DNA of 64,000 bases, taken from the NCBI RefSeq assembly GCF_007993755.1, contig NZ_CP042467.1, positions 3,868,001-3,932,000 of the forward strand, read 5' to 3'. A program made the translations under genes and the position numbers. Positions within the stretch are counted from its first letter, which is position 1. Each line of letters opens with the position of its first letter. Below the pieces are notes generated by a model. It worked only from the letters and a program-made list of their open reading frames with translations, was not told the DNA's origin and ran no database searches. Positions 1 through 64,000 of this stretch are shown piece by piece. The DNA comes from Microvenator marinus. GTDB lineage: Bacteria > Myxococcota_A > Bradymonadia > Bradymonadales > Bradymonadaceae.

Positions 1-1
1 A

Positions 2-1066
2 CGGGCGATCCTCGGCCAATGCGACAAAGACGAAGCCGCGCGTTTCAAGCTCCCACTTTCGGCAGCCTTCGAAGCAGCCGCAGCCCTCGGGCCGCGCAAA
101 GCCTTCGCGGCATCTCATAACCCCGAGGAGAAGAAGGCCGACGCGGAGTTCGGGTCTAGTGTGAGGCTCTATTGCGCGGATAAGAGCGCCAAATTCTGGT
201 TCGGGGACGTCTCGGGCGCAACGGTGGTAACGCGATGGGGGTCAGTCTACGATTGGGGGCTTCGGCTTGGACGCGGCACGGATAGCTCCAAGACCGAAGA
301 GCTAGCCGACGCCAAGGCAGCCCAGAAGAAACTCGCCAAAGAGGCCGCCTCCAAACAGAAAAAGTCCTACATCGGCGCCGCAGAGCTCGACGATGACGCG
401 ATTAAGGCGCTCTTTACTCAAGACATCATTGTGATGAGTTTGGGTGACGAAGCCGGAAAGTACGATTACGACTACCTCGGCGGTACCCCAAGAGGCTCAG
501 TTGGAAAAGAGTGGCCAAAGAGAGACGGGCAGCCGCTGGGGCACCTCCTCTCCGTGAGCGTTCCGGACGGGAAAAAGGTTGGCGGAGTGTCGGTCTTTGC
601 GCCAACAAACGACCTCGCCATGGAAGAGGAAGAACTCGTGGCGGTTATCCGAAGCTCCTCGCAAATGGGGAAGGACCAGGGGCCACGCCCAGGTGATGTG
701 ACCGTGATCGAGCCTCGTGTTCTGGCCGCCGAGGTCAACGGCTTTCAAATCGATGAGTCACGCACTAGGCCTTTTGAGGAGGCCGACCCCGCTTTCGCTC
801 AGAGACTGGAGACTTTTCACGAATCCCTCGGCAGTGAAGAGAAGCCTTGGACGCGATGGAGTGGCACCCCGCAGTGGGTACAACACGACGAGTGGCCCGT
901 TGATGATGATGGTGTGCCTTGGAAGTTCGTGGCCCAAATCGACTTCGACTCGATCGCTCAAGATTTCATCAAAAATGCGTGGCCTGAAGCTTCACTTTTT
1001 GGCGTGTTGTATGTTTTCATCAACCCCGCCGAGACCGAGGCGACCGCGTTCTGGCAGTACACGTGA
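2..1066 (+). CDS. WGR-domain protein, 5' end outside the window
   Basis: The reading frame is open from base 2, so the gene begins before the window; the GTG at 161 is internal. Residues following that GTG form a WGR domain: the motif TRWGSVYDWG is followed by an Ala/Lys-rich helix with KKSYI, as in the MolR/PARP-associated WGR family, which binds DNA or nucleic acid in other proteins. The last 80 residues (WSGTPQWVQHDEWP, then a QIDFDS strand) resemble the DUF1963/YwqG fold. The combination suggests a cytoplasmic regulatory or accessory protein, but no specific role can be given. Its stop overlaps the GTG start of the next gene by four bases, so the two are probably translated together. WGR call is secure, the C-terminal call is tentative. 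Confidence 0.75.
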   Translation, partial: RAILGQCDKDEAARFKLPLSAAFEAAAALGPRKAFAASHNPEEKKADAEFGSSVRLYCADKSAKFWFGDVSGATVVTRWGSVYDWGLRLGRGTDSSKTEELADAKAAQKKLAKEAASKQKKSYIGAAELDDDAIKALFTQDIIVMSLGDEAGKYDYDYLGGTPRGSVGKEWPKRDGQPLGHLLSVSVPDGKKVGGVSVFAPTNDLAMEEEELVAVIRSSSQMGKDQGPRPGDVTVIEPRVLAAEVNGFQIDESRTRPFEEADPAFAQRLETFHESLGSEEKPWTRWSGTPQWVQHDEWPVDDDGVPWKFVAQIDFDSIAQDFIKNAWPEASLFGVLYVFINPAETEATAFWQYT

Positions 1067-1713
1067 AGGTTATGAGTTCAACGCAAAAATGGTTGATTTT
1101 TGGCGCGGGAGGCCACGGAAAGGTGGTCGCCGACTTGATCCGCGCGGCGGGAATGGACGTGGCGGGGTTTGTGGATCAGTCGGGTGTAGGGCGGGTAGCG
1201 GAGCCCGGTGGGGCGGTCGTGGTGGGTCTGCAAGACGAGTTTCTGAGCGGCGGAAAACCCTCGAGCCTCCCAGCGACGGTCGCCATTGGCAACAACCGAG
1301 TCCGCCTTGAGCTCATTCAAAAACTCACCGAGCTCGGCTGGGAGCTACCCGCACTCATCCACCCCAAAGCCGTCATCAGCCAGTCAGCTACGATTGGACA
1401 CGGCTCGCATGTGATGGCAGGCGCGGTCATCAACGCCGCCTCCCAGATTGGCGAGGGTGTGATCATCAACACCAACGCCACCATCGAGCACGACGTCATC
1501 ATTGACTCCGGGGTCCATATCTCCCCGGGGGCCGTGCTCGCCGGCGAAGTAGAGGTGGGCCAGGGGGCGTGGGTAGGGGCGGGTGCCGTGGTTATCAACG
1601 GCGTTGAGATTGGCGCAAACGCTATCGTGGGCGCCGGCGCCGTGGTGATTAAGGATGTCCCCGCGGGCGCGACGGTGGTAGGAAACCCCTCGCGAGTTAT
1701 CAAAACCCAGTGA
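1063..1713 (+). CDS. NeuD/PglD-type sugar O/N-acyltransferase
   Basis: A protein of 216 residues with the family layout: an N-terminal Rossmann-like domain beginning WLIFGAGGHGKVVADL, then a left-handed beta helix made of hexapeptide repeats (IGHGSHV, IGEGVII, VGQGAWVGAGAVV, IGANAIVGAGAVV) and the closing GNPSRVI. Relatives transfer an acetyl group from acetyl-CoA to sialic acid (NeuD) or to a UDP-4-amino sugar (PglD). Start is GTG at 1063 in a GTGA overlap with the upstream stop; ATG at 1072 is the alternative. The gene lies 6.8 kb before a nonulosonic acid operon that lacks its own acetyltransferase, so it could supply the LegH/PglD step; that link is inference. Confidence 0.85.
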   Translation: MKVMSSTQKWLIFGAGGHGKVVADLIRAAGMDVAGFVDQSGVGRVAEPGGAVVVGLQDEFLSGGKPSSLPATVAIGNNRVRLELIQKLTELGWELPALIHPKAVISQSATIGHGSHVMAGAVINAASQIGEGVIINTNATIEHDVIIDSGVHISPGAVLAGEVEVGQGAWVGAGAVVINGVEIGANAIVGAGAVVIKDVPAGATVVGNPSRVIKTQ

Positions 1714-1717
1714 AGCC

Positions 1718-2269
1718 ATGAACGTCGAAAAAACGCCTATCCCCGGACTCCTCGTAATCAAACCCCGAATCTTCAACGATCCCCGCGGGTTCTTCTTCGA
1801 GAGCTTCAATCACGAGGCCTTTCTCAAGGTGCTCGAAGAAGACGGGCAGCCGACCGTAGATTTTGTGCAGGATAACCACTCGTGCTCGTCCAAGGGCGTT
1901 CTGCGTGGCCTGCATTTCCAGCGCGACCCGCACGCCCAGGGAAAGCTCGTGCGCGTGGTCAAAGGCGCCGCCTGGGACGTCGCCGTTGACATCCGCCCAG
2001 GCTCGCCCACTTTAGGTCAATGGTTTGGTATCAAGCTCGATGCCCAGGAACACACCATGCTCTGGGTGCCTCCGGGATTTGCGCACGGCTTTCAGGCCCT
2101 AGAGGACGATACACATTTCCTCTACAAGACCACCGCGTACTACGCGCCCGAGTCCGAAGGCTCGATTGCCTACAACGACCCGGAGCTCGGCATCAAATGG
2201 CCACTTCAGGACCCTCTGCTAAACCAGAAGGATCTGGATGCACCGTCAATGAGACTCACTCACCTTTGA
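1718..2269 (+). CDS. rmlC: dTDP-4-dehydrorhamnose 3,5-epimerase
   Basis: RmlC epimerises C3 and C5 of dTDP-4-keto-6-deoxyglucose on the way to dTDP-L-rhamnose. The 183-residue length is normal for the family. Visible signatures are the cupin core with VLRGLHFQ (catalytic His66), the segment VPPGFAHGFQ, and the active-site tyrosine in KTTAYYAPESE followed by GSIAYND. The start ATG lies five bases after the acyltransferase stop, so it belongs to the same transcript. The other rhamnose genes (rmlA, B, D) are not in the window. The last 14 bases overlap the convergent small lipoprotein gene. Confidence 0.95.
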   Translation: MNVEKTPIPGLLVIKPRIFNDPRGFFFESFNHEAFLKVLEEDGQPTVDFVQDNHSCSSKGVLRGLHFQRDPHAQGKLVRVVKGAAWDVAVDIRPGSPTLGQWFGIKLDAQEHTMLWVPPGFAHGFQALEDDTHFLYKTTAYYAPESEGSIAYNDPELGIKWPLQDPLLNQKDLDAPSMRLTHL

Positions 2270-2468
2270 CAGCTTCCTCGACCTTTTCGGCGCCTTCCTC
2301 AACCTTTTCGGCCCCTTCTTCCGCCGTGTCCTTGACGGCTTCGCCGGCCTCTTCGACATCGTCTCCCACGGCTTCAACCGCTTCATCAATCTCTTCAGAG
2401 GTTGATTTTTTCTCACAAGCCCACATTGAAAGGGCGACTAAAATGGCCAATACATAGAACTTTTTCAT
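2256..2468 (-). CDS. Small acidic lipoprotein
   Basis: A 70-residue protein. The start is the ATG at 2468, because a strong GGAGGAG Shine-Dalgarno sits just before it; an upstream in-frame GTG is inside that site. The N-terminus MKKFYVLAILVALSMWAC is a lipoprotein-type signal with Cys18 as the likely lipidated residue, although Trp at -2 is unusual. The mature part is strongly acidic and built of repeated EEGAEKVEE units predicted to form an amphipathic helix. No family is recognised; it is probably a periplasmic envelope lipoprotein. Its 3' end overlaps rmlC tail-to-tail. Confidence 0.7.
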   Translation of the reverse strand: MKKFYVLAILVALSMWACEKKSTSEEIDEAVEAVGDDVEEAGEAVKDTAEEGAEKVEEGAEKVEEAVKGE

Positions 2469-2515
2469 GGTCTCCTCCACTTGGTAAAGCCTCGGTACCG
2501 CCCGAGACTGTGACT

Positions 2516-2544
2516 CCTATAGCACCTCATGCGTTGCGTGTCTG
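2516..2544 (-). promoter_or_regulatory. Candidate sigma-70 promoter of the small lipoprotein
   Basis: Read on the minus strand there is CAGACA, 17 bases, then TATAGG preceded by TGC (extended -10 form). This would start transcription about 40 bases before the ATG at 2468. It is a visual match only. Confidence 0.35.
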
Positions 2545-2587
2545 TAAGGCTTCTAGCGACACAATTGCATCGAATTTGCGCGGATAA

Positions 2588-2728
2588 CGAGCTTGTTCCC
2601 AGGGAAAGACTTCGTCAGAATCAAGGCGCTCGTCCTGGGTCCCTCCTTCCAGTCCGAGAAGTGCCCCTCGCGTTTCTGTTCTGCATTGTTTCCCGCAGTT
2701 CAAGAGCGTCGAGGGGCGCGCTTTTTTT
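2588..2728 (+). ncRNA. Possible structured leader or small RNA ending in a terminator-like hairpin
   Basis: In the 320-base gap before frmA, GTGCCCCTCG (2661-2670) can pair with CGAGGGGCGC (2710-2719) across a 39-base loop, followed by seven T (2722-2728). Upstream, CGAGC (2588) pairs with GCTCG (2628) and CCCAGG (2598) with CCTGGG (2634) in an interleaved order that would make a pseudoknot. Because no plus-strand gene precedes it after rmlC, the terminator would end either rmlC read-through, a short RNA, or an attenuated frmA leader. No known RNA family is recognised. Confidence 0.3.
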
Positions 2729-2775
2729 GCATCCCATTTCTTGCCGCAACATCTAATCAGCCAAATCCGTTTTAA

Positions 2776-3963
<1,188 letters not shown>

Positions 3964-3968
<5 letters not shown>

Positions 3969-4716
3969 ACGCGTGTCATGCCCTATGTGTGAGGGCAGAA
4001 AACTCAGTGGTTTGAAGGAATTTGAACGTGTACCCCTGGTGCAATGTGTGGATTGCTACGGGGTCTCTACGCGAAATCTCGCATCCGAAGAAGTATTGGT
4101 GGCGTACTACGAGTCAATCTATACTCGAAAGAGGAGTTTTTCTTCACCCATTTCGGTGAAGCGGCGCGAAGAAGTACTGGATACCTTTGAAGAGCATCGC
4201 CAGCTTAATAGAATCTTGGATATCGGTTGCGGTCAGGCTCACTTTTTGGACCAAGCCTTGGAAAGAGATTGGGAGACTTTTGGGACCGAGTTCACTGAAG
4301 ACGCGGTGGTTCTGGCACGTCAATACGGCCACCAGATGCATCAAGGGCCGTTGAACACTGCAAACTACGACTCAAACTTCTTTGATGTGGTGATCTACAC
4401 TGAGGTTATCGAGCACATTGATAACCATGCTGAAGAAATCCCAGAGATCCTTAGAGTGCTGAGGCCCGGCGGAATTATCTACGTCACCACTCCGAATTTT
4501 GACTCATTTTCGAGAAGAGTTTTGGGTGAGAGATGGAGCGTCATCCATTACCCCGAACACCTAACCTACTTCACCAAAGAGACCCAGGTTGCGATGATGA
4601 AAGGGTTCGGGTTCGAAGCAGTGTCGACAACCGCCCACGGCGTAAGAGCTTCAAGAATGAATCAAGGTGTGGGTGCGAAGAAAGAGGTCCTAGAAGGTGG
4701 ACTTTACTCTGAATAG
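3964..4716 (+). CDS. Class I SAM methyltransferase, C-terminus apparently truncated
   Basis: The start is GTG at 3964, five bases after TAAGGAG; the in-frame GTG at 3958 overlaps that site. A zinc-ribbon-like pair CPMC and CVDC opens the protein, as in sugar or lipid-linked methyltransferases of polysaccharide loci. The SAM-binding motif ILDIGCGQAHFL and the later YTEVIEHI and LRPGGIIYVTTPN follow. The protein stops at 250 residues, about 60 short of usual relatives. A plausible continuation (LLEANRALGVGK, then DSLKGVF) can be read in another frame at 4739-4813, so a frameshift has probably removed the tail. Methylation of a glycan is likely but the substrate is unknown. Confidence 0.75.
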
Positions 4717-4738
4717 CACGAGGAACGGATGAGGGGTT

Positions 4739-4830
4739 CGCTCACTCTTGGAAGCGAACAGAGCCTTGGGTGTGGGTAAGGTGGGGTTTTTGGATTCGCT
4801 GAAAGGCGTTTTCTAAAAACCTGGAAAGAC
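4739..4830 (+). pseudogene. Out-of-frame tail remnant of the preceding methyltransferase
   Basis: In a frame different from the upstream gene, the sequence reads RSLLEANRALGVGK, then VGFLDSLKGVF, stop, KPGK. This resembles the usual methyltransferase ending with a GLGDSLK motif and a final KP. At least one frameshift and one stop separate it from the intact part. The rest of the gap to 4898 holds nothing else recognisable. Confidence 0.4.
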
Positions 4831-4898
4831 GGGATGGTCAGTTACGAACAAGAGATTCTGACTAAGATTCTTGTTGAATCACTCTAGAGGTCATTAAA

Positions 4899-6875
4899 AT
4901 GGATAAATCTTTTCCGTTTCATTTTCGGGCCGATGTTCAAGGAATGAGGGGAATAGCTGTATTAATTGTTGTCTTGTATCACATGGGGTTGCCCTTTCCC
5001 GGCGGATTCGTTGGTGTGGACGTTTTCTTTGTTATCTCAGGATTCGTTATCACGGGCGGTATTTTGAAGTCCTTGCACACTCCAGAAGGGTTTAGTTTGT
5101 CGGAGTTCTTTCGCCGGCGAGTGCGTCGGCTATTGCCAGCTCTCTCTTTGGTACTCTCCGTTTGTACTCTCTTGGGTATCCTACTTGGGCCTGAGGTTAG
5201 CCAAAAAGTAAGTGGAAGAACGGCCGTAGCTGCCGTCTTTCTTAACGCCAATCACTATTTGTATCGTGCAGGTGGCTACTTTCAACCAGCTGTAGAGGAG
5301 AACTTTTTCCTCCACACTTGGTCGCTTTCCGTTGAGGAACAGTTTTACTTGGCATTCCCTTTCCTCTTGTTGTTGGGATGGAATCTTTTCGACAGGATGA
5401 TCGGTGTAGGGCAAGTTTTGGCCGGCTTAGTTGTCATCAGCTTTGGTTTGTGCATTCTTGTAGCTTTCTATCCATTCGAAACAGTCAATGGCCAAGTACT
5501 CTCTTTCTATTCCTCTCTCACCCGAGCATGGCAGTTTGGAGTAGGTTCCCTTATTGCTTGGAACTTGCCTAGGTTATCTCGATCGTCCGCGATAAAACTC
5601 AACCAAATGTTGGTACCTCTTGGCTGGCTGGGGCTCTTGTTGATATTCTGGTTGTCCTTGAGTGGAATTCCTGAATTTCAATACCCAGGTTATTTGGCAA
5701 TCTTACCCACGGCAGGAAGTGCGTTGATGTTAGTTGGAGGTATAAAGAGTCCTCTTGGGGTGTACAGGTTTTTGACATGGAGGCCACTACAACGTTTGGG
5801 GGACTTATCCTATTCTTTCTATCTTTGGCATTGGCCGTTGATTGTCTTTGCACATGCTTCATTTCCCAACTCAGATTGGGCCGTGATTGCTTTGGGGATG
5901 TGTTCCCTTCTTTTGGCTTGGGCTACCGAACGTTACTTTGAAGGGCCTATCCGTCGGAACTCAACGATTCAGCTAAAGTGGCTTTTGCCAATTGCAGTTA
6001 TCGTTCCTGTTAGTTGTTGGGCAATTCAAGCGACCATACCACCAACTAGCTCCGATATTGATCAACTCAGAGAGATGCGACGCGAGTATTCAGCAATAGG
6101 TTGTGATTCAACAATACCTTACAAGGCGGAGTCGAAGACTTGTCGTTGGGGCGATGAAGGACGCTTTAAGTTGGTTTTGCTTGGCGATTCAAATGCGAGA
6201 CAACACATTCCTGCCCTCAAGTCAATTGCCTCAACAAGGGGCGTTGAACTGCAGGTTGCGACTTCTTCAGCCTGCCCGTTTGTGTTGAATGTTCTTCCAA
6301 TTGCTGACGGGATACCAAAAGAGGCATGTCGAACGTGGGTTACTGAAAGTATCAATGAAGTTTTAAAACAAAGGCCGGATGTTCTGATTGTTTCGAGCGC
6401 AATAGATGGCTATGTAAGCGCTTCTAACTGGAAATTCGTGGATTCCGGAGGCAAGGTAGTCGATTTGCACGATGCTGTTTCACAAACAAGTAAGGAGATT
6501 GAGGCTTCTGGGGTGCGATTGGTCTATATCGCTCCTATTCCCAAGTTGTACGACCGTGACGGGAGAGCTACAACGCGGTTTGGTTCGCGATGTTCATGGT
6601 TCTCTTTTCAACTTTTTCCTGAAGTTTGCGCACCGGAATGGTCCGCAAGCGATCCCGAGTACTTGCAATTTGATGCTTCAATCTACAAAGGGCCGGATAC
6701 CAACCCAAAAATTATCGACTTGCAGCACACGCTTTGCAAAGAAGGCAAGTGTAAGTCGCACGATGGGACCAATTGGATCTACCATGACGGTGGACATCTG
6801 AGTGTCTATGGGTCCCTATTCACCGAAGGTGAGTTGGAAAGCCAATTGGAGGCAATTCTTAGGGAGGAAATCTGA
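4899..6875 (+). CDS. OafA/YrhL-type membrane acyltransferase with SGNH domain
   Basis: A 658-residue protein with the acyltransferase-3 domain (about ten membrane segments, residues 10-380) and a periplasmic SGNH esterase-like domain (about 400-650). Landmarks are RADVQGMRG with His28 in VLYH, the loop FFRRRVRRLLPAL, LHTWSLSVEEQFY, then GDSNAR (Ser431) and the Asp630-x2-His633 pair. Relatives transfer acetyl groups onto O-antigen or capsule sugars at the inner membrane. The gene is visibly more A+T-rich than the flanking backbone, which points to transfer. It is the second intact gene within the segment bounded by the frmA repeats. A second, different family member is at 21923. Confidence 0.92.
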   Translation: MDKSFPFHFRADVQGMRGIAVLIVVLYHMGLPFPGGFVGVDVFFVISGFVITGGILKSLHTPEGFSLSEFFRRRVRRLLPALSLVLSVCTLLGILLGPEVSQKVSGRTAVAAVFLNANHYLYRAGGYFQPAVEENFFLHTWSLSVEEQFYLAFPFLLLLGWNLFDRMIGVGQVLAGLVVISFGLCILVAFYPFETVNGQVLSFYSSLTRAWQFGVGSLIAWNLPRLSRSSAIKLNQMLVPLGWLGLLLIFWLSLSGIPEFQYPGYLAILPTAGSALMLVGGIKSPLGVYRFLTWRPLQRLGDLSYSFYLWHWPLIVFAHASFPNSDWAVIALGMCSLLLAWATERYFEGPIRRNSTIQLKWLLPIAVIVPVSCWAIQATIPPTSSDIDQLREMRREYSAIGCDSTIPYKAESKTCRWGDEGRFKLVLLGDSNARQHIPALKSIASTRGVELQVATSSACPFVLNVLPIADGIPKEACRTWVTESINEVLKQRPDVLIVSSAIDGYVSASNWKFVDSGGKVVDLHDAVSQTSKEIEASGVRLVYIAPIPKLYDRDGRATTRFGSRCSWFSFQLFPEVCAPEWSASDPEYLQFDASIYKGPDTNPKIIDLQHTLCKEGKCKSHDGTNWIYHDGGHLSVYGSLFTEGELESQLEAILREEI

Positions 6876-7190
6876 GATTCCAGTCGACTAGAGCCGATTC
6901 TTGCCACAGACGAAACTCATTTTTTCTTTCTGTTTTTACACCTGGGATCGGTACTCCGAAGCCCGTTTTTGGTAGGTTGGACACGCTTGGGATTTTGTCC
7001 GCCAATACCAATCTGAGAATGAGTTTGAACGTTTGTCCGGATTTTTTGAAATGGGAAGGAAGGCTCTGCGCAAATTGCACTAGGCGGTGGTCAAGAAAGG
7101 GAGATCTGGCTTCGAGTCCATATCTCATTGTGGTCCGGTCGACTTTCACCAGAACGCCATCGCGCATTTACGAAATGTAGTCCAAGGCCG
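6859..7190 (-). pseudogene. Asparagine synthetase (AsnB-type) C-terminal fragment
   Basis: On the minus strand the text DGVLVKVDRTTM, LEARSPFLDHRLV and KTGFGVPI matches the synthetase domain of glutamine-hydrolysing asparagine synthetases common in polysaccharide loci. A stop codon separates it from LDYIS just upstream, and the protein ends soon after the PIPG motif, missing about 80 residues. The N-terminal amidotransferase and the ATP-binding SGGLDSS motif are absent. It is a decayed piece. The sequence from 7190 to about 7480 has no confident reading. Confidence 0.8.
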
Positions 7191-7429
7191 TACTCGATTG
7201 GGATTTTCTTGAAAACAGGAGCGTTGCAGAAAGATTTTCGGGGTACCAGTCTGGGTATACGTGCCATGGATTGAGTTCCTTCATCCATGAGTCGTGTGGT
7301 TGTCGAGTTGGAGAGAGTAGCTTCGGCGACTTTGGAAATGGGCAAACCGCTGAGGTGGTTGATTTCTCGAAACCTGGCAGGAACGCCAGTAGACGGATAT
7401 CCCACCGTGTGAGGAGCTCGCGCTGATGA

Positions 7430-7898
<469 letters not shown>

Positions 7899-7905
<7 letters not shown>

Positions 7906-8579
7906 GTGTCGTTGCGGTAATTCCAGCCCGGGGTGGTAGTAAAGGCTTGCCAGGTAAAAACGTTGCGCTACTGGGCGGGCGACCATTGATTGAGTGGACA
8001 ATTGAGTGCGCCCAGCTTTCTGGTTGCTGTGACGAAATCCTTGTTTCAACTGATGATAATGAAATTGCGCGTGTTGCCAAAGGGTTGGGTGCGCAGGTGG
8101 TGAACCGGCCACCTGAACTTTCTGCCGACGACTCGTTGGTAATGGACGCGGTTGTCCACACGGTTAATGCCATTGGGGGGGCTGAGATCTTGGTTCTGTT
8201 ACAACCTACGTCTCCACTCCGCGCTCCTGAGGACATTAGGGCTTGTGTGGACGCGTTATTGAAAGACCCATCGGTCGACTCAATCGCCACGTACGAAGAG
8301 GCGAGTTTGAATCCGTGGAGGGCTTGGAGGATTGAAAATGGAACTGCAACCACGTTTGTAGAAGGGGCAAACCCTTGGCTACCTAGGCAATCCCTTCCTG
8401 AAGCTTTTCAACTCAACGGGGCTGTTTACGCTATCAGGTGGAATAGGCGACCTGTAGGCCCTCAATTTGTTTTTGGGAAGACTGTGGCAGTCGTGATGCC
8501 GAAAGCTCGATCAATAGATATCGATGACGAGATCGACCTGCGTCTAGCCGAACTTTATCTGCAAAAGGAGATCGCGTGA
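7899..8579 (+). CDS. neuA: CMP-nonulosonic acid synthetase (acylneuraminate cytidylyltransferase)
   Basis: Transfers CMP from CTP to a nonulosonic acid (sialic or legionaminic type), giving the donor for glycosyltransfer. The start is GTG at 7899 after TAGGAG; upstream GTG codons lie in the duplicated leader. Signature motifs are the nucleotide-binding VIPARGGSKGLPGKN, then LVSTDD, LQPTSPLR, QLNGAVYAI and the late SIDIDDEIDL with metal-binding aspartates. About 226 residues, the normal length for the catalytic domain alone. First gene of a tightly overlapping operon. Confidence 0.93.
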
Positions 8580-9583
8580 GCGTGTTCATCATCGCGGAGG
8601 CCGGAGTCAATCACAACGGGGATATTGGTCTCGCAAAAGAGCTGGTGGCGATTGCTGCTGAAAGCGGTGCAGACGCGGTGAAATTTCAGACGTTTAAGGC
8701 CGACCGTTTGGCGGCAAGTAGCGCCGCAATGGCGGAGTACCAGGTCGAAAACGTGGGAGAAGAGAAGAGCCAAAGGGAAATGTTAAAGGCTCTAGAATTG
8801 GCCGAAGATCGTTACCAAGAATTGATAGAGGAGTGCTCTCAACGCGGGATCGAATTTATGTCGACTCCCTTCGACGAGGAATCTGCAGAGTTTTTAGTGT
8901 CCCTTGGAATGAAGCGTATCAAGATGGCCTCAGGGGAGCTCACAAATCTGCCCTTCCTAAGGCATGTCGCTCGAAACCGTTTGCCCTTGGTCATTTCAAC
9001 CGGGATGGCGAATTTGGGAGAGGTGGAGCTTGCGGTGGAAACGATTGAAAGTGAGTGGGCTGACCCTGCATTGACGATTCTTCAGTGTGTCAGCAACTAC
9101 CCGGCCAGTCCAAAGTCCATCAACTTAAGGGCAATGCAAACATTGGCCTCCTTCGGCTATCCAGTGGGGTATTCTGACCACACCAATGGAATTGGTGTTG
9201 CAATTGCAAGTGTGGCCTTGGGAGCAAGTGTCATCGAAAAGCACTTCACTTTGAGTCGCTCGATGGTAGGCCCCGATCACAAAGCTTCCCTAGAGCCTGA
9301 CGAGTTGAAAGCGATGGTGCGCGAAATTCGAGACGTGGAGTTGGCTTTGGGGGGAGCGAGAAAGAGACCCAATCCAGAGGAAATCTCCACCGCGAGCGTG
9401 GCCCGAAAGAGTCTAGTGATCCGACACAACCTTCCAAGCGGCCATGTGCTTTCTGAGGCTGACCTAGTCGCAAAGCGTCCCGGTACTGGAATCCCGACGC
9501 GGATGATGGATTTCTTTGTGGGAAGAACGCTCAAGAGGTCGGTGCTTGCTGACGAACTCTTGAGTCTGGAATTTTTCGAATGA
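8576..9583 (+). CDS. neuB: N-acetylneuraminate/legionaminate synthase
   Basis: Condenses phosphoenolpyruvate with an N-acetylated hexosamine to make the nine-carbon acid. The barrel domain runs from IIAEAGVNHNGD through KFQTFKADRL, MSTPFDEES, KMASGEL, ISTGMA, GYSDHTNG and EKHFTLSRSMVGPDHKASLEP. The C-terminal SAF/antifreeze-like domain begins around ARKSLVI and includes ADLVAKRPGTGI. Length 335 residues is usual. Start GTG overlaps the neuA stop in GTGA. The sequence alone does not separate NeuB from LegI; the neighbours favour LegI. Confidence 0.95.
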   Translation: MSVFIIAEAGVNHNGDIGLAKELVAIAAESGADAVKFQTFKADRLAASSAAMAEYQVENVGEEKSQREMLKALELAEDRYQELIEECSQRGIEFMSTPFDEESAEFLVSLGMKRIKMASGELTNLPFLRHVARNRLPLVISTGMANLGEVELAVETIESEWADPALTILQCVSNYPASPKSINLRAMQTLASFGYPVGYSDHTNGIGVAIASVALGASVIEKHFTLSRSMVGPDHKASLEPDELKAMVREIRDVELALGGARKRPNPEEISTASVARKSLVIRHNLPSGHVLSEADLVAKRPGTGIPTRMMDFFVGRTLKRSVLADELLSLEFFE

Positions 9584-10731
9584 CTACTATCTTAGCCGTG
9601 ACAGTGGGACGTTCAGATTTCGGGATCTACACCCCAGTATTCAACGCAATTCAAAAGAGCACGAGACTGGAGCTTAAGGTCGCGATCAGCGGAATGCATA
9701 TGGCTCCAGAGTATGGATATACAGCCCAAGAGGTGCTTGATTCTGGATTAAACGTGGTTGCACTGGAAGACGTTCTGGTAAGTGGTCAAGATTCAGCGTC
9801 CGTGAGCAAATCCATCGGACATACAACTCTGGCTTTTGCCTCCATTTTCGCGCGCGAAATGCCCGATTTGATAATGGTCCTCGGTGATAGGTTTGAGATG
9901 TTTGGAGCCGCCACCGCGGCAGTTCCATTTCAAATTCCGCTCGTTCATCTACATGGTGGTGAAGTTACAGAGGGCGCCATGGACGAGGCGTTTCGCCACG
10001 CAATTACGAAAATGAGTCACCTTCATTTTACCTCGACAGAAGGTCATTCAAAACGGGTTGTGCAACTCGGTGAAGAACCATGGCGAGTGCACACAGTTGG
10101 TGCTCCAGCGCTCGATCACCTTCGAGACTTCGTTCCAATGACAGACGAAGAGTTTGCCAAAAGATTTGGGTTTGAACTTCCGGCGGAGTTTCTGCTCTGC
10201 ACGTTTCACCCCGTCACAACGGAGTTGGGAACGGAGCTTGAACAAGTCCAGAATCTACTTGATGCACTCTTCGAGGCCGGAATGCCTTGCGTATTCACCA
10301 TTGCGAATGCGGATATGGGAGGAAGCGCGATAAACAAATTGCTACGGGCCGAGGCTGAGAGGAATCGAGGGTTGACTCTCACAACCAATTTGGGAAGTAA
10401 GGGCTATTTCACGGCTATGAAGCGCTGCTCCGCGATGGTTGGGAATACGTCCAGTGGGATTATTGAGGCTGCGTCACTTGGAGTACCGGTCTTAAATGTC
10501 GGGAATCGGCAGAAGGGCAGGGCGCGTGGAGCGAATGTTTTTGATGTTCCCACCGAGTTCGAAAGCATAGTAGATGGGGTGAGAACCGTGCTGTCGGATG
10601 AGTTTCGAGGCAAGGCTCAAGAGGCGCCGAATCCATACGGAAATGGACAAGCATCGAAAAGAATTGTTGAGATTTTGGAAGATATTGACCCAAAAAGTCT
10701 CGTTCCCAAAAAGTTTCAGGATTTGGAATGA
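9580..10731 (+). CDS. neuC: Hydrolysing UDP/GDP-N-acetylhexosamine 2-epimerase
   Basis: Epimerises and releases the sugar from its nucleotide carrier, giving the NeuB substrate. The family signature is clear: VTVGRSDFGIYTPVF at the N-terminus, GDRFEMFGAA, HLHGGEVTEGAMDE and the C-terminal VGNTSSGIIEAASLGVPVLNVGNRQKGR. The 383-residue length is normal. It overlaps neuB by four bases (ATGA). In legionaminic acid operons the same family member is called LegG/NeuC2, and the next two genes suggest that use here. Confidence 0.94.
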   Translation: MTTILAVTVGRSDFGIYTPVFNAIQKSTRLELKVAISGMHMAPEYGYTAQEVLDSGLNVVALEDVLVSGQDSASVSKSIGHTTLAFASIFAREMPDLIMVLGDRFEMFGAATAAVPFQIPLVHLHGGEVTEGAMDEAFRHAITKMSHLHFTSTEGHSKRVVQLGEEPWRVHTVGAPALDHLRDFVPMTDEEFAKRFGFELPAEFLLCTFHPVTTELGTELEQVQNLLDALFEAGMPCVFTIANADMGGSAINKLLRAEAERNRGLTLTTNLGSKGYFTAMKRCSAMVGNTSSGIIEAASLGVPVLNVGNRQKGRARGANVFDVPTEFESIVDGVRTVLSDEFRGKAQEAPNPYGNGQASKRIVEILEDIDPKSLVPKKFQDLE

Positions 10732-11708
10732 AAGCACTAGTAACAGGGGCCGGAGGCTTCATCGGCAGTCACTTGGTAGAGCGATTGCTCTCAGAGGGCG
10801 CTGAAGTTCGAGCGATGGTTCGGTACAATTCGAGAAGTAGCATTGGCAATTTGGAGTTTCTTTCAAAGGACAAGCTTCAAAGCTTGGAAGTAGTGCAAGC
10901 GGATTTGCGCGACCCCGACGCAATTATCAGAGCCACCGAAAACATCACTCATGTCTTTCACCTGGGAGCATTGATTGCGATTCCGTATTCCTACGTAAAT
11001 CCGAACGAGTTCGTTCAGACCAACGTTCAAGGAACCGTTAACGTCTTGAATGCTTGTTTGAGAAGTGGGTCGCTGGAGCGAGTTGTGGTGACTTCCACAA
11101 GCGAAGTCTACGGCACGGCTCAGTATGTGCCCATCGACGAGAAGCACCCTACCCAGGGGCAATCGCCCTACTCCGCGTCCAAAATTGGAGCGGACGCTCT
11201 TGCTGAGAGTTACTTTCGAGCCTTCGATTTGCCTGTAAATATTTTGAGACCTTTCAATACCTATGGGCCACGGCAATCGATGAGGGCGATCATACCCACT
11301 ATTATTGCCCAATTGCTTTTCTCTGATGCCGTTAAGCTCGGATCGTTGAGTCCGCGACGTGATTTGACATACGTTGGTGATACGGCTGCGGGGTTTTTTA
11401 AGATGGCTACGTGTGGAGATGCGCCATTTGGTACACCACTCAATATCGGGAATGGTGATGATATCTCCATTGGTGAGCTCTACGAGCTCTTGAAAGACAT
11501 CACAGGAAGCTCGGCGGACTTAGAGTTCGACGAGACGCGCGTGCGGCCAGAGAAGAGCGAAGTCTTGCGACTGCTCTGTGACGCAAGTTGGGCAAAGGAG
11601 AGCATCGACTGGACGCCAACCACGAGCCTTAGGGATGGACTCAGTCACACGATTGAGTGGGTCCGCGAACACCTTTCGGCAGCGCAGGCTAGCGAGTACC
11701 ACGTATAA
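10728..11708 (+). CDS. legB: LegB-type NAD-dependent 4,6-dehydratase (SDR)
   Basis: An extended short-chain dehydrogenase of 326 residues: NAD-binding GAGGFIGSHL, the active-site set TSTSEVYGTAQ with SPYSASKIGADAL (Tyr-x3-Lys), and NTYGPRQS. The run YVPIDEKHPTQGQSPYSASK is typical of the LegB group, which dehydrates a nucleotide-linked GlcNAc at C4/C6. It overlaps neuC by four bases. A 4-keto product would need an aminotransferase (LegC), which is not in the window. Confidence 0.85.
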   Translation: MKALVTGAGGFIGSHLVERLLSEGAEVRAMVRYNSRSSIGNLEFLSKDKLQSLEVVQADLRDPDAIIRATENITHVFHLGALIAIPYSYVNPNEFVQTNVQGTVNVLNACLRSGSLERVVVTSTSEVYGTAQYVPIDEKHPTQGQSPYSASKIGADALAESYFRAFDLPVNILRPFNTYGPRQSMRAIIPTIIAQLLFSDAVKLGSLSPRRDLTYVGDTAAGFFKMATCGDAPFGTPLNIGNGDDISIGELYELLKDITGSSADLEFDETRVRPEKSEVLRLLCDASWAKESIDWTPTTSLRDGLSHTIEWVREHLSAAQASEYHV

Positions 11709-12742
11709 TGTTGCGAAGAGACGATATTGAGAATTGGTCCGTCTGCGGTGAGTTTACAATTCGCAAGGCGCTAGAGCTTATCGATCGGTCAGCTATAGGG
11801 ATCTTGTTGGTTCTGGACGCAGACGGCAAGCTGATGGGGACGATTACGGATGGTGACGTTCGTCGCGGACTCCTGAGAGGTCTCAAGCTTGATAATGTGG
11901 GAATGGAGGTGGTCAATGCCTCACCTATAACAGTAGATGTTGCCAGCATAAGGAGCGAAGTCGCGGCTATCATGTCGGATCGTTCCATTCGGCATCTTCC
12001 TATTGTTGAACACGACAAGGTAGTTGGTCTTTGGCTAAATGAGTCCAAATCAGATACATCCAGACTTCCGGCCGTTCTTATGGCTGGAGGACTTGGAACC
12101 AGACTCGGCGATCTTACTCAGGACACACCAAAGCCACTCATTGATGTCGGCGGCCAGCCTATCCTTGGACATATCATTTCTCATCTCAAAAAAGCGGGTG
12201 TGGAAAATGTGATGATTACGACGAGATACCTGGCTGAAAAGATCGAGACTCATTTTGGGAACGGAGAAGATTGGGGTGTCAATATAGAGTACATTCGCGA
12301 ACAAGATCGCCTTGGTACAGCAGGTGCGCTCAAGAGGTTGGAAGGCCGTGTCCATTCACCTTTCCTTGTTATGAACGGTGACCTCCTCACTGATTTCAAT
12401 GTTGCCGAGATGTTGAGTTTTCACGAAGAGAATGGGGCACACATGACAGTGGGGGTGCGCCACTACTCTATTCGAGTGCCATTTGGTGTTGTTGAAGTGG
12501 ATGGGCTGAAGGTCAGCGGGATTTCCGAAAAACCGACCTTCGATTTCTTTGTGAACGCGGGGGTTTATATCGTTTCTCCCGAGCTACTACCTTTGATTGA
12601 GTGTGATCGACTCTTCGATATTACCGAGCTTATGGAACGTGGGCTTGAAGATGGGAAGGAAATCATTTCTTTTCCGATCTTCGAGGATTGGCTGGATGTT
12701 GGTCGCCCGGAGGACTTGGACAAGGCTCGTTCCCGGTTTTAG
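11708..12742 (+). CDS. ptmE: CBS-domain sugar nucleotidyltransferase, PtmE-like
   Basis: Two CBS repeats (residues about 10-115, including GTITDGDVRRGLLRG and IRHLPIVEHDKVVGLW) precede a nucleotidyltransferase domain starting LMAGGLGTRLGDLTQDTPKPL with later LVMNGDLLTDF and DWLDVGRPED. This order is that of PtmE, which makes the GDP-linked hexosamine that starts the legionaminic acid route in Campylobacter. The start shares one base with the legB stop (TAATG). The CBS part may sense adenylates or another nucleotide. Confidence 0.85.
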   Translation: MLRRDDIENWSVCGEFTIRKALELIDRSAIGILLVLDADGKLMGTITDGDVRRGLLRGLKLDNVGMEVVNASPITVDVASIRSEVAAIMSDRSIRHLPIVEHDKVVGLWLNESKSDTSRLPAVLMAGGLGTRLGDLTQDTPKPLIDVGGQPILGHIISHLKKAGVENVMITTRYLAEKIETHFGNGEDWGVNIEYIREQDRLGTAGALKRLEGRVHSPFLVMNGDLLTDFNVAEMLSFHEENGAHMTVGVRHYSIRVPFGVVEVDGLKVSGISEKPTFDFFVNAGVYIVSPELLPLIECDRLFDITELMERGLEDGKEIISFPIFEDWLDVGRPEDLDKARSRF

Positions 12743-12910
12743 CGCTGTTACGTCAATGTATGCCGGACTTTTCGCATGGCTTAGTTTTGGTCTCGTCATT
12801 AGGCTTGGGTTTTTCTTCCCAACGTAAGCGTCCGACAGGCTACGTTCTGGCGGAGTTGATCTAGTGAGCTTAGCTCAGAGTCCAATCTTAAACGGATTAG
12901 AGGGTTGGAG

Positions 12911-13296
12911 TGGTCCTGATTTTCTAGACACCGAATTACAATGTACCCTCACAGGGTAAGGAGGTTCAAGGTGACGAAGAAAATCAAACAGTACAGACGG
13001 TTCACAGATTCGTTTAAGGCCGACGCAGTGCGCCTCGTGGAAGAACAGGGCCTCAGTGTGGCTCAGGTTTCGCGCGACCTTGGGATCAACGCAAACTCGC
13101 TTTACAATTGGGTCAATGCTTCACGGGAGGCTTCTAGTAGCGGTTTGAGTACCGATGAGGCCGCCGAGTTGGAGCGCCTTCGCAAGGAGGTCAAGGTCTT
13201 GCGTGAGGAACGTGAAATCCTAAAAAAGGCGGCGGCCTTCTTCGCCAAGGAATCGAAGTGAGATGTCGATTCATTGAGGTGCAGAAGGCTCTGAAG
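12911..13296 (+). mobile_element. IS3-family remnant, copy 1
   Basis: Begins with the end sequence TGGTCCTGATTTTCTAGACA, holds a full-length orfA, and is cut after about eleven codons of orfB by the same end sequence of copy 2 at 13297. The right end and most of orfB are missing, so it cannot move on its own. The 170 bases between ptmE and this end hold nothing recognised. Confidence 0.85.
12971..13261 (+). CDS. IS3-family transposase OrfA (helix-turn-helix)
   Basis: A 96-residue protein. The start is GTG at 12971, spaced from TAAGGAGG; an earlier ATG at 12941 is less likely. The N-terminal half is the HTH_Tnp_1 type (YRRFTDSFKADAVRLV, then VSRDLGINANSLYNWV). The C-terminal half is a leucine-zipper-like coiled coil (LERLRKEVKVLREEREILKKAAAFFAKE). 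OrfA binds the element ends. Without OrfB, which carries the DDE active site, no transposition is expected. Confidence 0.88.
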   Translation: MTKKIKQYRRFTDSFKADAVRLVEEQGLSVAQVSRDLGINANSLYNWVNASREASSSGLSTDEAAELERLRKEVKVLREEREILKKAAAFFAKESK

Positions 13297-13796
13297 TGGT
13301 CCTGATTTTCTAGACACCTAGTTACAATCTACCCCTCGTAGGGTAAGGAGGTTCAAAGTGACGAAGAAAATTAGTATAGACGGTTCACAGATTCGTTTAA
13401 AGCCGACGCAGTTTGCCTCGTGGAGCAACAGGGTCTGAGTGTGGCTCAGGGGTCAACGCAAACTCGCTCTACAACCTAGGTCAATGCTTCACGGGAAGCT
13501 TCTAGCCGCGGTTTGAGTCCCGATGAGGTCGCCGAGTTGGAGCGCCTTCGCAAAGAGGTCAAGGTCTTGCGTGAGGAACGTGAGATCGGCGGCCTTCTTC
13601 GTCGAGGAATCGAAGTGAGATATCGATTCATTGAGGCTCAGAAGCCCTATCAGAGCATTGTTTCGTTGTGCCGCGTCATGGGAGTTGCGAGGGCGACGTT
13701 CTATGCGTGGCGACACAAGTCCGAAGATCTTGGCACAAATTCGTGACATTCGTGGCGAATCCAAAGGTCACATCACCAAGATGCAAGCATTTTAGC
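13297..13796 (+). mobile_element. IS3-family remnant, copy 2, degenerate
   Basis: Starts with the same end sequence as copy 1. orfA has deletions and stop codons in its first half. A deletion after the EREI codons joins the end of orfA in frame to the start of orfB (YRFIEAQKPY, LCRVMGVARATFYAWR), making an accidental fused frame at 13513-13746. A frameshift then leads into IRDIRGESKGH, and the catalytic rest of orfB is absent. The 86 bases to the next gene are empty. Confidence 0.85.
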
Positions 13797-13882
13797 GCTG
13801 GTGCGTGTTGGCTTGTAAGCCGCATCGTTGTCGACTAGCTTGCGCCTGTGAAAATGGAATGGAATGAGCCAGTTGAGGGTGC

Positions 13883-15118
13883 ATGATGAAGACACCTCAT
13901 GTTGTGTACGTAACATTTGACGGAATAATGGAACCGCTTGGCGAGTCCCAAGTGGTGCGTTTTGTGGAGGGCATAAATGCGGTCTGTGATGTCAAGTTTA
14001 CAATTGTCTCACTGGAGAAAGGGAGTGACCTTCGGAACTTAGTTAGGCAAAATGAAATGAGGAGGCGGTTGCTTCAGCAAGGGATTGATTGGGTGTTTGA
14101 ACAATACCGTGCTGGCGCGGTGGGCGTTTGCGGTAATCTTGCGCTGATCGCTCGGATAGTTGGTCAAATCGCTGACAATCAAGGTATTGATTTACTGCAT
14201 GCGCGAAGTTACTTGCCTGCTTTGGTTTGTGAAACTATGCAGGTGGCCCACGATATCCCCGTGATTTTTGACTTTCGAGGATATTGGATCGACGAGAGAA
14301 TTGAAGAAGGCCGTTGGTTCACCAACCCACTTTCCATTGAAGTGGGGCGAATGATTGAGCGTCATCTCTTCCAGAATGCAACAGCAATAGTCAGCCTAAC
14401 GCATACCGCTGCGAAAGATATTCAAGAGGGCCGATTCGGAAACGTATCCGCTCCAATAGTGGTTATCCCTACTTGTGTTGATACCGTTCGTTTCAACCTT
14501 AGCCATCGCATGGCGCCTCGACCAGCACCCTTGGCCGGAAAGAACGTCATCGGGTGGGTTGGGTCGTTAAATACGTCCTATTTGGTGGACGAGAGTCTCG
14601 AGCTTACTCGTTGGATTCTAGATGAGGACCCTAATGCGTTCTTTTTCGCTTTGACCAAACAGGTCAGCGACTTCCGCGAAAGAGCTCTGCGAAGAGGGGT
14701 GCCTCAAGCACGAATGCTGATACAGTCAGTGGAGCATTCTGAAGTACCTCGATGGATGGGCTGTATGGACTGGGGTTTGCTTTTACTGAAAGAGAACGTC
14801 GCGAAGCGCGCATCGATGCCTACAAAGTTGGCAGAGTTTCTAGCCTGTGGTGTCCGTCCAATCTATCACAGCTGCAACGAAGATATGGCGAACGTCATGA
14901 TGAAAAGCCAAAGCGGAATTCGTGTAGACCTTGGAAGAGCGCTTAGAGACATTGCTATGGAAGTTACCCGAAGTGATAAAGTCTCAGTCGACAATGGGTG
15001 GGATCCTGTCGAAACCCATTTGGGTTTGCGCGCTGGTGTGGAGAGATATGCCCGTCTATATAGGACGCTCTCCCAATATCAATCGACGCGAATAGATGTA
15101 GCTGAAAGGGAATTCTAA
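13883..15118 (+). CDS. Glycosyltransferase, GT4-like
   Basis: A 411-residue protein with the GT-B outline: an N-terminal acceptor domain (VVYVTFDGIMEPLGESQV, HARSYLPAL, FDFRGYWIDE) and a C-terminal donor domain (VIPTCVDTVRF, IGWVGSLN, MPTKLAEFLACGVRPIY). These match glycosyltransferase family 4 relatives in polysaccharide loci. The family E-x7-E motif is not clearly kept. ATG at 13883 and ATG at 13886 are both possible, after GAGGG. It likely adds one sugar on the cytoplasmic face; donor and linkage are unknown. Confidence 0.8.
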   Translation: MMKTPHVVYVTFDGIMEPLGESQVVRFVEGINAVCDVKFTIVSLEKGSDLRNLVRQNEMRRRLLQQGIDWVFEQYRAGAVGVCGNLALIARIVGQIADNQGIDLLHARSYLPALVCETMQVAHDIPVIFDFRGYWIDERIEEGRWFTNPLSIEVGRMIERHLFQNATAIVSLTHTAAKDIQEGRFGNVSAPIVVIPTCVDTVRFNLSHRMAPRPAPLAGKNVIGWVGSLNTSYLVDESLELTRWILDEDPNAFFFALTKQVSDFRERALRRGVPQARMLIQSVEHSEVPRWMGCMDWGLLLLKENVAKRASMPTKLAEFLACGVRPIYHSCNEDMANVMMKSQSGIRVDLGRALRDIAMEVTRSDKVSVDNGWDPVETHLGLRAGVERYARLYRTLSQYQSTRIDVAEREF

Positions 15119-15155
15119 CCTGCCTTGCTAAAGTGTGCGGGAAATGGAGAGTTGA

Positions 15156-16196
15156 TTGAAGATTTTGTTTGTAACTGACGGAATTCACACCCCTGCGTCT
15201 AGATTTCGTTGTTCACAGTTTTTTGAACACTTTGAAAAGAGTGGTATCGAAGTAGACATTCGGTATGGATATGGCGCTGCGTATAACGACGCTATAAATC
15301 GACCATATGCTTTGGCTTACAAAGCGATAGGTCGTTTGCGGCGTGCCTATCATCAACTTTTCTACAAAGACGCCGATTTGATCTTCTTGCAACGCACAGC
15401 TTTCCCGCACTCAGGTTTAGTTGAAGAAGTCGGTTCTATGAGAGACGTCCCGATTATTTTTGATTTTGACGATTCGCTATTTGTTAATGGAAAAGGGGAG
15501 TTTAGTGCTCGACGAGGGGTAGCCTTCGCTACAGCAGTACGCGTTTCAAATCATCTGATTGCCGGGAATCGATACTTGGCGAATCAAGCAGGCCGACTTG
15601 ACAAAACTACAATTATCCCAACTGTAATCGATACGGAGATGTATCGGCCGAGAATAGCGCCAAAATCGAATGCAAAGATTGTGGTTGGATGGATGGGTAC
15701 AGCTGGAAACTTCCCGTTTCTAGAATCATTGGTCCCGGAATTACGGCTTCTACTGGATAGAAGGTCTGATGTTATCGTTCGGATAGTGTCGAATCGAGTG
15801 TTCAAGCCACTCGCAGGCGTCGAGCGAGTTCAACAGATACAATGGTCGCCACAGTTGGAGGTTGATTGGTTGCAGTCATTTGATATTGGACTGATGCCTT
15901 TGGTTGATTCACCCCTAACCAGGGGTAAATGCGCTTTCAAAATGATACAGTATATGGCGGTGGGTATTCCTGTTGTAGTATCTCCGGTAGGAGCCAACTT
16001 GGAGGTGTTTGAGAGTAAAGAGAGTATCGGGTTTATGCCGACCGGAGAGTGGTTCGAGGCTTTAGATGCTCTGGTTGACGACACCTCCCTGCGACGACGG
16101 ATGGGTGCAGCTGGGCGCGAACGTGCAGTTGCAGAGTATTCCATCGAATCTGTGCTGCCACGTTATCTCAATCTCTTTGAGTTGGTCGGCGGCTGA
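15156..16196 (+). CDS. Glycosyltransferase, GT4-like
   Basis: 346 residues, starting at a TTG that follows GGAGAG. Visible GT-B features are KILFVTDGIHTPASRFR, IFDFDDSLF, IPTVIDTEMYRP, VGWMGTAGNF and the donor-site stretch KCAFKMIQYMAVGIPVVVSPVG. The DFDDSLF motif is shared by several glycosyltransferases that sit with Wzy-like genes. Its last 34 bases overlap the convergent membrane gene. The sugar transferred cannot be told. Confidence 0.8.
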   Translation: MKILFVTDGIHTPASRFRCSQFFEHFEKSGIEVDIRYGYGAAYNDAINRPYALAYKAIGRLRRAYHQLFYKDADLIFLQRTAFPHSGLVEEVGSMRDVPIIFDFDDSLFVNGKGEFSARRGVAFATAVRVSNHLIAGNRYLANQAGRLDKTTIIPTVIDTEMYRPRIAPKSNAKIVVGWMGTAGNFPFLESLVPELRLLLDRRSDVIVRIVSNRVFKPLAGVERVQQIQWSPQLEVDWLQSFDIGLMPLVDSPLTRGKCAFKMIQYMAVGIPVVVSPVGANLEVFESKESIGFMPTGEWFEALDALVDDTSLRRRMGAAGRERAVAEYSIESVLPRYLNLFELVGG

Positions 16197-17452
16197 ACGC
16201 TTTTTATAGGTACCAGCAGCAAAACGAGTACCCAAAACAGCGGTACCATTGGAATTCGGTAGCGGGAAAGTGTTCCGAGGTTGGTGGCTGCTAAGCCGAG
16301 AGCCACCGCGAAAATCAACACGTAACCGAAACAAAAGAGTAAGAAGGGGTTAGATATAATTGTTTGAAAAGTCGGTCGGACACCACGGCGGTGCAAGGTA
16401 AGAAGCAGAAGCCACAAGATGAGAGTGGTTTCTAGAGAGTTCACAAACATTGCGGGATTTCGGGACTCAAAAAAGAAAGGTCTAAAGAGAGTGGAGACGA
16501 TAGCGATGGGTAGATTCGCAATTTGGCCCCTTATTCCTTGCTCCTTACTCACCGCTTGAACTTGAAATGATGAGCCACCTTCTTGTCGGCGATAGGCCTC
16601 TTGGAGTGTGGCCGTTTCTTGGGCGACTTCTTCCAAAGAGTATTCGGGAAACAATCTACCCATACCCAGCATTGCCAACACTGCAACAGATGATATCAAA
16701 ACTAAATGCCATAACCTGAGAGTAAGTCGAGCATTTCGGTTGAAATGATCGGCCAAGAACCATCCAAGTCCAGCTATGCAAATCACCACCAAGACGTAAC
16801 TTTTTGTGATGAAGGTTAGGAGCATCCCAATTGAGAGGAAGACTAGGAAATATGGGTTTGGCTTGCGATGCCTGATCAGGCTCGAGAGCCCGTAGAACAT
16901 GAACCCCAAACCGGTCATTGCTACGGATTCTTTGATGATACCGCTCGACCAAAACACAACTGAGGGTATCAGCAAAGCTGCCACCATTGCGCGCGGATGA
17001 TACCTTGGCGATAGTTGAGTCTTTAACCCAAAGTAGAGGGCTAGTTTTCCGACAAAAGAAGCCAGCGAAAAGACCAAGCACTTTGAAAGTATTGAGTCTC
17101 CAACAAATAGGCTCACAAGAGCGGATAGTCCAAACATCACCCCTGTTGACGTCCCTGCTCCTTGAATCCAAGCGAATTGGTTGTTGCGTCCTTTGCCAAT
17201 AAGATCAAAGAGGTCGGGGATCAGCCGGGGATCTTCAGAGATTAAGCGACTTATGTATTCGCCGACTGCATGGTACAAAAGCATGTCGCCACCACCATAA
17301 ATATGCAGGTGATAAATGACTTGGGCGACTGAAAAGAAAATGTGAGTCAAAAAGGATAACCAAACCAGTTTGACCTCAGTTCGTTTGAAACCTCGAGTGA
17401 AGTATGAAAGGACGATTGATCCGAAGAATACGAGTAGTGCGAAAGCGACCAT
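16163..17452 (-). CDS. Polytopic membrane protein, candidate polysaccharide polymerase (Wzy-like)
   Basis: 429 residues with about ten hydrophobic segments and one large hydrophilic loop (residues about 265-315, EEVAQETATLQEAYRRQEGG) between membrane spans, an outline common in O-antigen polymerases. The late RYRIPMVPLFWVLVLLL segment is typical of poorly conserved membrane proteins in such loci. Wzy proteins share little sequence, so this is a call from topology and context. It is the only minus-strand gene in a plus-strand run and overlaps its neighbour tail-to-tail. Confidence 0.6.
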   Translation of the reverse strand: MVAFALLVFFGSIVLSYFTRGFKRTEVKLVWLSFLTHIFFSVAQVIYHLHIYGGGDMLLYHAVGEYISRLISEDPRLIPDLFDLIGKGRNNQFAWIQGAGTSTGVMFGLSALVSLFVGDSILSKCLVFSLASFVGKLALYFGLKTQLSPRYHPRAMVAALLIPSVVFWSSGIIKESVAMTGLGFMFYGLSSLIRHRKPNPYFLVFLSIGMLLTFITKSYVLVVICIAGLGWFLADHFNRNARLTLRLWHLVLISSVAVLAMLGMGRLFPEYSLEEVAQETATLQEAYRRQEGGSSFQVQAVSKEQGIRGQIANLPIAIVSTLFRPFFFESRNPAMFVNSLETTLILWLLLLTLHRRGVRPTFQTIISNPFLLFCFGYVLIFAVALGLAATNLGTLSRYRIPMVPLFWVLVLLLVPIKSVQPPTNSKRLR

Positions 17453-17488
17453 TATCCAAAAGCCTCGCTCATTAGGGATCGGCTTTGA

Positions 17489-17497
17489 TGGTATAAT
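17489..17497 (+). promoter_or_regulatory. Extended -10 promoter for the deacetylase gene
   Basis: The sequence TGGTATAAT is a perfect extended -10 element in the gap between two divergent genes. No good -35 is seen at 17 bases, which extended -10 promoters tolerate. Transcription would begin near 17504, about 75 bases before the ATG at 17579. Confidence 0.5.
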
Positions 17498-17578
17498 CTC
17501 ATGTTCTCGCTGCTTTTCTGACTTTGGGGAATCCGAAGCAGATAGCTTCTATAGTAATGTGTGGTCAAGAGCGTAGCA

Positions 17579-18553
17579 ATGAACGAAGTATATTATGGCG
17601 ATAATCCAGCTTTCGTAGTGTCTCTTGATTTTGAATTGCACTGGGGAATCTTGGATCACACGCCACTGGCGGATTGCCAGGCGCTCTTACTGAATGCTCG
17701 AGAGGCAGTTCAAAGAATGCTAGTGGAGTTTGAGGCACGGGAAGTCCGGGCGACTTGGGCTACAGTTGGCGCACTCTTCTGTGATGGGAGGGAAGAGTTA
17801 AGTACCTATCTGCAGGAGGATCCGAACTATTCCGACACCCGGCTCGGGGTGAATCGTCATCTTGCAATTTTGGGAGAATCAGAAAAAGAGGACCCATTTC
17901 ATTTTGCACCGAGCTTAGTTCGCGAAATCTTGAATACGCCTGGGCAGGAGGTTGCAACTCATACATTCGCCCATATTTATGGATACGAGGAGGGTGTTTC
18001 TGAGAGTGATTTTAGAAACGACCTGGGCGCCGCTCTAAACGTTGCTCAATCCTGGGGCCACCGTATTAGGTCCATTGTGTTTCCGCGCAACCAGTTTAGT
18101 CCCCAAATGCTTCAGACCATTCACGACTTGGGAATTGAGACGTTTCGCGGCACTCCCTTGAATCGAGGTTGGGGTGGAAATCCTGAAATTGACCTCGGCC
18201 AACGGGCGATGAGGTTGGTGGATGCGTTCCGTCCGCTCGCCGACCCTCTCCCCGTGGTGCGCGGAGAAGGCCCAATTGATGTTCCTGCGACGCTCTTCTT
18301 TAGGACGGATGTGCCACGACCGGCGCGTCAGCTCATATTGAATAGGGTTAGGGCCGGCCTCAAACATGCGGCCATGCATGGAGGAACCTTTCATCTATGG
18401 TGGCACCCTCACAATTTTGGACACGACCTGGAAGCCTCGGTGACCATGCTTGTTGAGGTGTTGGACTATTTCGAGATTCTGCGCGATGAGTATGGCATGC
18501 AGAGTCATTGCATGCAGGATTTCAGAACATGGGAATCAATGAGCCAGCCATGA
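17579..18553 (+). CDS. Polysaccharide deacetylase family protein (NodB fold)
   Basis: 324 residues from ATG 17579; GTG 17561 is an alternative. The metal triad of carbohydrate esterase family 4 is present: Asp17 in SLDFELHWG, then His128 and His132 in HTFAH. IVFPRNQFSP and the late FHLWWHPHNFG complete the fold. Relatives remove N-acetyl groups from a polysaccharide, or adjust a lipid-linked sugar. No signal peptide is seen, so it may act in the cytoplasm. The next gene overlaps in ATGA. Confidence 0.85.
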   Translation: MNEVYYGDNPAFVVSLDFELHWGILDHTPLADCQALLLNAREAVQRMLVEFEAREVRATWATVGALFCDGREELSTYLQEDPNYSDTRLGVNRHLAILGESEKEDPFHFAPSLVREILNTPGQEVATHTFAHIYGYEEGVSESDFRNDLGAALNVAQSWGHRIRSIVFPRNQFSPQMLQTIHDLGIETFRGTPLNRGWGGNPEIDLGQRAMRLVDAFRPLADPLPVVRGEGPIDVPATLFFRTDVPRPARQLILNRVRAGLKHAAMHGGTFHLWWHPHNFGHDLEASVTMLVEVLDYFEILRDEYGMQSHCMQDFRTWESMSQP

Positions 18554-19551
18554 GAGAAGTGCGTTTGAGCCGAAGTGATGGAACCATCACACGCCTCCAA
18601 GGGTTGTTCTCCAAGAATGGCTGGGAACGGTCCAGAGAAGAGCTAGAGTGGCAGTTTCTAAACAATCCGCTCAGCGAAACGTGGATTAATGCCGCTGAAT
18701 CGTCAGATTCACTGGCCGCTATCTATGCTGCATTGCCGAACCGTTTCCAACTCTTTGAGCAAGAAAGCGTTTGCTTGCAGTCACTCGATACATTGACGGA
18801 TGAAGCATTTAGAGGCCAAGGGCTCTTCGTCAAATTGGCTAGCTCACTCTTCGGAGAAGCGAAGAGTCAGGAATTAGGATTCATCTACGGTTTTCCCAAT
18901 GGGAATTCACGCCACGGGTTCTTCAAAAAGCTCGATTGGAAAAACTACGACCCCCTTCCATTTCTTTTGAGGCCAATCAATCCGAGCTACTTCCTACCAG
19001 GCATGCTCAAAGGGCTGAAACTTCCTCAGATCAAGGGCTTTCAAGTTGGTGCACGTTGCCCGAGTAGGGCGGAATTGGAAGATATAGATGTTGAGGCAAT
19101 CTGGGATGGATTTCGTGGAACTTTCGACGTGGGGCTGATTCGCGATCGTTCCTACTTTGAATGGCGACTCGCCAAGCCGCATCAGAACTATAGAATCTTC
19201 GCATTGAATGACGAAGGATTCATCATCACGAATCTGATGGAAAAACACGGGGGCAGGATTGGCTACGTGGTTGAGATGATGACGCGCAATGGTGCAGCGG
19301 ATGTTGAACTCGCCTATGATCTGCTCGAATTTGGCGTGCGCGACCTAGTTGACTCAGGGGCCGATGCCGTCTTGGCCTGGCATTTTCAACATTCGCCCTA
19401 CTTTCTATCCTATCTTGCCAATGGCTTCTTGCCCCTTCCCGAGAGAGTTAGACCCATTGAGCTCCATTTCGGAATGTTGCCACTTGGTGCTGCGCAGGCG
19501 GTCACACGCCGGGATTGGTACTTGAGTTACTGTGACTCGGACACGGTCTAA
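18550..19551 (+). CDS. GNAT-superfamily acyltransferase
   Basis: 333 residues from the ATG at 18550, which overlaps the deacetylase stop. The segment TLTDEAFRGQGLFVKLASSLF contains the acetyl-CoA-binding R/Q-x2-G-x-G/A-type turn (RGQGL) of GNAT enzymes, followed by GFIYGFPNGNSRHGFFKKLDW. The second half (YFEWRLAKPHQNYRI) looks like a second, poorly conserved GNAT lobe. It probably acylates an amino sugar or lipid-linked precursor. Pairing with a deacetylase suggests exchange of one acyl group for another; this is inference. Confidence 0.7.
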   Translation: MREVRLSRSDGTITRLQGLFSKNGWERSREELEWQFLNNPLSETWINAAESSDSLAAIYAALPNRFQLFEQESVCLQSLDTLTDEAFRGQGLFVKLASSLFGEAKSQELGFIYGFPNGNSRHGFFKKLDWKNYDPLPFLLRPINPSYFLPGMLKGLKLPQIKGFQVGARCPSRAELEDIDVEAIWDGFRGTFDVGLIRDRSYFEWRLAKPHQNYRIFALNDEGFIITNLMEKHGGRIGYVVEMMTRNGAADVELAYDLLEFGVRDLVDSGADAVLAWHFQHSPYFLSYLANGFLPLPERVRPIELHFGMLPLGAAQAVTRRDWYLSYCDSDTV

Positions 19552-20624
19552 TGAAGACCATCGTTTTCGCAATAACGGAGTTTGGGCCAGGTGGGGCGGA
19601 GACTCAGATACTGCGTTTGGGACAAAGTCTTGTAGCGCGCGGTTGGAAGGTTCACGTATTGTCGTTGCTGGAGCCAGTCGGGTTTTTGGAAGAGGCAAAC
19701 GCAGCCGGCATAGTAGTTTCTTCACTCAAGATGACCCGTGGTCAACCGACGCTTCGTGACTTTCAAAACGCTCTTGAATTCGTGCGTCGTGTCAAACCCC
19801 ATGCGCTCGTTGGATTTCTCTTTCACGCGAACCTGCTCGTTTCATTGCTGAGGCTCTTTGCAGGAGTTCCAAGGGTGATCATTTCGTTGCGCGGCGAAGA
19901 CTACAATCCTAGAAGACTGATGATTCAACGCACACTCCTAGGCCTTAGGCTTGCGGACGTGCTTGTCACGAATTCTAAACGCCTTTCTAAAAGACTTGTT
20001 GAGTCAGGTGTTGAAGGTAGCCGCATTCACGTGGTGCCGAATCTTCCTCCGCCTATGAAGCACCTTTCGTCGCGTAACCTTTCCGGAGCATTTAGGTGGA
20101 TCGCGGTCGGGAATATACTGCCCGCCAAAGACTATGCGAACCTTCTTCACGCGGCGAAGCTATTGGAGAGTTCTGAGACGCCCTGGGCTATCCAGATAGC
20201 TGGAGCGTTTTATGATGCAGCCGAAAGGCGTCGGGTCGAAGACTTGATTCAAGTCCTAGGTCTTGAAAAGGGGGTTGAGGTTCTTGGGGCGAGAAGTGAC
20301 GTAGAAGAGTTGATGCACGCCTCCAACGGCTTCGTACTTTCGTCGCGTGAAGAAGGCCTGCCGAACGCGTTAATCGAGGCTATGATTTGTGGAACGCCGG
20401 TGGTGTGTACTGACGTGGGTGGTACAGGCGAGCTCGTGTCAGACGGCTTAAGCGGAATGCTCGTTTCCAAAGAGAACTCCGAAGCCCTTGCCACGGCCAT
20501 GAACCACTTGATGACGCTTGATCAGCGTGAACGGGAAGAGTTAGCGAAGCGGGCCTATCTCAAGGTCACGGAGCTCTGCGAGCCTGAGAAAGTTATTGGT
20601 ACTTGGGAGGCTTTGATTGAGTAG
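19551..20624 (+). CDS. Glycosyltransferase family 4
   Basis: 357 residues. Standard GT4 features: ITEFGPGGAETQILRL at the N-terminus, LRGEDYNPRRLM, VTNSKRLSKRLV, AVGNILPAKDYANLL, and the donor-site motif SSREEGLPNALIEAMICGTPVV with the E-x7-E pair. The ATG shares its first base with the preceding stop. Together with the next gene it forms a coupled pair of transferases. Confidence 0.93.
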   Translation: MKTIVFAITEFGPGGAETQILRLGQSLVARGWKVHVLSLLEPVGFLEEANAAGIVVSSLKMTRGQPTLRDFQNALEFVRRVKPHALVGFLFHANLLVSLLRLFAGVPRVIISLRGEDYNPRRLMIQRTLLGLRLADVLVTNSKRLSKRLVESGVEGSRIHVVPNLPPPMKHLSSRNLSGAFRWIAVGNILPAKDYANLLHAAKLLESSETPWAIQIAGAFYDAAERRRVEDLIQVLGLEKGVEVLGARSDVEELMHASNGFVLSSREEGLPNALIEAMICGTPVVCTDVGGTGELVSDGLSGMLVSKENSEALATAMNHLMTLDQREREELAKRAYLKVTELCEPEKVIGTWEALIE

Positions 20625-21675
20625 ACTACTCTTCTTTTTACCGAGCCTTCAGCCTGGTGGAGCCGAAGGCGTATGGGTGAAAATTGCCAATCAAATGTCT
20701 TTCAATCATGAGGTTCATTTTGCGTACGGAATCACCGGGAGTTTGGAGACGACTCTGAGCGAAAGAGTTGAGAGACATGACTTGGGTGCTGCGCGGGCTT
20801 TGAGTTGTTTGACTCCACTCGTTGAGGTTTTGGGACGAGTTGAGCCGGATTGGCTCCTCGCCACTCTCAATTATGCCAATGTGGTCGCTGTTTGGAGTAC
20901 CTTGCTAAGCGACAAGCCAATAAAGGTTGCTCTACGAGAATCTACATCGTGGGAGCGTTTTGACGATCAGCGCAACACCTGCAGCCAAAGGGTCCTACCT
21001 GCAGTCTTGCCATCGGTATACAGGCAAGCCGACTTGGTTTTGGCTCCGTCTATTGGGATTCAGAAGCAACTTGTGGAGCGAGGCGTTCAAACCTCCCTTT
21101 TGGCGAATCCAGTGATTGATCAGGATCTGTTCAGATTGAGCCAAGAGCCGTCTACTTGTCGCCGCCCATTTGTGCTCGCCGTTGGCCGTTTGGTTTGGGA
21201 GAAGGGATTTGATGCGTTGCTTGAATCGTGGGCCATTTCAGGACTTGGAGCGACACTTGACTTGGTCATTTTGGGTGAAGGCCCAGAGAGGGAAAGGCTG
21301 GAAGGGTTAGCAACGCACTTGGGAGTCCGAGGAAGCGTGAAGATGCCGGGATTTGACACAAATCCCTTTAGGTACATGGCAAATGCAGAACTCTGTGTGC
21401 TCTCGTCTCGCCACGAAGGTATGCCCAATGTGTTGATTCAAGCCTTGGCGTGTGGTGCTCGTGTGGTAGCCACCGATTGCAAGACTGGTCCTCGTGAGGT
21501 GCTTGAGGATGGCAAATGGGGTCAATTAGTCCCAGTGGACGACATTGAGGCGTTGGCCGATGGACTGGAAGTCGGATTGAATAGCCCCAAGCCCCAAGGG
21601 ATTGATCTTAGTGCCTATCAGGCCAAAAACGTTGCGGCGGAGCTAGAGCGAATGCTGGAAGAGTTTGACGCATGA
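20617..21675 (+). CDS. Glycosyltransferase family 4
   Basis: 352 residues from a TTG overlapping the upstream stop by eight bases. The N-terminal PSLQPGGAEGVWV glycine loop and the donor domain VGRLVWEKGFDALL, LGEGPERERLE, SSRHEGMPNVLIQALACG are typical. The second acid of the E-x7-E motif is Gln, a known variation. A retaining mechanism and cytoplasmic action are usual for the family; the sugar is unknown. Confidence 0.92.
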   Translation: MSRLLFFLPSLQPGGAEGVWVKIANQMSFNHEVHFAYGITGSLETTLSERVERHDLGAARALSCLTPLVEVLGRVEPDWLLATLNYANVVAVWSTLLSDKPIKVALRESTSWERFDDQRNTCSQRVLPAVLPSVYRQADLVLAPSIGIQKQLVERGVQTSLLANPVIDQDLFRLSQEPSTCRRPFVLAVGRLVWEKGFDALLESWAISGLGATLDLVILGEGPERERLEGLATHLGVRGSVKMPGFDTNPFRYMANAELCVLSSRHEGMPNVLIQALACGARVVATDCKTGPREVLEDGKWGQLVPVDDIEALADGLEVGLNSPKPQGIDLSAYQAKNVAAELERMLEEFDA

Positions 21676-21861
21676 GTACGTTCGTATCGTGAGTGTGCGT
21701 CAGGTCTACTTCCAAGATATTGCGAAAGTTGGGGCCTCTGGTGAGGCAGTTTTCCCACGTTGGAGGCGAGTGACACTAAGCCGGCCACAAGCAGGGTGGT
21801 TGCCGAGTCTTGCTTTGGCAATCATACCTAAGCGGCTTCCACCATTACAATAATTGAATGC

Positions 21862-21896
21862 CTGCAAAATCAGTGGTAGGTCATCAGATTTTGCAG
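21862..21896 (+). promoter_or_regulatory. Hairpin in the leader of the second acyltransferase
   Basis: CTGCAAAATC and GATTTTGCAG form a perfect 10-base inverted repeat with a 15-base loop in the 247-base gap before the gene. There is no T-run, so it is not a standard terminator. It may be an RNA hairpin or a protein-binding dyad. Confidence 0.4.
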
Positions 21897-21922
21897 TCCT
21901 GATTAGCGCCAAGGGTCAAAAA

Positions 21923-23869
21923 GTGAAGTATCGTCCGGAAATCGACGGTTTAAGAGCTCTTGCTGTTGTTCCTGTTATCCTTTTCCACGCTGGTTTCGAA
22001 CTTTTCAGTGGCGGCTATGTGGGAGTGGATGTTTTCTTCGTTATCAGTGGGTTCCTCATAACGACTCTATTGATCGAAGATATAGAACATCAACGATTTA
22101 GCATGCTTGACTTCTATAAGAGACGAGCGAGGAGAATCTTTCCAGCCCTCTTTTTCGTCATGCTGATTTGTGTTCCATTCGCGTGGACTTGGATGCTCCC
22201 AAGCCAATTCCAAGACTTCAGTCAGAGTCTTGTAGCAGTTAGCCTTTTTGCGTCCAATATGTTGTTCTGGCGCGAGAGTGGCTACTTTGATGCGGTTGCG
22301 GAAGAAAAGCCATTGCTGCACACGTGGAGTCTAGCGGTGGAAGAGCAGTACTATGTGCTCTTCCCGATATTCTTGTTGTTGACTTGGCGTTTCGGAAAGC
22401 GACGAGTCTTTTGGGTCGTGTTGGCGATGGCAACAATCAGTCTAGCCGTTAGCGAGTGGGGGTGGCGAAATGCTCCAGCGGCTAACTTCTATTTGGCCCC
22501 CACCCGTGCATGGGAGCTACTTGCTGGGTCCATAGCTGCTTTTATAGTGCAAGAGCGCGGTGTAAGAAAAAACAATGCACTTGCCTTCTTGGGATTGGCG
22601 GCGATATTGTTCGCGATACTCGCATTTGATGAATCGACACCGTTCCCTAGCGTATATGCGCTCATTCCCGTTGTTGGTGTCGTTCTACTGCTATTATATG
22701 GGCACACAGATACAATTGTTGCGAGACTACTAAGTAGGAAAGGTTTGGTTGGGGTTGGTTTGATTAGCTATTCGGCGTACTTGTGGCACCAGCCGCTCTT
22801 TGCATTCGCAAGAATCAAACTACCAGAAGAACCTAGTGCCTTCGTCATGGCGTGTTTGTCGGTCGCTTCACTCCTTCTTGCCCGTGTTTCTTGGCGATAT
22901 GTAGAGAATCCATTTAGACGCGCAAAAGATAACAAACGCATTTTTGGGGCATCTGCATTCGCCATAGCAGGCTTTGTGGGGATAGGGTTGATCGGCCACT
23001 TCAATAGTCAGGAGTTCGAAGACTATTGGCTCTCCAAACAGCCCAGGGAAATGCGGGATACGTACAGACTAGTCAAAGCCGCCCAAGGCGACACATCAAT
23101 TGATCCTGAGGAATGTCGATTTAATATTGGTGACGTGAATTCTGACATCGAGACAAGACTTTCAAGTTGTTATGATCAATTCGGTGCTGGGGTACTTATA
23201 TTGGGTGATAGCCATGCAAATGACTTGTTCAATGTAACGGCTTCAAAGTTTGATGAACGTTTCTTGGTTGGCATAACTCAGGGTGGTTGTCGACCACACA
23301 GCAATTTCGATTACTGCAACTACAGCAAAGTCATGAATCTGATTCGAACTCGTAGCAGGATTTTCAAGCTCGTGATCTTCGAGCAGGCTGGCTTCTATCT
23401 GTTAAAGAAGGAAGACGGAACCCCTGGTTCGCGAGGAATCTTCTCGAACCTTGGTATGGGAGAAGGCGTCGAAGAGGTCGTGGTAGATGAGGAACATGTG
23501 CAGGGAACCTTTCTCTACTTGAAGGAGCTTTCCAACATGGTCCCAGTGAAGTGGTTTCTACCACGTGCTGAGCCACATATCCGCACAAATTTCATTCTGA
23601 AAAATGGATGTACCCACAACTACTCTTATCGCATGAATCAATATGAAGCATTTCATAAACTAGATAGGTACATAGAGAGGCTGATTAGAGAATCGACAGG
23701 TCACAATATACAACCGTCCAACCAGAATTATTTTTTTAGATTCGAGTTTCCGCAAGATTTCATGAACTGTAGCCAGCTCTTCTGGAAAGATGGGGATCAC
23801 TTTTCACCGGCAGGCGTGAGCTATTTTGGAAGTCGGCTTCCCGATGACTTTCTATCAGTGCCAGATTAG
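21923..23869 (+). CDS. OafA/YrhL-type membrane acyltransferase with SGNH domain
   Basis: 648 residues from GTG 21923, chosen because the family start YRPEIDGLRALA follows directly and AAGGG lies eight bases upstream. The in-frame TTG at 21854 would add a tail across a hairpin. Domain order: acyltransferase-3 membrane domain (FHAGF, GGYVGVDVFFVISGF, YKRRARRIFPAL, LHTWSLAVEEQYY, YVENPFR) then SGNH domain with GDSHAND (Ser430) and Asp623-x2-His626. It would acetylate the polysaccharide at the periplasmic face. Distinct in sequence from the paralogue at 4899. Confidence 0.93.
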   Translation: MKYRPEIDGLRALAVVPVILFHAGFELFSGGYVGVDVFFVISGFLITTLLIEDIEHQRFSMLDFYKRRARRIFPALFFVMLICVPFAWTWMLPSQFQDFSQSLVAVSLFASNMLFWRESGYFDAVAEEKPLLHTWSLAVEEQYYVLFPIFLLLTWRFGKRRVFWVVLAMATISLAVSEWGWRNAPAANFYLAPTRAWELLAGSIAAFIVQERGVRKNNALAFLGLAAILFAILAFDESTPFPSVYALIPVVGVVLLLLYGHTDTIVARLLSRKGLVGVGLISYSAYLWHQPLFAFARIKLPEEPSAFVMACLSVASLLLARVSWRYVENPFRRAKDNKRIFGASAFAIAGFVGIGLIGHFNSQEFEDYWLSKQPREMRDTYRLVKAAQGDTSIDPEECRFNIGDVNSDIETRLSSCYDQFGAGVLILGDSHANDLFNVTASKFDERFLVGITQGGCRPHSNFDYCNYSKVMNLIRTRSRIFKLVIFEQAGFYLLKKEDGTPGSRGIFSNLGMGEGVEEVVVDEEHVQGTFLYLKELSNMVPVKWFLPRAEPHIRTNFILKNGCTHNYSYRMNQYEAFHKLDRYIERLIRESTGHNIQPSNQNYFFRFEFPQDFMNCSQLFWKDGDHFSPAGVSYFGSRLPDDFLSVPD

Positions 23870-23909
23870 GCTGCGTGCTCGAGACTCTTTTGTGGTGCTA
23901 GAACTGTAG

Positions 23910-24073
23910 TGGTCGTGATTCTTTAGACCGAATTAGAATCGAACGATGACAAACCCAAGAAACAGATTTTCCCCATGCGGCTTGTTCGTCATACCCGTGC
24001 TGACCACAAATCCGAGTGGGCCACTATCACGTCGGTGGCCATCAAGATCGGATGTGTACTTCAAACGCCGTAA
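23910..24073 (+). mobile_element. IS3-family remnant, copy 3
   Basis: Starts with TGGTCGTGATTCTTTAGACC, close to the end sequence of the copies at 12.9 kb. From 23951 to 24070 a frame without start reads FPMRLVRHTRADH, then SEWATITSVAIKIGC. This matches the start of the longer OrfA type (RAVRLV ... SEWAAI ... AAKIGC) of IS3-family elements rather than the short type at 12971. A stop ends it at 24071. The 400-base gap around it holds nothing else. Confidence 0.7.
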
Positions 24074-24271
24074 GGTGGCTCATTTGATTCGCAATTTAGA
24101 ATTGACGGAAATGCAGGCAGCATAAACTATGAATCAAGTGTCTACGATTTCAGGACCTGGACGGTCTTGTAGTGATTATTTCGGCCATGTTCATTGGACG
24201 TATGGCATCAGTCGGGGTAGAGAAATGCAAAGAGACCCAAGCCCTGTGCCTACCTTTAATGGACTTTGAGC

Positions 24272-25195
24272 ATGAAAATTGATCGAGATATTCTCTTGGA
24301 GAAGGTAACTCTGGCGATGAATCAAACGGGGCCGGGAGGAGTGTGGCGTCGAGGCCTAAGATATGGATTGACACTTCTCACCGCTGAGGCAGAGCAACTG
24401 TCTCAGGCGATTCTAATGAAGGAAGCGTATCTCAGTATGAACGCGGAAGAATTAGGGATCCTTTCCAAGAATCGCCGCTTCGCTGAATGCCATAGCGGGC
24501 AACGTGCATTTGTGATCGGGAACGGACCTTCAATCGCGAGGCAAGACATTTCGTGGCTTGAAGGCGAAGTAACTTTTGCGGTTAATGGGTTTTGGAAACA
24601 TTCCATCGTTGAGGTATGGGAACCTACGTATTTTTCGCTGACGGATAAGTTGTTTTACGATGGGAGCGAGGGTTCAGATGACTTTTTTTCTAGTCTCAGG
24701 TTAAAAATCCAAAAATCGACCTTCTTTGCGCCAATCAATGGCCGCAAAATAATTAGTGAACGAGGGTTGCTCCCTTCTGAACGGACGCATTACCTTGCAC
24801 TTGGTGGTACGCTGTCAAAGTCTCCACTGGAGAACGTCGATTTGGAACGCGTGATTCCCGACCCCCACACTGTGCTCCAAACGAATATTTTAATCGCGAT
24901 GTACATGGGATGTAATCCGATTGTCATAATCGGAGCAGATCATGATTGGATGGCCAACGTTGGTGAAGATCTACATTTCTATGACGGAAAAACCGTTTCA
25001 CAACAACCGGAGGCTTCAGAGAATCCATTCAAAAGTAACTACTTGATAATGGCTGAATATGTGCGCGCGCTATGGTTGGGGTACGTGAAAATCCGCGCTA
25101 TAGCGGATCAGAAAGGCATCAAGATTTACAACGCGACGGATGGAGGATGCTTGGATGTTTTTCCCAGATGTGAATTCAGCAAGTTACGGAATTGA
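24272..25195 (+). CDS. GNGPS-motif protein (MptE-like / DUF115 type), candidate glycosyltransferase
   Basis: 307 residues from ATG 24272. The core RAFVIGNGPSIARQD, VTFAVNGFW and TVLQTNILIAMYMGCNPIVIIGADHDW corresponds to the 6-hydroxymethylpterin diphosphokinase MptE-like (DUF115) fold. That fold is close to bacterial sialyltransferases of family GT42, which open with the same GNGPS loop. In a locus that makes a CMP-nonulosonic acid it is a reasonable candidate to transfer that sugar. A pterin kinase role is unlikely here. Function is inference. Confidence 0.6.
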   Translation: MKIDRDILLEKVTLAMNQTGPGGVWRRGLRYGLTLLTAEAEQLSQAILMKEAYLSMNAEELGILSKNRRFAECHSGQRAFVIGNGPSIARQDISWLEGEVTFAVNGFWKHSIVEVWEPTYFSLTDKLFYDGSEGSDDFFSSLRLKIQKSTFFAPINGRKIISERGLLPSERTHYLALGGTLSKSPLENVDLERVIPDPHTVLQTNILIAMYMGCNPIVIIGADHDWMANVGEDLHFYDGKTVSQQPEASENPFKSNYLIMAEYVRALWLGYVKIRAIADQKGIKIYNATDGGCLDVFPRCEFSKLRN

Positions 25196-26409
25196 ACAAT
25201 ATTGGTATGCGAACCTCACCTGCAGTTTGTCTTGTCATTCCAACAATCCCCCCAGAGTTCTCTGGAGGGGGGATCCTTGCGTATAATTTAGCGAGCTATT
25301 TTGCAGGGAATCATTCGGGTGTTGTGTTGATTGTCACCCAGACAGCGCCGCCCAAGCTCCTTGATGGTGCCGAGATCATATCCTACCCAGATCCTCCTTT
25401 GCCTATATCCCGAAAGGGCCGGAAATTACTGGGTCTTGCGAAAGCTCTGCCCAGTGCAATCAAAGTTTTGAGCCAAAAGCGTCCACATATTGTACATGTT
25501 ATGGGAGCTAGTTCTTGGGTTTTGTCGTATGTGTTAGCCGCAAGAGTGCTTGGGATTCCGGTGGTTCTTGAGACGAGTACAACCGGAGGCGACGATCCAA
25601 ACACTGTGAAGCACTCTCGGTTCGGAACTGTAAAATTCGCAGTTATTCAGGAGGTGAGTTACCTAGTCAACGTCTCTCCAATTTTGGATAGCCTGGCTAG
25701 ACGAGCAGGAATATCTTCCGAAAAGCGCATCATTATTCCTAATCAGGTGGATATAGATCTCTTTCGACCGGACCCTTGTCCAGAACGGTTGAGACTTTCA
25801 CTGGGTTTGCAGCGTTTTGAGACCATCCTCCTGAATGTCGCCATAATTCGTCCAAACAAAGGCATCCAGTTCTTAATTGAGGAGTTTGCTACATTTTCCA
25901 GAGATGACCAATCTCTTGGCCTTGTACTTGTAGGCCCAACCACCAAAGACCCAGAAAACACCAAATACACTGAAAGAATGAAGACTCTGGCTAGAGATTT
26001 GGGTGTCGCAGATCGCGTGATCTTCACGGGGCATATCGAAAACGTCCATGAGTACATGGGAGCTGCTGATATATTTGTTTTTGCCTCGGAAATGGAAGGA
26101 TTTGGTACTGTAGTAGTTGAGGCGATGGCTTCAGAATTGCCCGTCTTGACAAAGCGAATCAATGGCGTAAGTGACTTTATTATTGAAGACGGAGTTGATG
26201 GGTTGGTAGCAGATTCATCGAATGATTACCGATCGAAGCTGGCCCAATTGCTGGAGAGTCCTAAGTTGAGAAAGCGGCTGGGAAAGGCAGCCCGTAGAAC
26301 AGTAGAGCTTCGGTTCTCAACAAAAGTTATAGCGCGCCAGTACGTCGAAGTGTATTCGAAGCTGGTACCCGAACAATCCACTGCCTTCAGGGCGTTGCTG
26401 TCTGATTAG
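25192..26409 (+). CDS. Glycosyltransferase family 4
   Basis: 405 residues from a TTG overlapping the upstream stop; ATG 25207 is an alternative. N-terminal IPPEFSGGGILAYNLASYF and HVMGASSW, then NVAIIRPNKGIQFLIEEF, VGPTTKDP and FASEMEGFGTVVVEAMASELPVL with the E-x7-E pair mark the GT4 donor site. It is the last plus-strand gene of the locus and overlaps the ABC transporter gene tail-to-tail by 23 bases. Confidence 0.92.
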   Translation: MNNIGMRTSPAVCLVIPTIPPEFSGGGILAYNLASYFAGNHSGVVLIVTQTAPPKLLDGAEIISYPDPPLPISRKGRKLLGLAKALPSAIKVLSQKRPHIVHVMGASSWVLSYVLAARVLGIPVVLETSTTGGDDPNTVKHSRFGTVKFAVIQEVSYLVNVSPILDSLARRAGISSEKRIIIPNQVDIDLFRPDPCPERLRLSLGLQRFETILLNVAIIRPNKGIQFLIEEFATFSRDDQSLGLVLVGPTTKDPENTKYTERMKTLARDLGVADRVIFTGHIENVHEYMGAADIFVFASEMEGFGTVVVEAMASELPVLTKRINGVSDFIIEDGVDGLVADSSNDYRSKLAQLLESPKLRKRLGKAARRTVELRFSTKVIARQYVEVYSKLVPEQSTAFRALLSD

Positions 26410-28216
26410 GTTTTCTTCCCTTTCCCATAGAGTCCTCGCTGACCATACTACGAAACACGTCACAGTTAGAAAGGAGTTCGTCCCAGCAACCTGAGTCAAT
26501 CAGTTCGCCTTTTTCGAAAACGAAAATGATATCGCACTTCCGAACCGTTTCTAATCGATGTGCAATCACGACCAATGTCTTCGTTCCAGCGAGTTGTTCG
26601 ATTGCATCCATAATGGCTCGCTCGGTAGTGTTGTCGAGTGCGCTGGTTGCTTCATCAAACACAAGTATTTCAGGGTCGTTGTAGAGCGCTCGTGCTATCC
26701 CCAATCGCTGCCGTTGACCACCGCTTAATCTAACACCGCGTTCGCCTACAACCGTAAGATAGCCTTCAGGTAGTTCTTGCTCAATAAATTCATCGATTTG
26801 TGCAATTTGAGCGGCTTTCTTGATGCGTTCCATACTCCATTCATCAGCCGACTCACCAAAGGCTATGTTTCCTGCAATCGTGTCGTCGGTAAGATAGATT
26901 TGTTGAGGCACGTAACCGCAATGGCTCCTCCAACCAATCCTTTCGCTCGCGCTAAGCAAGTTTCCATCAAGTACCAACCCTCCTGAGGTCGGTTCCAGCA
27001 AGCCGAGCAATAGGTCTACAGTCGTTGTTTTGCCACTCCCTGTTGGACCTACCAACGCAACTGACGAAAGGGTCGCAATCTCGATGTTAACATTTTTGAG
27101 TGTAGGCTCACCCATCTCAGGATAGTTAAAGGTTACGTTTCGTAGTCCGAAGCTCTCTATTGGAGCTGATACGTGCACCGGAGCCGGTTCCTCACTACGC
27201 TGAAGCTCAACGAGATCCCTCTTTAGTCCGCTCAGCGTCTCTGCGGTGAAACGCATCGAACTTCCAGAGTAGAACATCTGCTGCATTTTCGGAAGGAGTC
27301 GAAACCCAGCAAAGGCGTATACTCCTACTACCGGAATCGCATTGCTTGCAGTGCCTTGCTGCCTGAGTTCATATAGTAGGATCAGCATCACAGCGCCGAA
27401 TCCCAAAACTTCCAAGAAGTAGCGGGGTGTGATTGCGATTACCGCGTTTTTTGCCTGTGCCATGCTGTAGCGGTAGCTCGGTCCTTCGTATTTTCTCAGA
27501 AACGCCTCCTCAAGGCCTAGGATTTTAAGGTCTTTCATCCCGCTCATGGCCTCAGTGGCATGGCGATACCGCGCAGTATTTGAACTTGTTCGAATATGAC
27601 CAAGTTTGATCTGTGTTGCTCTCACCGCGACGAAGATGAGCATGTAAGTCCCCCCAACGACAGCCGACACTATGACTGCTAGCGTAGGATCGATGGCTAC
27701 TAACAGGCCAACAATAAGGACTCCCGCCAGTCCCTGCGCAAGAAGTTGAATTCCTGCCATCAGAAACTGTCCGACGAATTGCTGCACCTCCGAGAGGATG
27801 TTGGTGCTCAGTTCGCTAGTATTACGATTTAGAAAAAACTCCCATCGTTGCCTGATGTAACGATCCAGCAAGCGTGTGCTTAAGGAATGATGTCTGAGCC
27901 AAATGAATCTTTGAATCAACCAGTGAGACACAGCGTTGAACAAATTGGTAAGTATGATCAATCCAAAGACGATCAGGCCTAGTGTAAAAAGAAATGAGTT
28001 ATGATCAGATGGTTCTAACAAGCCCCACAAATATCGTAGCACATATTGCTCATGGATCATTTCTGGATTCGATACGACGGTAAGAAACGGCAAAATTGAT
28101 GCGATGCCAACAACTTCAAGTGTTGCGACAGTTAAGACGATAACAAACACTAAGGCAAGCTCGAGCTTCTCAGCGCGGTCAAAAAGGGAAAGTGTTTCTT
28201 TTAACACAGTCAACAC
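26387..28216 (-). CDS. ABC transporter with fused permease and ATPase, PglK/MsbA-like flippase
   Basis: 609 residues from a GTG start. Six membrane segments (about 20-325) are followed by an ATPase domain with Walker A GPTGSGKTT, Q-loop YVPQQIYL, signature LSGGQRQRLG, Walker B ILVFDEATSALD and switch His in IAHRLETV. Such half-transporters dimerise; PglK in Campylobacter flips lipid-linked oligosaccharide across the inner membrane. In this locus a similar role is likely. A separate Wzx-type flippase is encoded just downstream, so the two may serve different glycans. Confidence 0.88.
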   Translation of the reverse strand: MLTVLKETLSLFDRAEKLELALVFVIVLTVATLEVVGIASILPFLTVVSNPEMIHEQYVLRYLWGLLEPSDHNSFLFTLGLIVFGLIILTNLFNAVSHWLIQRFIWLRHHSLSTRLLDRYIRQRWEFFLNRNTSELSTNILSEVQQFVGQFLMAGIQLLAQGLAGVLIVGLLVAIDPTLAVIVSAVVGGTYMLIFVAVRATQIKLGHIRTSSNTARYRHATEAMSGMKDLKILGLEEAFLRKYEGPSYRYSMAQAKNAVIAITPRYFLEVLGFGAVMLILLYELRQQGTASNAIPVVGVYAFAGFRLLPKMQQMFYSGSSMRFTAETLSGLKRDLVELQRSEEPAPVHVSAPIESFGLRNVTFNYPEMGEPTLKNVNIEIATLSSVALVGPTGSGKTTTVDLLLGLLEPTSGGLVLDGNLLSASERIGWRSHCGYVPQQIYLTDDTIAGNIAFGESADEWSMERIKKAAQIAQIDEFIEQELPEGYLTVVGERGVRLSGGQRQRLGIARALYNDPEILVFDEATSALDNTTERAIMDAIEQLAGTKTLVVIAHRLETVRKCDIIFVFEKGELIDSGCWDELLSNCDVFRSMVSEDSMGKGRKPNQTATP

Positions 28217-28499
28217 GTAGCATACCTCTCAAACTGAATCGGGTGACACGGTCTACTTCAGTAGTCAAGTATGGGTCAAACCGACAGTGGAAATTGTTTG
28301 AGCTGAATCCGAGCGTGACAGTTCTTAGTCGACCGTCGCAGGGTCCCTCCACGACCATCTCATCAACATGAATTCGAGCCTCGAGCTTTGCGTCAGGATC
28401 CTTCCGCTGCACAGCTATGCTTTCGGAGTTTGCGTTTCGAAAACCAGTGCGTGGTGGAAAAGACTTTCACGAAACAAGAGTCTGAACGGCCCAAACAAT

Positions 28500-28741
28500 C
28501 CTGCAGAGTTTAAGGAGACTGCCTCAACAGGTAATGATTCGCGTTGACTAGGATTACTGCTACGTCGGTTCGCCGAGCAAACTCCACAGTCGAAATCGGG
28601 TTCAGGAGAATTCCCATTAAGAGGGTGAGCACAATTGTGCTCTTAGCGATGGGAGCAGTCTCCTCACGCGACGTTCTACAAAGCTCGCCCAACTAAACTT
28701 CTTTTTGCGCGGCTTGGTGAGCGACGAACCAAAAATGGGCG
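28500..28741 (-). pseudogene. OafA-type acyltransferase fragment
   Basis: On the minus strand one frame reads KKFSWASFVERRVRRLLPSL, then stops. A second frame continues with VLTLLMGILLNPI and VAVILVNANHYLLRQSP. Joined, they match the intact gene at 4899 (FFRRRVRRLLPAL ... LLGILLGP ... VAAVFLNANHYLYR). At least one frameshift and a stop are present and the rest of the gene is gone. The remaining bases of the 570-base gap (28217-28499 and 28742-28786) have no recognisable content. Confidence 0.8.
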
Positions 28742-28786
28742 CAAACATGCATCAAAGAAAAGCTTACTAACGCAAGGATGTAGCTC

Positions 28787-30187
28787 TCATGTCTTTGCTC
28801 CTAGCTCTTTCAGAGGCACGCGCTGGGCCAAGATAAAAAGACCATAAATCAGCACGCCCGCACCAATCTGGAGCCCTAGCCAAACCGGACCTTCAAACGT
28901 GCGAAGAGGCCAAATAGCGGCGCTCATGCACGCCGTGGCCACCAAGACTTTTGCTGGTGTTTTGAAAGTGAGGGGCAGTCTGAAGACTTTTCGGCCGAAC
29001 CATGCGCTTTGGAGCAAGGCGAGCAAGAGGCTAACCAACGTGGCGAACGCCGCTCCCATGATTCCGTAGGCGGGTAGAAGGAGCAGATTCAGAACTAGGT
29101 TTATGGCTGCAGTGTTCGCGGTGATAAAAAGCTGAACCCAGGTTTTCTTTCCGAGGTGAAAGCTCAGGTCTGTGTAGGTAGACTTGATGCCAGCAAAAAA
29201 TGCTCCCAGCGCTACCAGAGGCATGAAGTGCGCGGCGTCTTTGGCGAATTCTGCACCGAGGATAGTGCCCGCCAGATTTGGCGAACACACCATTAGACCG
29301 GCTGTGGCGGGGACCCCGAGCAGGAGTAGAAACTCCAAGTTCCTCACGAGTTCAACGCGAGCTGCCGCTTCGCCTTTGGTGTCCAGCGCTTTGACCACTC
29401 GTGGGTACGCGGAAAGATTGACAATGGTAAAGATGGCGTTGATTGCGAAGTAGGCGAGGTCGTAGCCGGCGGAGTAGCGACCAGCGTGACCGGTAGTGAA
29501 AAAATGCGCGAGCATGAATCTATCAGCGCTAGAGAGCACAAAACCGAGCGCTGCGATTCCGGCCAGTGGTGCGGCATATGTGAAGATATCCCTTGCGAGC
29601 TCAGGCTTCCAAGTCTTTAGTGTGAGTCGTGAGCGTTCAGTGAACATCCCGAGTGCGACGATGCTCATCATGCCGATGGTTGTCCCTACGATCGGGGCGA
29701 GACCACCGAGATCTGTGAAGTAAATCAGTGAAAGGCTTAGGCCTATGGCGAGTCCACTCTTCCCTAGGTTGAGCCAACCATATGCTGCCGGGTTAAGCCG
29801 GCTTCTCGCCACTTCGAGTGCGAGTTCGAATCCCGCGAATGCCCAGACCATGGTCAGACCGAGTCCAATGGTCGCCAGAGGAAGCGATGCGTCAACCGCG
29901 TAGATTGTGAGTGCAGCACCGACGCTGATGCCCATCATGCCTACGAACGCGCGGCCAAGTGTTGAGAATAGGTCGGACTCCTCTTCGGTCGCGTGATAAA
30001 AGCGCGCCAAACCTGCGCGCAGCCAGTAGAAAAGGACCACGTTGAAGAATGCCGCACCGGAGAGGACCAGCGCATAGACTCCGTATTCGTCTGGTTCAAG
30101 CCATCGGGTGTAGAGGGAAATCGCCGCAATGTTCAGGATTGCGGGGCCACCCCGCGCCAGTCCGTAGAGGAGTGTTTCGCGAATCAT
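28787..30187 (-). CDS. Polysaccharide flippase (Wzx/RfbX type)
   Basis: 466 residues with about 12-14 hydrophobic segments and no soluble domain. The opening RGGPAILNIAAISLYTRWLEPDEYGVYAL is the typical start of PST-type flippases. Other marks are SADRFMLAHFF in the middle and NLLLLPAYGIMGAAFATLVS. It would move undecaprenyl-linked repeat units to the periplasm for polymerisation. The stop of the neighbouring methyltransferase overlaps its start by four bases, so the two form an operon. Confidence 0.88.
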   Translation of the reverse strand: MIRETLLYGLARGGPAILNIAAISLYTRWLEPDEYGVYALVLSGAAFFNVVLFYWLRAGLARFYHATEEESDLFSTLGRAFVGMMGISVGAALTIYAVDASLPLATIGLGLTMVWAFAGFELALEVARSRLNPAAYGWLNLGKSGLAIGLSLSLIYFTDLGGLAPIVGTTIGMMSIVALGMFTERSRLTLKTWKPELARDIFTYAAPLAGIAALGFVLSSADRFMLAHFFTTGHAGRYSAGYDLAYFAINAIFTIVNLSAYPRVVKALDTKGEAAARVELVRNLEFLLLLGVPATAGLMVCSPNLAGTILGAEFAKDAAHFMPLVALGAFFAGIKSTYTDLSFHLGKKTWVQLFITANTAAINLVLNLLLLPAYGIMGAAFATLVSLLLALLQSAWFGRKVFRLPLTFKTPAKVLVATACMSAAIWPLRTFEGPVWLGLQIGAGVLIYGLFILAQRVPLKELGAKT

Positions 30188-31290
30188 TTTTGGGCACTTG
30201 ATGCGAGTTGTGCCTCAAAATAGAGGCCGACTCCTCGTTGAGCAAGGCGCGCGGCTAAACTCAAAGGGGCCAGGGCTGTGGTCCGGCCGAACCTGAGTAT
30301 AGGTCTGATCAGCTGAGCTGGAGTATTGGTCTTTGTTGACTCGGTTGGCGCGGCGATCCGCCCCTTAATTGATTTGGTTTTCCCGCGAATCAGGTTGTGT
30401 TCGAAGTAGGCTGCGCTCTCACTTAGTCTCAAGTGAATTGGGAGTACCTGAACGTATGCGAATCCCCTCGAGTAGAGGTAGTTTTGCAGAACAGGTTTGG
30501 AGAACCATAGAAAATGGTGAGGCGGGAAGTCGCCGGCGCTAAGCTCACGCGTTCGCTCTGCCAGCGGGCGATCCCTGTTTGGCACGCTACCTGCCAGAAC
30601 TCCGCCAGGCTTAAGGAGTGCTTGAGCTGACCGGATAAAGCTGTTTGGTTGATCCTGATGTTCAAGGACCTCAAAGGCGGTGATGACGTCGAATTTCAAG
30701 TCAGGGAATTTTTCGCCGAACTCTTCTACGGTTAGTGCGTAGACGTTCTCAAGTCCTCGCCGCAGCGCTGCCTCAATACTCAAGCGGTCAAAGTCGATTC
30801 CCCAGACCTCAAATCCCGCATCTTTTGCGGCTTCGATGAATGAGCCATCGGCACACCCGAGGTCGAGTAGACGACCTCTCCACCTTTGCGCTCGTGCGCG
30901 TCCTAGGAATGTAAGGTGCCTTTCCAGAATTGAGCTGCCGCCTTCGTGCCTTTGCTCATAGGATGAGTGCTCCGATGCCTCATAGAACTCCGGAATGATC
31001 CGCAGAGGAGTCCAGAACTGGAGGTTGCACTGGTTGCATTGGTGCAGGGTGTATTCGGTCTGGTTGTAAGGTGCAATGTAGGTCCTCAACTTGGTTGAGG
31101 AACTCGAAAAGCAACTAGGACACTGGATGTTCACTCGCGAATCCTCGGTTATTTTCTTTCGTTCTTCCGAAGTAGCCTCTCCCAGAATGGAATGAGTTGC
31201 CTTGCCCCTGTTGAGTTGAGGTGTGGCTGAAGGCAATCCCTTGATTTCGCTTTGAAATCGAAACTTGTAATCAGAATTGGTTGATTCCAT
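30184..31290 (-). CDS. Class I SAM methyltransferase with zinc ribbon
   Basis: About 368 residues from ATG 31290; a TTG nine codons upstream is an alternative and the first 50 residues look unstructured. A zinc ribbon (CPSC, then CNQC about 30 residues on) precedes a SAM domain: LLDLGCADGSFIEAA, VWGIDFDRLSIEAA, DVITAFEVLEHQDQP and LKPGGVLAGSVPN. The later DFPPHHFLWFSKPVLQNYL is typical of polysaccharide-locus methyltransferases. Probably methylates a sugar or lipid-linked intermediate; the exact substrate is unknown. Confidence 0.88.
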   Translation of the reverse strand: MESTNSDYKFRFQSEIKGLPSATPQLNRGKATHSILGEATSEERKKITEDSRVNIQCPSCFSSSSTKLRTYIAPYNQTEYTLHQCNQCNLQFWTPLRIIPEFYEASEHSSYEQRHEGGSSILERHLTFLGRARAQRWRGRLLDLGCADGSFIEAAKDAGFEVWGIDFDRLSIEAALRRGLENVYALTVEEFGEKFPDLKFDVITAFEVLEHQDQPNSFIRSAQALLKPGGVLAGSVPNRDRPLAERTRELSAGDFPPHHFLWFSKPVLQNYLYSRGFAYVQVLPIHLRLSESAAYFEHNLIRGKTKSIKGRIAAPTESTKTNTPAQLIRPILRFGRTTALAPLSLAARLAQRGVGLYFEAQLASSAQK

Positions 31291-31382
31291 TCCACGGCCC
31301 GGAGCTTTTTTTGGCAACTCGGGTTTATGCTTTGTTAGGTCGAATCTTCCAAGCTCAAAGTTCGCTATTGGAATCCGGACCT

Positions 31383-31434
31383 GGTGACTATCTTGGCGAA
31401 GCTGGTGGCTATCTTGGTGAAGCTGGTGACTTTG
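31383..31434 (+). repeat. 21-bp tandem repeat, 2.5 units
   Basis: Units of the form GGTGRCTATCTTGGYGAAGCT repeat twice and start a third time in the gap between a minus-strand methyltransferase and a plus-strand lipoprotein. The reading frame through it (YLGEAGG) has no support as a gene. It lies about 70 bases before the lipoprotein start, so it may affect its promoter. Confidence 0.8.
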
Positions 31435-31504
31435 TTCGCTCTATTCTTGAATTTGCGTGGGGTTTTGCTAGGTTGCGCCCAACATTTCCAGCGAAGGAGT
31501 TGAG

Positions 31505-33112
31505 ATGAAGGCGATTGTGTTGGGAGCTTTGTTGCTCTTGGTGGCGGGTTGTAACCTTAGCGACGATTCCCAGGTTTTGCCGCAGGGTGGGAATAATGAG
31601 GATTGTGATCGTTGTGGCGTGTGTGATGACGATGCGTCGAACGATTGTGAGATGGACTGCGCGGGTAATTACGGCGGGGATGCCGTTGAGGACGCGTGTG
31701 GTGTTTGTGATGCTGACCCCACCAATGATTGTGTGGTGGATTGTGCTGGCGAGGCTGGTGGTGACGCGGTTGAGGATGCCTGTGGTGTTTGCGATGCGGA
31801 TCCAAACAATGATTGCGAGGCGGATTGTGCGGGCGACCCAGGTGGTGACGCGGTTGAGGATGCCTGTGGCGTCTGTGATGCGGACCCCACCAACGATTGT
31901 GTGGTGGATTGTGCGGGCGAGCCTGGCGGTGATGCCGCTGAGGATATGTGCGGCGTGTGTGACGCGGACCCTACCAACGACTGTGTGGCGGATTGCACGG
32001 GCGAGTTTGGGGGCGAGGCTGAGACTGACGCGTGTGGGCGTTGCGTAGGTGGTGATACCGGCCGGACGGCTTGTCCGGTGGCCACGTTTGTGGCCGTGGA
32101 AGACGCGTTTGTGCGTGAGCTTGCACCCGACGCCAACCACGGCGGCGAGCCAGTTTTTGTGACGGACCGCGAGAACGCGACCTCATTTTTGAAGTTCGAC
32201 CTGAGCGCGTTGCCTACGGATATCGTGATTCGCTCGTTGAGCATTCGCCTGACAGCTACCGGGGCTGAGAGTTTTGGCGGCAATGGTGACGTGAACGTCT
32301 ATTTCTCATCCGAGGATGGGTGGAGTCAGTCGCAGGTGACCTTCGGTAGTGCGCCTTCGTTCTCGGACTTCATCGTGGCGAGCATGAACGTCGCAAACTT
32401 TGTGGAAGGCCAAGATATGGAGATTGAGATTGTGGATGACCCTGAGCTCATGGAGCGCTTCCAGAGTGAAGTATGGGGCAATAAGATCGTGACGCTCCGC
32501 CTTGCCTCGCCAGGTTACAGAACCGCGTTCCACTCCACTGAGGCCAACGGTACGTCATTGCACCCACGGATCCAGGTTGCGTATCAGGAACTCGCGAGCT
32601 TCGAGGTGCCGCCAGTGGCGGACGCATATGTTCGCGATGGTGCGCCGGACCAGAACTTCGGCAGTGAGATTGAAATGCGAGTGGATCCACGTGCGGGTGC
32701 CGCAGCGTTCTTGAAGTTTGACCTGAGCACGGTTCCGAACATCACCATTCAGCGCGCGTCGTTGCAGGTAATCTCGCACACTGGCTTTGCGTACGGTGGA
32801 AACGGCAACGTGTTTACTTACCTTGTCGAAGACGATTCGTGGGAGGAAAGTGAGCTGACCTTCAACAATTCGCCTACCTGGGTCAATGACGAGTTAGGTT
32901 TCTGGTTCATCTGGCACGATGGCTCGTTCGTGGACAAACCAGGGATTAATGCCTCCGAGAAGCTCTTGGCCCCCGTTCTCGATGCGTATGAGGGGGATAA
33001 GCTAATCTCGTTCCGTCTGGCCTCGCCAGGCTACCGAACGCTCTACCGCACGCGTGAGTTCACGAATCCTGATCAGCGTCCGAAGCTCGTGCTCTACTAC
33101 CTCCCAGACTGA
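31505..33112 (+). CDS. Lipoprotein with cysteine-rich repeats and two DNRLRE domains
   Basis: 535 residues, ATG preceded by GAAGGAG. The signal ends in LLLVAGC (Cys16), so the protein is lipidated. Residues about 34-190 hold 28-residue repeats of the form C-x-G-x2-GGDAVED-x-CGVCDADPTNDC, nearly identical at the DNA level (84-bp units), rich in Asp and probably calcium-binding and disulphide-linked. Two DNRLRE-type modules follow (each starting ADAYVRD or EDAFVRE and containing FLKFDLS), a fold found in surface proteins and cellulosome-like systems. Probably displayed on the outer membrane; binding partner unknown. Tail-to-tail with the next gene, two bases apart. Confidence 0.85.
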   Translation: MKAIVLGALLLLVAGCNLSDDSQVLPQGGNNEDCDRCGVCDDDASNDCEMDCAGNYGGDAVEDACGVCDADPTNDCVVDCAGEAGGDAVEDACGVCDADPNNDCEADCAGDPGGDAVEDACGVCDADPTNDCVVDCAGEPGGDAAEDMCGVCDADPTNDCVADCTGEFGGEAETDACGRCVGGDTGRTACPVATFVAVEDAFVRELAPDANHGGEPVFVTDRENATSFLKFDLSALPTDIVIRSLSIRLTATGAESFGGNGDVNVYFSSEDGWSQSQVTFGSAPSFSDFIVASMNVANFVEGQDMEIEIVDDPELMERFQSEVWGNKIVTLRLASPGYRTAFHSTEANGTSLHPRIQVAYQELASFEVPPVADAYVRDGAPDQNFGSEIEMRVDPRAGAAAFLKFDLSTVPNITIQRASLQVISHTGFAYGGNGNVFTYLVEDDSWEESELTFNNSPTWVNDELGFWFIWHDGSFVDKPGINASEKLLAPVLDAYEGDKLISFRLASPGYRTLYRTREFTNPDQRPKLVLYYLPD

Positions 33113-33114
33113 GC

Positions 33115-34272
33115 CTAGTTTGTCGCCTTTTCCGCGGCAGCTTTGGCTTCTTTGAGTGCTTCTTCAGCCTCAGGGCCCGGGCGCACGGCGAGGTTCTTCT
33201 CGGCGAGCTCCACAGCAAACTTGGGGTCGGTCTCGATGAAATGCTCGAGGGCGTGTCCGTAAGCGGCCTCGGGGAATTTCTCGAGCTGTTCACGGTAGGC
33301 GGCGGTGGCCTTCGCGCGCCATTCCTTGGCCTCGTCGGGGCGCTCGGTGGCGTCTAACACGCCGGCGAGCGCGTCCATGAACTCGGGGCTCGGGACGTGG
33401 TTGAGGATCTCGCGGTACATGGATTCGGCCTTCTCGTAGTTCTCCTTAATCGCGTGGATCTCGGCGATATGCTCAAGGATGAGGTACCAGCCTGAGAAGG
33501 TGGCGTTGGCTAGCTCAAAGAGTTCGAGCGCCTTGTCGTAGTGCTCGCGCTCGAGCTCGAAGATGCCGGCCTGAAGCTGGGTCCACGCGCGTTGGAACTT
33601 AGTGTCCTTGACGGCTGCCTCTTGGGCTTGCGTGAACCATTTTTCTGCCTCTTCCATATTGCCGCGATAGCGCTCGAGGTGGCCGATTCTCACGCGGTTT
33701 CCAGATGAGTCCTCAAGCTTCAAGGCTTCGTCGTAGAGTGCCCTCGCCTTGTCATACTCGCCGCGGCTCACCAGGATATCCGCGCGCAGCGCAATGACGG
33801 CGGCCCGGTCGCCATCTGGGACAATCGCGCGGGCTTCAACCTGAGCGAGCAGGGGTTCCACTTTGGCGAACTGGTGAAGCGTGAAGTGAAGGTCTGCCTG
33901 GGTCAGGATAGGGCCACTACCCTTCTTGGCACGGTCGAGGGCGGTCTTGAGAGCCGCCTCAGCGTCTTTGTAGGGGTCATATGACCCGATGAGCCGGGCG
34001 AGCGCCATATGTGCCTTAGCTTCGCGCTCAAGCTCGAGCCAGCCGGCACCTTCTTCCTGCGCCTTTTTGGCGTTATGCGCGATGGACGCCTGGAGTGCCT
34101 TGAGCATGGAGTCGGCATCCGTGCCTTCCCATGTGGTGAGTTTTGGGGCCTCGGCCGCCGGCTCAGGGGCTGGCTCAGCCGTGGTCTGAGTCTTAGTTGG
34201 TGGCTCAGGTGCCGGCTCTTTTTTGTCGCAACCGATAGTCAAAAGGGCGGCGAGTATCAGTATCTTGTGCAT
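33115..34272 (-). CDS. TPR-repeat lipoprotein
   Basis: 385 residues. Signal MHKILILAALLTIGC gives lipidated Cys15, followed by a Pro/Glu/Ala-rich linker (to about residue 45). The rest is helical with tetratricopeptide-like units such as GEYDKARALYDEALKL, EHYDKALELFELANATF and ENYEKAESMYREIL. TPR proteins act as scaffolds for protein complexes. A terminator separates it from the upstream DUF4331 genes, so it has its own promoter in the 34273-34287 gap or depends on read-through. Confidence 0.85.
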   Translation of the reverse strand: MHKILILAALLTIGCDKKEPAPEPPTKTQTTAEPAPEPAAEAPKLTTWEGTDADSMLKALQASIAHNAKKAQEEGAGWLELEREAKAHMALARLIGSYDPYKDAEAALKTALDRAKKGSGPILTQADLHFTLHQFAKVEPLLAQVEARAIVPDGDRAAVIALRADILVSRGEYDKARALYDEALKLEDSSGNRVRIGHLERYRGNMEEAEKWFTQAQEAAVKDTKFQRAWTQLQAGIFELEREHYDKALELFELANATFSGWYLILEHIAEIHAIKENYEKAESMYREILNHVPSPEFMDALAGVLDATERPDEAKEWRAKATAAYREQLEKFPEAAYGHALEHFIETDPKFAVELAEKNLAVRPGPEAEEALKEAKAAAEKATN

Positions 34273-34287
34273 GTTTAGGTGCCTCTT

Positions 34288-34321
34288 AAAAAAATGGCCG
34301 ATACCTGTGAGAGTATCGGCC
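34288..34321 (-). terminator. Rho-independent terminator of the DUF4331 operon
   Basis: Perfect 9-base stem GGCCGATAC/GTATCGGCC with an 8-base loop; on the minus strand it is followed by A and then seven T. It lies 33 bases after the stop of the gene ending at 34354. Confidence 0.9.
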
Positions 34322-34353
34322 GTTGCCGTTCAGCGTCTTAAGGGACGTCTGGC

Positions 34354-35571
34354 TTATAGTTCGTGTGGTGGGTGCAAGTAAGGGAATGCACTCAGGAACG
34401 CGCCTTCAACGCCGAGGTCGTTTTCGGTTGGGTTCAACACGCCAACAAGCGTCGTCATAGCGTGAACGTCGAGGTCCAAAAGGACCACGGCGAGCGTGAC
34501 GTCGATCACTGGGTCGGTGAGTCGGCGTCCGTTCGGGAAGCGAGCGTTGCCGGTAGTGTCGATTTTGAGGGTGTCTGGCACCACGAGAGGTGCTGCTTGA
34601 CCCACACAATCTGCGGCGATGCAGGGGGTGAGGTCATTTTGGGCCAGGTCGTCGTCGAGCGCCACGTGCAGTGCGGTGACGTTGGCTGTGATATCGGCTA
34701 CGAAGTTGCCGTTGGCGTCGTCAGCTGGGTTCGCGTCATTGTAGGCGTTCTTCTGAGCGCTGGAGATAACGGCCGTTGAGATGGCTGGCATTCCCATGCG
34801 GTCAACGCGTGTGTACTCAGACGGTGCGTTGGTCTTGAAACGGAAGGTTTCCGGGCTGTCCAGGCAGAAGTCGGTTGGTTCTTCACCTGCGTGTGGGCAG
34901 TGGGTTTCTGGTGAAGTCGCAGCTGGTGCGCCACCGTGGTAGATGCGGCACTGGACCGTATCGTACTGGGTGTCTCCGGCATTGCCCGAGTCGTCAAACT
35001 CAGCGCATGCGGTCTGGCACTCAGCGTCCGAGCCGTAGAGCTCATTGTCGCCGGTGCAGTGGTCGAGTGCGAGCTGGCAGTAGTTATCACACCAGGTTCC
35101 GCACATATTACCGCCGGTTGGGCCCGCGTGCACACAGTGTGTGGCTGGGTCGTCAGCGGCTGGTGCGTTACCGTGGTAAACACGGCATGCGATGGAGTTT
35201 CCGTCCATCGCGCCGCGCTCGCCGGCATCCCAAGAACCCACGTTTTCGCAGTAGTCCAGACACTCAGCGGCCGAGCCGTACTGAGCGTTGTCACCCGTGC
35301 AGTTCGCCATGACGGTGTCACAGTAGTTCTGGCAGGTTGGATCTGGGTCTTCGTTGTTATTGTTCGAATTGGTCTGACCGTTGGTGTTGGTCTGATTATT
35401 CGTGTTGGTCTGGTTGTTTGAGTTATTATTCGACTGGTTATTCGAATTGTTGTTGTTCGGTCCAGTCGTGTTGTTTGGGTTGATCGGCGGTGGGTTTGTG
35501 GGCTCGTCGTCGCCACATGCCACGCTGAGGAGACCCACCGAAAGCGCAAGAATTGTTGCTTTGATTTTCAT
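34354..35571 (-). CDS. Lipoprotein with Cys-rich modules and C-terminal half of DUF4331
   Basis: 405 residues. Signal LSVGLLSVAC gives lipidated Cys19. Residues about 25-75 are an Asn/Thr/Gln-rich linker. Two related modules follow (CQNYCDTVMANCTGDNAQYGS, then CDNYCQLALDHCTGDNELYGS), each ending with an HC-x-HAG motif, a design common in myxobacterial surface proteins. From about residue 245 (VDRMGMPAISTAVI, ALDDDLAQNDL, FPNGRRLTDPVIDV) it matches the second half of DUF4331. The first half is in the gene immediately upstream, 15 bases away. Function of DUF4331 is unknown. Confidence 0.8.
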   Translation of the reverse strand: MKIKATILALSVGLLSVACGDDEPTNPPPINPNNTTGPNNNNSNNQSNNNSNNQTNTNNQTNTNGQTNSNNNNEDPDPTCQNYCDTVMANCTGDNAQYGSAAECLDYCENVGSWDAGERGAMDGNSIACRVYHGNAPAADDPATHCVHAGPTGGNMCGTWCDNYCQLALDHCTGDNELYGSDAECQTACAEFDDSGNAGDTQYDTVQCRIYHGGAPAATSPETHCPHAGEEPTDFCLDSPETFRFKTNAPSEYTRVDRMGMPAISTAVISSAQKNAYNDANPADDANGNFVADITANVTALHVALDDDLAQNDLTPCIAADCVGQAAPLVVPDTLKIDTTGNARFPNGRRLTDPVIDVTLAVVLLDLDVHAMTTLVGVLNPTENDLGVEGAFLSAFPYLHPPHEL

Positions 35572-35586
35572 GATATGTCTCCGTGA

Positions 35587-36228
35587 TTAAAGGGTGCCCG
35601 TGGTTGCCCACACTTGGAATTCAGTTTCTGCGCCTCGCGCTGCGTCGAGCGGCATTTCCAACACGATGGTCGTGATGTTTGCGCCGGCGAAGGAGTCGCG
35701 TGTGTTGTCGAAGCTGAGATCTCCGGTGCTAAGCGTGTCTTGGAATCCTTCGAGGTCGAAGAAGAATGGGTCGTCACGGAGGCCGGCCCAGACTTTGACG
35801 TCGTTTCCGGCGTCGATGGTGGCTTCTACAGCGCCTTCAACAGGAGCGGTTGCGCCCGGGATACCTTCCACACGAACACCCCAATCGCCGAGGTCGTTCT
35901 GACCGAATCGCGCGTAGATATTGTGGTTAGCGACGTTGTCGCCGGTGTTGTCGATATGGATGGCGTAGAGTACATCGTCATCGTAGTTGCCGGCTTGGTC
36001 AGCAGCTGGCGCGAGCGGGCCTGAGAAGGTCAGGGCCACGGTTAGCGTGCCTTCTGCAGTGTTATGCCAGGCGTAGATATCGCCGATATCAGCGGCGTTA
36101 CCAGGCGTTCCAACGCGGTCTGGTGGGTCAGTGTGGTCAGCGGCGTCAACCGGCTGGGTTTGGGTCAAATAAAGGCCAGCTGCTGCTGCAATTGCGACAA
36201 CGGGCAACACTCGTGTCCATCGATTCAT
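35587..36228 (-). CDS. Secreted protein with N-terminal half of DUF4331
   Basis: 213 residues with a signal peptide cleaved after about residue 30 (ending VDAADHTD). The mature start DHTDPPDRVGTPGNAADIGDIYAW, then DVLYAIHIDNTGD, VWAGLRDDPFFFDLEGF, ITTIVLEMP and VWATTG, is the first half of a DUF4331 domain. It ends just where the domain would continue with VDRMG, which is found in the next gene. It is therefore a natural split or a broken-then-kept domain. Probably periplasmic or secreted. Confidence 0.8.
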   Translation of the reverse strand: MNRWTRVLPVVAIAAAAGLYLTQTQPVDAADHTDPPDRVGTPGNAADIGDIYAWHNTAEGTLTVALTFSGPLAPAADQAGNYDDDVLYAIHIDNTGDNVANHNIYARFGQNDLGDWGVRVEGIPGATAPVEGAVEATIDAGNDVKVWAGLRDDPFFFDLEGFQDTLSTGDLSFDNTRDSFAGANITTIVLEMPLDAARGAETEFQVWATTGTL

Positions 36229-36359
36229 ACATTCCTCCTAAACGGGATATGAAAAAATTTCGTGATTCGCGGAAGGTAGTTGAGTTCCAACGGCGAAACA
36301 AGGAATTATTAAACTTTTTTCAGTAGCTTAGGGAAGTAGTACGAGTGCCCAGGAGCCGA

Positions 36360-37274
36360 TTAGAGGCTCGACTGCAGCGTGATGTAGCAGGAGTCGTCGT
36401 CGCAAAGGCCTTCATTGCATGCGATGAACGAGTCTACGGCGTCTTTAGAGGCCGAGTCGCAGGTGGTGCGGCATGCCGAGAGGGTGCCGGCATCGATGCA
36501 ATCGAAGAATGCCATGTCGTCGCATGCGGATTTGCATCCGGCCACATTCGCACTTCCACCACCTTCGGAGATCAGCGCGTAGCACGAGTCATCCTGGCAA
36601 ATGCCCGCTGAGACGCATGAGTTGAACGAAGACGCGGTTTGGTCGTCGAGCGTTGCACAGGTGGTGGTGCACGCTGCTACGTCAGTTCCGGTGATGCATT
36701 GGAAGAAGCCGAGTCGCTCGCATGAAGCGGTGCACTCTTCTTGAGGTGTTGGTGGTTCAGGCTCTTCGAACTGACAAGCCTCAACGAATTCGCAGCCGGT
36801 GCGTGTGCTTTCGCAGTAGTCGAGGAATGCTTTCTCTTCGTCGCTAGCTGCGGCACATTGTGCGGCGCAATCCAGAGGAGGAATGCACTGCTCCGTAACA
36901 AGGGTGTTACACGCAGTTTGGCAATCATCCACGGTGGTCGCAGGTGGTGGAGTTGGAGGCTGGATATTGATGGCGCATTCCACGTCACAGATATCGTTGG
37001 TCACGCAGCCCACGAAGAGCTCGATTCCCGACTCACTGGCGCCATCACAGTCTCTGTAACAACCAGCGTGCATTGCGGCATCGTAGCAATCGAAGAATTT
37101 TTGTTGGTCGCATGCTTGCTTGCATTCGTTGATGGCTGCGGCTGGTGCCACAGGGCCAGGGTTGCCGTTAGGGTTCGTGCCGTTGTTGGCAGCCGCCTTT
37201 GATGTGTCGTCTCCGCATGCGGAAATGGCGAATGTGGTTGCGCACAAGATGACCAGTTTTGTTTTCGAAAACAT
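36360..37274 (-). CDS. Lipoprotein of four eight-cysteine modules
   Basis: 304 residues. Signal ending FAISAC gives lipidated Cys20, followed by an Asn/Gly/Pro linker. Four modules of about 50 residues follow, each with the spacing C-x3-C-x7-C-x5/8-C-x3-C-x13-C-x4/6-C-x3/5-C. Three carry the aromatic pair FF before the third Cys (QQKFFDC, RLGFFQC, DMAFFDC); module 2 has VTEQC instead. Eight cysteines per module imply four disulphides each. No named family is recognised. It lies upstream of the DUF4331 pair in the same direction, 131 bases away. Confidence 0.75.
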   Translation of the reverse strand: MFSKTKLVILCATTFAISACGDDTSKAAANNGTNPNGNPGPVAPAAAINECKQACDQQKFFDCYDAAMHAGCYRDCDGASESGIELFVGCVTNDICDVECAINIQPPTPPPATTVDDCQTACNTLVTEQCIPPLDCAAQCAAASDEEKAFLDYCESTRTGCEFVEACQFEEPEPPTPQEECTASCERLGFFQCITGTDVAACTTTCATLDDQTASSFNSCVSAGICQDDSCYALISEGGGSANVAGCKSACDDMAFFDCIDAGTLSACRTTCDSASKDAVDSFIACNEGLCDDDSCYITLQSSL

Positions 37275-37356
37275 TGATTTCCTATAAGTTTGAGTTCCGA
37301 AGTGCGCGGAGATTCAACAGGTTTTTGTGGTTTGTCAAGGGCGTAGATGTACTTGA

Positions 37357-38265
37357 CTAGAAATCTTCCCAGACGATGTCCAGGCCCACGCGCCCTTCAT
37401 AACCCTGATGGTTGGCCACGCGGTCACTCCAATACATATTGGTGTTTAGCCAGCCGAAGTAGAGGCTCGGGCGAACGTAGGGCGTGTCAATGACGAGCGT
37501 GCCGCCGGCGCCGTAGTCGAAGTAGTCGAGGTAGCTCTCACGCTCTTCGTTGTAGTTGGCGAGCCATTGGGCGAGCTCCACGCCGCCCCAGGCCATAGCG
37601 CCCAGGCCGAAGAGGTACTCGGGGGCCCAGCCAAAGGCCACGCGTGTGGGGATGGTGAAGAAGCCGCCGCCATCTTCGAGCTTGCTTGGCAGGCGTCCAG
37701 GGCCGGCGAGGTCGGGATAGACGAGGTCGAACGAGCCGCCGGTGATGCGGAACTCGAATCGCCAGAGGAATCCGTAGTCGAAATAGCCCTGACCGCCAAT
37801 GTGTAGGCCGACCTCGTGTAGCGAGTGTTCGGCTTGTTCGTAGGTGAGGCGTCCAGTGGGCGAGTTGGCGCTGAAGGGTGGGATGACGGAGTAGTCGGTC
37901 ACACCGCCGCCGTTTCCGCCGCCGTTTCGGTAGAAGAGTCCACACTCGATGCCCTCAAACTGCGTGGCGTCATAGGTCTTCCACGAGTACTCGCCGGTCA
38001 TTCTGCCGTCTTCTGCCATCTCGCGAGCTTCTTCGCGTTTGGCGGCTTCTTTGCCGCCGGCCTCGAGCATTCCGGCGCAGAATCCGCCCGTGCGGTCGTA
38101 GAGATGGAATTCGTGGAGCACGAGCTGGTAGGTCTGCACCGGGCGTTCAGCGGAGCCATACTCCGTGGTTTTCCCGTCTACATGTGCCTGATGGTATCCG
38201 ACGTGTGAGCAGCCTGTGCCTACAAGAACGGCAGCCAGGGCAAAAACACCAACTTCGCGCTTCAT
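37357..38265 (-). CDS. Outer-surface lipoprotein of unknown function
   Basis: 302 residues. The signal ends VGTGC, giving lipidated Cys19. The rest is rich in aromatic residues and glycine with alternating patterns (YFDYGFLWRFEFRITGG, YVRPSLYFGWLNTNMYW, GRVGLDIVWEDF), and the last residue is Phe, as in outer-membrane beta-barrel proteins. A lipidated N-terminus plus a barrel-like tail is unusual but known. No family is recognised. Confidence 0.65.
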   Translation of the reverse strand: MKREVGVFALAAVLVGTGCSHVGYHQAHVDGKTTEYGSAERPVQTYQLVLHEFHLYDRTGGFCAGMLEAGGKEAAKREEAREMAEDGRMTGEYSWKTYDATQFEGIECGLFYRNGGGNGGGVTDYSVIPPFSANSPTGRLTYEQAEHSLHEVGLHIGGQGYFDYGFLWRFEFRITGGSFDLVYPDLAGPGRLPSKLEDGGGFFTIPTRVAFGWAPEYLFGLGAMAWGGVELAQWLANYNEERESYLDYFDYGAGGTLVIDTPYVRPSLYFGWLNTNMYWSDRVANHQGYEGRVGLDIVWEDF

Positions 38266-38333
38266 TTTTTACTCCTAGGAATCTGGTACGCAGATTTTTC
38301 CTAGAAACATTGCGCCGGTCAAGTTTGTACGAC

Positions 38334-39398
38334 CTAGAATTTGAAGAGTCGAAGCTGCTCGGGCGCGTTGGCGTCCACAAGGTCGTAGCCCGTGAGTCCC
38401 ACTAGCCGAATCGGGCTATTGTACTCGAAGCTATCCAAGAGGAGCATGGCCTCTTTCCAGAGTGTTTCGGCGTCCTGTGTAGGCGTGATGGTGCGCTGCC
38501 GCGTCTGTGAGACGAAGCCTTGTGTGTATCGGATTTTGACGCGCACGCCGCCGGCCTTGAGCTCCTTCTTGGCCAGCACTCGGGCAACGTCTAAGGCGTG
38601 TGGCTGTAGGGCCTTGGCTACTTCGCGCGGGGTTCTGAGGTCCTTCTCAAACGTGGTCTCGGAGCCCACGGATTTTCGTTCGCGCTCAGGGTTGATGGGG
38701 CGGTGGTCAATTGCGTGCGCGAGGTTGTGGAGGTGTTGGCTCAGGTTCTGGCCGAGCTGGTCGCGAAGCACGCTCAGGTCCGCCGCCGCCACGTCGCCGA
38801 TGGTGAGGTATCCGAGGCTAAGGAGGCGTTCCTCAGTCTTCGCGCCTACCCCCCAGAGTTTTCGGACGGGCAGAGGCGCGATGAACTCTTTCTCGAGACC
38901 GGCTGGGACTTGGGTGATGCCGTTTGGTTTCTTGAGGTCGGAGCAGAGCTTGGCCAGGAATTTATTGGGTCCGATGCCTATGGAGCAAGTGAGCTGGGTG
39001 GCTTCCAAGACGGCGGCCTGCAGTGCCTTTGCGAGCTCGAGAGGGTCTTGGCCGTGCTCGTGCGTCATGTCGAGGAAGGCCTCGTCTAAGCTGAGTGGCT
39101 CTATGGTTGGGCTGAACGACTCGAAGACCTCCATGATTTGGCGCGAGACGCCCGCATAGACGCTCATTCGAGGCGGCACGATGACTACGTCTGGGCACTT
39201 TCGTTTGGCCACCTGTATAGGCTGCGCCGAATGAATCCCAAACTCCCGGGCCTTGTAGTTCGCTGTGGCCACCACGCCGCGCCGCGAGTCTCCGCCCACT
39301 ATCAGGGGGACGTCCTTAAGTTCTGGGCGGTCCCGCATCTCAATCGATGCGTAGAAGGCGTCCATATCGAGGTGGAAAATTAGGAAGGGAACTAGCAT
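38334..39398 (-). CDS. dinB: DNA polymerase IV (Y-family)
   Basis: 354 residues, normal length. Error-prone polymerase that copies damaged templates. Catalytic motifs HLDMDAFYASIE and SLDEAFLDMT carry the metal-binding acids, with the helix-hairpin-helix region SIGIGPNKFLAKLCSDLKKPNGI and the LWGVGAKTEERL segment. The C-terminus ends QLRLFKF, a beta-clamp binding motif. A perfect palindrome lies 25 bases upstream and may be a damage-response operator. Confidence 0.95.
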   Translation of the reverse strand: MLVPFLIFHLDMDAFYASIEMRDRPELKDVPLIVGGDSRRGVVATANYKAREFGIHSAQPIQVAKRKCPDVVIVPPRMSVYAGVSRQIMEVFESFSPTIEPLSLDEAFLDMTHEHGQDPLELAKALQAAVLEATQLTCSIGIGPNKFLAKLCSDLKKPNGITQVPAGLEKEFIAPLPVRKLWGVGAKTEERLLSLGYLTIGDVAAADLSVLRDQLGQNLSQHLHNLAHAIDHRPINPERERKSVGSETTFEKDLRTPREVAKALQPHALDVARVLAKKELKAGGVRVKIRYTQGFVSQTRQRTITPTQDAETLWKEAMLLLDSFEYNSPIRLVGLTGYDLVDANAPEQLRLFKF

Positions 39399-39422
39399 GT
39401 TTCTTCAACTAGGTGAGTATCA

Positions 39423-39437
39423 CTAGACTCGGTCTAG
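39423..39437. promoter_or_regulatory. Palindrome upstream of dinB
   Basis: CTAGAC-TCG-GTCTAG, a perfect 6-base inverted repeat, lies 25-39 bases upstream of the dinB start, where a promoter operator is expected. It does not match the E. coli LexA box, but LexA boxes differ between lineages. It could also serve the divergent hutU gene. Confidence 0.45.
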
Positions 39438-39573
39438 CGACTATCACCTCTGAGCCTCAATCTTCAAGTTTTGGACTGGGAGTTTTAGGGTTTTCGGTCG
39501 CCAAATTCCGATAACTCTGAGAATAATTGGGTGACCTTAGTGCTTCTATATTTGTACCAGTGGAGTAGAGATC

Positions 39574-41223
39574 ATGAGCAGAGAGATACGCGCACCCCGA
39601 GGAAATACGCTTAGTTGCAAGGGCTGGCAGCAAGAAGCGGCAATGCGGATGTTGATGAATAATCTAGATCCGGAGGTCGCCGAGAACCCTGCCGAGCTTG
39701 TGGTTTACGGCGGAAATGGGCGTGCAGCTCGAAACTGGGAGGCCTTTGAGGTGATCGTGCGCGAGCTCAAGAACCTTGAGAATGACGAGACCCTGCTCGT
39801 GCAGTCTGGCAAGGCGGTGGCGGTCTTCAAGACGCATACGGACGCGCCGCGCGTGCTCATCGCGAACTCGAACCTCGTGGGTAAATGGGCCAACTGGGAG
39901 CACTTCCGCGAGCTCGAGCGCCAGGGGCTGATGATGTACGGGCAGATGACGGCTGGGTCGTGGATTTATATCGGGACGCAGGGGATTTTGCAGGGGACTT
40001 ACGAGACTTTTGCGGCCTGTGGACGCACGCATTTTGACGGCGATTTGAGTGGCAAATGGGTACTGACGGCGGGGCTCGGCGGTATGGGCGGCGCACAGCC
40101 GCTGGCGGCGTCTATGGCGGGCGCGGCGAGCCTGAACGTGGACGTGGAGGAGTGGCGGATCAAGAGGCGTGTGGAGACTCGCTATCTGGATAAATGGACC
40201 CGTGACTTGGACGAGGCGTTGGCGTGGATTGAGGAGGCGACGGCCGCCGGCGCGCCCACGAGCATTGGTCTTCTGGGCAATGCGGCCGAGATTCACTGGC
40301 AGATTCTAGACCGCGGCATCGTGCCCGACATGGTCACCGACCAGACGAGTGCGCACGACCCTCTCAACGGCTACGTGCCAGCGGGCATCAGCCTCGACGA
40401 GGCGCTCAAGCTCCGCGAATCCGACCCCGACACCTATATCCGGCGCTCCAAAGCGAGCATGCGGCGCCACGTGGAAGCCATGGTGGCGTTTCAGAGCCGC
40501 GGCTCGGTGGTCTTTGATTACGGCAATAATATTCGGCAAGAGGCCTTCGACGAGGGTTTTGAGCAGGCGTTCTCGTTCCCTGGCTTTGTTCCGGCGTACA
40601 TTCGCCCGCTCTTTTGCGAGGGCTCGGGGCCGTTTAGGTGGGCCGCGCTCTCGGGCAACCCTGAGGATATCTACAAGACGGATGAGGCGCTCAAGGAACT
40701 CTTCCCCGAGAAGACTCATCTCTTGCGTTGGCTCGAAATGGCGCGTGAACGCGTGGCGTTCCAGGGGCTTCCAGCGCGGATTTGCTGGCTTGGCTACGGC
40801 GAGCGCGCAAAGGCCGGGCTGATGTTCAATAAGATGGTGCGCGATGGCGTGCTCTCTGCGCCGATCGTGATGGGGCGTGACCACTTGGACTGCGGGAGCG
40901 TCGCGAGCCCGAATCGCGAGACCGAGGCGATGAAAGACGGCTCGGACGCGGTGGCCGACTGGCCGATCCTCAACGCCATGGTCAACGCCGTCAACGGCGC
41001 CACCTGGGTGAGCTTCCACCATGGTGGCGGCGTGGGCATGGGTTATTCGCTGCACGCCGGCCAGGTGATCGTGTGCGATGGCACGGCCGAGGCCGACCGG
41101 CGCATTGAGCGCGTTCTGACAAGCGACCCGGGCATGGGCGTGGTTCGCCACGTGGATGCCGGCTACGAGCGCGCGGTCGAGGTGGCCAAAGAGCGCGGTG
41201 TTCGCGTGCCACACCTCGAGTAG
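39574..41223 (+). CDS. hutU: Urocanate hydratase
   Basis: 549 residues, standard length. Converts urocanate to imidazolone propionate, the second step of histidine breakdown, using tightly bound NAD. Visible motifs: GNGRAARNW near the start, [43 protein letters not shown] (NAD site), [12 protein letters not shown] and [13 protein letters not shown] with Cys440, the conserved active-site region. Other hut genes are not next to it, so histidine use must be completed by genes elsewhere. Confidence 0.98.
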
Positions 41224-41295
41224 TCTTCAACGAAAGACTCGCTTTATCTTTGCAGACTTGTTAGCCTTATTTAGAAATAAATTAAGGTTAATAAA

Positions 41296-42615
41296 ATGCA
41301 GAAGATTGGATGGTTTGGACTATTCGTGTGTCTTTGGTTGGTGTTGCCTGGTGCGGCCTTTGCTTGGCCCGGGCTTGATAAACCGGCGGTTGTGGATGCC
41401 TCCGGCACCAAAGATGTGGCCATCATTGTGGCGGTGGAAGATTACCTGATGCTCCCGGACGTCAAGGGTGCCATCAAGAATGCCAACGAGTGGGAGATCT
41501 TTTTGCAACGCTCCCTGCAGGTGCCCGAGGTGCACGTGCTGGTCAACCAGGAGGCCACAAAAGAGGCCATGCTTCGGTTTGCCAGGCTTGCGAAGGACCA
41601 GGTCAAGGATGGTGGCCGCATCTGGTGGGTATTCATCGGGCACGGGGCGCCCTCTAAGGCGGGCGACGGCTTGTTGATTGGGGCGGATGCGCAGCAGACG
41701 GTGGAGAGTCTAGAGTCGCGCGGGCTCTTGCACTCGGAGCTTATGGCGGCACTCGCGAACGATAAAGCCAAGACCGTGATGGTCCTGGATGCGTGTTTCA
41801 GTGGGCAGTCGCAGTCCGGTGAGGCGCTGGCAAAGGGCGTGCAGCCGGTGATTGCGGTCAAGAATTCGAACGTGCCGAAGAACTTTGTGGTCCTGAGCGC
41901 GGCCAAGGCCAACGAGGTAGCGGGCTCGCTCGGGGTGGTGGATCGGCCGGCGTTCTCATACCTCTTGTTGGGTGCGTTGCGTGGTTGGGGCGATGATGGG
42001 GACGGCAAGGTAGACGCTCAGGAGGCCGTGCTCTACACGCGGCGAAAGCTGCGAGGTATCAAGGGGCGGCAGCAAACGCCGCAGGCCGATGGCGAGGTGG
42101 GCGAGGTGCTTGTGACGGGCGTGGAGGAGGCTGAGCCTGAGGTGGTGGAGCAGCCTGCTGAGCAAGCGTCAAGCGGCGGAAACTCAGATGCGGAGCGCAC
42201 GCTCGAATACTTGCGCCGCCGCCTTACCATCGACGACCAGGACGTGATTCGGCAGGGCGAGACGAAGTTGGATTCGATCATGTTCTATCATGAGATCGGT
42301 CGCGCTGATCTGGCCGATGAGTTCATGACGCATAACCCGTATCTCTGGGTGCCTGGAATTGCGCTGACGGCTGCAGGCGTAACCTTGTTATCGCTAGGCG
42401 TGGCCAACGCGCGAGAGTCTACGGGCTGGTTTATCGGCGGGAGTTTGGGCGGGTTTTTTGCCATGAGCGCGGGCATCGCGGGGATTACGTTCGGCTTCAT
42501 CTGGGACTATGAGCCGCTAAACGCCGGGGAGCGGCGTAATGCCGCGGAAGTCTACAACCGCGAGCTTCGAGACGAACTGGGGATCAAGGGTGTGCAAGCG
42601 GGTTGGGAGTTTTAG
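41296..42615 (+). CDS. Secreted or membrane caspase-like protease (peptidase C14)
   Basis: 439 residues with a signal peptide (about 1-23, ending AFA). The caspase p20-like fold shows VAIIVAVEDY, then His116 in FIGHGAP and Cys167 in VMVLDACFSG, the catalytic pair of clan CD peptidases. An acidic EF-hand-like loop DDGDGKVDAQE follows near residue 235. Two hydrophobic segments (about 350-400) place the C-terminal part in a membrane. This is the metacaspase-like group frequent in Myxococcota; substrates are unknown. It precedes two paralogous CAP-like lipoproteins. Confidence 0.85.
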   Translation: MQKIGWFGLFVCLWLVLPGAAFAWPGLDKPAVVDASGTKDVAIIVAVEDYLMLPDVKGAIKNANEWEIFLQRSLQVPEVHVLVNQEATKEAMLRFARLAKDQVKDGGRIWWVFIGHGAPSKAGDGLLIGADAQQTVESLESRGLLHSELMAALANDKAKTVMVLDACFSGQSQSGEALAKGVQPVIAVKNSNVPKNFVVLSAAKANEVAGSLGVVDRPAFSYLLLGALRGWGDDGDGKVDAQEAVLYTRRKLRGIKGRQQTPQADGEVGEVLVTGVEEAEPEVVEQPAEQASSGGNSDAERTLEYLRRRLTIDDQDVIRQGETKLDSIMFYHEIGRADLADEFMTHNPYLWVPGIALTAAGVTLLSLGVANARESTGWFIGGSLGGFFAMSAGIAGITFGFIWDYEPLNAGERRNAAEVYNRELRDELGIKGVQAGWEF

Positions 42616-42680
42616 GTCGTCTAGGATATTGCGGTGATTTAAAAAATAGGGCAGTCTTCGCCTCAGGACACAACCCATCT

Positions 42681-42698
42681 AACGCGGGAGCCCGCGTT
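42681..42698. other. Short GC-rich inverted repeat
   Basis: AACGCGGG-AG-CCCGCGTT is a perfect 8-base inverted repeat with a 2-base spacer between the caspase-like gene and the next lipoprotein. The tiny spacer and missing T-run argue against a standard terminator; a protein-binding dyad is as likely. Confidence 0.4.
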
Positions 42699-42725
42699 TA
42701 CTGACTGACTCCGAATGAGGGGGAT

Positions 42726-44573
42726 ATGAACACACGAATTACAATCGGATTTCTTCTAGCACTTAGCCTTGGATGTGGCGGTTCTGCGGAACGCCAAATC
42801 CAGTTCCCGAGTGCCCAACGCGTGCAGCAACTCGCACAGTCCGCACCCGCACCCAATCTGGAGGACACGAAGTTGGTCTTGGTGGACGAATGGGCCTTGA
42901 TCCAGAGTCCGCAGGTGGCGGGCGGGGTACCACTTCGCACCACAAACCCTGTTGAATCAATCCTCGGTGGCATGATCCGAGCCGGAGATGGTCTTGAGAT
43001 GACCGAGGCTGCGGCCTGCACCGCCAACGAGATCGCTCGATATATCCAGGAGAATGGAAAGCCCGCGGGGGCAATCGAGACATTCATCGCGAGGCGTTGC
43101 GGCCTTGTTCATCCATCGGTCCAGTTCACCTATAGAACCAGCGATAGGCGACTTGAGCCCAAGGATATTCGCCAGATTCAATCGGATATTCAGGCGGATG
43201 TTGACTCCATCCGAGCGCTCGGACGCCCGTTTGAAGTAGGGATGGCGCTCTACGCGACCGACAAAGGTAGTGTCTTATCTCTCATCTACTCCGAAAAGGA
43301 GGTTGAGGTTGAGCCCTTCAACATGCAGATTCAGGGTACACAAGCCGTCATTCAGGGAACGTCGAATATGCCGAACGTCGGCTATATGTGGGCCTCGGTC
43401 AATCAAGGCACGCACGGTTATGAAACATGTGAGCTCGACGCACGCGTGGAGCTGCCGAAGTTCCGGGTGGTGTGCAATATCCTTGTGGATGACCCCTACA
43501 CGTCGATCGCTATCTACCAAAAAGAGCGTGATAGGTTCCTCGGGTATCCCGCGGCTTCGGTGATCGTGGCGTCCGGTAAGCAGCCGACCAACGTCTATCG
43601 AACACCGCGTATTCGCGCTGAGTTGATGGCACGAGCTGACGAAGAAAACCCGGTCTCTGAAGTTGAGGTAGCTGAGGCCAATATGGAGGCAGGCGTCAAG
43701 GGTACCGAGCCGAGTGCAGGGGATTCCGCTCCGGTTGATGCAACCGCTGAAGCTGCAACCGAGCCAAAGGCTGAGATGCCCAAACGCGTGGAGGTGATCC
43801 CACAACCCAAGATTGGTCGCAGCCCGGCAACCTATCACCAGGATATTGTGACTCTGGTCAACGCGATTCGCGAGAGGCAAAAGCTTGCGCCGATTGGCCT
43901 AGAGAAAGCCCAGTCTGATACCGTAGCAAAGCTCGCTGCGGCGCTCTTGGCGTCGGAGAATCCGAAAGAACAAGATGAGATCAGCCTCGCGATCATGGCG
44001 GGCTGGGACGTTGGCGGGCGGATCGTGAACGGAACCATGCAGACGAGCTATTTGCCCAGCACCGATCCGGTGGCGCATTTGGACCTTATTCTCGACTCGC
44101 CGCAAGGGCGCGCGTTTCTTTTGGATCCGCAGCTCTCCACCGTGGCGATCGGCGCAAACCTCGGTTCCACGACGCAACTAGTGATGGCGGGGTATCACTT
44201 CGCCCCCGAGGAGTCGATTCAGCGCCGAACGGGACAGGTCTTGAGGAAGATCAACGCAGCTCGCAAAGGGCTTGGGTTGCCAGCTGCCAAAGAGAGCAAG
44301 AAGATGCGCGGTGTGGCGGTGGCCATCTCGGACCGGTTGAACCGCGGCGAGGATATGGATGACACGGCTAACGCCATGATGGCGACGATGGTCAAGAAAC
44401 ATAACCGCGGTGTGCGCGGATACTGGCAGCGTGTGGCGAGTCTTGATGAGATTCAGCTCCCCAGGGCCGTCTTGGCTAAGAAGTCTCTCACGCTGAGCGT
44501 TGCTGTGGGCCTCGCCCAAGACGAAGGGTTTCCTTGGTCCGAATATATCGTTGTGATTTCGTATCTGGACTAA
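42726..44573 (+). CDS. Lipoprotein with C-terminal CAP/SCP-like domain
   Basis: 615 residues. Signal ending LALSLGC, with lipidated Cys17. The first 300 residues are a domain shared with the next gene but not recognised. An Ala/Glu-rich linker (about 310-360) leads to a segment starting VTLVNAIRERQKLAPIGL, which is laid out like the first helix of CAP (SCP/PR-1) domains, with a later VAIGANLGS. The usual CAP histidines are not evident. Probably an outer-membrane surface protein. Confidence 0.6.
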   Translation: MNTRITIGFLLALSLGCGGSAERQIQFPSAQRVQQLAQSAPAPNLEDTKLVLVDEWALIQSPQVAGGVPLRTTNPVESILGGMIRAGDGLEMTEAAACTANEIARYIQENGKPAGAIETFIARRCGLVHPSVQFTYRTSDRRLEPKDIRQIQSDIQADVDSIRALGRPFEVGMALYATDKGSVLSLIYSEKEVEVEPFNMQIQGTQAVIQGTSNMPNVGYMWASVNQGTHGYETCELDARVELPKFRVVCNILVDDPYTSIAIYQKERDRFLGYPAASVIVASGKQPTNVYRTPRIRAELMARADEENPVSEVEVAEANMEAGVKGTEPSAGDSAPVDATAEAATEPKAEMPKRVEVIPQPKIGRSPATYHQDIVTLVNAIRERQKLAPIGLEKAQSDTVAKLAAALLASENPKEQDEISLAIMAGWDVGGRIVNGTMQTSYLPSTDPVAHLDLILDSPQGRAFLLDPQLSTVAIGANLGSTTQLVMAGYHFAPEESIQRRTGQVLRKINAARKGLGLPAAKESKKMRGVAVAISDRLNRGEDMDDTANAMMATMVKKHNRGVRGYWQRVASLDEIQLPRAVLAKKSLTLSVAVGLAQDEGFPWSEYIVVISYLD

Positions 44574-44591
44574 CGAAGTACTCGCCGAACA

Positions 44592-46292
44592 ATGAATAAA
44601 CTTTCCCAGCAAATCTCTCTGACTATGGTCTTTAGGTGGTGGGCATTCCTGATGTGTTGTGTTTTAAGTGGATGCGCGACAACCCACCAACCGTACATAT
44701 GGACTAGTCCGGCAGAGGTTAGGACCATCATAGAGACCACGCCAAAGGCTTTGCCTCAGGTACGAGAGACTATTGCTCCTGAAGAATGGGAAGTCGCCAC
44801 CGACCAAACGGTAACTGGGCATGCACCGAAGAATCCGAAATCACCGGCTGAGCTCGCCTTAGTAAGTCTGTTTAAGGGGGATAGGAGTCGAGTGCTTTCC
44901 TACACTCAAACCTGCGCTGCGCGAGAGTGGTGGCGAGCGTACACCCATTCGGGGAGTAAGTGGTTTGCCCCGAGGGTCGATAGATTTGTGTCGAATAGAT
45001 GCGGAGCGACCGGCGTGGGAGGCAGGTATGCGCAATTGATACGAGGGGGAAAGTCCCCCTTTCAGCCAGGACGAATAGAGCCATCAATAAAGGCATGGAT
45101 GGAAGAGATCTTGGAGTCTCAGAAGGATGCCCCGGTTCTGGAGTTTGGAATCCTTGAGGCCGAATGGGCTGGTGAACTTGTCGTTGTGATTGTGGTGCAG
45201 GCTCCGCGGATCTTGGTCGAGCCCAGGCTCATGAATGTTGGAGGAAGAGAGGTAGAGTTTGTGGGGCGGGCGGTCAGTGGTTCAGTGGAGCGAGGCTTTG
45301 CGGTGGTGACGTATGGCGACCATATGAGGTGGTGCAGGCTTGACCCATCCACGAAGCCGCCACAATTCAAGGTTATCTGTCCGCTAAATCCAGAAGACCC
45401 CTACGCCTACATCGACCTCTACTTGGCAGGGAAAGGCGAGAATCTGGGAAGTCTTTCGGCGGAGTTGATGGTGAGTCCGTCAGGGGAGCCTCCGAAAGTG
45501 TACAAGCCGTCGAAAGTCGAGGAGGTCATCCGCGATCACGAGTTCCAAGAGGCAATGAGTTGGGAGGCGCAATTTGTAGATGGTTTGAACGCAGTGCGTA
45601 GGTCTGCGGGTCTACATCCAGTTGTGCTCGCGCGGGAACAATCCAAGACAGCATCAGGTCTTCTACCTGCTATGCGGAGCGACGATGTTTCGCTATCAAA
45701 TCGAGCGTACCTGGGCCTGAAGGCTGGATGGGATCTCGGCGATGCGCGGATCGTATCTTTTGGGACGTCCACATCGGCAATCTTCGGAAACGATGTCCAA
45801 GAGCACTTGAGCGAGCACTTGAATCACGGTCTCAGCCGCATGAGAGCGTTGAGTCCAGATACGGATGTGGTCGCGTTGGGGGTTGGGCAGTCTGAGGGTT
45901 CGACAATGGTGACATTTGCGGTGTACGGGGTGATCGAGGACGAGACGATTCAGGCTCGAGCGAACAAGGTTTTCGAAGCCATCAACGCGCAGCGAAAAGA
46001 ACTCGGTAGACGCCCACTTTCATTGCGACTTGATGCACAAGTGAAGGCGCTCGACCTCATCAAGAAGTTTGACGTAGGTGAACTCGATGAACCCGATGTG
46101 ATGGAAGGGATCTGCGACTTTGACGGAGCTGATGAATGCAATGAATACTGGGTTGAGTCCTTGAACTACTGGAGTATGGACTCCGATATCTTGGATGAGG
46201 ACGCAAAACAGGTCGCTATCGGTGTCAGTGGAGTCCCACTTCCAAACACGCCTCACTGGACCTACATTCTTTGGATTGTGACATTCGACTAG
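44592..46292 (+). CDS. Paralogue of the preceding CAP-like lipoprotein
   Basis: 566 residues. The signal ends VLSGC. The ATG at 44592 is used; ATG 44625 would give a shorter signal. Shared features with the upstream gene include a PAxxxTxxTxxCxAxE-type early segment, the domain with CRLDPSTKPPQFKVICPLNPEDPYAYIDLY matching DPYTSIAIY in the paralogue, and the CAP-like FVDGLNAVRRSAGLHPV and NKVFEAINAQRKELGRRPL. The same architecture at 18 bases spacing suggests tandem duplication followed by strong divergence. Confidence 0.6.
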   Translation: MNKLSQQISLTMVFRWWAFLMCCVLSGCATTHQPYIWTSPAEVRTIIETTPKALPQVRETIAPEEWEVATDQTVTGHAPKNPKSPAELALVSLFKGDRSRVLSYTQTCAAREWWRAYTHSGSKWFAPRVDRFVSNRCGATGVGGRYAQLIRGGKSPFQPGRIEPSIKAWMEEILESQKDAPVLEFGILEAEWAGELVVVIVVQAPRILVEPRLMNVGGREVEFVGRAVSGSVERGFAVVTYGDHMRWCRLDPSTKPPQFKVICPLNPEDPYAYIDLYLAGKGENLGSLSAELMVSPSGEPPKVYKPSKVEEVIRDHEFQEAMSWEAQFVDGLNAVRRSAGLHPVVLAREQSKTASGLLPAMRSDDVSLSNRAYLGLKAGWDLGDARIVSFGTSTSAIFGNDVQEHLSEHLNHGLSRMRALSPDTDVVALGVGQSEGSTMVTFAVYGVIEDETIQARANKVFEAINAQRKELGRRPLSLRLDAQVKALDLIKKFDVGELDEPDVMEGICDFDGADECNEYWVESLNYWSMDSDILDEDAKQVAIGVSGVPLPNTPHWTYILWIVTFD

Positions 46293-46366
46293 GGGTTGGC
46301 AGGCTAATTGCACTTTATCCACCATGAACGAAGACGGCATCACCAAATGCCGAAGGTGGATGATTT

Positions 46367-46540
46367 ATGCTCCGGAAAACTGAGATCACCATGACAAAAT
46401 TGGCAGGCCCAGGCGTGTTGATGGGTCTGAGTGTGCTCATGTTGGCCGGATGTCAGCAAGCCGGCCCCAATCGCGTGTGGACGGTTGTATTCTTGGCTAT
46501 CTGGGCGGTCTTTCGGGCATTTGTGGCGCGCGGCGAGTAA
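46367..46540 (+). CDS. Very small lipoprotein
   Basis: 57 residues from ATG 46367, seven bases after AAGGTGG; ATG 46391 is an alternative. The segment LMGLSVLMLAGC is a clear lipobox, giving a mature protein of about 29 residues that contains a hydrophobic stretch (VWTVVFLAIWAVFRAF). It could be a lipoprotein anchored twice or a membrane peptide. It lies 85 bases before gyrB. No family recognised. Confidence 0.5.
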   Translation: MLRKTEITMTKLAGPGVLMGLSVLMLAGCQQAGPNRVWTVVFLAIWAVFRAFVARGE

Positions 46541-46589
46541 AGAGTTCGACGTCGTCTACACACTAGTATCCTAGAAAGGCTCGTGGTAG

Positions 46590-49037
<2,448 letters not shown>

Positions 49038-49040
49038 GCC

Positions 49041-49550
49041 GTGTCTGAGTTGGCTAAAATCCAAGTCTTGCAGGGGCCAGATCTGCAGCGCGAAGTGGCG
49101 CGCTCCAAGGTCTATCGCTACACCTTGAACTCCGCAGCCTTGTGGATTCTGGCGGGTTTTGCCGGCATCTGCGTAGTGCTCGGGGCCCTGAGCTATTTCT
49201 TCGCCAGCGCGCCCTGGAGCCTTGTTGGGCTTGGCGTGTTCGGCGGTCTTGGCGCTATCTTCGGCATCACCATCACCTACTGGTACCATGTGGGTGAGAA
49301 GATGGTGGTGGCCACCAACAAAGAAGCCTTGATGGTTGGGGATATGGACAAGATGTGGAGCTTTCGGTGGGAGCTCCTAGACGCGGAGTCCATAGGCCTC
49401 AAAGACATGGCGGTGACTCGCGCCTCGGGCCGGCTGATGATCAAGGCTGGCGGCCAGACCGTACCTCTGCTGCTCTACAGCCCGTTTGCGCATATTGATG
49501 ACGCGCAGGGCTTTATGGCGACCGTGTTGGAGAAGGTCCAGGCTCCTTAG
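49041..49550 (+). CDS. Membrane protein of unknown function
   Basis: 169 residues from GTG 49041, three bases after gyrB, so it is probably co-transcribed. Two hydrophobic segments (about 30-52 and 60-80, LWILAGFAGICVVLGALSYF and WSLVGLGVFGGLGAIFGI) are followed by a soluble tail (KMWSFRWELLDAESIGLKDM) that could be a small beta domain like the bacterial PH type. No family is recognised. Confidence 0.7.
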   Translation: MSELAKIQVLQGPDLQREVARSKVYRYTLNSAALWILAGFAGICVVLGALSYFFASAPWSLVGLGVFGGLGAIFGITITYWYHVGEKMVVATNKEALMVGDMDKMWSFRWELLDAESIGLKDMAVTRASGRLMIKAGGQTVPLLLYSPFAHIDDAQGFMATVLEKVQAP

Positions 49551-49558
49551 TGACAAGA

Positions 49559-49888
49559 CTAGCGACTGAGAAGGCGCCTTGTGAGCAAAGCCTGCATGTC
49601 CCGTCGTCCATCGGCTACTAGCAACACTTCGACACGTTCTTCGTCTCCGATTGTATAGATGACTCGGTAAGGTTTGAAGAATACCTCGCGATAGTTGAAT
49701 ATCCCGAGTTCCTTAAGTTCGTTTGGATGGGCTCCACGACTCGGCAATTCGGCAAGAGCCTCGCAAGCATCCAGGATGCGGGCGATCACATGCTGAGCGG
49801 CCTCTAAAGAGTCATACTCTCCAATATATTCAAAGATCTCCTCAAGGTCAGCCAACGCAGAGCTCGTGAGAACCACTTCGTACATCAT
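49559..49888 (-). CDS. RelE/ParE-family toxin
   Basis: 109 residues; two consecutive ATG codons (49888 and 49885) could start it. Features of the ParE/RelE plasmid-stabilisation family: VVLTSSALADLEEIFEYI, then RILDACEALAELPSRGAHP and YREVFFKPYRVIYTIGDEERVEVLLVADGRRD. Toxins of this type block gyrase or cleave mRNA; gyrB lies nearby, but that may be chance. The start is two bases after the antitoxin stop and has no good ribosome site, so translation is probably coupled. Confidence 0.9.
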   Translation of the reverse strand: MMYEVVLTSSALADLEEIFEYIGEYDSLEAAQHVIARILDACEALAELPSRGAHPNELKELGIFNYREVFFKPYRVIYTIGDEERVEVLLVADGRRDMQALLTRRLLSR

Positions 49889-49890
49889 GG

Positions 49891-50157
49891 CTAGGACTTA
49901 TTGGCAAAGTGTGAACGCACATCTTCAATGCCAACAACCTCCCCTTTTTCAACCTGCTCCTTTCCAAGTGCTAAAATCCTTAAAAGCGCAAGTGTTTCCT
50001 GCATAGCCTCAAAGCTCTTGATATCCTGCACGACACACTTTGCCTCTCCATTCTGAGTTATCACAAGCGGGGTCTTATCGTGCTCAAAATTTCGGATTAC
50101 TTCAGAGGCGTTAGCCTTCAGATAGGTGATGGGTTTGACATGGGTTGATAGCTTCAT
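49891..50157 (-). CDS. Phd/YefM-family antitoxin
   Basis: 88 residues from ATG 50157, preceded by AAGGAGG; longer in-frame starts would run through the promoter. The Phd/YefM fold is clear: VKPITYLKANASEVIRNFEHDKTPLVITQNGEAKCVVQDIKSFEAM. It should bind both the toxin and its own promoter. A palindrome 30 bases upstream is the likely operator. Gene order antitoxin then toxin is standard. Confidence 0.9.
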   Translation of the reverse strand: MKLSTHVKPITYLKANASEVIRNFEHDKTPLVITQNGEAKCVVQDIKSFEAMQETLALLRILALGKEQVEKGEVVGIEDVRSHFANKS

Positions 50158-50186
50158 CTTTGCCTCCTTTCTATAACCGATTTTAG

Positions 50187-50198
50187 ACCAAATTTGGT
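50187..50198. promoter_or_regulatory. Likely operator of the toxin-antitoxin operon
   Basis: ACCAAATTTGGT is a perfect 12-base palindrome 30-41 bases before the antitoxin start. A TAAAAT hexamer follows it on the minus strand, so a bound repressor would block the promoter. Confidence 0.55.
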
Positions 50199-50240
50199 TT
50201 GACAGGAAGCTTTGTCTCGCGGTTAGCGCAAAGACTCTTT

Positions 50241-51251
50241 TGCGACCCCGACACAGATCCGGACGATTGTGAATGCCCATCTGGTCAATGCACAAGCCAG
50301 CTGATCTCGCATTTGCCGACGACCGATGATCCAGCACTTGTTAGGCAACAGAGCAACTTAACCACGAACTAGGATTCCTCAGAACAAGCATGGAAAGTGG
50401 ACGCCAGCGTCACCGATATGAAGACCGGCGTGATTCGTGTCACGCCCAACGCGGGAATTTATGCGAACACGGGCGCGTTCTACGAGTATATGAGCACACT
50501 TTTGGGCGCCACCATGCCAAATCAGCTAGCTGTAGACGGAACACTTTTCCCTCCAATCATCTTGGAGCAAAACGGTGTGTCTCATAGGCTCAACGAGACC
50601 ACTGAACGGTGGGATCTGCTGCAAACTCGCAATATCATTTTTGACATGATGCTCGCCCCAGACGGCAGCGTCACGATTGATGGCGTGCAACTCTACATAT
50701 TCCGCACGGATATCAACTGTGCTGGTAGCGACACAAAATCCTATGCTGAACAACAAGACGGCCCACTCTTGGCAGCACAATGTTCCGTAGCCGAATTCGA
50801 TCAAAACCAATTGGACGATGGCACATCCTCAGAGGGATTTGGGCCCTGTAAACGTCTCGATATCGAGAAGTTCAACTGTATACTCTTAGAAATGTATGCC
50901 CAGACCAGCGTTGAGACAATGGACACGACATTCCAGATACCTGTTGCCGTTGAATGCTCCGGAATCTGGCCCTCCAACTGGCCTTCGACTCTAGAATATT
51001 GCGACTTTACGACAGGTACGATTAGGCGGCCACGCGTCCAGATGGACGAAATCTTGATGGACAGTTTTCTATTCTTTTCGTTCGGCCCTTGGTCTTACCC
51101 AAGAACGAACGTGTATGAGTCGGTACAACTGAGTACTAAGGACCACGGAATCTGTACGAATTCGGTTGCCGAGTATCAGTCATCCTACGTCGTCCGCCCT
51201 AAGACGCGAGACGGCAATTACAATGTTTCGGAAGATCAGTGCCGATTTTAA
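50241..51251 (+). pseudogene. Surface-protein gene interrupted by a stop, 5' end lost
   Basis: From 50373 the frame is open for 292 codons: DSSEQAWKVDASVTDMKTG to the stop at 51251; a GTG at 50397 could start it but has no ribosome site. Directly upstream in the same frame lies CDPDTDPDDCECPSGQC and TSQLISHLPTTDDPALVRQQSN, ending in TAG at 50370. The upstream part has no start codon with a signal peptide and runs into the antitoxin promoter. The best reading is a lipoprotein or secreted Cys-containing protein whose 5' end was replaced by the toxin-antitoxin pair and which then gained a stop. Six Cys are in the main part. Family unknown. Confidence 0.5.
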
Positions 51252-51267
51252 GGGTAGGAGGCCCAGA

Positions 51268-52587
51268 TTGAGGCTCTCAACGACAGGTCGAATACCACTA
51301 ACGGGCGCCCTTTTCTTAGTCCTTGGCGGGTGTGTGGATTCCGACGACCCCATACAGGTTCCGGATCCCATCACATATGATCCACAAACCGAGATTATCC
51401 TTGACCCTGGCTCGGTCTCAAGTCTGGGGCAACCGGTTGGGGAAAACAAGCAAGACCCTAAACTCTGGGCGACGGAGAGAGAATGTAAGGCCGAGACGAT
51501 TGCCTGGACAATGAAGCAAGGGCCGTTTGAGATCGTTGAGAGACTTTCGGAACGTGCCCATATGACGGCGTCAGAGTTCCTGGGTGGTGGTCCCCCGCTC
51601 GCTTCCGATATTTACGAATTATCGTTAGTTCTTCCACACCCCAAACATCAGGCGGGCCTGACGACTGATGGAACGTTTCAAACCCATATTTTGTATGCGA
51701 ATCCGGGAGATGACGTGGAAATCTCCACCTATCATTGGGCTCCGACATCGTTCGGAAAACTGGGGGAACTCGGGTATACGGTACTTGTGAACTACAGGCC
51801 AACTTCAACGACGCATACACTCTGGGATCATGGACGCGACGAGATTCTGGAAGAAGTAGAGGACTCAGGGTGGTCATTTACTCGGCGTTCTAACATCAAC
51901 ATTGTGGACCTCAAGATTGGAGCGAATAGCTTTGCCAAGCCCGGCGCTTACGATGTCACTGTCTTGATAACACATCACGTGGACCACAAGGTCTACAATG
52001 GCCGCACTGACCGATTTACAGTTTTGTACGGCGGATACACGCTCAAGGAAGAGATTTGTGTTCGGGAAGCGCTGGAGGAGCCAGCAACGGATTTTGAGCG
52101 AGAGATGGGACGCAACACCAAATGGCTCATAGGCGCTTTTGAACGCGATTCCGGCTCCACTCGCTACGCTATGACCCACCCGGATGGCGGGGTTTGGGTC
52201 GACTGGTCGTTGTTTCGGTTTTGGGTCAACAAGCCGCGCATCGTTGCGCTTGTTCCGTTGGTGGATTCTAGGCCTGCCGCTGACCCCGTCTATACGTGGT
52301 CAGGGGGGAATGAAGGCATCGGCAATGACAGTATCACCGAGATATTAGAGAAGGTTGATGACCGCGGTTCGTTCTGGCTAGATATCGATGGTCGAGACAA
52401 GAACGATGTTATGATGATGGCGATTCCCGACCCCTTCTTGCCAAGAAGAAATCTAGATGGAGAAGTCTTTTATGATGTTGGTCTCCACCGCCACAGACAC
52501 TCCAACATCCTATCCGTTTCGAGCTTCAGAGACGATAGTGACCGCTGCGACCCTCAAGTGGGCCCTTGCATCGAGTGGGGTTATTGA
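51268..52587 (+). CDS. Lipoprotein of unknown function
   Basis: 439 residues from TTG 51268, chosen because AGGAGG lies six bases upstream and the result is a perfect signal, LRLSTTGRIPLTGALFLVLGGC. Upstream starts would overlap the preceding pseudogene. The mature protein is mostly beta-like with segments VLITHHVDHKVYNGRTDRF and WVDWSLFRFWVNKPRIVALV. No domain is recognised. The last seven bases overlap the convergent gene. Confidence 0.7.
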   Translation: MRLSTTGRIPLTGALFLVLGGCVDSDDPIQVPDPITYDPQTEIILDPGSVSSLGQPVGENKQDPKLWATERECKAETIAWTMKQGPFEIVERLSERAHMTASEFLGGGPPLASDIYELSLVLPHPKHQAGLTTDGTFQTHILYANPGDDVEISTYHWAPTSFGKLGELGYTVLVNYRPTSTTHTLWDHGRDEILEEVEDSGWSFTRRSNINIVDLKIGANSFAKPGAYDVTVLITHHVDHKVYNGRTDRFTVLYGGYTLKEEICVREALEEPATDFEREMGRNTKWLIGAFERDSGSTRYAMTHPDGGVWVDWSLFRFWVNKPRIVALVPLVDSRPAADPVYTWSGGNEGIGNDSITEILEKVDDRGSFWLDIDGRDKNDVMMMAIPDPFLPRRNLDGEVFYDVGLHRHRHSNILSVSSFRDDSDRCDPQVGPCIEWGY

Positions 52588-53918
52588 CCGGAAGAATTCG
52601 CGCGTACTCCACGTTCAAATTCTGGGAAGACCACGCACGTTGAAGAAACCTCGGGGTCTATGGTGCCACCGAACTCGGCGAGTAGCCGGGCTGGGATTTC
52701 GGACTCCAGGACGTGATCTTGAGGCGTGGTACGCCACTGCTTCAAGAGTTCCACTCCCATCATCCTTCGCTGCCATTCCGATAACTTCACACGCCAGTGT
52801 CTTATCCTGACCAAGAAGAGGGTGCCAAGAAAGAGCGCGGGCCAGAGTCCAGCGCCCCTGGACATGAGTGTGTCGAAGTCCGCCTCAAGATTCGTTGGAA
52901 AGGCTGGGTAAAGTGGGTGGGCGATGATGGTGATGCTGCCCAGAAAGAGGGTGCCCCAGAAGACGATTTGGAGCCATCGGCCTTCGTGGCCAAAGAGTTT
53001 GGGTGGGCGAGGCTCGGGCGGCTTCTCGGGCTTCTTTGTTTCTTTGAAGGTTCCGAAGTTAAAGGAGATCGCGCCCGTGTCGGAGATCTGGATATCGCCG
53101 CCATAATGGAGAACAAGCTGCGTCAACTCGGACCACGCCTCGGCACGATTCATGCCGAAGCCGACCATCACGTCGTCGATGGTGATTGTGCCTCGATGCC
53201 AGGCCAGGAGTTGCCACGAGCGTTTGGCGTCGTGCCGCCACGAGGGGCGTTGGCCCAGAAGGAAGTCCTTGAGCGTCTCAAGGAGCTCATTGGAGGCACT
53301 ATCTTCAGACTTAGAAATCTCGCGCACCTGCCATCCCCAGAACATCAGGAGAACCAGACCAAAAGTGGCGAAGCCCACAAACGAGCCCAGCTCTTGATGG
53401 CGGTCCCACGCGTCCCAGCCGAGGTGAATCATGGTGAAAGCAAAGACCGGGAGATAGACCATGGCCAGCCCGAAAAGACTCCCAAAACAGGTGATCATCG
53501 CAAAAGGTATCGCAACCACACCGAGGGCAACCAGCAGCCATGAGATAGGTGGGCTCCAATACGTGGATGCATGCAAAAGGCCGAGCGAGGGCATCGAAAG
53601 GATCAGGACCGAAGGCGTGAGCACGGCCATCAGGACGTAGAACAAAACCGTGTCGAGCGCGCGGTTTTTCGGCGGTGGGTTGATGGTCTGAAAGGCGAAG
53701 ACCAGCTCCGAATCGCGGTCCAGGGTGACGCGTGCTGGCGACCATCGGCTCAAGGCCAGGAGCGCGTGTTCGGCCGCAACCTGGGAGAGGGTGGTCTGCG
53801 CGGCGAGCTCCGCGGCGGTCAGCGTGAGGCCCTCTTGGGGTTGGCGACGTAGGAACTCGTAGGCCAGAAATGTGGCCTCGCGCGAATCTTCGGCTGGATC
53901 GAAGTGTTTTAGGGCCAT
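52581..53918 (-). CDS. Multi-pass membrane protein with winged-helix-like N-terminus
   Basis: 445 residues from ATG 53918; the open frame extends upstream but overlaps the divergent ppiC gene. Residues 15-60 (LTLTAAELAAQTTLSQVAAEHALLAL) resemble a winged-helix DNA-binding or protein-binding domain. Then come about four membrane segments (90-190), a second HTH-like soluble domain (TIDDVMVGFGMNRAEAWSELTQLVLHYGGDIQ) and two more membrane segments, ending in a third helical part. Such repeated wHTH-membrane proteins occur in myxobacteria. The role is unknown. Confidence 0.65.
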   Translation of the reverse strand: MALKHFDPAEDSREATFLAYEFLRRQPQEGLTLTAAELAAQTTLSQVAAEHALLALSRWSPARVTLDRDSELVFAFQTINPPPKNRALDTVLFYVLMAVLTPSVLILSMPSLGLLHASTYWSPPISWLLVALGVVAIPFAMITCFGSLFGLAMVYLPVFAFTMIHLGWDAWDRHQELGSFVGFATFGLVLLMFWGWQVREISKSEDSASNELLETLKDFLLGQRPSWRHDAKRSWQLLAWHRGTITIDDVMVGFGMNRAEAWSELTQLVLHYGGDIQISDTGAISFNFGTFKETKKPEKPPEPRPPKLFGHEGRWLQIVFWGTLFLGSITIIAHPLYPAFPTNLEADFDTLMSRGAGLWPALFLGTLFLVRIRHWRVKLSEWQRRMMGVELLKQWRTTPQDHVLESEIPARLLAEFGGTIDPEVSSTCVVFPEFERGVRANSSGQ

Positions 53919-53967
53919 TTCTTTGTTATAAGCGTGCGTCGCTGGTTTGGCGGCTGAGGTGAAGACG

Positions 53968-54996
53968 ATGAAAGGACTATATTCTAGAATTGGTTGCGCA
54001 CTGCAAGTCCTTCTTTTTAGCGCGATGCTTTTGGGTTGTCCGCCGACTAAGCCCTCCGAGTCTGGGCGCGTGGAAGCGCCGCCGCGTGGGACCGAGAGCA
54101 AGGAGGCGGTCGCCGTGGTCAACGGCGAAGAGCTTACGATGACGGAGTTCGAGCGGCGGATCGAGGGCCTGAACCCGTACGCACGTGCCCGCTACTCGAG
54201 CACCGAGGCGAAGCTCGAGTTTTTGGACGCGCAGGTGGAGTTCGAGATTTTGGCCGACGTGGCCGAGCGCAAGGGATACGGCGGTCGCCCCGAAGTGATG
54301 CACGCCATCAAGGAGGCCATGGTCAGGCATTATCTGGCCGAAGAGCTCCGAAAGCGTGTGAGCATGCGCGATATCACCGACGACGAGATTCGCCAGGCGT
54401 ATGAGAAGGACCCGACGGCTTTCCACAAGCCGCGTGCGCGCAATGTCGCGCTGATCGGCGCGGATCAGGCCAAAACGGTGGAGGGTTTGAGGGAGATTAT
54501 CGAGGCCGGCACGTATGAAGAGCCCGTGCAAAAGCTCAATATGCTGCGGCGCCTTGCGGACGCGCACCATTTTGATCCCGCTCTCAAACGAAAGGGCGGC
54601 GAGCACGGCTGGGTTGAAGATCCCGCCTCGCCGCTCGCCAAAAATGAGGGCCTCAATGCCACGCTCGCCAAGCACGTCTTTGGTTTGAGCGAAGTGGGCG
54701 AGGTCACGCCGGTCTTTGGGCACGCGGGCAAGTTCTATATCGCGACGTTCATTGAGGAGCAGGCCGCCAATGTGCGCGGCCTCGAGGACGTCAAAGACGA
54801 GATTCGCGAGAAACTCTACACCAAACGCCGCGAAGAGGAGCGCCAGCGCATCATCGCCGAGGCGCAAGAGGAAGTGGAAGTTACGGTGAATCGTGAGATT
54901 TTGGAGAAGGTAGAGCCGCCGGATTCGGCCGAGAAGACCTTGGAGCGTTTACTCCAACAAGGGAATAAGGTACCGGTTCGTGACCTTAAGGAATGA
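53968..54996 (+). CDS. PpiC/parvulin-type peptidyl-prolyl isomerase lipoprotein
   Basis: 342 residues from ATG 53968, seven bases after GAGGTG. The signal ends SAMLLGC. A SurA-like N-terminal chaperone part (VAVVNGEELTMTEFERRIEGL, then EFEILADVAERKGY) precedes a parvulin segment (PRARNVALIGADQ to LSEVGEVTPVFGHAGKFYIATFIEE). The rotamase active site is only partly kept. It helps outer-membrane protein folding in the periplasm. Stop and next start overlap in ATGA, linking it to surA. Confidence 0.88.
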   Translation: MKGLYSRIGCALQVLLFSAMLLGCPPTKPSESGRVEAPPRGTESKEAVAVVNGEELTMTEFERRIEGLNPYARARYSSTEAKLEFLDAQVEFEILADVAERKGYGGRPEVMHAIKEAMVRHYLAEELRKRVSMRDITDDEIRQAYEKDPTAFHKPRARNVALIGADQAKTVEGLREIIEAGTYEEPVQKLNMLRRLADAHHFDPALKRKGGEHGWVEDPASPLAKNEGLNATLAKHVFGLSEVGEVTPVFGHAGKFYIATFIEEQAANVRGLEDVKDEIREKLYTKRREEERQRIIAEAQEEVEVTVNREILEKVEPPDSAEKTLERLLQQGNKVPVRDLKE

Positions 54997-55970
54997 CGAT
55001 GCGACGAATTAGAATTTTTGCGTTGGTGGTGGGACTCTTGATGTGTTGGTCGGGCGCGCTCAGTGCCGAGATCATCGACCGCGTGATGGCGCGCGTGAAC
55101 ACTGAGATTATCACCTTGCACGATGTGCGAATGTCCGCGATTCCGTTTCTGCTACAGAACGGCATGGACCCGGGCATGATGGAGGATCCGTCTCAGCGTG
55201 CTGAGATTTTGGAGGCCACCCTGAACGACCTCGTGGAGCGGCAGCTTTTGGCTCAGGAGGCCAAGAAGATCGACTACAAGATCGAGGATTCGGAGCTCGA
55301 TAAATGGCTTGAGTACACGCGCTCGCAACAGAATCTGAGCGAGGAGCAGTTCAAACAGACCATCGAGCAATACGGCATGCCGTTTTCGGCATATCGCGAA
55401 ATGGTGAGGGCGAATCTGCTCAAGGTACGTATGGTCAACATCAAGGTCGGCTCGCAGGTCACCATCACCGACGAGGACGTAGATGCACTCTATCGCGAGC
55501 GATACGGCGAGGATGGTGGTGCGGTGGTCTACCGAACTATTGCCCATATTCTCAAGCGTCCTGCGGATAACTCGCCGCAAGCCAAGCGCGCACTCGTTGC
55601 AGAGTTGGCGGCGCTCAAGGCAAAGATCGATGGTGGGGCTGATTTTGGAGACGTAGCCGCCGAAGAGAACCAGGGACCGTCTTCGGATAACCGTGGGCTA
55701 CTCGGTACGTACCGTGCCGCGGATCTGGACCCGAGCTTTGCGACGCCTGCGTTCGCGCTGGAAGTCGGCGAAATCTCGGATCCCGTTGAGACTGCGTTTG
55801 GCTTCCATATCATCAAGGTTCTGAGCGAGGAAAAGCGCGAGAATCCCGATGTGGAGCAGAAGAAAGAGGCGTTGCGCGGCGAGCTCCGTCAGCGCGAGCT
55901 CGAGCGGCTTTTGAAGCAGTATATGTCGCAGCTTAAGACGCGCTCATTTGTTGAGGTTCGAAAGTTTTGA
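54993..55970 (+). CDS. surA: SurA-type periplasmic chaperone and prolyl isomerase
   Basis: 325 residues with a signal peptide cut after about LSA (residue 25); ATG 54999 is an alternative start. The SurA N-domain is clear (IIDRVMARVNTEIITLHDV, DLVERQLLAQEAKKI), followed by one parvulin domain (YRTIAHILKRPAD, FGDVAAEENQGPSSDNRGLLGTY, ALEVGEISDPVETAFGFHIIKVL). E. coli SurA has two parvulin domains, so this is the shorter form. It guides beta-barrel proteins to the outer membrane. Overlaps pdxA, as in many proteobacteria. Confidence 0.9.
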   Translation: MTMRRIRIFALVVGLLMCWSGALSAEIIDRVMARVNTEIITLHDVRMSAIPFLLQNGMDPGMMEDPSQRAEILEATLNDLVERQLLAQEAKKIDYKIEDSELDKWLEYTRSQQNLSEEQFKQTIEQYGMPFSAYREMVRANLLKVRMVNIKVGSQVTITDEDVDALYRERYGEDGGAVVYRTIAHILKRPADNSPQAKRALVAELAALKAKIDGGADFGDVAAEENQGPSSDNRGLLGTYRAADLDPSFATPAFALEVGEISDPVETAFGFHIIKVLSEEKRENPDVEQKKEALRGELRQRELERLLKQYMSQLKTRSFVEVRKF

Positions 55971-56938
55971 GCCGGCCAATCCTTGCGCTATCAGCAGGGG
56001 ATCCGGCGGGCATCGGGCCTGAGATTATTCTGAAAGCCCTGTCCACGCCCCACCTGGAGTTTGAGCCTTTGGTGGTGGGCTCCGAGGAAGTTTTCCGGCA
56101 TCTATCCAAAAAGCTTGGGATTCAGCAGAGCTTTGAGGTTTTAGACGTCTGCGAGGGCCTAGACCCCGATGCGGTCCTGCCTGGGCAGGCGAGCGCGACG
56201 AGTGCGGAGATTCAGGAGCGTACGTTTGCGCAGGCGCTTGATTTGGTAGATTCGGGGCGTGCCGATGCGATTGTAACGGCGCCGTGGACGAAGTCTTTGC
56301 GTCCATTGATCGGGCTTGAGGCCAGCGGTCATACGGAGATTTTGGCTGCTCGGTACAATGCGCCCAATCACGTGATGATGTTGGCGGGTCCGAGGCTTCG
56401 AGTGGCTCTTGTGACTACGCACCTTGCCTTAAGAGCCGTGCCGGATGCGGTTGTCGGACCAAAGATTGAGCGTGTGGTGCGCACCTGCGTTGAGGATCTC
56501 GCTCGTTTTTTTGGGGTTACTCGGCCGAAGATTGCGATGCTCGGGCTCAACCCTCATGCGGGCGAGAACGGCCATATGGGGATGGAGGAGATCGAGACGA
56601 TTACGCCTGCGATCGAGCGATTGCGGGCCCAGATGCCGGACGTAGCATTAAGCGGGCCGCACCCAGCCGATACGCTCTTTGCCAAGTTTCACGGGCAAGA
56701 GGCGCCCTATGACGCCGTGATTGCGATGTACCACGACCAGGGGCTCGTGGGACTCAAGTCCATTCATTTTGGGCAGGCCATCAATATCACGCTCGGCCTG
56801 CCGATTCTGAGGACGTCTGTGGACCATGGGAGCGCGTGGGATATCGCGTGGCAGGGGCGGGCGAACGCGGAATCGATGCGCTACGCCATGGATGCCGCGG
56901 TGGAGTGTGCGCGGCTGAGGAGCGAGTATGCGCGTTAA
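55967..56938 (+). CDS. pdxA: 4-hydroxythreonine-4-phosphate dehydrogenase
   Basis: 323 residues from a TTG in a TTGA overlap with surA. NAD-dependent step of pyridoxal phosphate synthesis. Conserved metal and substrate residues sit in SAGDPAGIGPEI, TAPWTKSL, SGHTEIL, LVTTHLALRAVP, GLNPHAGENG, YHDQGL and RTSVDHGSAWDIA. The surA-pdxA order is known from E. coli and relatives, which supports both calls. Confidence 0.96.
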   Translation: MSRPILALSAGDPAGIGPEIILKALSTPHLEFEPLVVGSEEVFRHLSKKLGIQQSFEVLDVCEGLDPDAVLPGQASATSAEIQERTFAQALDLVDSGRADAIVTAPWTKSLRPLIGLEASGHTEILAARYNAPNHVMMLAGPRLRVALVTTHLALRAVPDAVVGPKIERVVRTCVEDLARFFGVTRPKIAMLGLNPHAGENGHMGMEEIETITPAIERLRAQMPDVALSGPHPADTLFAKFHGQEAPYDAVIAMYHDQGLVGLKSIHFGQAINITLGLPILRTSVDHGSAWDIAWQGRANAESMRYAMDAAVECARLRSEYAR

Positions 56939-57024
56939 CATTGCATTTCTTGTGCAATTTTGCAGCTTAGCCTTGTAAATTCCTCACGCTTCTGTATCAC
57001 TTGGGCTGTAATTTATCGCCCACA

Positions 57025-57037
57025 CTGTAATTTACAG
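57025..57037. promoter_or_regulatory. Dyad before the CheY-like gene
   Basis: CTGTAA-T-TTACAG is a perfect dyad, and the related half-site CTGTAATTTA lies 19 bases upstream (57006). Both are in the 117-base gap after pdxA, close to the start at 57056, where a repressor could act. Confidence 0.4.
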
Positions 57038-57055
57038 GGTGGAAGAGAGGCGTCT

Positions 57056-57385
57056 GTGCGAGTTTTAGTAGTAAGTCCATCGAAGACGTTTCAACGGACT
57101 CTAAAAGAAGGGCTCGGAGCCATGGTTCAGGTGGTTACGGCCGCGTCAGTCACGGCAATGCTCGATTGTTTGAGGGCCGTGGCATTCGATATGGTGATCT
57201 ACGACGCGGGACTCGGCCCCGTGCGCGAATCGGCCGTTCGTAGTGTGCAACGGGTAGAGCGATTCATCGTGGTTGCGAATCGCGGTGAAGAAGAAGGCCT
57301 TTGCTGGTCTGACGAAGTCATCCAGAAGCCCATTGATTCGGGAGTGATTCACGAGTCCATCTTCAAGATGCTCGAGTTCGCCTGA
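57056..57385 (+). CDS. CheY-like receiver domain protein
   Basis: 109 residues from GTG 57056, preceded by GAGAGG; the longer open frame crosses the operator region. The outline RVLVVSPSKTFQRTLKEG, then FDMVIYDAGLG (phosphoacceptor-site Asp), FIVVANRGEE and VIQKPIDSGVIHESI (conserved Lys-Pro) is that of a response-regulator receiver. The acidic pair at the end of the first strand is replaced by Ser-Pro, so metal binding and phosphorylation are doubtful. No output domain is present. Confidence 0.65.
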   Translation: MRVLVVSPSKTFQRTLKEGLGAMVQVVTAASVTAMLDCLRAVAFDMVIYDAGLGPVRESAVRSVQRVERFIVVANRGEEEGLCWSDEVIQKPIDSGVIHESIFKMLEFA

Positions 57386-57480
57386 TTCCTGGTGGACTTT
57401 GAGTGCCCCCTATCTTTTGATCGAAGGCGGGACCCCTGCTACCTTGTTGTTCAGGAAACGAACTAGTCTTGGAGGTGCCA

Positions 57481-58545
57481 TTGAATGCGGTGCTAATCCT
57501 GCTCTTTATCTCAATTTTTGCGGCAAACGGCTGTTCTTCTGATGGAAAAGGAACTCAGGGCGCTGGAGGTGTGGATATGCCAATCGACACTCAACAAGAT
57601 CAAGGCGAGGAAGACGCAACTTCTTCGCCCGATCAAAGTGTTGATATGGTGCCAGAACACGATCATGGCGCGCCTGATCAAGCCGAAGACATGGAGCCCA
57701 CTCAAGGGTTTGAGGTTGTTGAGGCTGGCAGGGTTATTGATCCAAACGTCCTCTACGAGTGCCAATGCCCCAATCCGCAAGACGCATGTACACCCCGAGG
57801 ATCCTGTGTTCATGTGGAGTCGGGGTCATGCTCAATTCAGCGCCCCGAAGAGTGTCCTGAGGGCTACGTGTGTCTGGATACGAACCAGTGTTTCTCCGAA
57901 ACCGGTCGCACAGCTACATGTGAACGCGACGAGGATTGTCCGTTCTACATGAGATGTGACCATCGTGGACTATGTATCGACTTCTGGACCTGTGACTCTC
58001 ACACGGAGTGTCCCAATGGGGAGATTTGCCTGTACTACCAGGAGGACGGCTTCTCTCAGGTTTGTGACTCCCCGGGGCCAAAGGTTGGTGGAGAAAGTTG
58101 TCTAACAGGCTACGAGTGTGAATCGGGAGAATGTAGCTTAGGTCAATGCCGTCAAGCTTGTTTGAAAAATCAAGATTGCCCGGATGATTTCATTTGCTCG
58201 GACGGTTCTGGCACTTGCACTGAGTCGCCCTCGAGGCGAAGTGAGTGTCCGGAAGGAGCGATTTCGGCCAGCATATGTTTGCCAGATACAAGCCTCTGTT
58301 ACGAGTCTTCTCAATGTGGCCAAGGGTTGGACTGTGTGGTGAAAAAAGGTGGCAAGCTTGGAGTTTGTGAGACGGTTTCCGATCCGAGCCCGTGCAAGCC
58401 CAACGAAGTCTCGGTGCCAACTCAACCTGATGTTTGTTTCCTCAAAGAGCGATGCAACGCAAACCAGCCTTGTCCCACCAACTACGAGTGTACCCGTCCC
58501 GACATTGAAGGATTTGTTCACTCTTGGTGCGCACGTACGCGTTAG
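57481..58545 (+). CDS. Cysteine-rich lipoprotein
   Basis: 354 residues from TTG 57481, four bases after GGAGGTG. The signal ends IFAANGC (Cys18). An Asp/Gln/Glu-rich linker follows (about 20-80). The rest has about 35 cysteines in units like CERDEDCPFYMRCDHRGLC, CLKNQDCPDDFICSDGSGTC and CNANQPCPTNYEC, the Dickkopf-like C-x(4-6)-C-P-x(2-5)-C pattern of many myxobacterial surface proteins. It is likely a disulphide-rich protein displayed on the outer membrane, possibly for adhesion. No enzyme motif is seen. Confidence 0.75.
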   Translation: MNAVLILLFISIFAANGCSSDGKGTQGAGGVDMPIDTQQDQGEEDATSSPDQSVDMVPEHDHGAPDQAEDMEPTQGFEVVEAGRVIDPNVLYECQCPNPQDACTPRGSCVHVESGSCSIQRPEECPEGYVCLDTNQCFSETGRTATCERDEDCPFYMRCDHRGLCIDFWTCDSHTECPNGEICLYYQEDGFSQVCDSPGPKVGGESCLTGYECESGECSLGQCRQACLKNQDCPDDFICSDGSGTCTESPSRRSECPEGAISASICLPDTSLCYESSQCGQGLDCVVKKGGKLGVCETVSDPSPCKPNEVSVPTQPDVCFLKERCNANQPCPTNYECTRPDIEGFVHSWCARTR

Positions 58546-58613
58546 GTTGTCGAGTTCGCTTGATTCCACCTGCCCATCAGGTACCTTATTGCAGCTAAAT
58601 GCGAGGAGGTCTG

Positions 58614-60746
58614 GTGCGGCGTTTTCTAGTTGTAATTGCGTTAGTTGGGCTGGGTTGTTCGGACACCAAGGAAGGGCCGGCTGAGCCCGTGCCCGAGGGT
58701 CTTGAGACGCGTTCGTGTACCGTAGAGTTGACGCACCCCAATGCGGATGAAATCGCCGGGGACTTCAATGATTGGACGCCCGAGCCCATGCTTGATGAGG
58801 ACGGTGGTCCGGTCTGGCGCGCCGAACTTGAGCCTGGCGCCTATGCGTTTTCGTTCTATGTGGATGGAGAGGCGGAGCCGGCGCCTCCGGACGTGTTCAC
58901 GCGTTGGCACGATGGCACTGAGGTGCGCGAGCTTCGGGTTGGTGACTGCCAAAAGCCTCTCTGGCGCGTAGACGAATTGACCGGTGGGGAGCGTATTCAG
59001 GCGCGGCTGAGTTTCGTGGCAGCAGCGTCGAGCAAGGCGCCCCTCGATCCGGATAGCGTGAGTATTTTTGCGGGTGAGACCGAGCTCGATGAGGATGCCT
59101 GGAGCATTGATGAAAACGGCGACGTGGTGGTTGATTTCACGCCGCCCGCGCCTGGAAAATACTCGTTGCGGGTTGAAGGCGCGGACACCGCCGGAGTTGC
59201 GGCGGAAAACGATGGGCTCTGGCTCCCCGTGTGGTCTGAAGCCGAGCCTTTCAGCTGGCAAGACGGCTTGATGTACCTCGCGTTTACGGACCGATTCAGG
59301 TCGGTCAACGGCATGCGGCCGTCCAAACCGGACGTCAATCTGGCGGATATCGCGAGTTTCATGGGCGGGGATTTTGATGGCGTGACCGAGGCGATTGAGG
59401 ACGGCTACTTTGACGATATGGGTGTGAACATCCTCTGGCTTTCCCCGGTCTACGAGAACCCTGAGAGCGCGTATACGGGCTCGAGCGGCGATTTGTTCAC
59501 GGGTTACCACGGCTATTGGCCGGTGGACCCTTTGAGTGCTGAGAGCGCCTACGGCGGCGACGAGGCCTTGCATCGCCTCATCAAGGCGGCGCACGCGCGT
59601 GGGATCAGGGTGCTCTTTGATATCGTGCTCAATCACGTGCACGAGGATCACGGCTACTGCACCGAGAAGCCCGAGTGGTGCGCTCAGACGTGTGTGTGCG
59701 GCACCGAGAACTGCGCTTGGGAAGGGCCGGGAGGCCGTCCGCTCGACTGCCAGTTTGCGCCTTACCTGCCAGATTTGAACTATCGAAACCCCGAGATTGT
59801 GGACCGCGTGCTCTCAGATGTGATTGCAAAGATGGAGAAGTTTGACGTGGACGGGCTTCGGATAGATGCCGCAAAACATATGGACCATGTGGTGATGCGC
59901 CAGCTCCGACTACGGCTTGATAAGCTTGAGGACAAGGGAGTTGCGCCCTTCTATCTGGTTGGCGAGACCTTTACGTCGGACCGTGGGCTCATCATGAACT
60001 ACGTGGCGGATTATGAGCTTCACGGGCAGTTCGATTTCCCGCTCTATTACGCGATTCGCTCGACGTTTGCGCACGGTGGCTCATTCAGGGATCTAGAGGG
60101 TGCGGCGGCCGCGGGCCAGCGCTCGTACGGGCAGTTCTACACCCGGATGTCGCCGTTTTTGGGTAACCACGACATCCCGCGATTCATGACCGAGGCGGCC
60201 GGCAATGGGCAGGGCTCGTTTGGGCAGACGCCGGACTTGATGGCCGAGGGGCCTGCGGCTGAGGTCACACAATGGGACCTTATCAACCGTGCGTCTTTGG
60301 CGTTCGTGTTTACGCTCACTCAGCCCGGCGTCCCGCTCATCTACTACGGCGACGAAGTCGGGCTCGCCGGGGACACCGACCCGGACAATCGGCGCATGAT
60401 GCCGCAAACATTGAACGCGAATCAGAGTGAGTTGCTGCGCCGGGTTCAGGAGTTAGGGCAGGCTCGAAAGGCGCTGCCCGCCTTGCGTGGAGCGGAGCGA
60501 AAAGAGCTTTGGATGGACGATTCCTTGTACGTCTACCTTCGCTCAGATGGCACCAATGTGGCTCTGGTGGCCATGAATAAGTCGGACACGCCACGCACCG
60601 AGGACGTAACCATTCCGTCTGCGTACGGACTCTCCGGCGCTACGATGGAAGTTTGGGGTCGTGAGGGCTTGGAAGCGAGCGTACTGAATGGTAGTTTGCG
60701 GGTTCAGCTAAACCCCTGGGAATACCGCATTATCGTCCCCAAATAG
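58614..60746 (+). CDS. Alpha-amylase family (GH13) lipoprotein
   Basis: 710 residues from GTG 58614 after GAGGAGG. The signal ends ALVGLGC. An early-set domain related to CBM48 (AGDFNDWTPEPM, FSFYVDGE) and a second Ig-like domain (VSIFAGETELDEDAW) precede the catalytic barrel. The four GH13 regions are present: DIVLNHV, GLRIDAAKH with nucleophile Asp418, LVGETF with Glu451, and GNHD with Asp520. A Cys-rich loop (YCTEKPEWCAQTCVCGTENC) sits after region I. It would cleave alpha-glucans at the cell surface. Gene downstream is a kinase 18 bases away. Confidence 0.93.
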   Translation: MRRFLVVIALVGLGCSDTKEGPAEPVPEGLETRSCTVELTHPNADEIAGDFNDWTPEPMLDEDGGPVWRAELEPGAYAFSFYVDGEAEPAPPDVFTRWHDGTEVRELRVGDCQKPLWRVDELTGGERIQARLSFVAAASSKAPLDPDSVSIFAGETELDEDAWSIDENGDVVVDFTPPAPGKYSLRVEGADTAGVAAENDGLWLPVWSEAEPFSWQDGLMYLAFTDRFRSVNGMRPSKPDVNLADIASFMGGDFDGVTEAIEDGYFDDMGVNILWLSPVYENPESAYTGSSGDLFTGYHGYWPVDPLSAESAYGGDEALHRLIKAAHARGIRVLFDIVLNHVHEDHGYCTEKPEWCAQTCVCGTENCAWEGPGGRPLDCQFAPYLPDLNYRNPEIVDRVLSDVIAKMEKFDVDGLRIDAAKHMDHVVMRQLRLRLDKLEDKGVAPFYLVGETFTSDRGLIMNYVADYELHGQFDFPLYYAIRSTFAHGGSFRDLEGAAAAGQRSYGQFYTRMSPFLGNHDIPRFMTEAAGNGQGSFGQTPDLMAEGPAAEVTQWDLINRASLAFVFTLTQPGVPLIYYGDEVGLAGDTDPDNRRMMPQTLNANQSELLRRVQELGQARKALPALRGAERKELWMDDSLYVYLRSDGTNVALVAMNKSDTPRTEDVTIPSAYGLSGATMEVWGREGLEASVLNGSLRVQLNPWEYRIIVPK

Positions 60747-60763
60747 CCCGCGGATGAGGAAGC

Positions 60764-62566
60764 ATGGACGCTGATAAGCGCGCCGCACTGGAAGCCGAGT
60801 TTGGTGGGGTGGACCCCAACGAGACCGTGCGCAACCGTGGACTGGAGGAGGTGTCTTCGCCTTCTGACTTGCCTTCTGTGGGTATGGGAGGGCTTTTTGC
60901 GCTCAATCAGATGATCGGGCAGGGCGGGATGGGCGAGGTTCGGCGCGCCATGCAGGTTGGGCTCGAACGTGATGTGGCCATCAAGAAGACGCGCACCGAC
61001 AGAAGTGATGACGCGGCACATACGTCTTTGCTTCGCGAGGCGCGCGCCATGGGGCACCTTGAGCACCCGAATATTGTGCCGGTGCATGTGATCGCGCGTG
61101 ATGAAGAGGGCAATCCCTTTGTGGCCATGAAGTATATCCATGGGCGGACCTTGGCTGACCTCATTGTGCCGGAGCGTGGGGCCGAGAAGATAGACGCGTT
61201 TGTGGATGCGTTGATCTCGGTGTGCCATGCGGTCAGCTACGCGCATTCTCGCGGCATTCTTCACCTTGATATCAAGCCGGCGAACATCATGCTTGGCGAG
61301 TTCGGCGAGGTCTACCTTTTGGACTGGGGTAGTGCGGTCAATTATCGCGATGGTGGGCTGAGTGGATTGCCACGTATCGAGGAGATGAAGACCGTGCTCG
61401 GGACCCCGTGCTACATGGCGCCGGAGCTAGTGACCGAGGACGAGAAGGTGGGGCCTGAGGCGGATGTTTATCTGCTGGGGGGCGTGCTTTACTCGGGCCT
61501 TTGTGGACGAGTGCCGCATAAAGGGGCTACGGGCACCGAGGTGCTCATGGCTAGTTATTACGGGCGAATTGCGCCCCTTGGCCAGGATACAGACCCGGGT
61601 TTGCGCGGCATTTGTGAAAAAGCGCTGGCGCGCTATGCAAGTGAGCGTTTCCGGAGTGCTGAGGACCTTCGTCAGGCGCTGGTACAGTGGCGAGAGAGCC
61701 GTGCGGTCAACCGGATTCTGGCCAACGCGAGGCGGCAGCTGACCGAGCTCAAGCGGCTGGTGAGCGTGGATTCGGCCCCGGCTGATGTCTACCGCGTCTT
61801 CGGCGCGGCGCGCTCGGGTTTTGAGTACGTTGTGGGAGCGATTCCTGAGAGCGCTGCGGGGCGCGAAGGTTTGCGGGCGAGTATTGAAGCGATGATTCAT
61901 TACGAGCTCAAGAAGAAGGCTCCGGGCTCCGCCATGCGACTTTATAGCGAGCTTGACCCGCCTTCGCCGGATCTCTTGAAGTTGATCGAGGCGGGGCTTG
62001 AGGAACAGAAGGCGCTTGTGCGTGATGCCGAGGGCTACCACGAGCTCAAACGAGATTTGGATCCGACGCAGGCAAACCGCCAGAAGGCCTGGGTTTGGGT
62101 GGTGATTGGGCTCGCGATTGCGCTCCCACAGCTGGTTCCACAGGCGCTTGGACACGTGCCGGATGCGCGCACTATGGCAGGCAGTCATATGGTTCTGATG
62201 GTGGTGGTGGCGGCCGCGTTCTGGTGGTTTCGGGACCGGCTGTTCACCACTCGCGCCAACCGAAGCCTGACTATGGCGATAGGCGTACTCATCATCTTTG
62301 CGATGGTGGTTCGAATGGGCGCGGTATTTGGGCTAAGTTCGCTCGCGTACGCGCTCTCACTGGACCTGGCTTTGGTCTCGGTCCTGAGCACCTATGCGAT
62401 CTGGAACATCGATCCGCGGATTCGGATGGTGGTGCCTGGGTATGCGGTGGGCGCCGTGCTTTGTGCGGTCTATGAGCCGTGGGCGACCGTGATCTTCCCG
62501 CTGGTCCACTTGTTCAACATGTTAATTTTGGCGGTGTACTTCGCCTTACACGCTCGGGTGAAATGA
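60764..62566 (+). CDS. Hanks-type Ser/Thr protein kinase with membrane tail
   Basis: 600 residues. Kinase domain (about 42-310): glycine loop IGQGGMGEV, Lys74 in VAIKK, catalytic HLDIKPAN with Asp169, and DWGSA with Asp187 in place of DFG, then LGTPCYMAPE. A helical linker follows (about 310-440). Five or six hydrophobic segments run from about 447 to 595 (VWVVIGLAIALPQLV to HLFNMLILAVYFAL). There is no PASTA or other sensor domain. The catalytic His-Leu-Asp and Asp-Trp-Gly are frequent variants in bacterial kinases, so activity is expected. Partner proteins are unknown. Confidence 0.92.
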   Translation: MDADKRAALEAEFGGVDPNETVRNRGLEEVSSPSDLPSVGMGGLFALNQMIGQGGMGEVRRAMQVGLERDVAIKKTRTDRSDDAAHTSLLREARAMGHLEHPNIVPVHVIARDEEGNPFVAMKYIHGRTLADLIVPERGAEKIDAFVDALISVCHAVSYAHSRGILHLDIKPANIMLGEFGEVYLLDWGSAVNYRDGGLSGLPRIEEMKTVLGTPCYMAPELVTEDEKVGPEADVYLLGGVLYSGLCGRVPHKGATGTEVLMASYYGRIAPLGQDTDPGLRGICEKALARYASERFRSAEDLRQALVQWRESRAVNRILANARRQLTELKRLVSVDSAPADVYRVFGAARSGFEYVVGAIPESAAGREGLRASIEAMIHYELKKKAPGSAMRLYSELDPPSPDLLKLIEAGLEEQKALVRDAEGYHELKRDLDPTQANRQKAWVWVVIGLAIALPQLVPQALGHVPDARTMAGSHMVLMVVVAAAFWWFRDRLFTTRANRSLTMAIGVLIIFAMVVRMGAVFGLSSLAYALSLDLALVSVLSTYAIWNIDPRIRMVVPGYAVGAVLCAVYEPWATVIFPLVHLFNMLILAVYFALHARVK

Positions 62567-62720
62567 ACTCGCGTTCGTCCTTCAGACCTCAACTCGAAAA
62601 ATGAGAGCGAGCGGCTCGATACGCTTGGTCAAGAATCTATCGCGACACGCTTCCACTATTGCAGCTTCTACGTCTTCTCTTGGCGCTCTACCCGACCGCC
62701 TTATTCTTTCAAGTACGCCC

Positions 62721-62859
62721 GAGCTTGCTACATTAGAGTCCGAGCTTGCTACATTAGAGTCCGAGCTTGCTACATTAGAGTCCGAGCTTGCTACATTAGA
62801 GTCCGAGCTTGCTACATTAGAGTCCGAGCTTGCTACATTAGAGTCCGAGCTTGCTACAC
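62721..62859 (+). repeat. 21-bp tandem repeat, 6.6 units
   Basis: Seven starts of GAGCTTGCTACATTAGAGTCC at exactly 21-base spacing (62721, 62742, 62763, 62784, 62805, 62826, 62847); the last unit is partial. Units are identical, so the array is young or actively homogenised. One plus frame encodes ELATLES heptads and one minus frame VASSDSN. The final unit contains the stop codon of the minus-strand gene at 62854. No spacers, so it is not CRISPR. Confidence 0.97.
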
Positions 62860-63030
62860 AAGCTTCCGTAAATCACTCAACGCAGATGGCGCATCAATCA
62901 GAATTGACGGATTCTCCCGATAGGTTGCGATTCTCCGGTCAATCTCCGCCTCCAAACTTCCTTTATGAGGTGGTTGGTCTTCTTCTGGTAGGTCCGAAAG
63001 TTCTGCCTCGATTCGTTCTGTCGTTTCCAT
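62854..63030 (-). CDS. Short antitoxin-like protein (putative addiction module component type)
   Basis: 58 residues from ATG 63030, six bases after GGAG. It starts METTERIEAELSDLPEEDQ and ends with LEAEIDRRIATYRENPSIL, IDAPSALSDLRKLV. This matches the layout of small antitoxins of the TIGR02574 type (LPEEER ... W-E-EI-RR-AEY-DPS ... EV-ARLR), but about 10-15 middle residues seem missing. The usual downstream RelE/ParE toxin is absent: the 21-bp repeat array starts within the stop codon region. It may be an orphan or decaying gene. Confidence 0.5.
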   Translation of the reverse strand: METTERIEAELSDLPEEDQPPHKGSLEAEIDRRIATYRENPSILIDAPSALSDLRKLV

Positions 63031-63130
63031 TTGGACTCCACGGGGAACTCAAAGACGTTATCCAATCCAAGGTTCTACTTCAATAGGGTCGCGTGGTAGA
63101 TGTCCTAGGCGGACTGAGTTAGGAGGTTTC

Positions 63131-63796
63131 ATGATCATAGCGACTAGGAACAAGGGTAAGACGCGCGAGTTCGAGGCGATTATCCAAAAGGTTTTTCCCG
63201 GCATCACCGTGCAGAATCTAGGTGACCTCACGGACGTCCCGGAAGTCGTGGAAGACGGTGATACCTTTGAACATAACGCACGAAAGAAGGCGTTAGAGGT
63301 CTCCCTTTTTACCGGTAAGACTACGCTCTCGGACGATTCGGGGCTCGAGATCCTCGCGCTTGATGGGGCACCGGGCGTCTACAGCGCAAGGTGGGCCGAG
63401 CGCGCGCCTGGAGATACTCGGCCGCAGGACGAGCTCAATAACCTGAAGCTGGTGGAAGAAGTGAGGAAGCTCGCGCCGGATAGGCGGCGGGCCCAGTATG
63501 TGGCGGTTCTATGTCTTTGCGTTGCGGACGACGATTCAGGCCGCGAAATCTTGGCACGTATCGGACCAAAAGCAGGCGAGATGGAGGTGATGGATGGCAG
63601 GCATATCATCGAATTTCGTGCGGAGTTTAGGGGGCGTCTTCAGCCCGAGGCACGCGGTGATGGTGGGTTTGGCTACGACCCGTACTTTGTGCTCGACGAT
63701 GGCCGCACCATGGCGGAGCTTTCACTTGAAGAAAAGAATCGGATCAGCCATCGCGCACAGGCGCTAGAAAAGCTATACCGTTGGTCTATCTCGTAG
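63131..63796 (+). CDS. rdgB: Non-canonical purine NTP pyrophosphatase (RdgB/HAM1)
   Basis: 221 residues, ATG after AGGAGG. Hydrolyses dITP, XTP and related damaged nucleotides to monophosphates. Motifs: IIATRNKGKTREF, DTFEHNARKKAL, LSDDSGLEILALDGAPGVYSARWA, then GGFGYDPYFV and MAELSLEEKNRISHRAQAL. Slightly longer than the usual 195-200 residues because of a few loop additions. The start of a P-type ATPase follows 15 bases on. Confidence 0.96.
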   Translation: MIIATRNKGKTREFEAIIQKVFPGITVQNLGDLTDVPEVVEDGDTFEHNARKKALEVSLFTGKTTLSDDSGLEILALDGAPGVYSARWAERAPGDTRPQDELNNLKLVEEVRKLAPDRRRAQYVAVLCLCVADDDSGREILARIGPKAGEMEVMDGRHIIEFRAEFRGRLQPEARGDGGFGYDPYFVLDDGRTMAELSLEEKNRISHRAQALEKLYRWSIS

Positions 63797-63811
63797 ATAG
63801 CACGGGTGGCC

Positions 63812-64000
63812 ATGATTCAAATCAAAGCACACGAAGAAACGAAGGAGAACGTCTTTGAGGCGCTCGGGAGCTCCGAGCGCGGTTTGGCCTCAGAAGAGGC
63901 CGGCAGGCGCCTTGAGGAGTATGGCAAGAACGCACTGCCAACCCGCAAGCCTGTGACGCTCTTCTCCATCATTCTCCACCAATTCAAAAGCCCACTCATC
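63812..64000 (+). CDS. Cation-transporting P-type ATPase, 5' part only
   Basis: 63 codons from ATG 63812 run off the right edge. The sequence KENVFEALGSSERGLASEEAGRRLEEYGKNALP then HQFKSPLI is the N-terminal cation-ATPase domain of P2-type pumps (calcium- or other metal-transporting). The membrane, phosphorylation (DKTGT) and ATP-binding parts lie outside the window, so the ion cannot be named. Confidence 0.85.
   Translation, partial: MIQIKAHEETKENVFEALGSSERGLASEEAGRRLEEYGKNALPTRKPVTLFSIILHQFKSPLI

What the first reader, a model, noticed from the sequence alone, without database searches (positions are those of the whole stretch)
41296..46292. Secreted caspase-like protein followed by two diverged CAP-like lipoproteins
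A signal-peptide caspase homologue with an intact His/Cys pair and an acidic EF-hand-like loop precedes two tandem paralogues that combine an unknown lipoprotein domain with a CAP-like end. Exported caspase-like enzymes are rare, and both kinds of protein act on cells or proteins outside in other organisms. The set could be an envelope or prey-directed system.
Basis: inference. Interest (0 to 1): 0.6.

Follow-up and report, generated by a model that had tools for sequence, protein, structure and literature searches.

The report
Exported caspase beside unrelated CAP lipoproteins
A bacterium of the Myxococcota phylum carries an exported caspase-like protease gene next to two duplicated lipoprotein genes built from CAP-like domains; each belongs to a real family, but they sit together only in this one genome, so they are most likely neighbours by chance and not one system.

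Summary
P0001 (41296-42615) is an exported caspase-family protease (NCBIfam E 3.5e-15; His116/Cys167), one of six such genes in this genome and part of a family expanded in Myxococcota, so exported caspases are not rare here. P0002 and P0003 (42726-46292) are a tandem pair from a lipoprotein family found in 33 of 379 Myxococcota genomes. An AlphaFold model of P0002 (pLDDT 82.7) matches solved CAP proteins. Its 'unknown' N-terminal domain, folded alone, also ranks CAP proteins first, though weakly; an Ig-like sandwich follows. The architecture is probably lipobox, CAP-like, Ig-like, CAP-like, CAP-like; known CAP metal histidines are not conserved. The claimed set fails its own test: no caspase lies in the fetched flanks (about 1-10 kb) of 36 CAP-lipoprotein genes in other genomes, and the best P0001 orthologues have no CAP gene nearby or none at all. 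The same kind of test does find a conserved caspase-plus-two-lipoprotein cassette around a different paralogue in this genome. Verdict: two genuine, poorly described envelope families, most likely adjacent by chance; modest interest.

The parts
41296..42615 (+). P0001, exported caspase-family protease, 439 aa: signal peptide 1-23, caspase domain about 40-255 (His116, Cys167), linker, C-terminal module with two hydrophobic segments (349-370, 379-402)
41986..42024 (+). acidic, incomplete EF-hand-like loop WGDDGDGKVDAQE (P0001 residues 231-243)
   Evidence: Gly at ligand position 1, loop lost in several paralogues
42682..42697 (.). perfect inverted repeat ACGCGGG-AG-CCCGCGT in the 110-bp gap between the caspase and the first CAP gene; no T-run behind it
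   Evidence: single occurrence in the window
42726..44573 (+). P0002, triple-CAP-like lipoprotein, 615 aa: lipobox Cys17; CAP-like N domain about 75-190; Ig-like beta domain about 193-292; disordered linker about 300-365; CAP-A 367-492; CAP-B 498-614
44592..46292 (+). P0003, diverged tandem paralogue of P0002, 566 aa, lipobox LSGC with Cys28

Best explanation
Two independent envelope modules lie side by side. (1) P0001 is a Sec-exported clan CD cysteine protease of the bacterial caspase (C14-like) kind. Its catalytic domain would face the periplasm, held at a membrane by a C-terminal hairpin of two hydrophobic segments; the Asp two residues before the catalytic Cys predicts cleavage after Arg/Lys, as in metacaspases, and the acidic loop may make it respond to calcium. 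It most likely trims other envelope proteins under stress. (2) P0002 and P0003 are duplicated, lipid-anchored proteins made of three CAP-like domains and one Ig-like domain, without the known CAP metal histidines, most likely non-enzymatic binding or adhesion scaffolds of the envelope. Shown: gene content, caspase family and dyad, lipoboxes, CAP fold in the model, lack of conserved linkage. Inferred: topology, substrate preference, calcium response, stress role, scaffold role.
For: Caspase: NCBIfam 3.5e-15, PADLOC 3.8e-10; own-genome paralogues reach Pfam PF00656 above its cut-off (3.2e-10, 6.3e-12, 3.1e-12); His and Cys columns invariant; hydrophobic segments. CAP: model pLDDT 82.7, pTM 0.78 matches 4ifa, 3nt8, 4h0a, 2ddb and 4d53 (BB0689, TMt 0.74); CAP-A and CAP-B align profile to profile at E 5.7e-5; N domain alone ranks BB0689 and other CAP proteins on top. 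Independence: no caspase in the flanks of 36 other CAP genes, while the same profile finds the caspase in the control region L070; P0001 orthologues without CAP neighbours; CAP pair conserved without a caspase in G013, G016, G018.
Against: hutU, caspase, CAP1 and CAP2 are co-directional with short gaps (72, 110 and 18 bp), so they could share a transcript here. Co-occurrence at phylum level is slightly above chance (9 seen against 4.7 expected, p 0.03), though three of the nine are one genus. The N-domain CAP match has weak Foldseek E-values (0.016 at best). No functional data of any kind; membrane anchoring and cleavage preference rest on general knowledge.
Confidence: 0.72

Rival explanations
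1. The three genes form a young, genome-specific operon in which the caspase cuts the long, Arg/Lys-containing linker (about 295-365) of P0002 and releases the CAP-A/CAP-B part from its lipid anchor.
For: Co-directional genes with short gaps; P0002 has a long disordered linker (pLDDT below 50 in most of 308-363) with Arg/Lys residues; an Asp precedes the catalytic Cys as in Arg/Lys-specific metacaspases (general knowledge).
Against: No linkage in any other genome examined; the other CAP protein with a long linker (G010) is in a genome with no caspase of this family; P0003 and most relatives lack the long linker; 110-bp gap with an inverted repeat between caspase and CAP1.
Confidence: 0.1
2. 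A prey-directed or envelope-attack system: secreted caspase plus CAP effectors acting on other cells.
For: All three proteins are exported; some CAP proteins and proteases act outside cells in other organisms (general knowledge); PMC3501461 raises fratricide for extracellular metacaspases.
Against: P0001 has a C-terminal pair of hydrophobic segments and the CAP proteins have lipoboxes, which argue for retention in the cell's own envelope; no conserved linkage or recurrent partner seen; CAP metal histidines not conserved.
Confidence: 0.06
3. P0001 is a regulatory protease for programmed cell death, as proposed for other bacterial caspase homologues.
For: The family is expanded (up to 13 members per genome) with variable C-terminal parts, as expected of paralogues with separate triggers; the literature proposes death roles for bacterial caspases (PMC3501461).
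Against: The signal peptide places it outside the cytoplasm, where the best-studied bacterial caspase effectors do not act (general knowledge); no recognised death partner among the neighbouring ORFs.
Confidence: 0.12

Closest known systems
Prokaryotic caspase homologues (metacaspases/orthocaspases, Pfam PF00656; NCBIfam NF047832)
   Same: p20-type domain with His/Cys dyad, GHG and DACFSG motifs; the survey PMC3501461 already records possible signal peptides (46 sequences) and extracellular or membrane forms
   Different: P0001 itself does not reach Pfam PF00656, scores 56 against 140 bits for NF047832, has its own C-terminal two-segment module, and belongs to a Myxococcota branch with many exported paralogues
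BB0689 of Borrelia burgdorferi (PDB 4d53), a single-CAP surface lipoprotein
   Same: CAP fold on a lipid anchor; top structural match to the N domain and high target coverage for the full model (TMt 0.74); reported not to share common functions of other CAP proteins (PMC11784157)
   Different: One CAP domain against three CAP-like domains plus an Ig-like domain; about 10% identity in the structural alignment
Na-ASP-1 (PDB 3nt8) and bacterial SCP-domain proteins (4ifa, 4h0a)
   Same: CAP/SCP fold; Na-ASP-1 also has tandem CAP domains (general knowledge)
   Different: No lipobox plus Ig-like plus triple-CAP layout known to me; identity 8-18% in the structural alignments

Membership tests
Bacterial caspase homologues (Peptidase C14) | significant match to a caspase-domain profile | tested here: met
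   NCBIfam 3.5e-15, PADLOC 3.8e-10; Pfam PF00656 not reached by P0001 itself but by paralogues L078 and L080, 45-52% identical
Bacterial caspase homologues (Peptidase C14) | catalytic His/Cys dyad | tested here: met
   His116, Cys167; invariant in 15 family members
Bacterial caspase homologues (Peptidase C14) | protease activity after Arg/Lys | not testable with these tools
   only inferred from the Asp two residues before the Cys
NCBIfam NF047832 (EACC1-associated caspase) subfamily | score above 140 bits | tested here: not met
   56 bits; it shares the domain, not the subfamily
EF-hand | complete 12-residue loop | tested here: not met
   Gly at position 1, no Pfam EF-hand match in P0001; loop not conserved in paralogues
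CAP superfamily (PF00188) | profile match over cut-off | tested here: inconclusive
   P0002 15 bits against 21.1, P0003 none; 4 of 19 family members match, best 4.7e-6
CAP superfamily (PF00188) | CAP alpha-beta-alpha fold | tested here: met
   AlphaFold model of P0002 matches solved CAP proteins by Foldseek; N domain alone too, more weakly. P0003 was not modelled
CAP superfamily (PF00188) | metal-binding His pair (His54/His103 of GAPR-1) | tested here: not met
   only one His-rich column in CAP-A/CAP-B, at P0002 position 406 (58% of family, Ala in both window proteins)
Bacterial lipoproteins | N-terminal signal and lipobox Cys | tested here: met
   Cys17 column invariant in 19 of 19
A conserved caspase-CAP system | conserved gene neighbourhood | tested here: not met
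   together only in this genome

The most novel reading that the evidence does not exclude
The caspase and the two triple-CAP lipoproteins form a genome-specific surface-release system: a calcium-responsive periplasmic caspase shaves P0002 at its linker and frees the CAP domains.
Probability: 0.08. Interest if true: 0.6.

Novelty: new variant of a known kind. Interest (0 to 1): 0.3.

Why it matters
It shows that exported caspases are a normal, expanded part of the envelope repertoire in this part of Myxococcota, and it interprets the 'unknown domain' of a phylum-wide lipoprotein family as another diverged CAP-like domain, giving a triple-CAP architecture that I did not find described in the papers searched. 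It also redirects attention: the conserved exported-caspase cassette with two lipoproteins is elsewhere in the same genome.

Tried and rejected
Scans of viral contigs with P0001 and with the caspase family alignment gave no relatives. Sequence searches of solved structures: caspase gave nothing, CAP only E 0.21 to GAPR-1. Two broad CAP alignments were too diverse for a genome-contig scan; a three-sequence one worked (six loci). Promoter and terminator scans were at chance level. A search for genes that recur next to CAP lipoproteins found only three clusters, in at most six genera, on differing strands and at differing distances, so no partner was assigned. Homology of the N domain to CAP-A by sequence alone is only suggestive (hhalign E 0.037). 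Reading the C-terminal end of P0001 as an outer-membrane targeting strand was considered and not pursued. The exact taxonomic name of the genome was not determined.

Full report
Observation. The ORFs are as stated: 41296-42615, 42726-44573 and 44592-46292, all on the + strand, between urocanase hutU (39574-41223; TIGR01228 E 2.6e-300) and a gyrB-like gene (46626-49037, identified by reading the translation). Gaps are 72, 110, 18 and 333 bp.

The caspase. P0001 begins with a signal peptide (cut after AFA by inspection), then a caspase domain: NCBIfam NF047832 at 3.5e-15 (56 bits, below that subfamily's 140-bit cut-off) and PADLOC caspase at 3.8e-10. It does not reach Pfam PF00656, but two paralogues from the same genome that are 45-52% identical do. 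His116 and Cys167 are in invariant columns of the family. The acidic loop 231-243 lacks the first EF-hand ligand and is absent from several paralogues, so calcium control is possible but not shown. The C-terminal part has two hydrophobic segments; the same module occurs in a 55% identical orthologue in G004, in G008 and, without a caspase domain, in G010 and G019.

Exported caspases are not rare here. The own genome has six family members and other genomes up to 13; 33 of 57 genomes of the class have one at E 0.001, and 54 of 379 phylum genomes at E 1e-40. Many begin with signal peptides or lipoboxes (by inspection). A survey already noted signal-peptide-like N-termini and extracellular forms among prokaryotic caspase homologues (PMC3501461).

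The CAP lipoproteins. P0002 and P0003 belong to a family with an invariant lipobox Cys, four further invariant Cys in the N-terminal half (P0002 98, 125, 235, 250) and conserved CAP-like motifs. At full length it is present in 9 of 21 family genomes, 12 of 57 class genomes and 33 of 379 phylum genomes (one of the 33, G265, is partial). Tandem pairs occur in G000, G013, G016 and G018. Named relatives are uncultured Myxococcales/Myxococcota assemblies. The AlphaFold model of P0002, from an eight-sequence alignment, has pLDDT 82.7 and pTM 0.78. Foldseek returns several solved CAP/SCP proteins, including BB0689 with TMt 0.74; the two top hits, a Tetrahymena axonemal chain, have poor TM-scores for the full model. 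CAP-A and CAP-B are related by profile comparison (E 5.7e-5). The N-terminal 'unknown' domain (residues 40-195), modelled alone (pLDDT 83.4), has BB0689 first and Ac-ASP-7, BmVAL-1, SAV1118, SmVAL4, HpVAL4 and Na-ASP-2 among its top matches. E-values are weak (0.016 or worse) and query TM-scores are 0.3-0.55, so I hold this at about 0.75. The region 193-292 is a beta sandwich; Ig-type domains are frequent hits of the full model. GAPR-1's metal histidines (His54, His103; PMC7554809) have no conserved counterpart.

Are they one system? I read the flanks of 33 places with CAP genes (36 genes outside this genome) and of one control region, L070, with G004's caspase. Flanks vary from about 1 to 10 kb because some contigs are short. 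The caspase profile matched only in the control region. The G004 orthologue of P0001 is on another contig than its CAP genes, and G008 and G011 lack CAP genes. Association of presence: family p 0.58, class p 0.08, phylum p 0.03 with nine genomes holding both, three of them one genus. Positive contrast: two other lipoprotein families that flank the own-genome caspase at contig positions 1580986-1581774 lie beside caspase genes in at least twelve class genomes, so this way of testing does detect real linkage.

Mechanism. I take the two modules as independent. For P0001, a periplasm-facing, membrane-held Arg/Lys-type protease acting on envelope proteins is the most likely role; for P0002/P0003, non-enzymatic scaffolds on a lipid anchor. 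Both are inference from anatomy and family knowledge. A linker-shaving operon is possible in this genome alone (0.1).

Verdict. Interest 0.3.

Noticed in passing
own genome G000:C1:1579262-1583057 (L080:5260-9130): A different exported caspase paralogue sits between two lipoprotein genes (one with a weak FlgT_N match in relatives, E 0.0014-0.0021; the other with no Pfam match). Both partners recur next to caspase genes in at least 12 of 57 class genomes: a conserved exported-caspase cassette and a better target than the reported set.
   Followed up: partly
window 46391-46540 (+): Small 49-codon ORF with a lipobox-like LAGC and a hydrophobic stretch, between the second CAP gene and the gyrB-like gene.
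   Followed up: no
window 36360-37274 (-): Lipoprotein-like ORF with several cysteine-rich repeats.
   Followed up: no
G055:C574 (18-42 kb) and G255:C354 (8-23 kb): Clusters of several exported-caspase family genes close together on one contig.
   Followed up: no
PDB 8th8_P and 8tid_P (fold searches): A Tetrahymena N-DRC linker chain is a top match to both the full model and the N domain; it may contain an unrecognised CAP-like fold.
   Followed up: no
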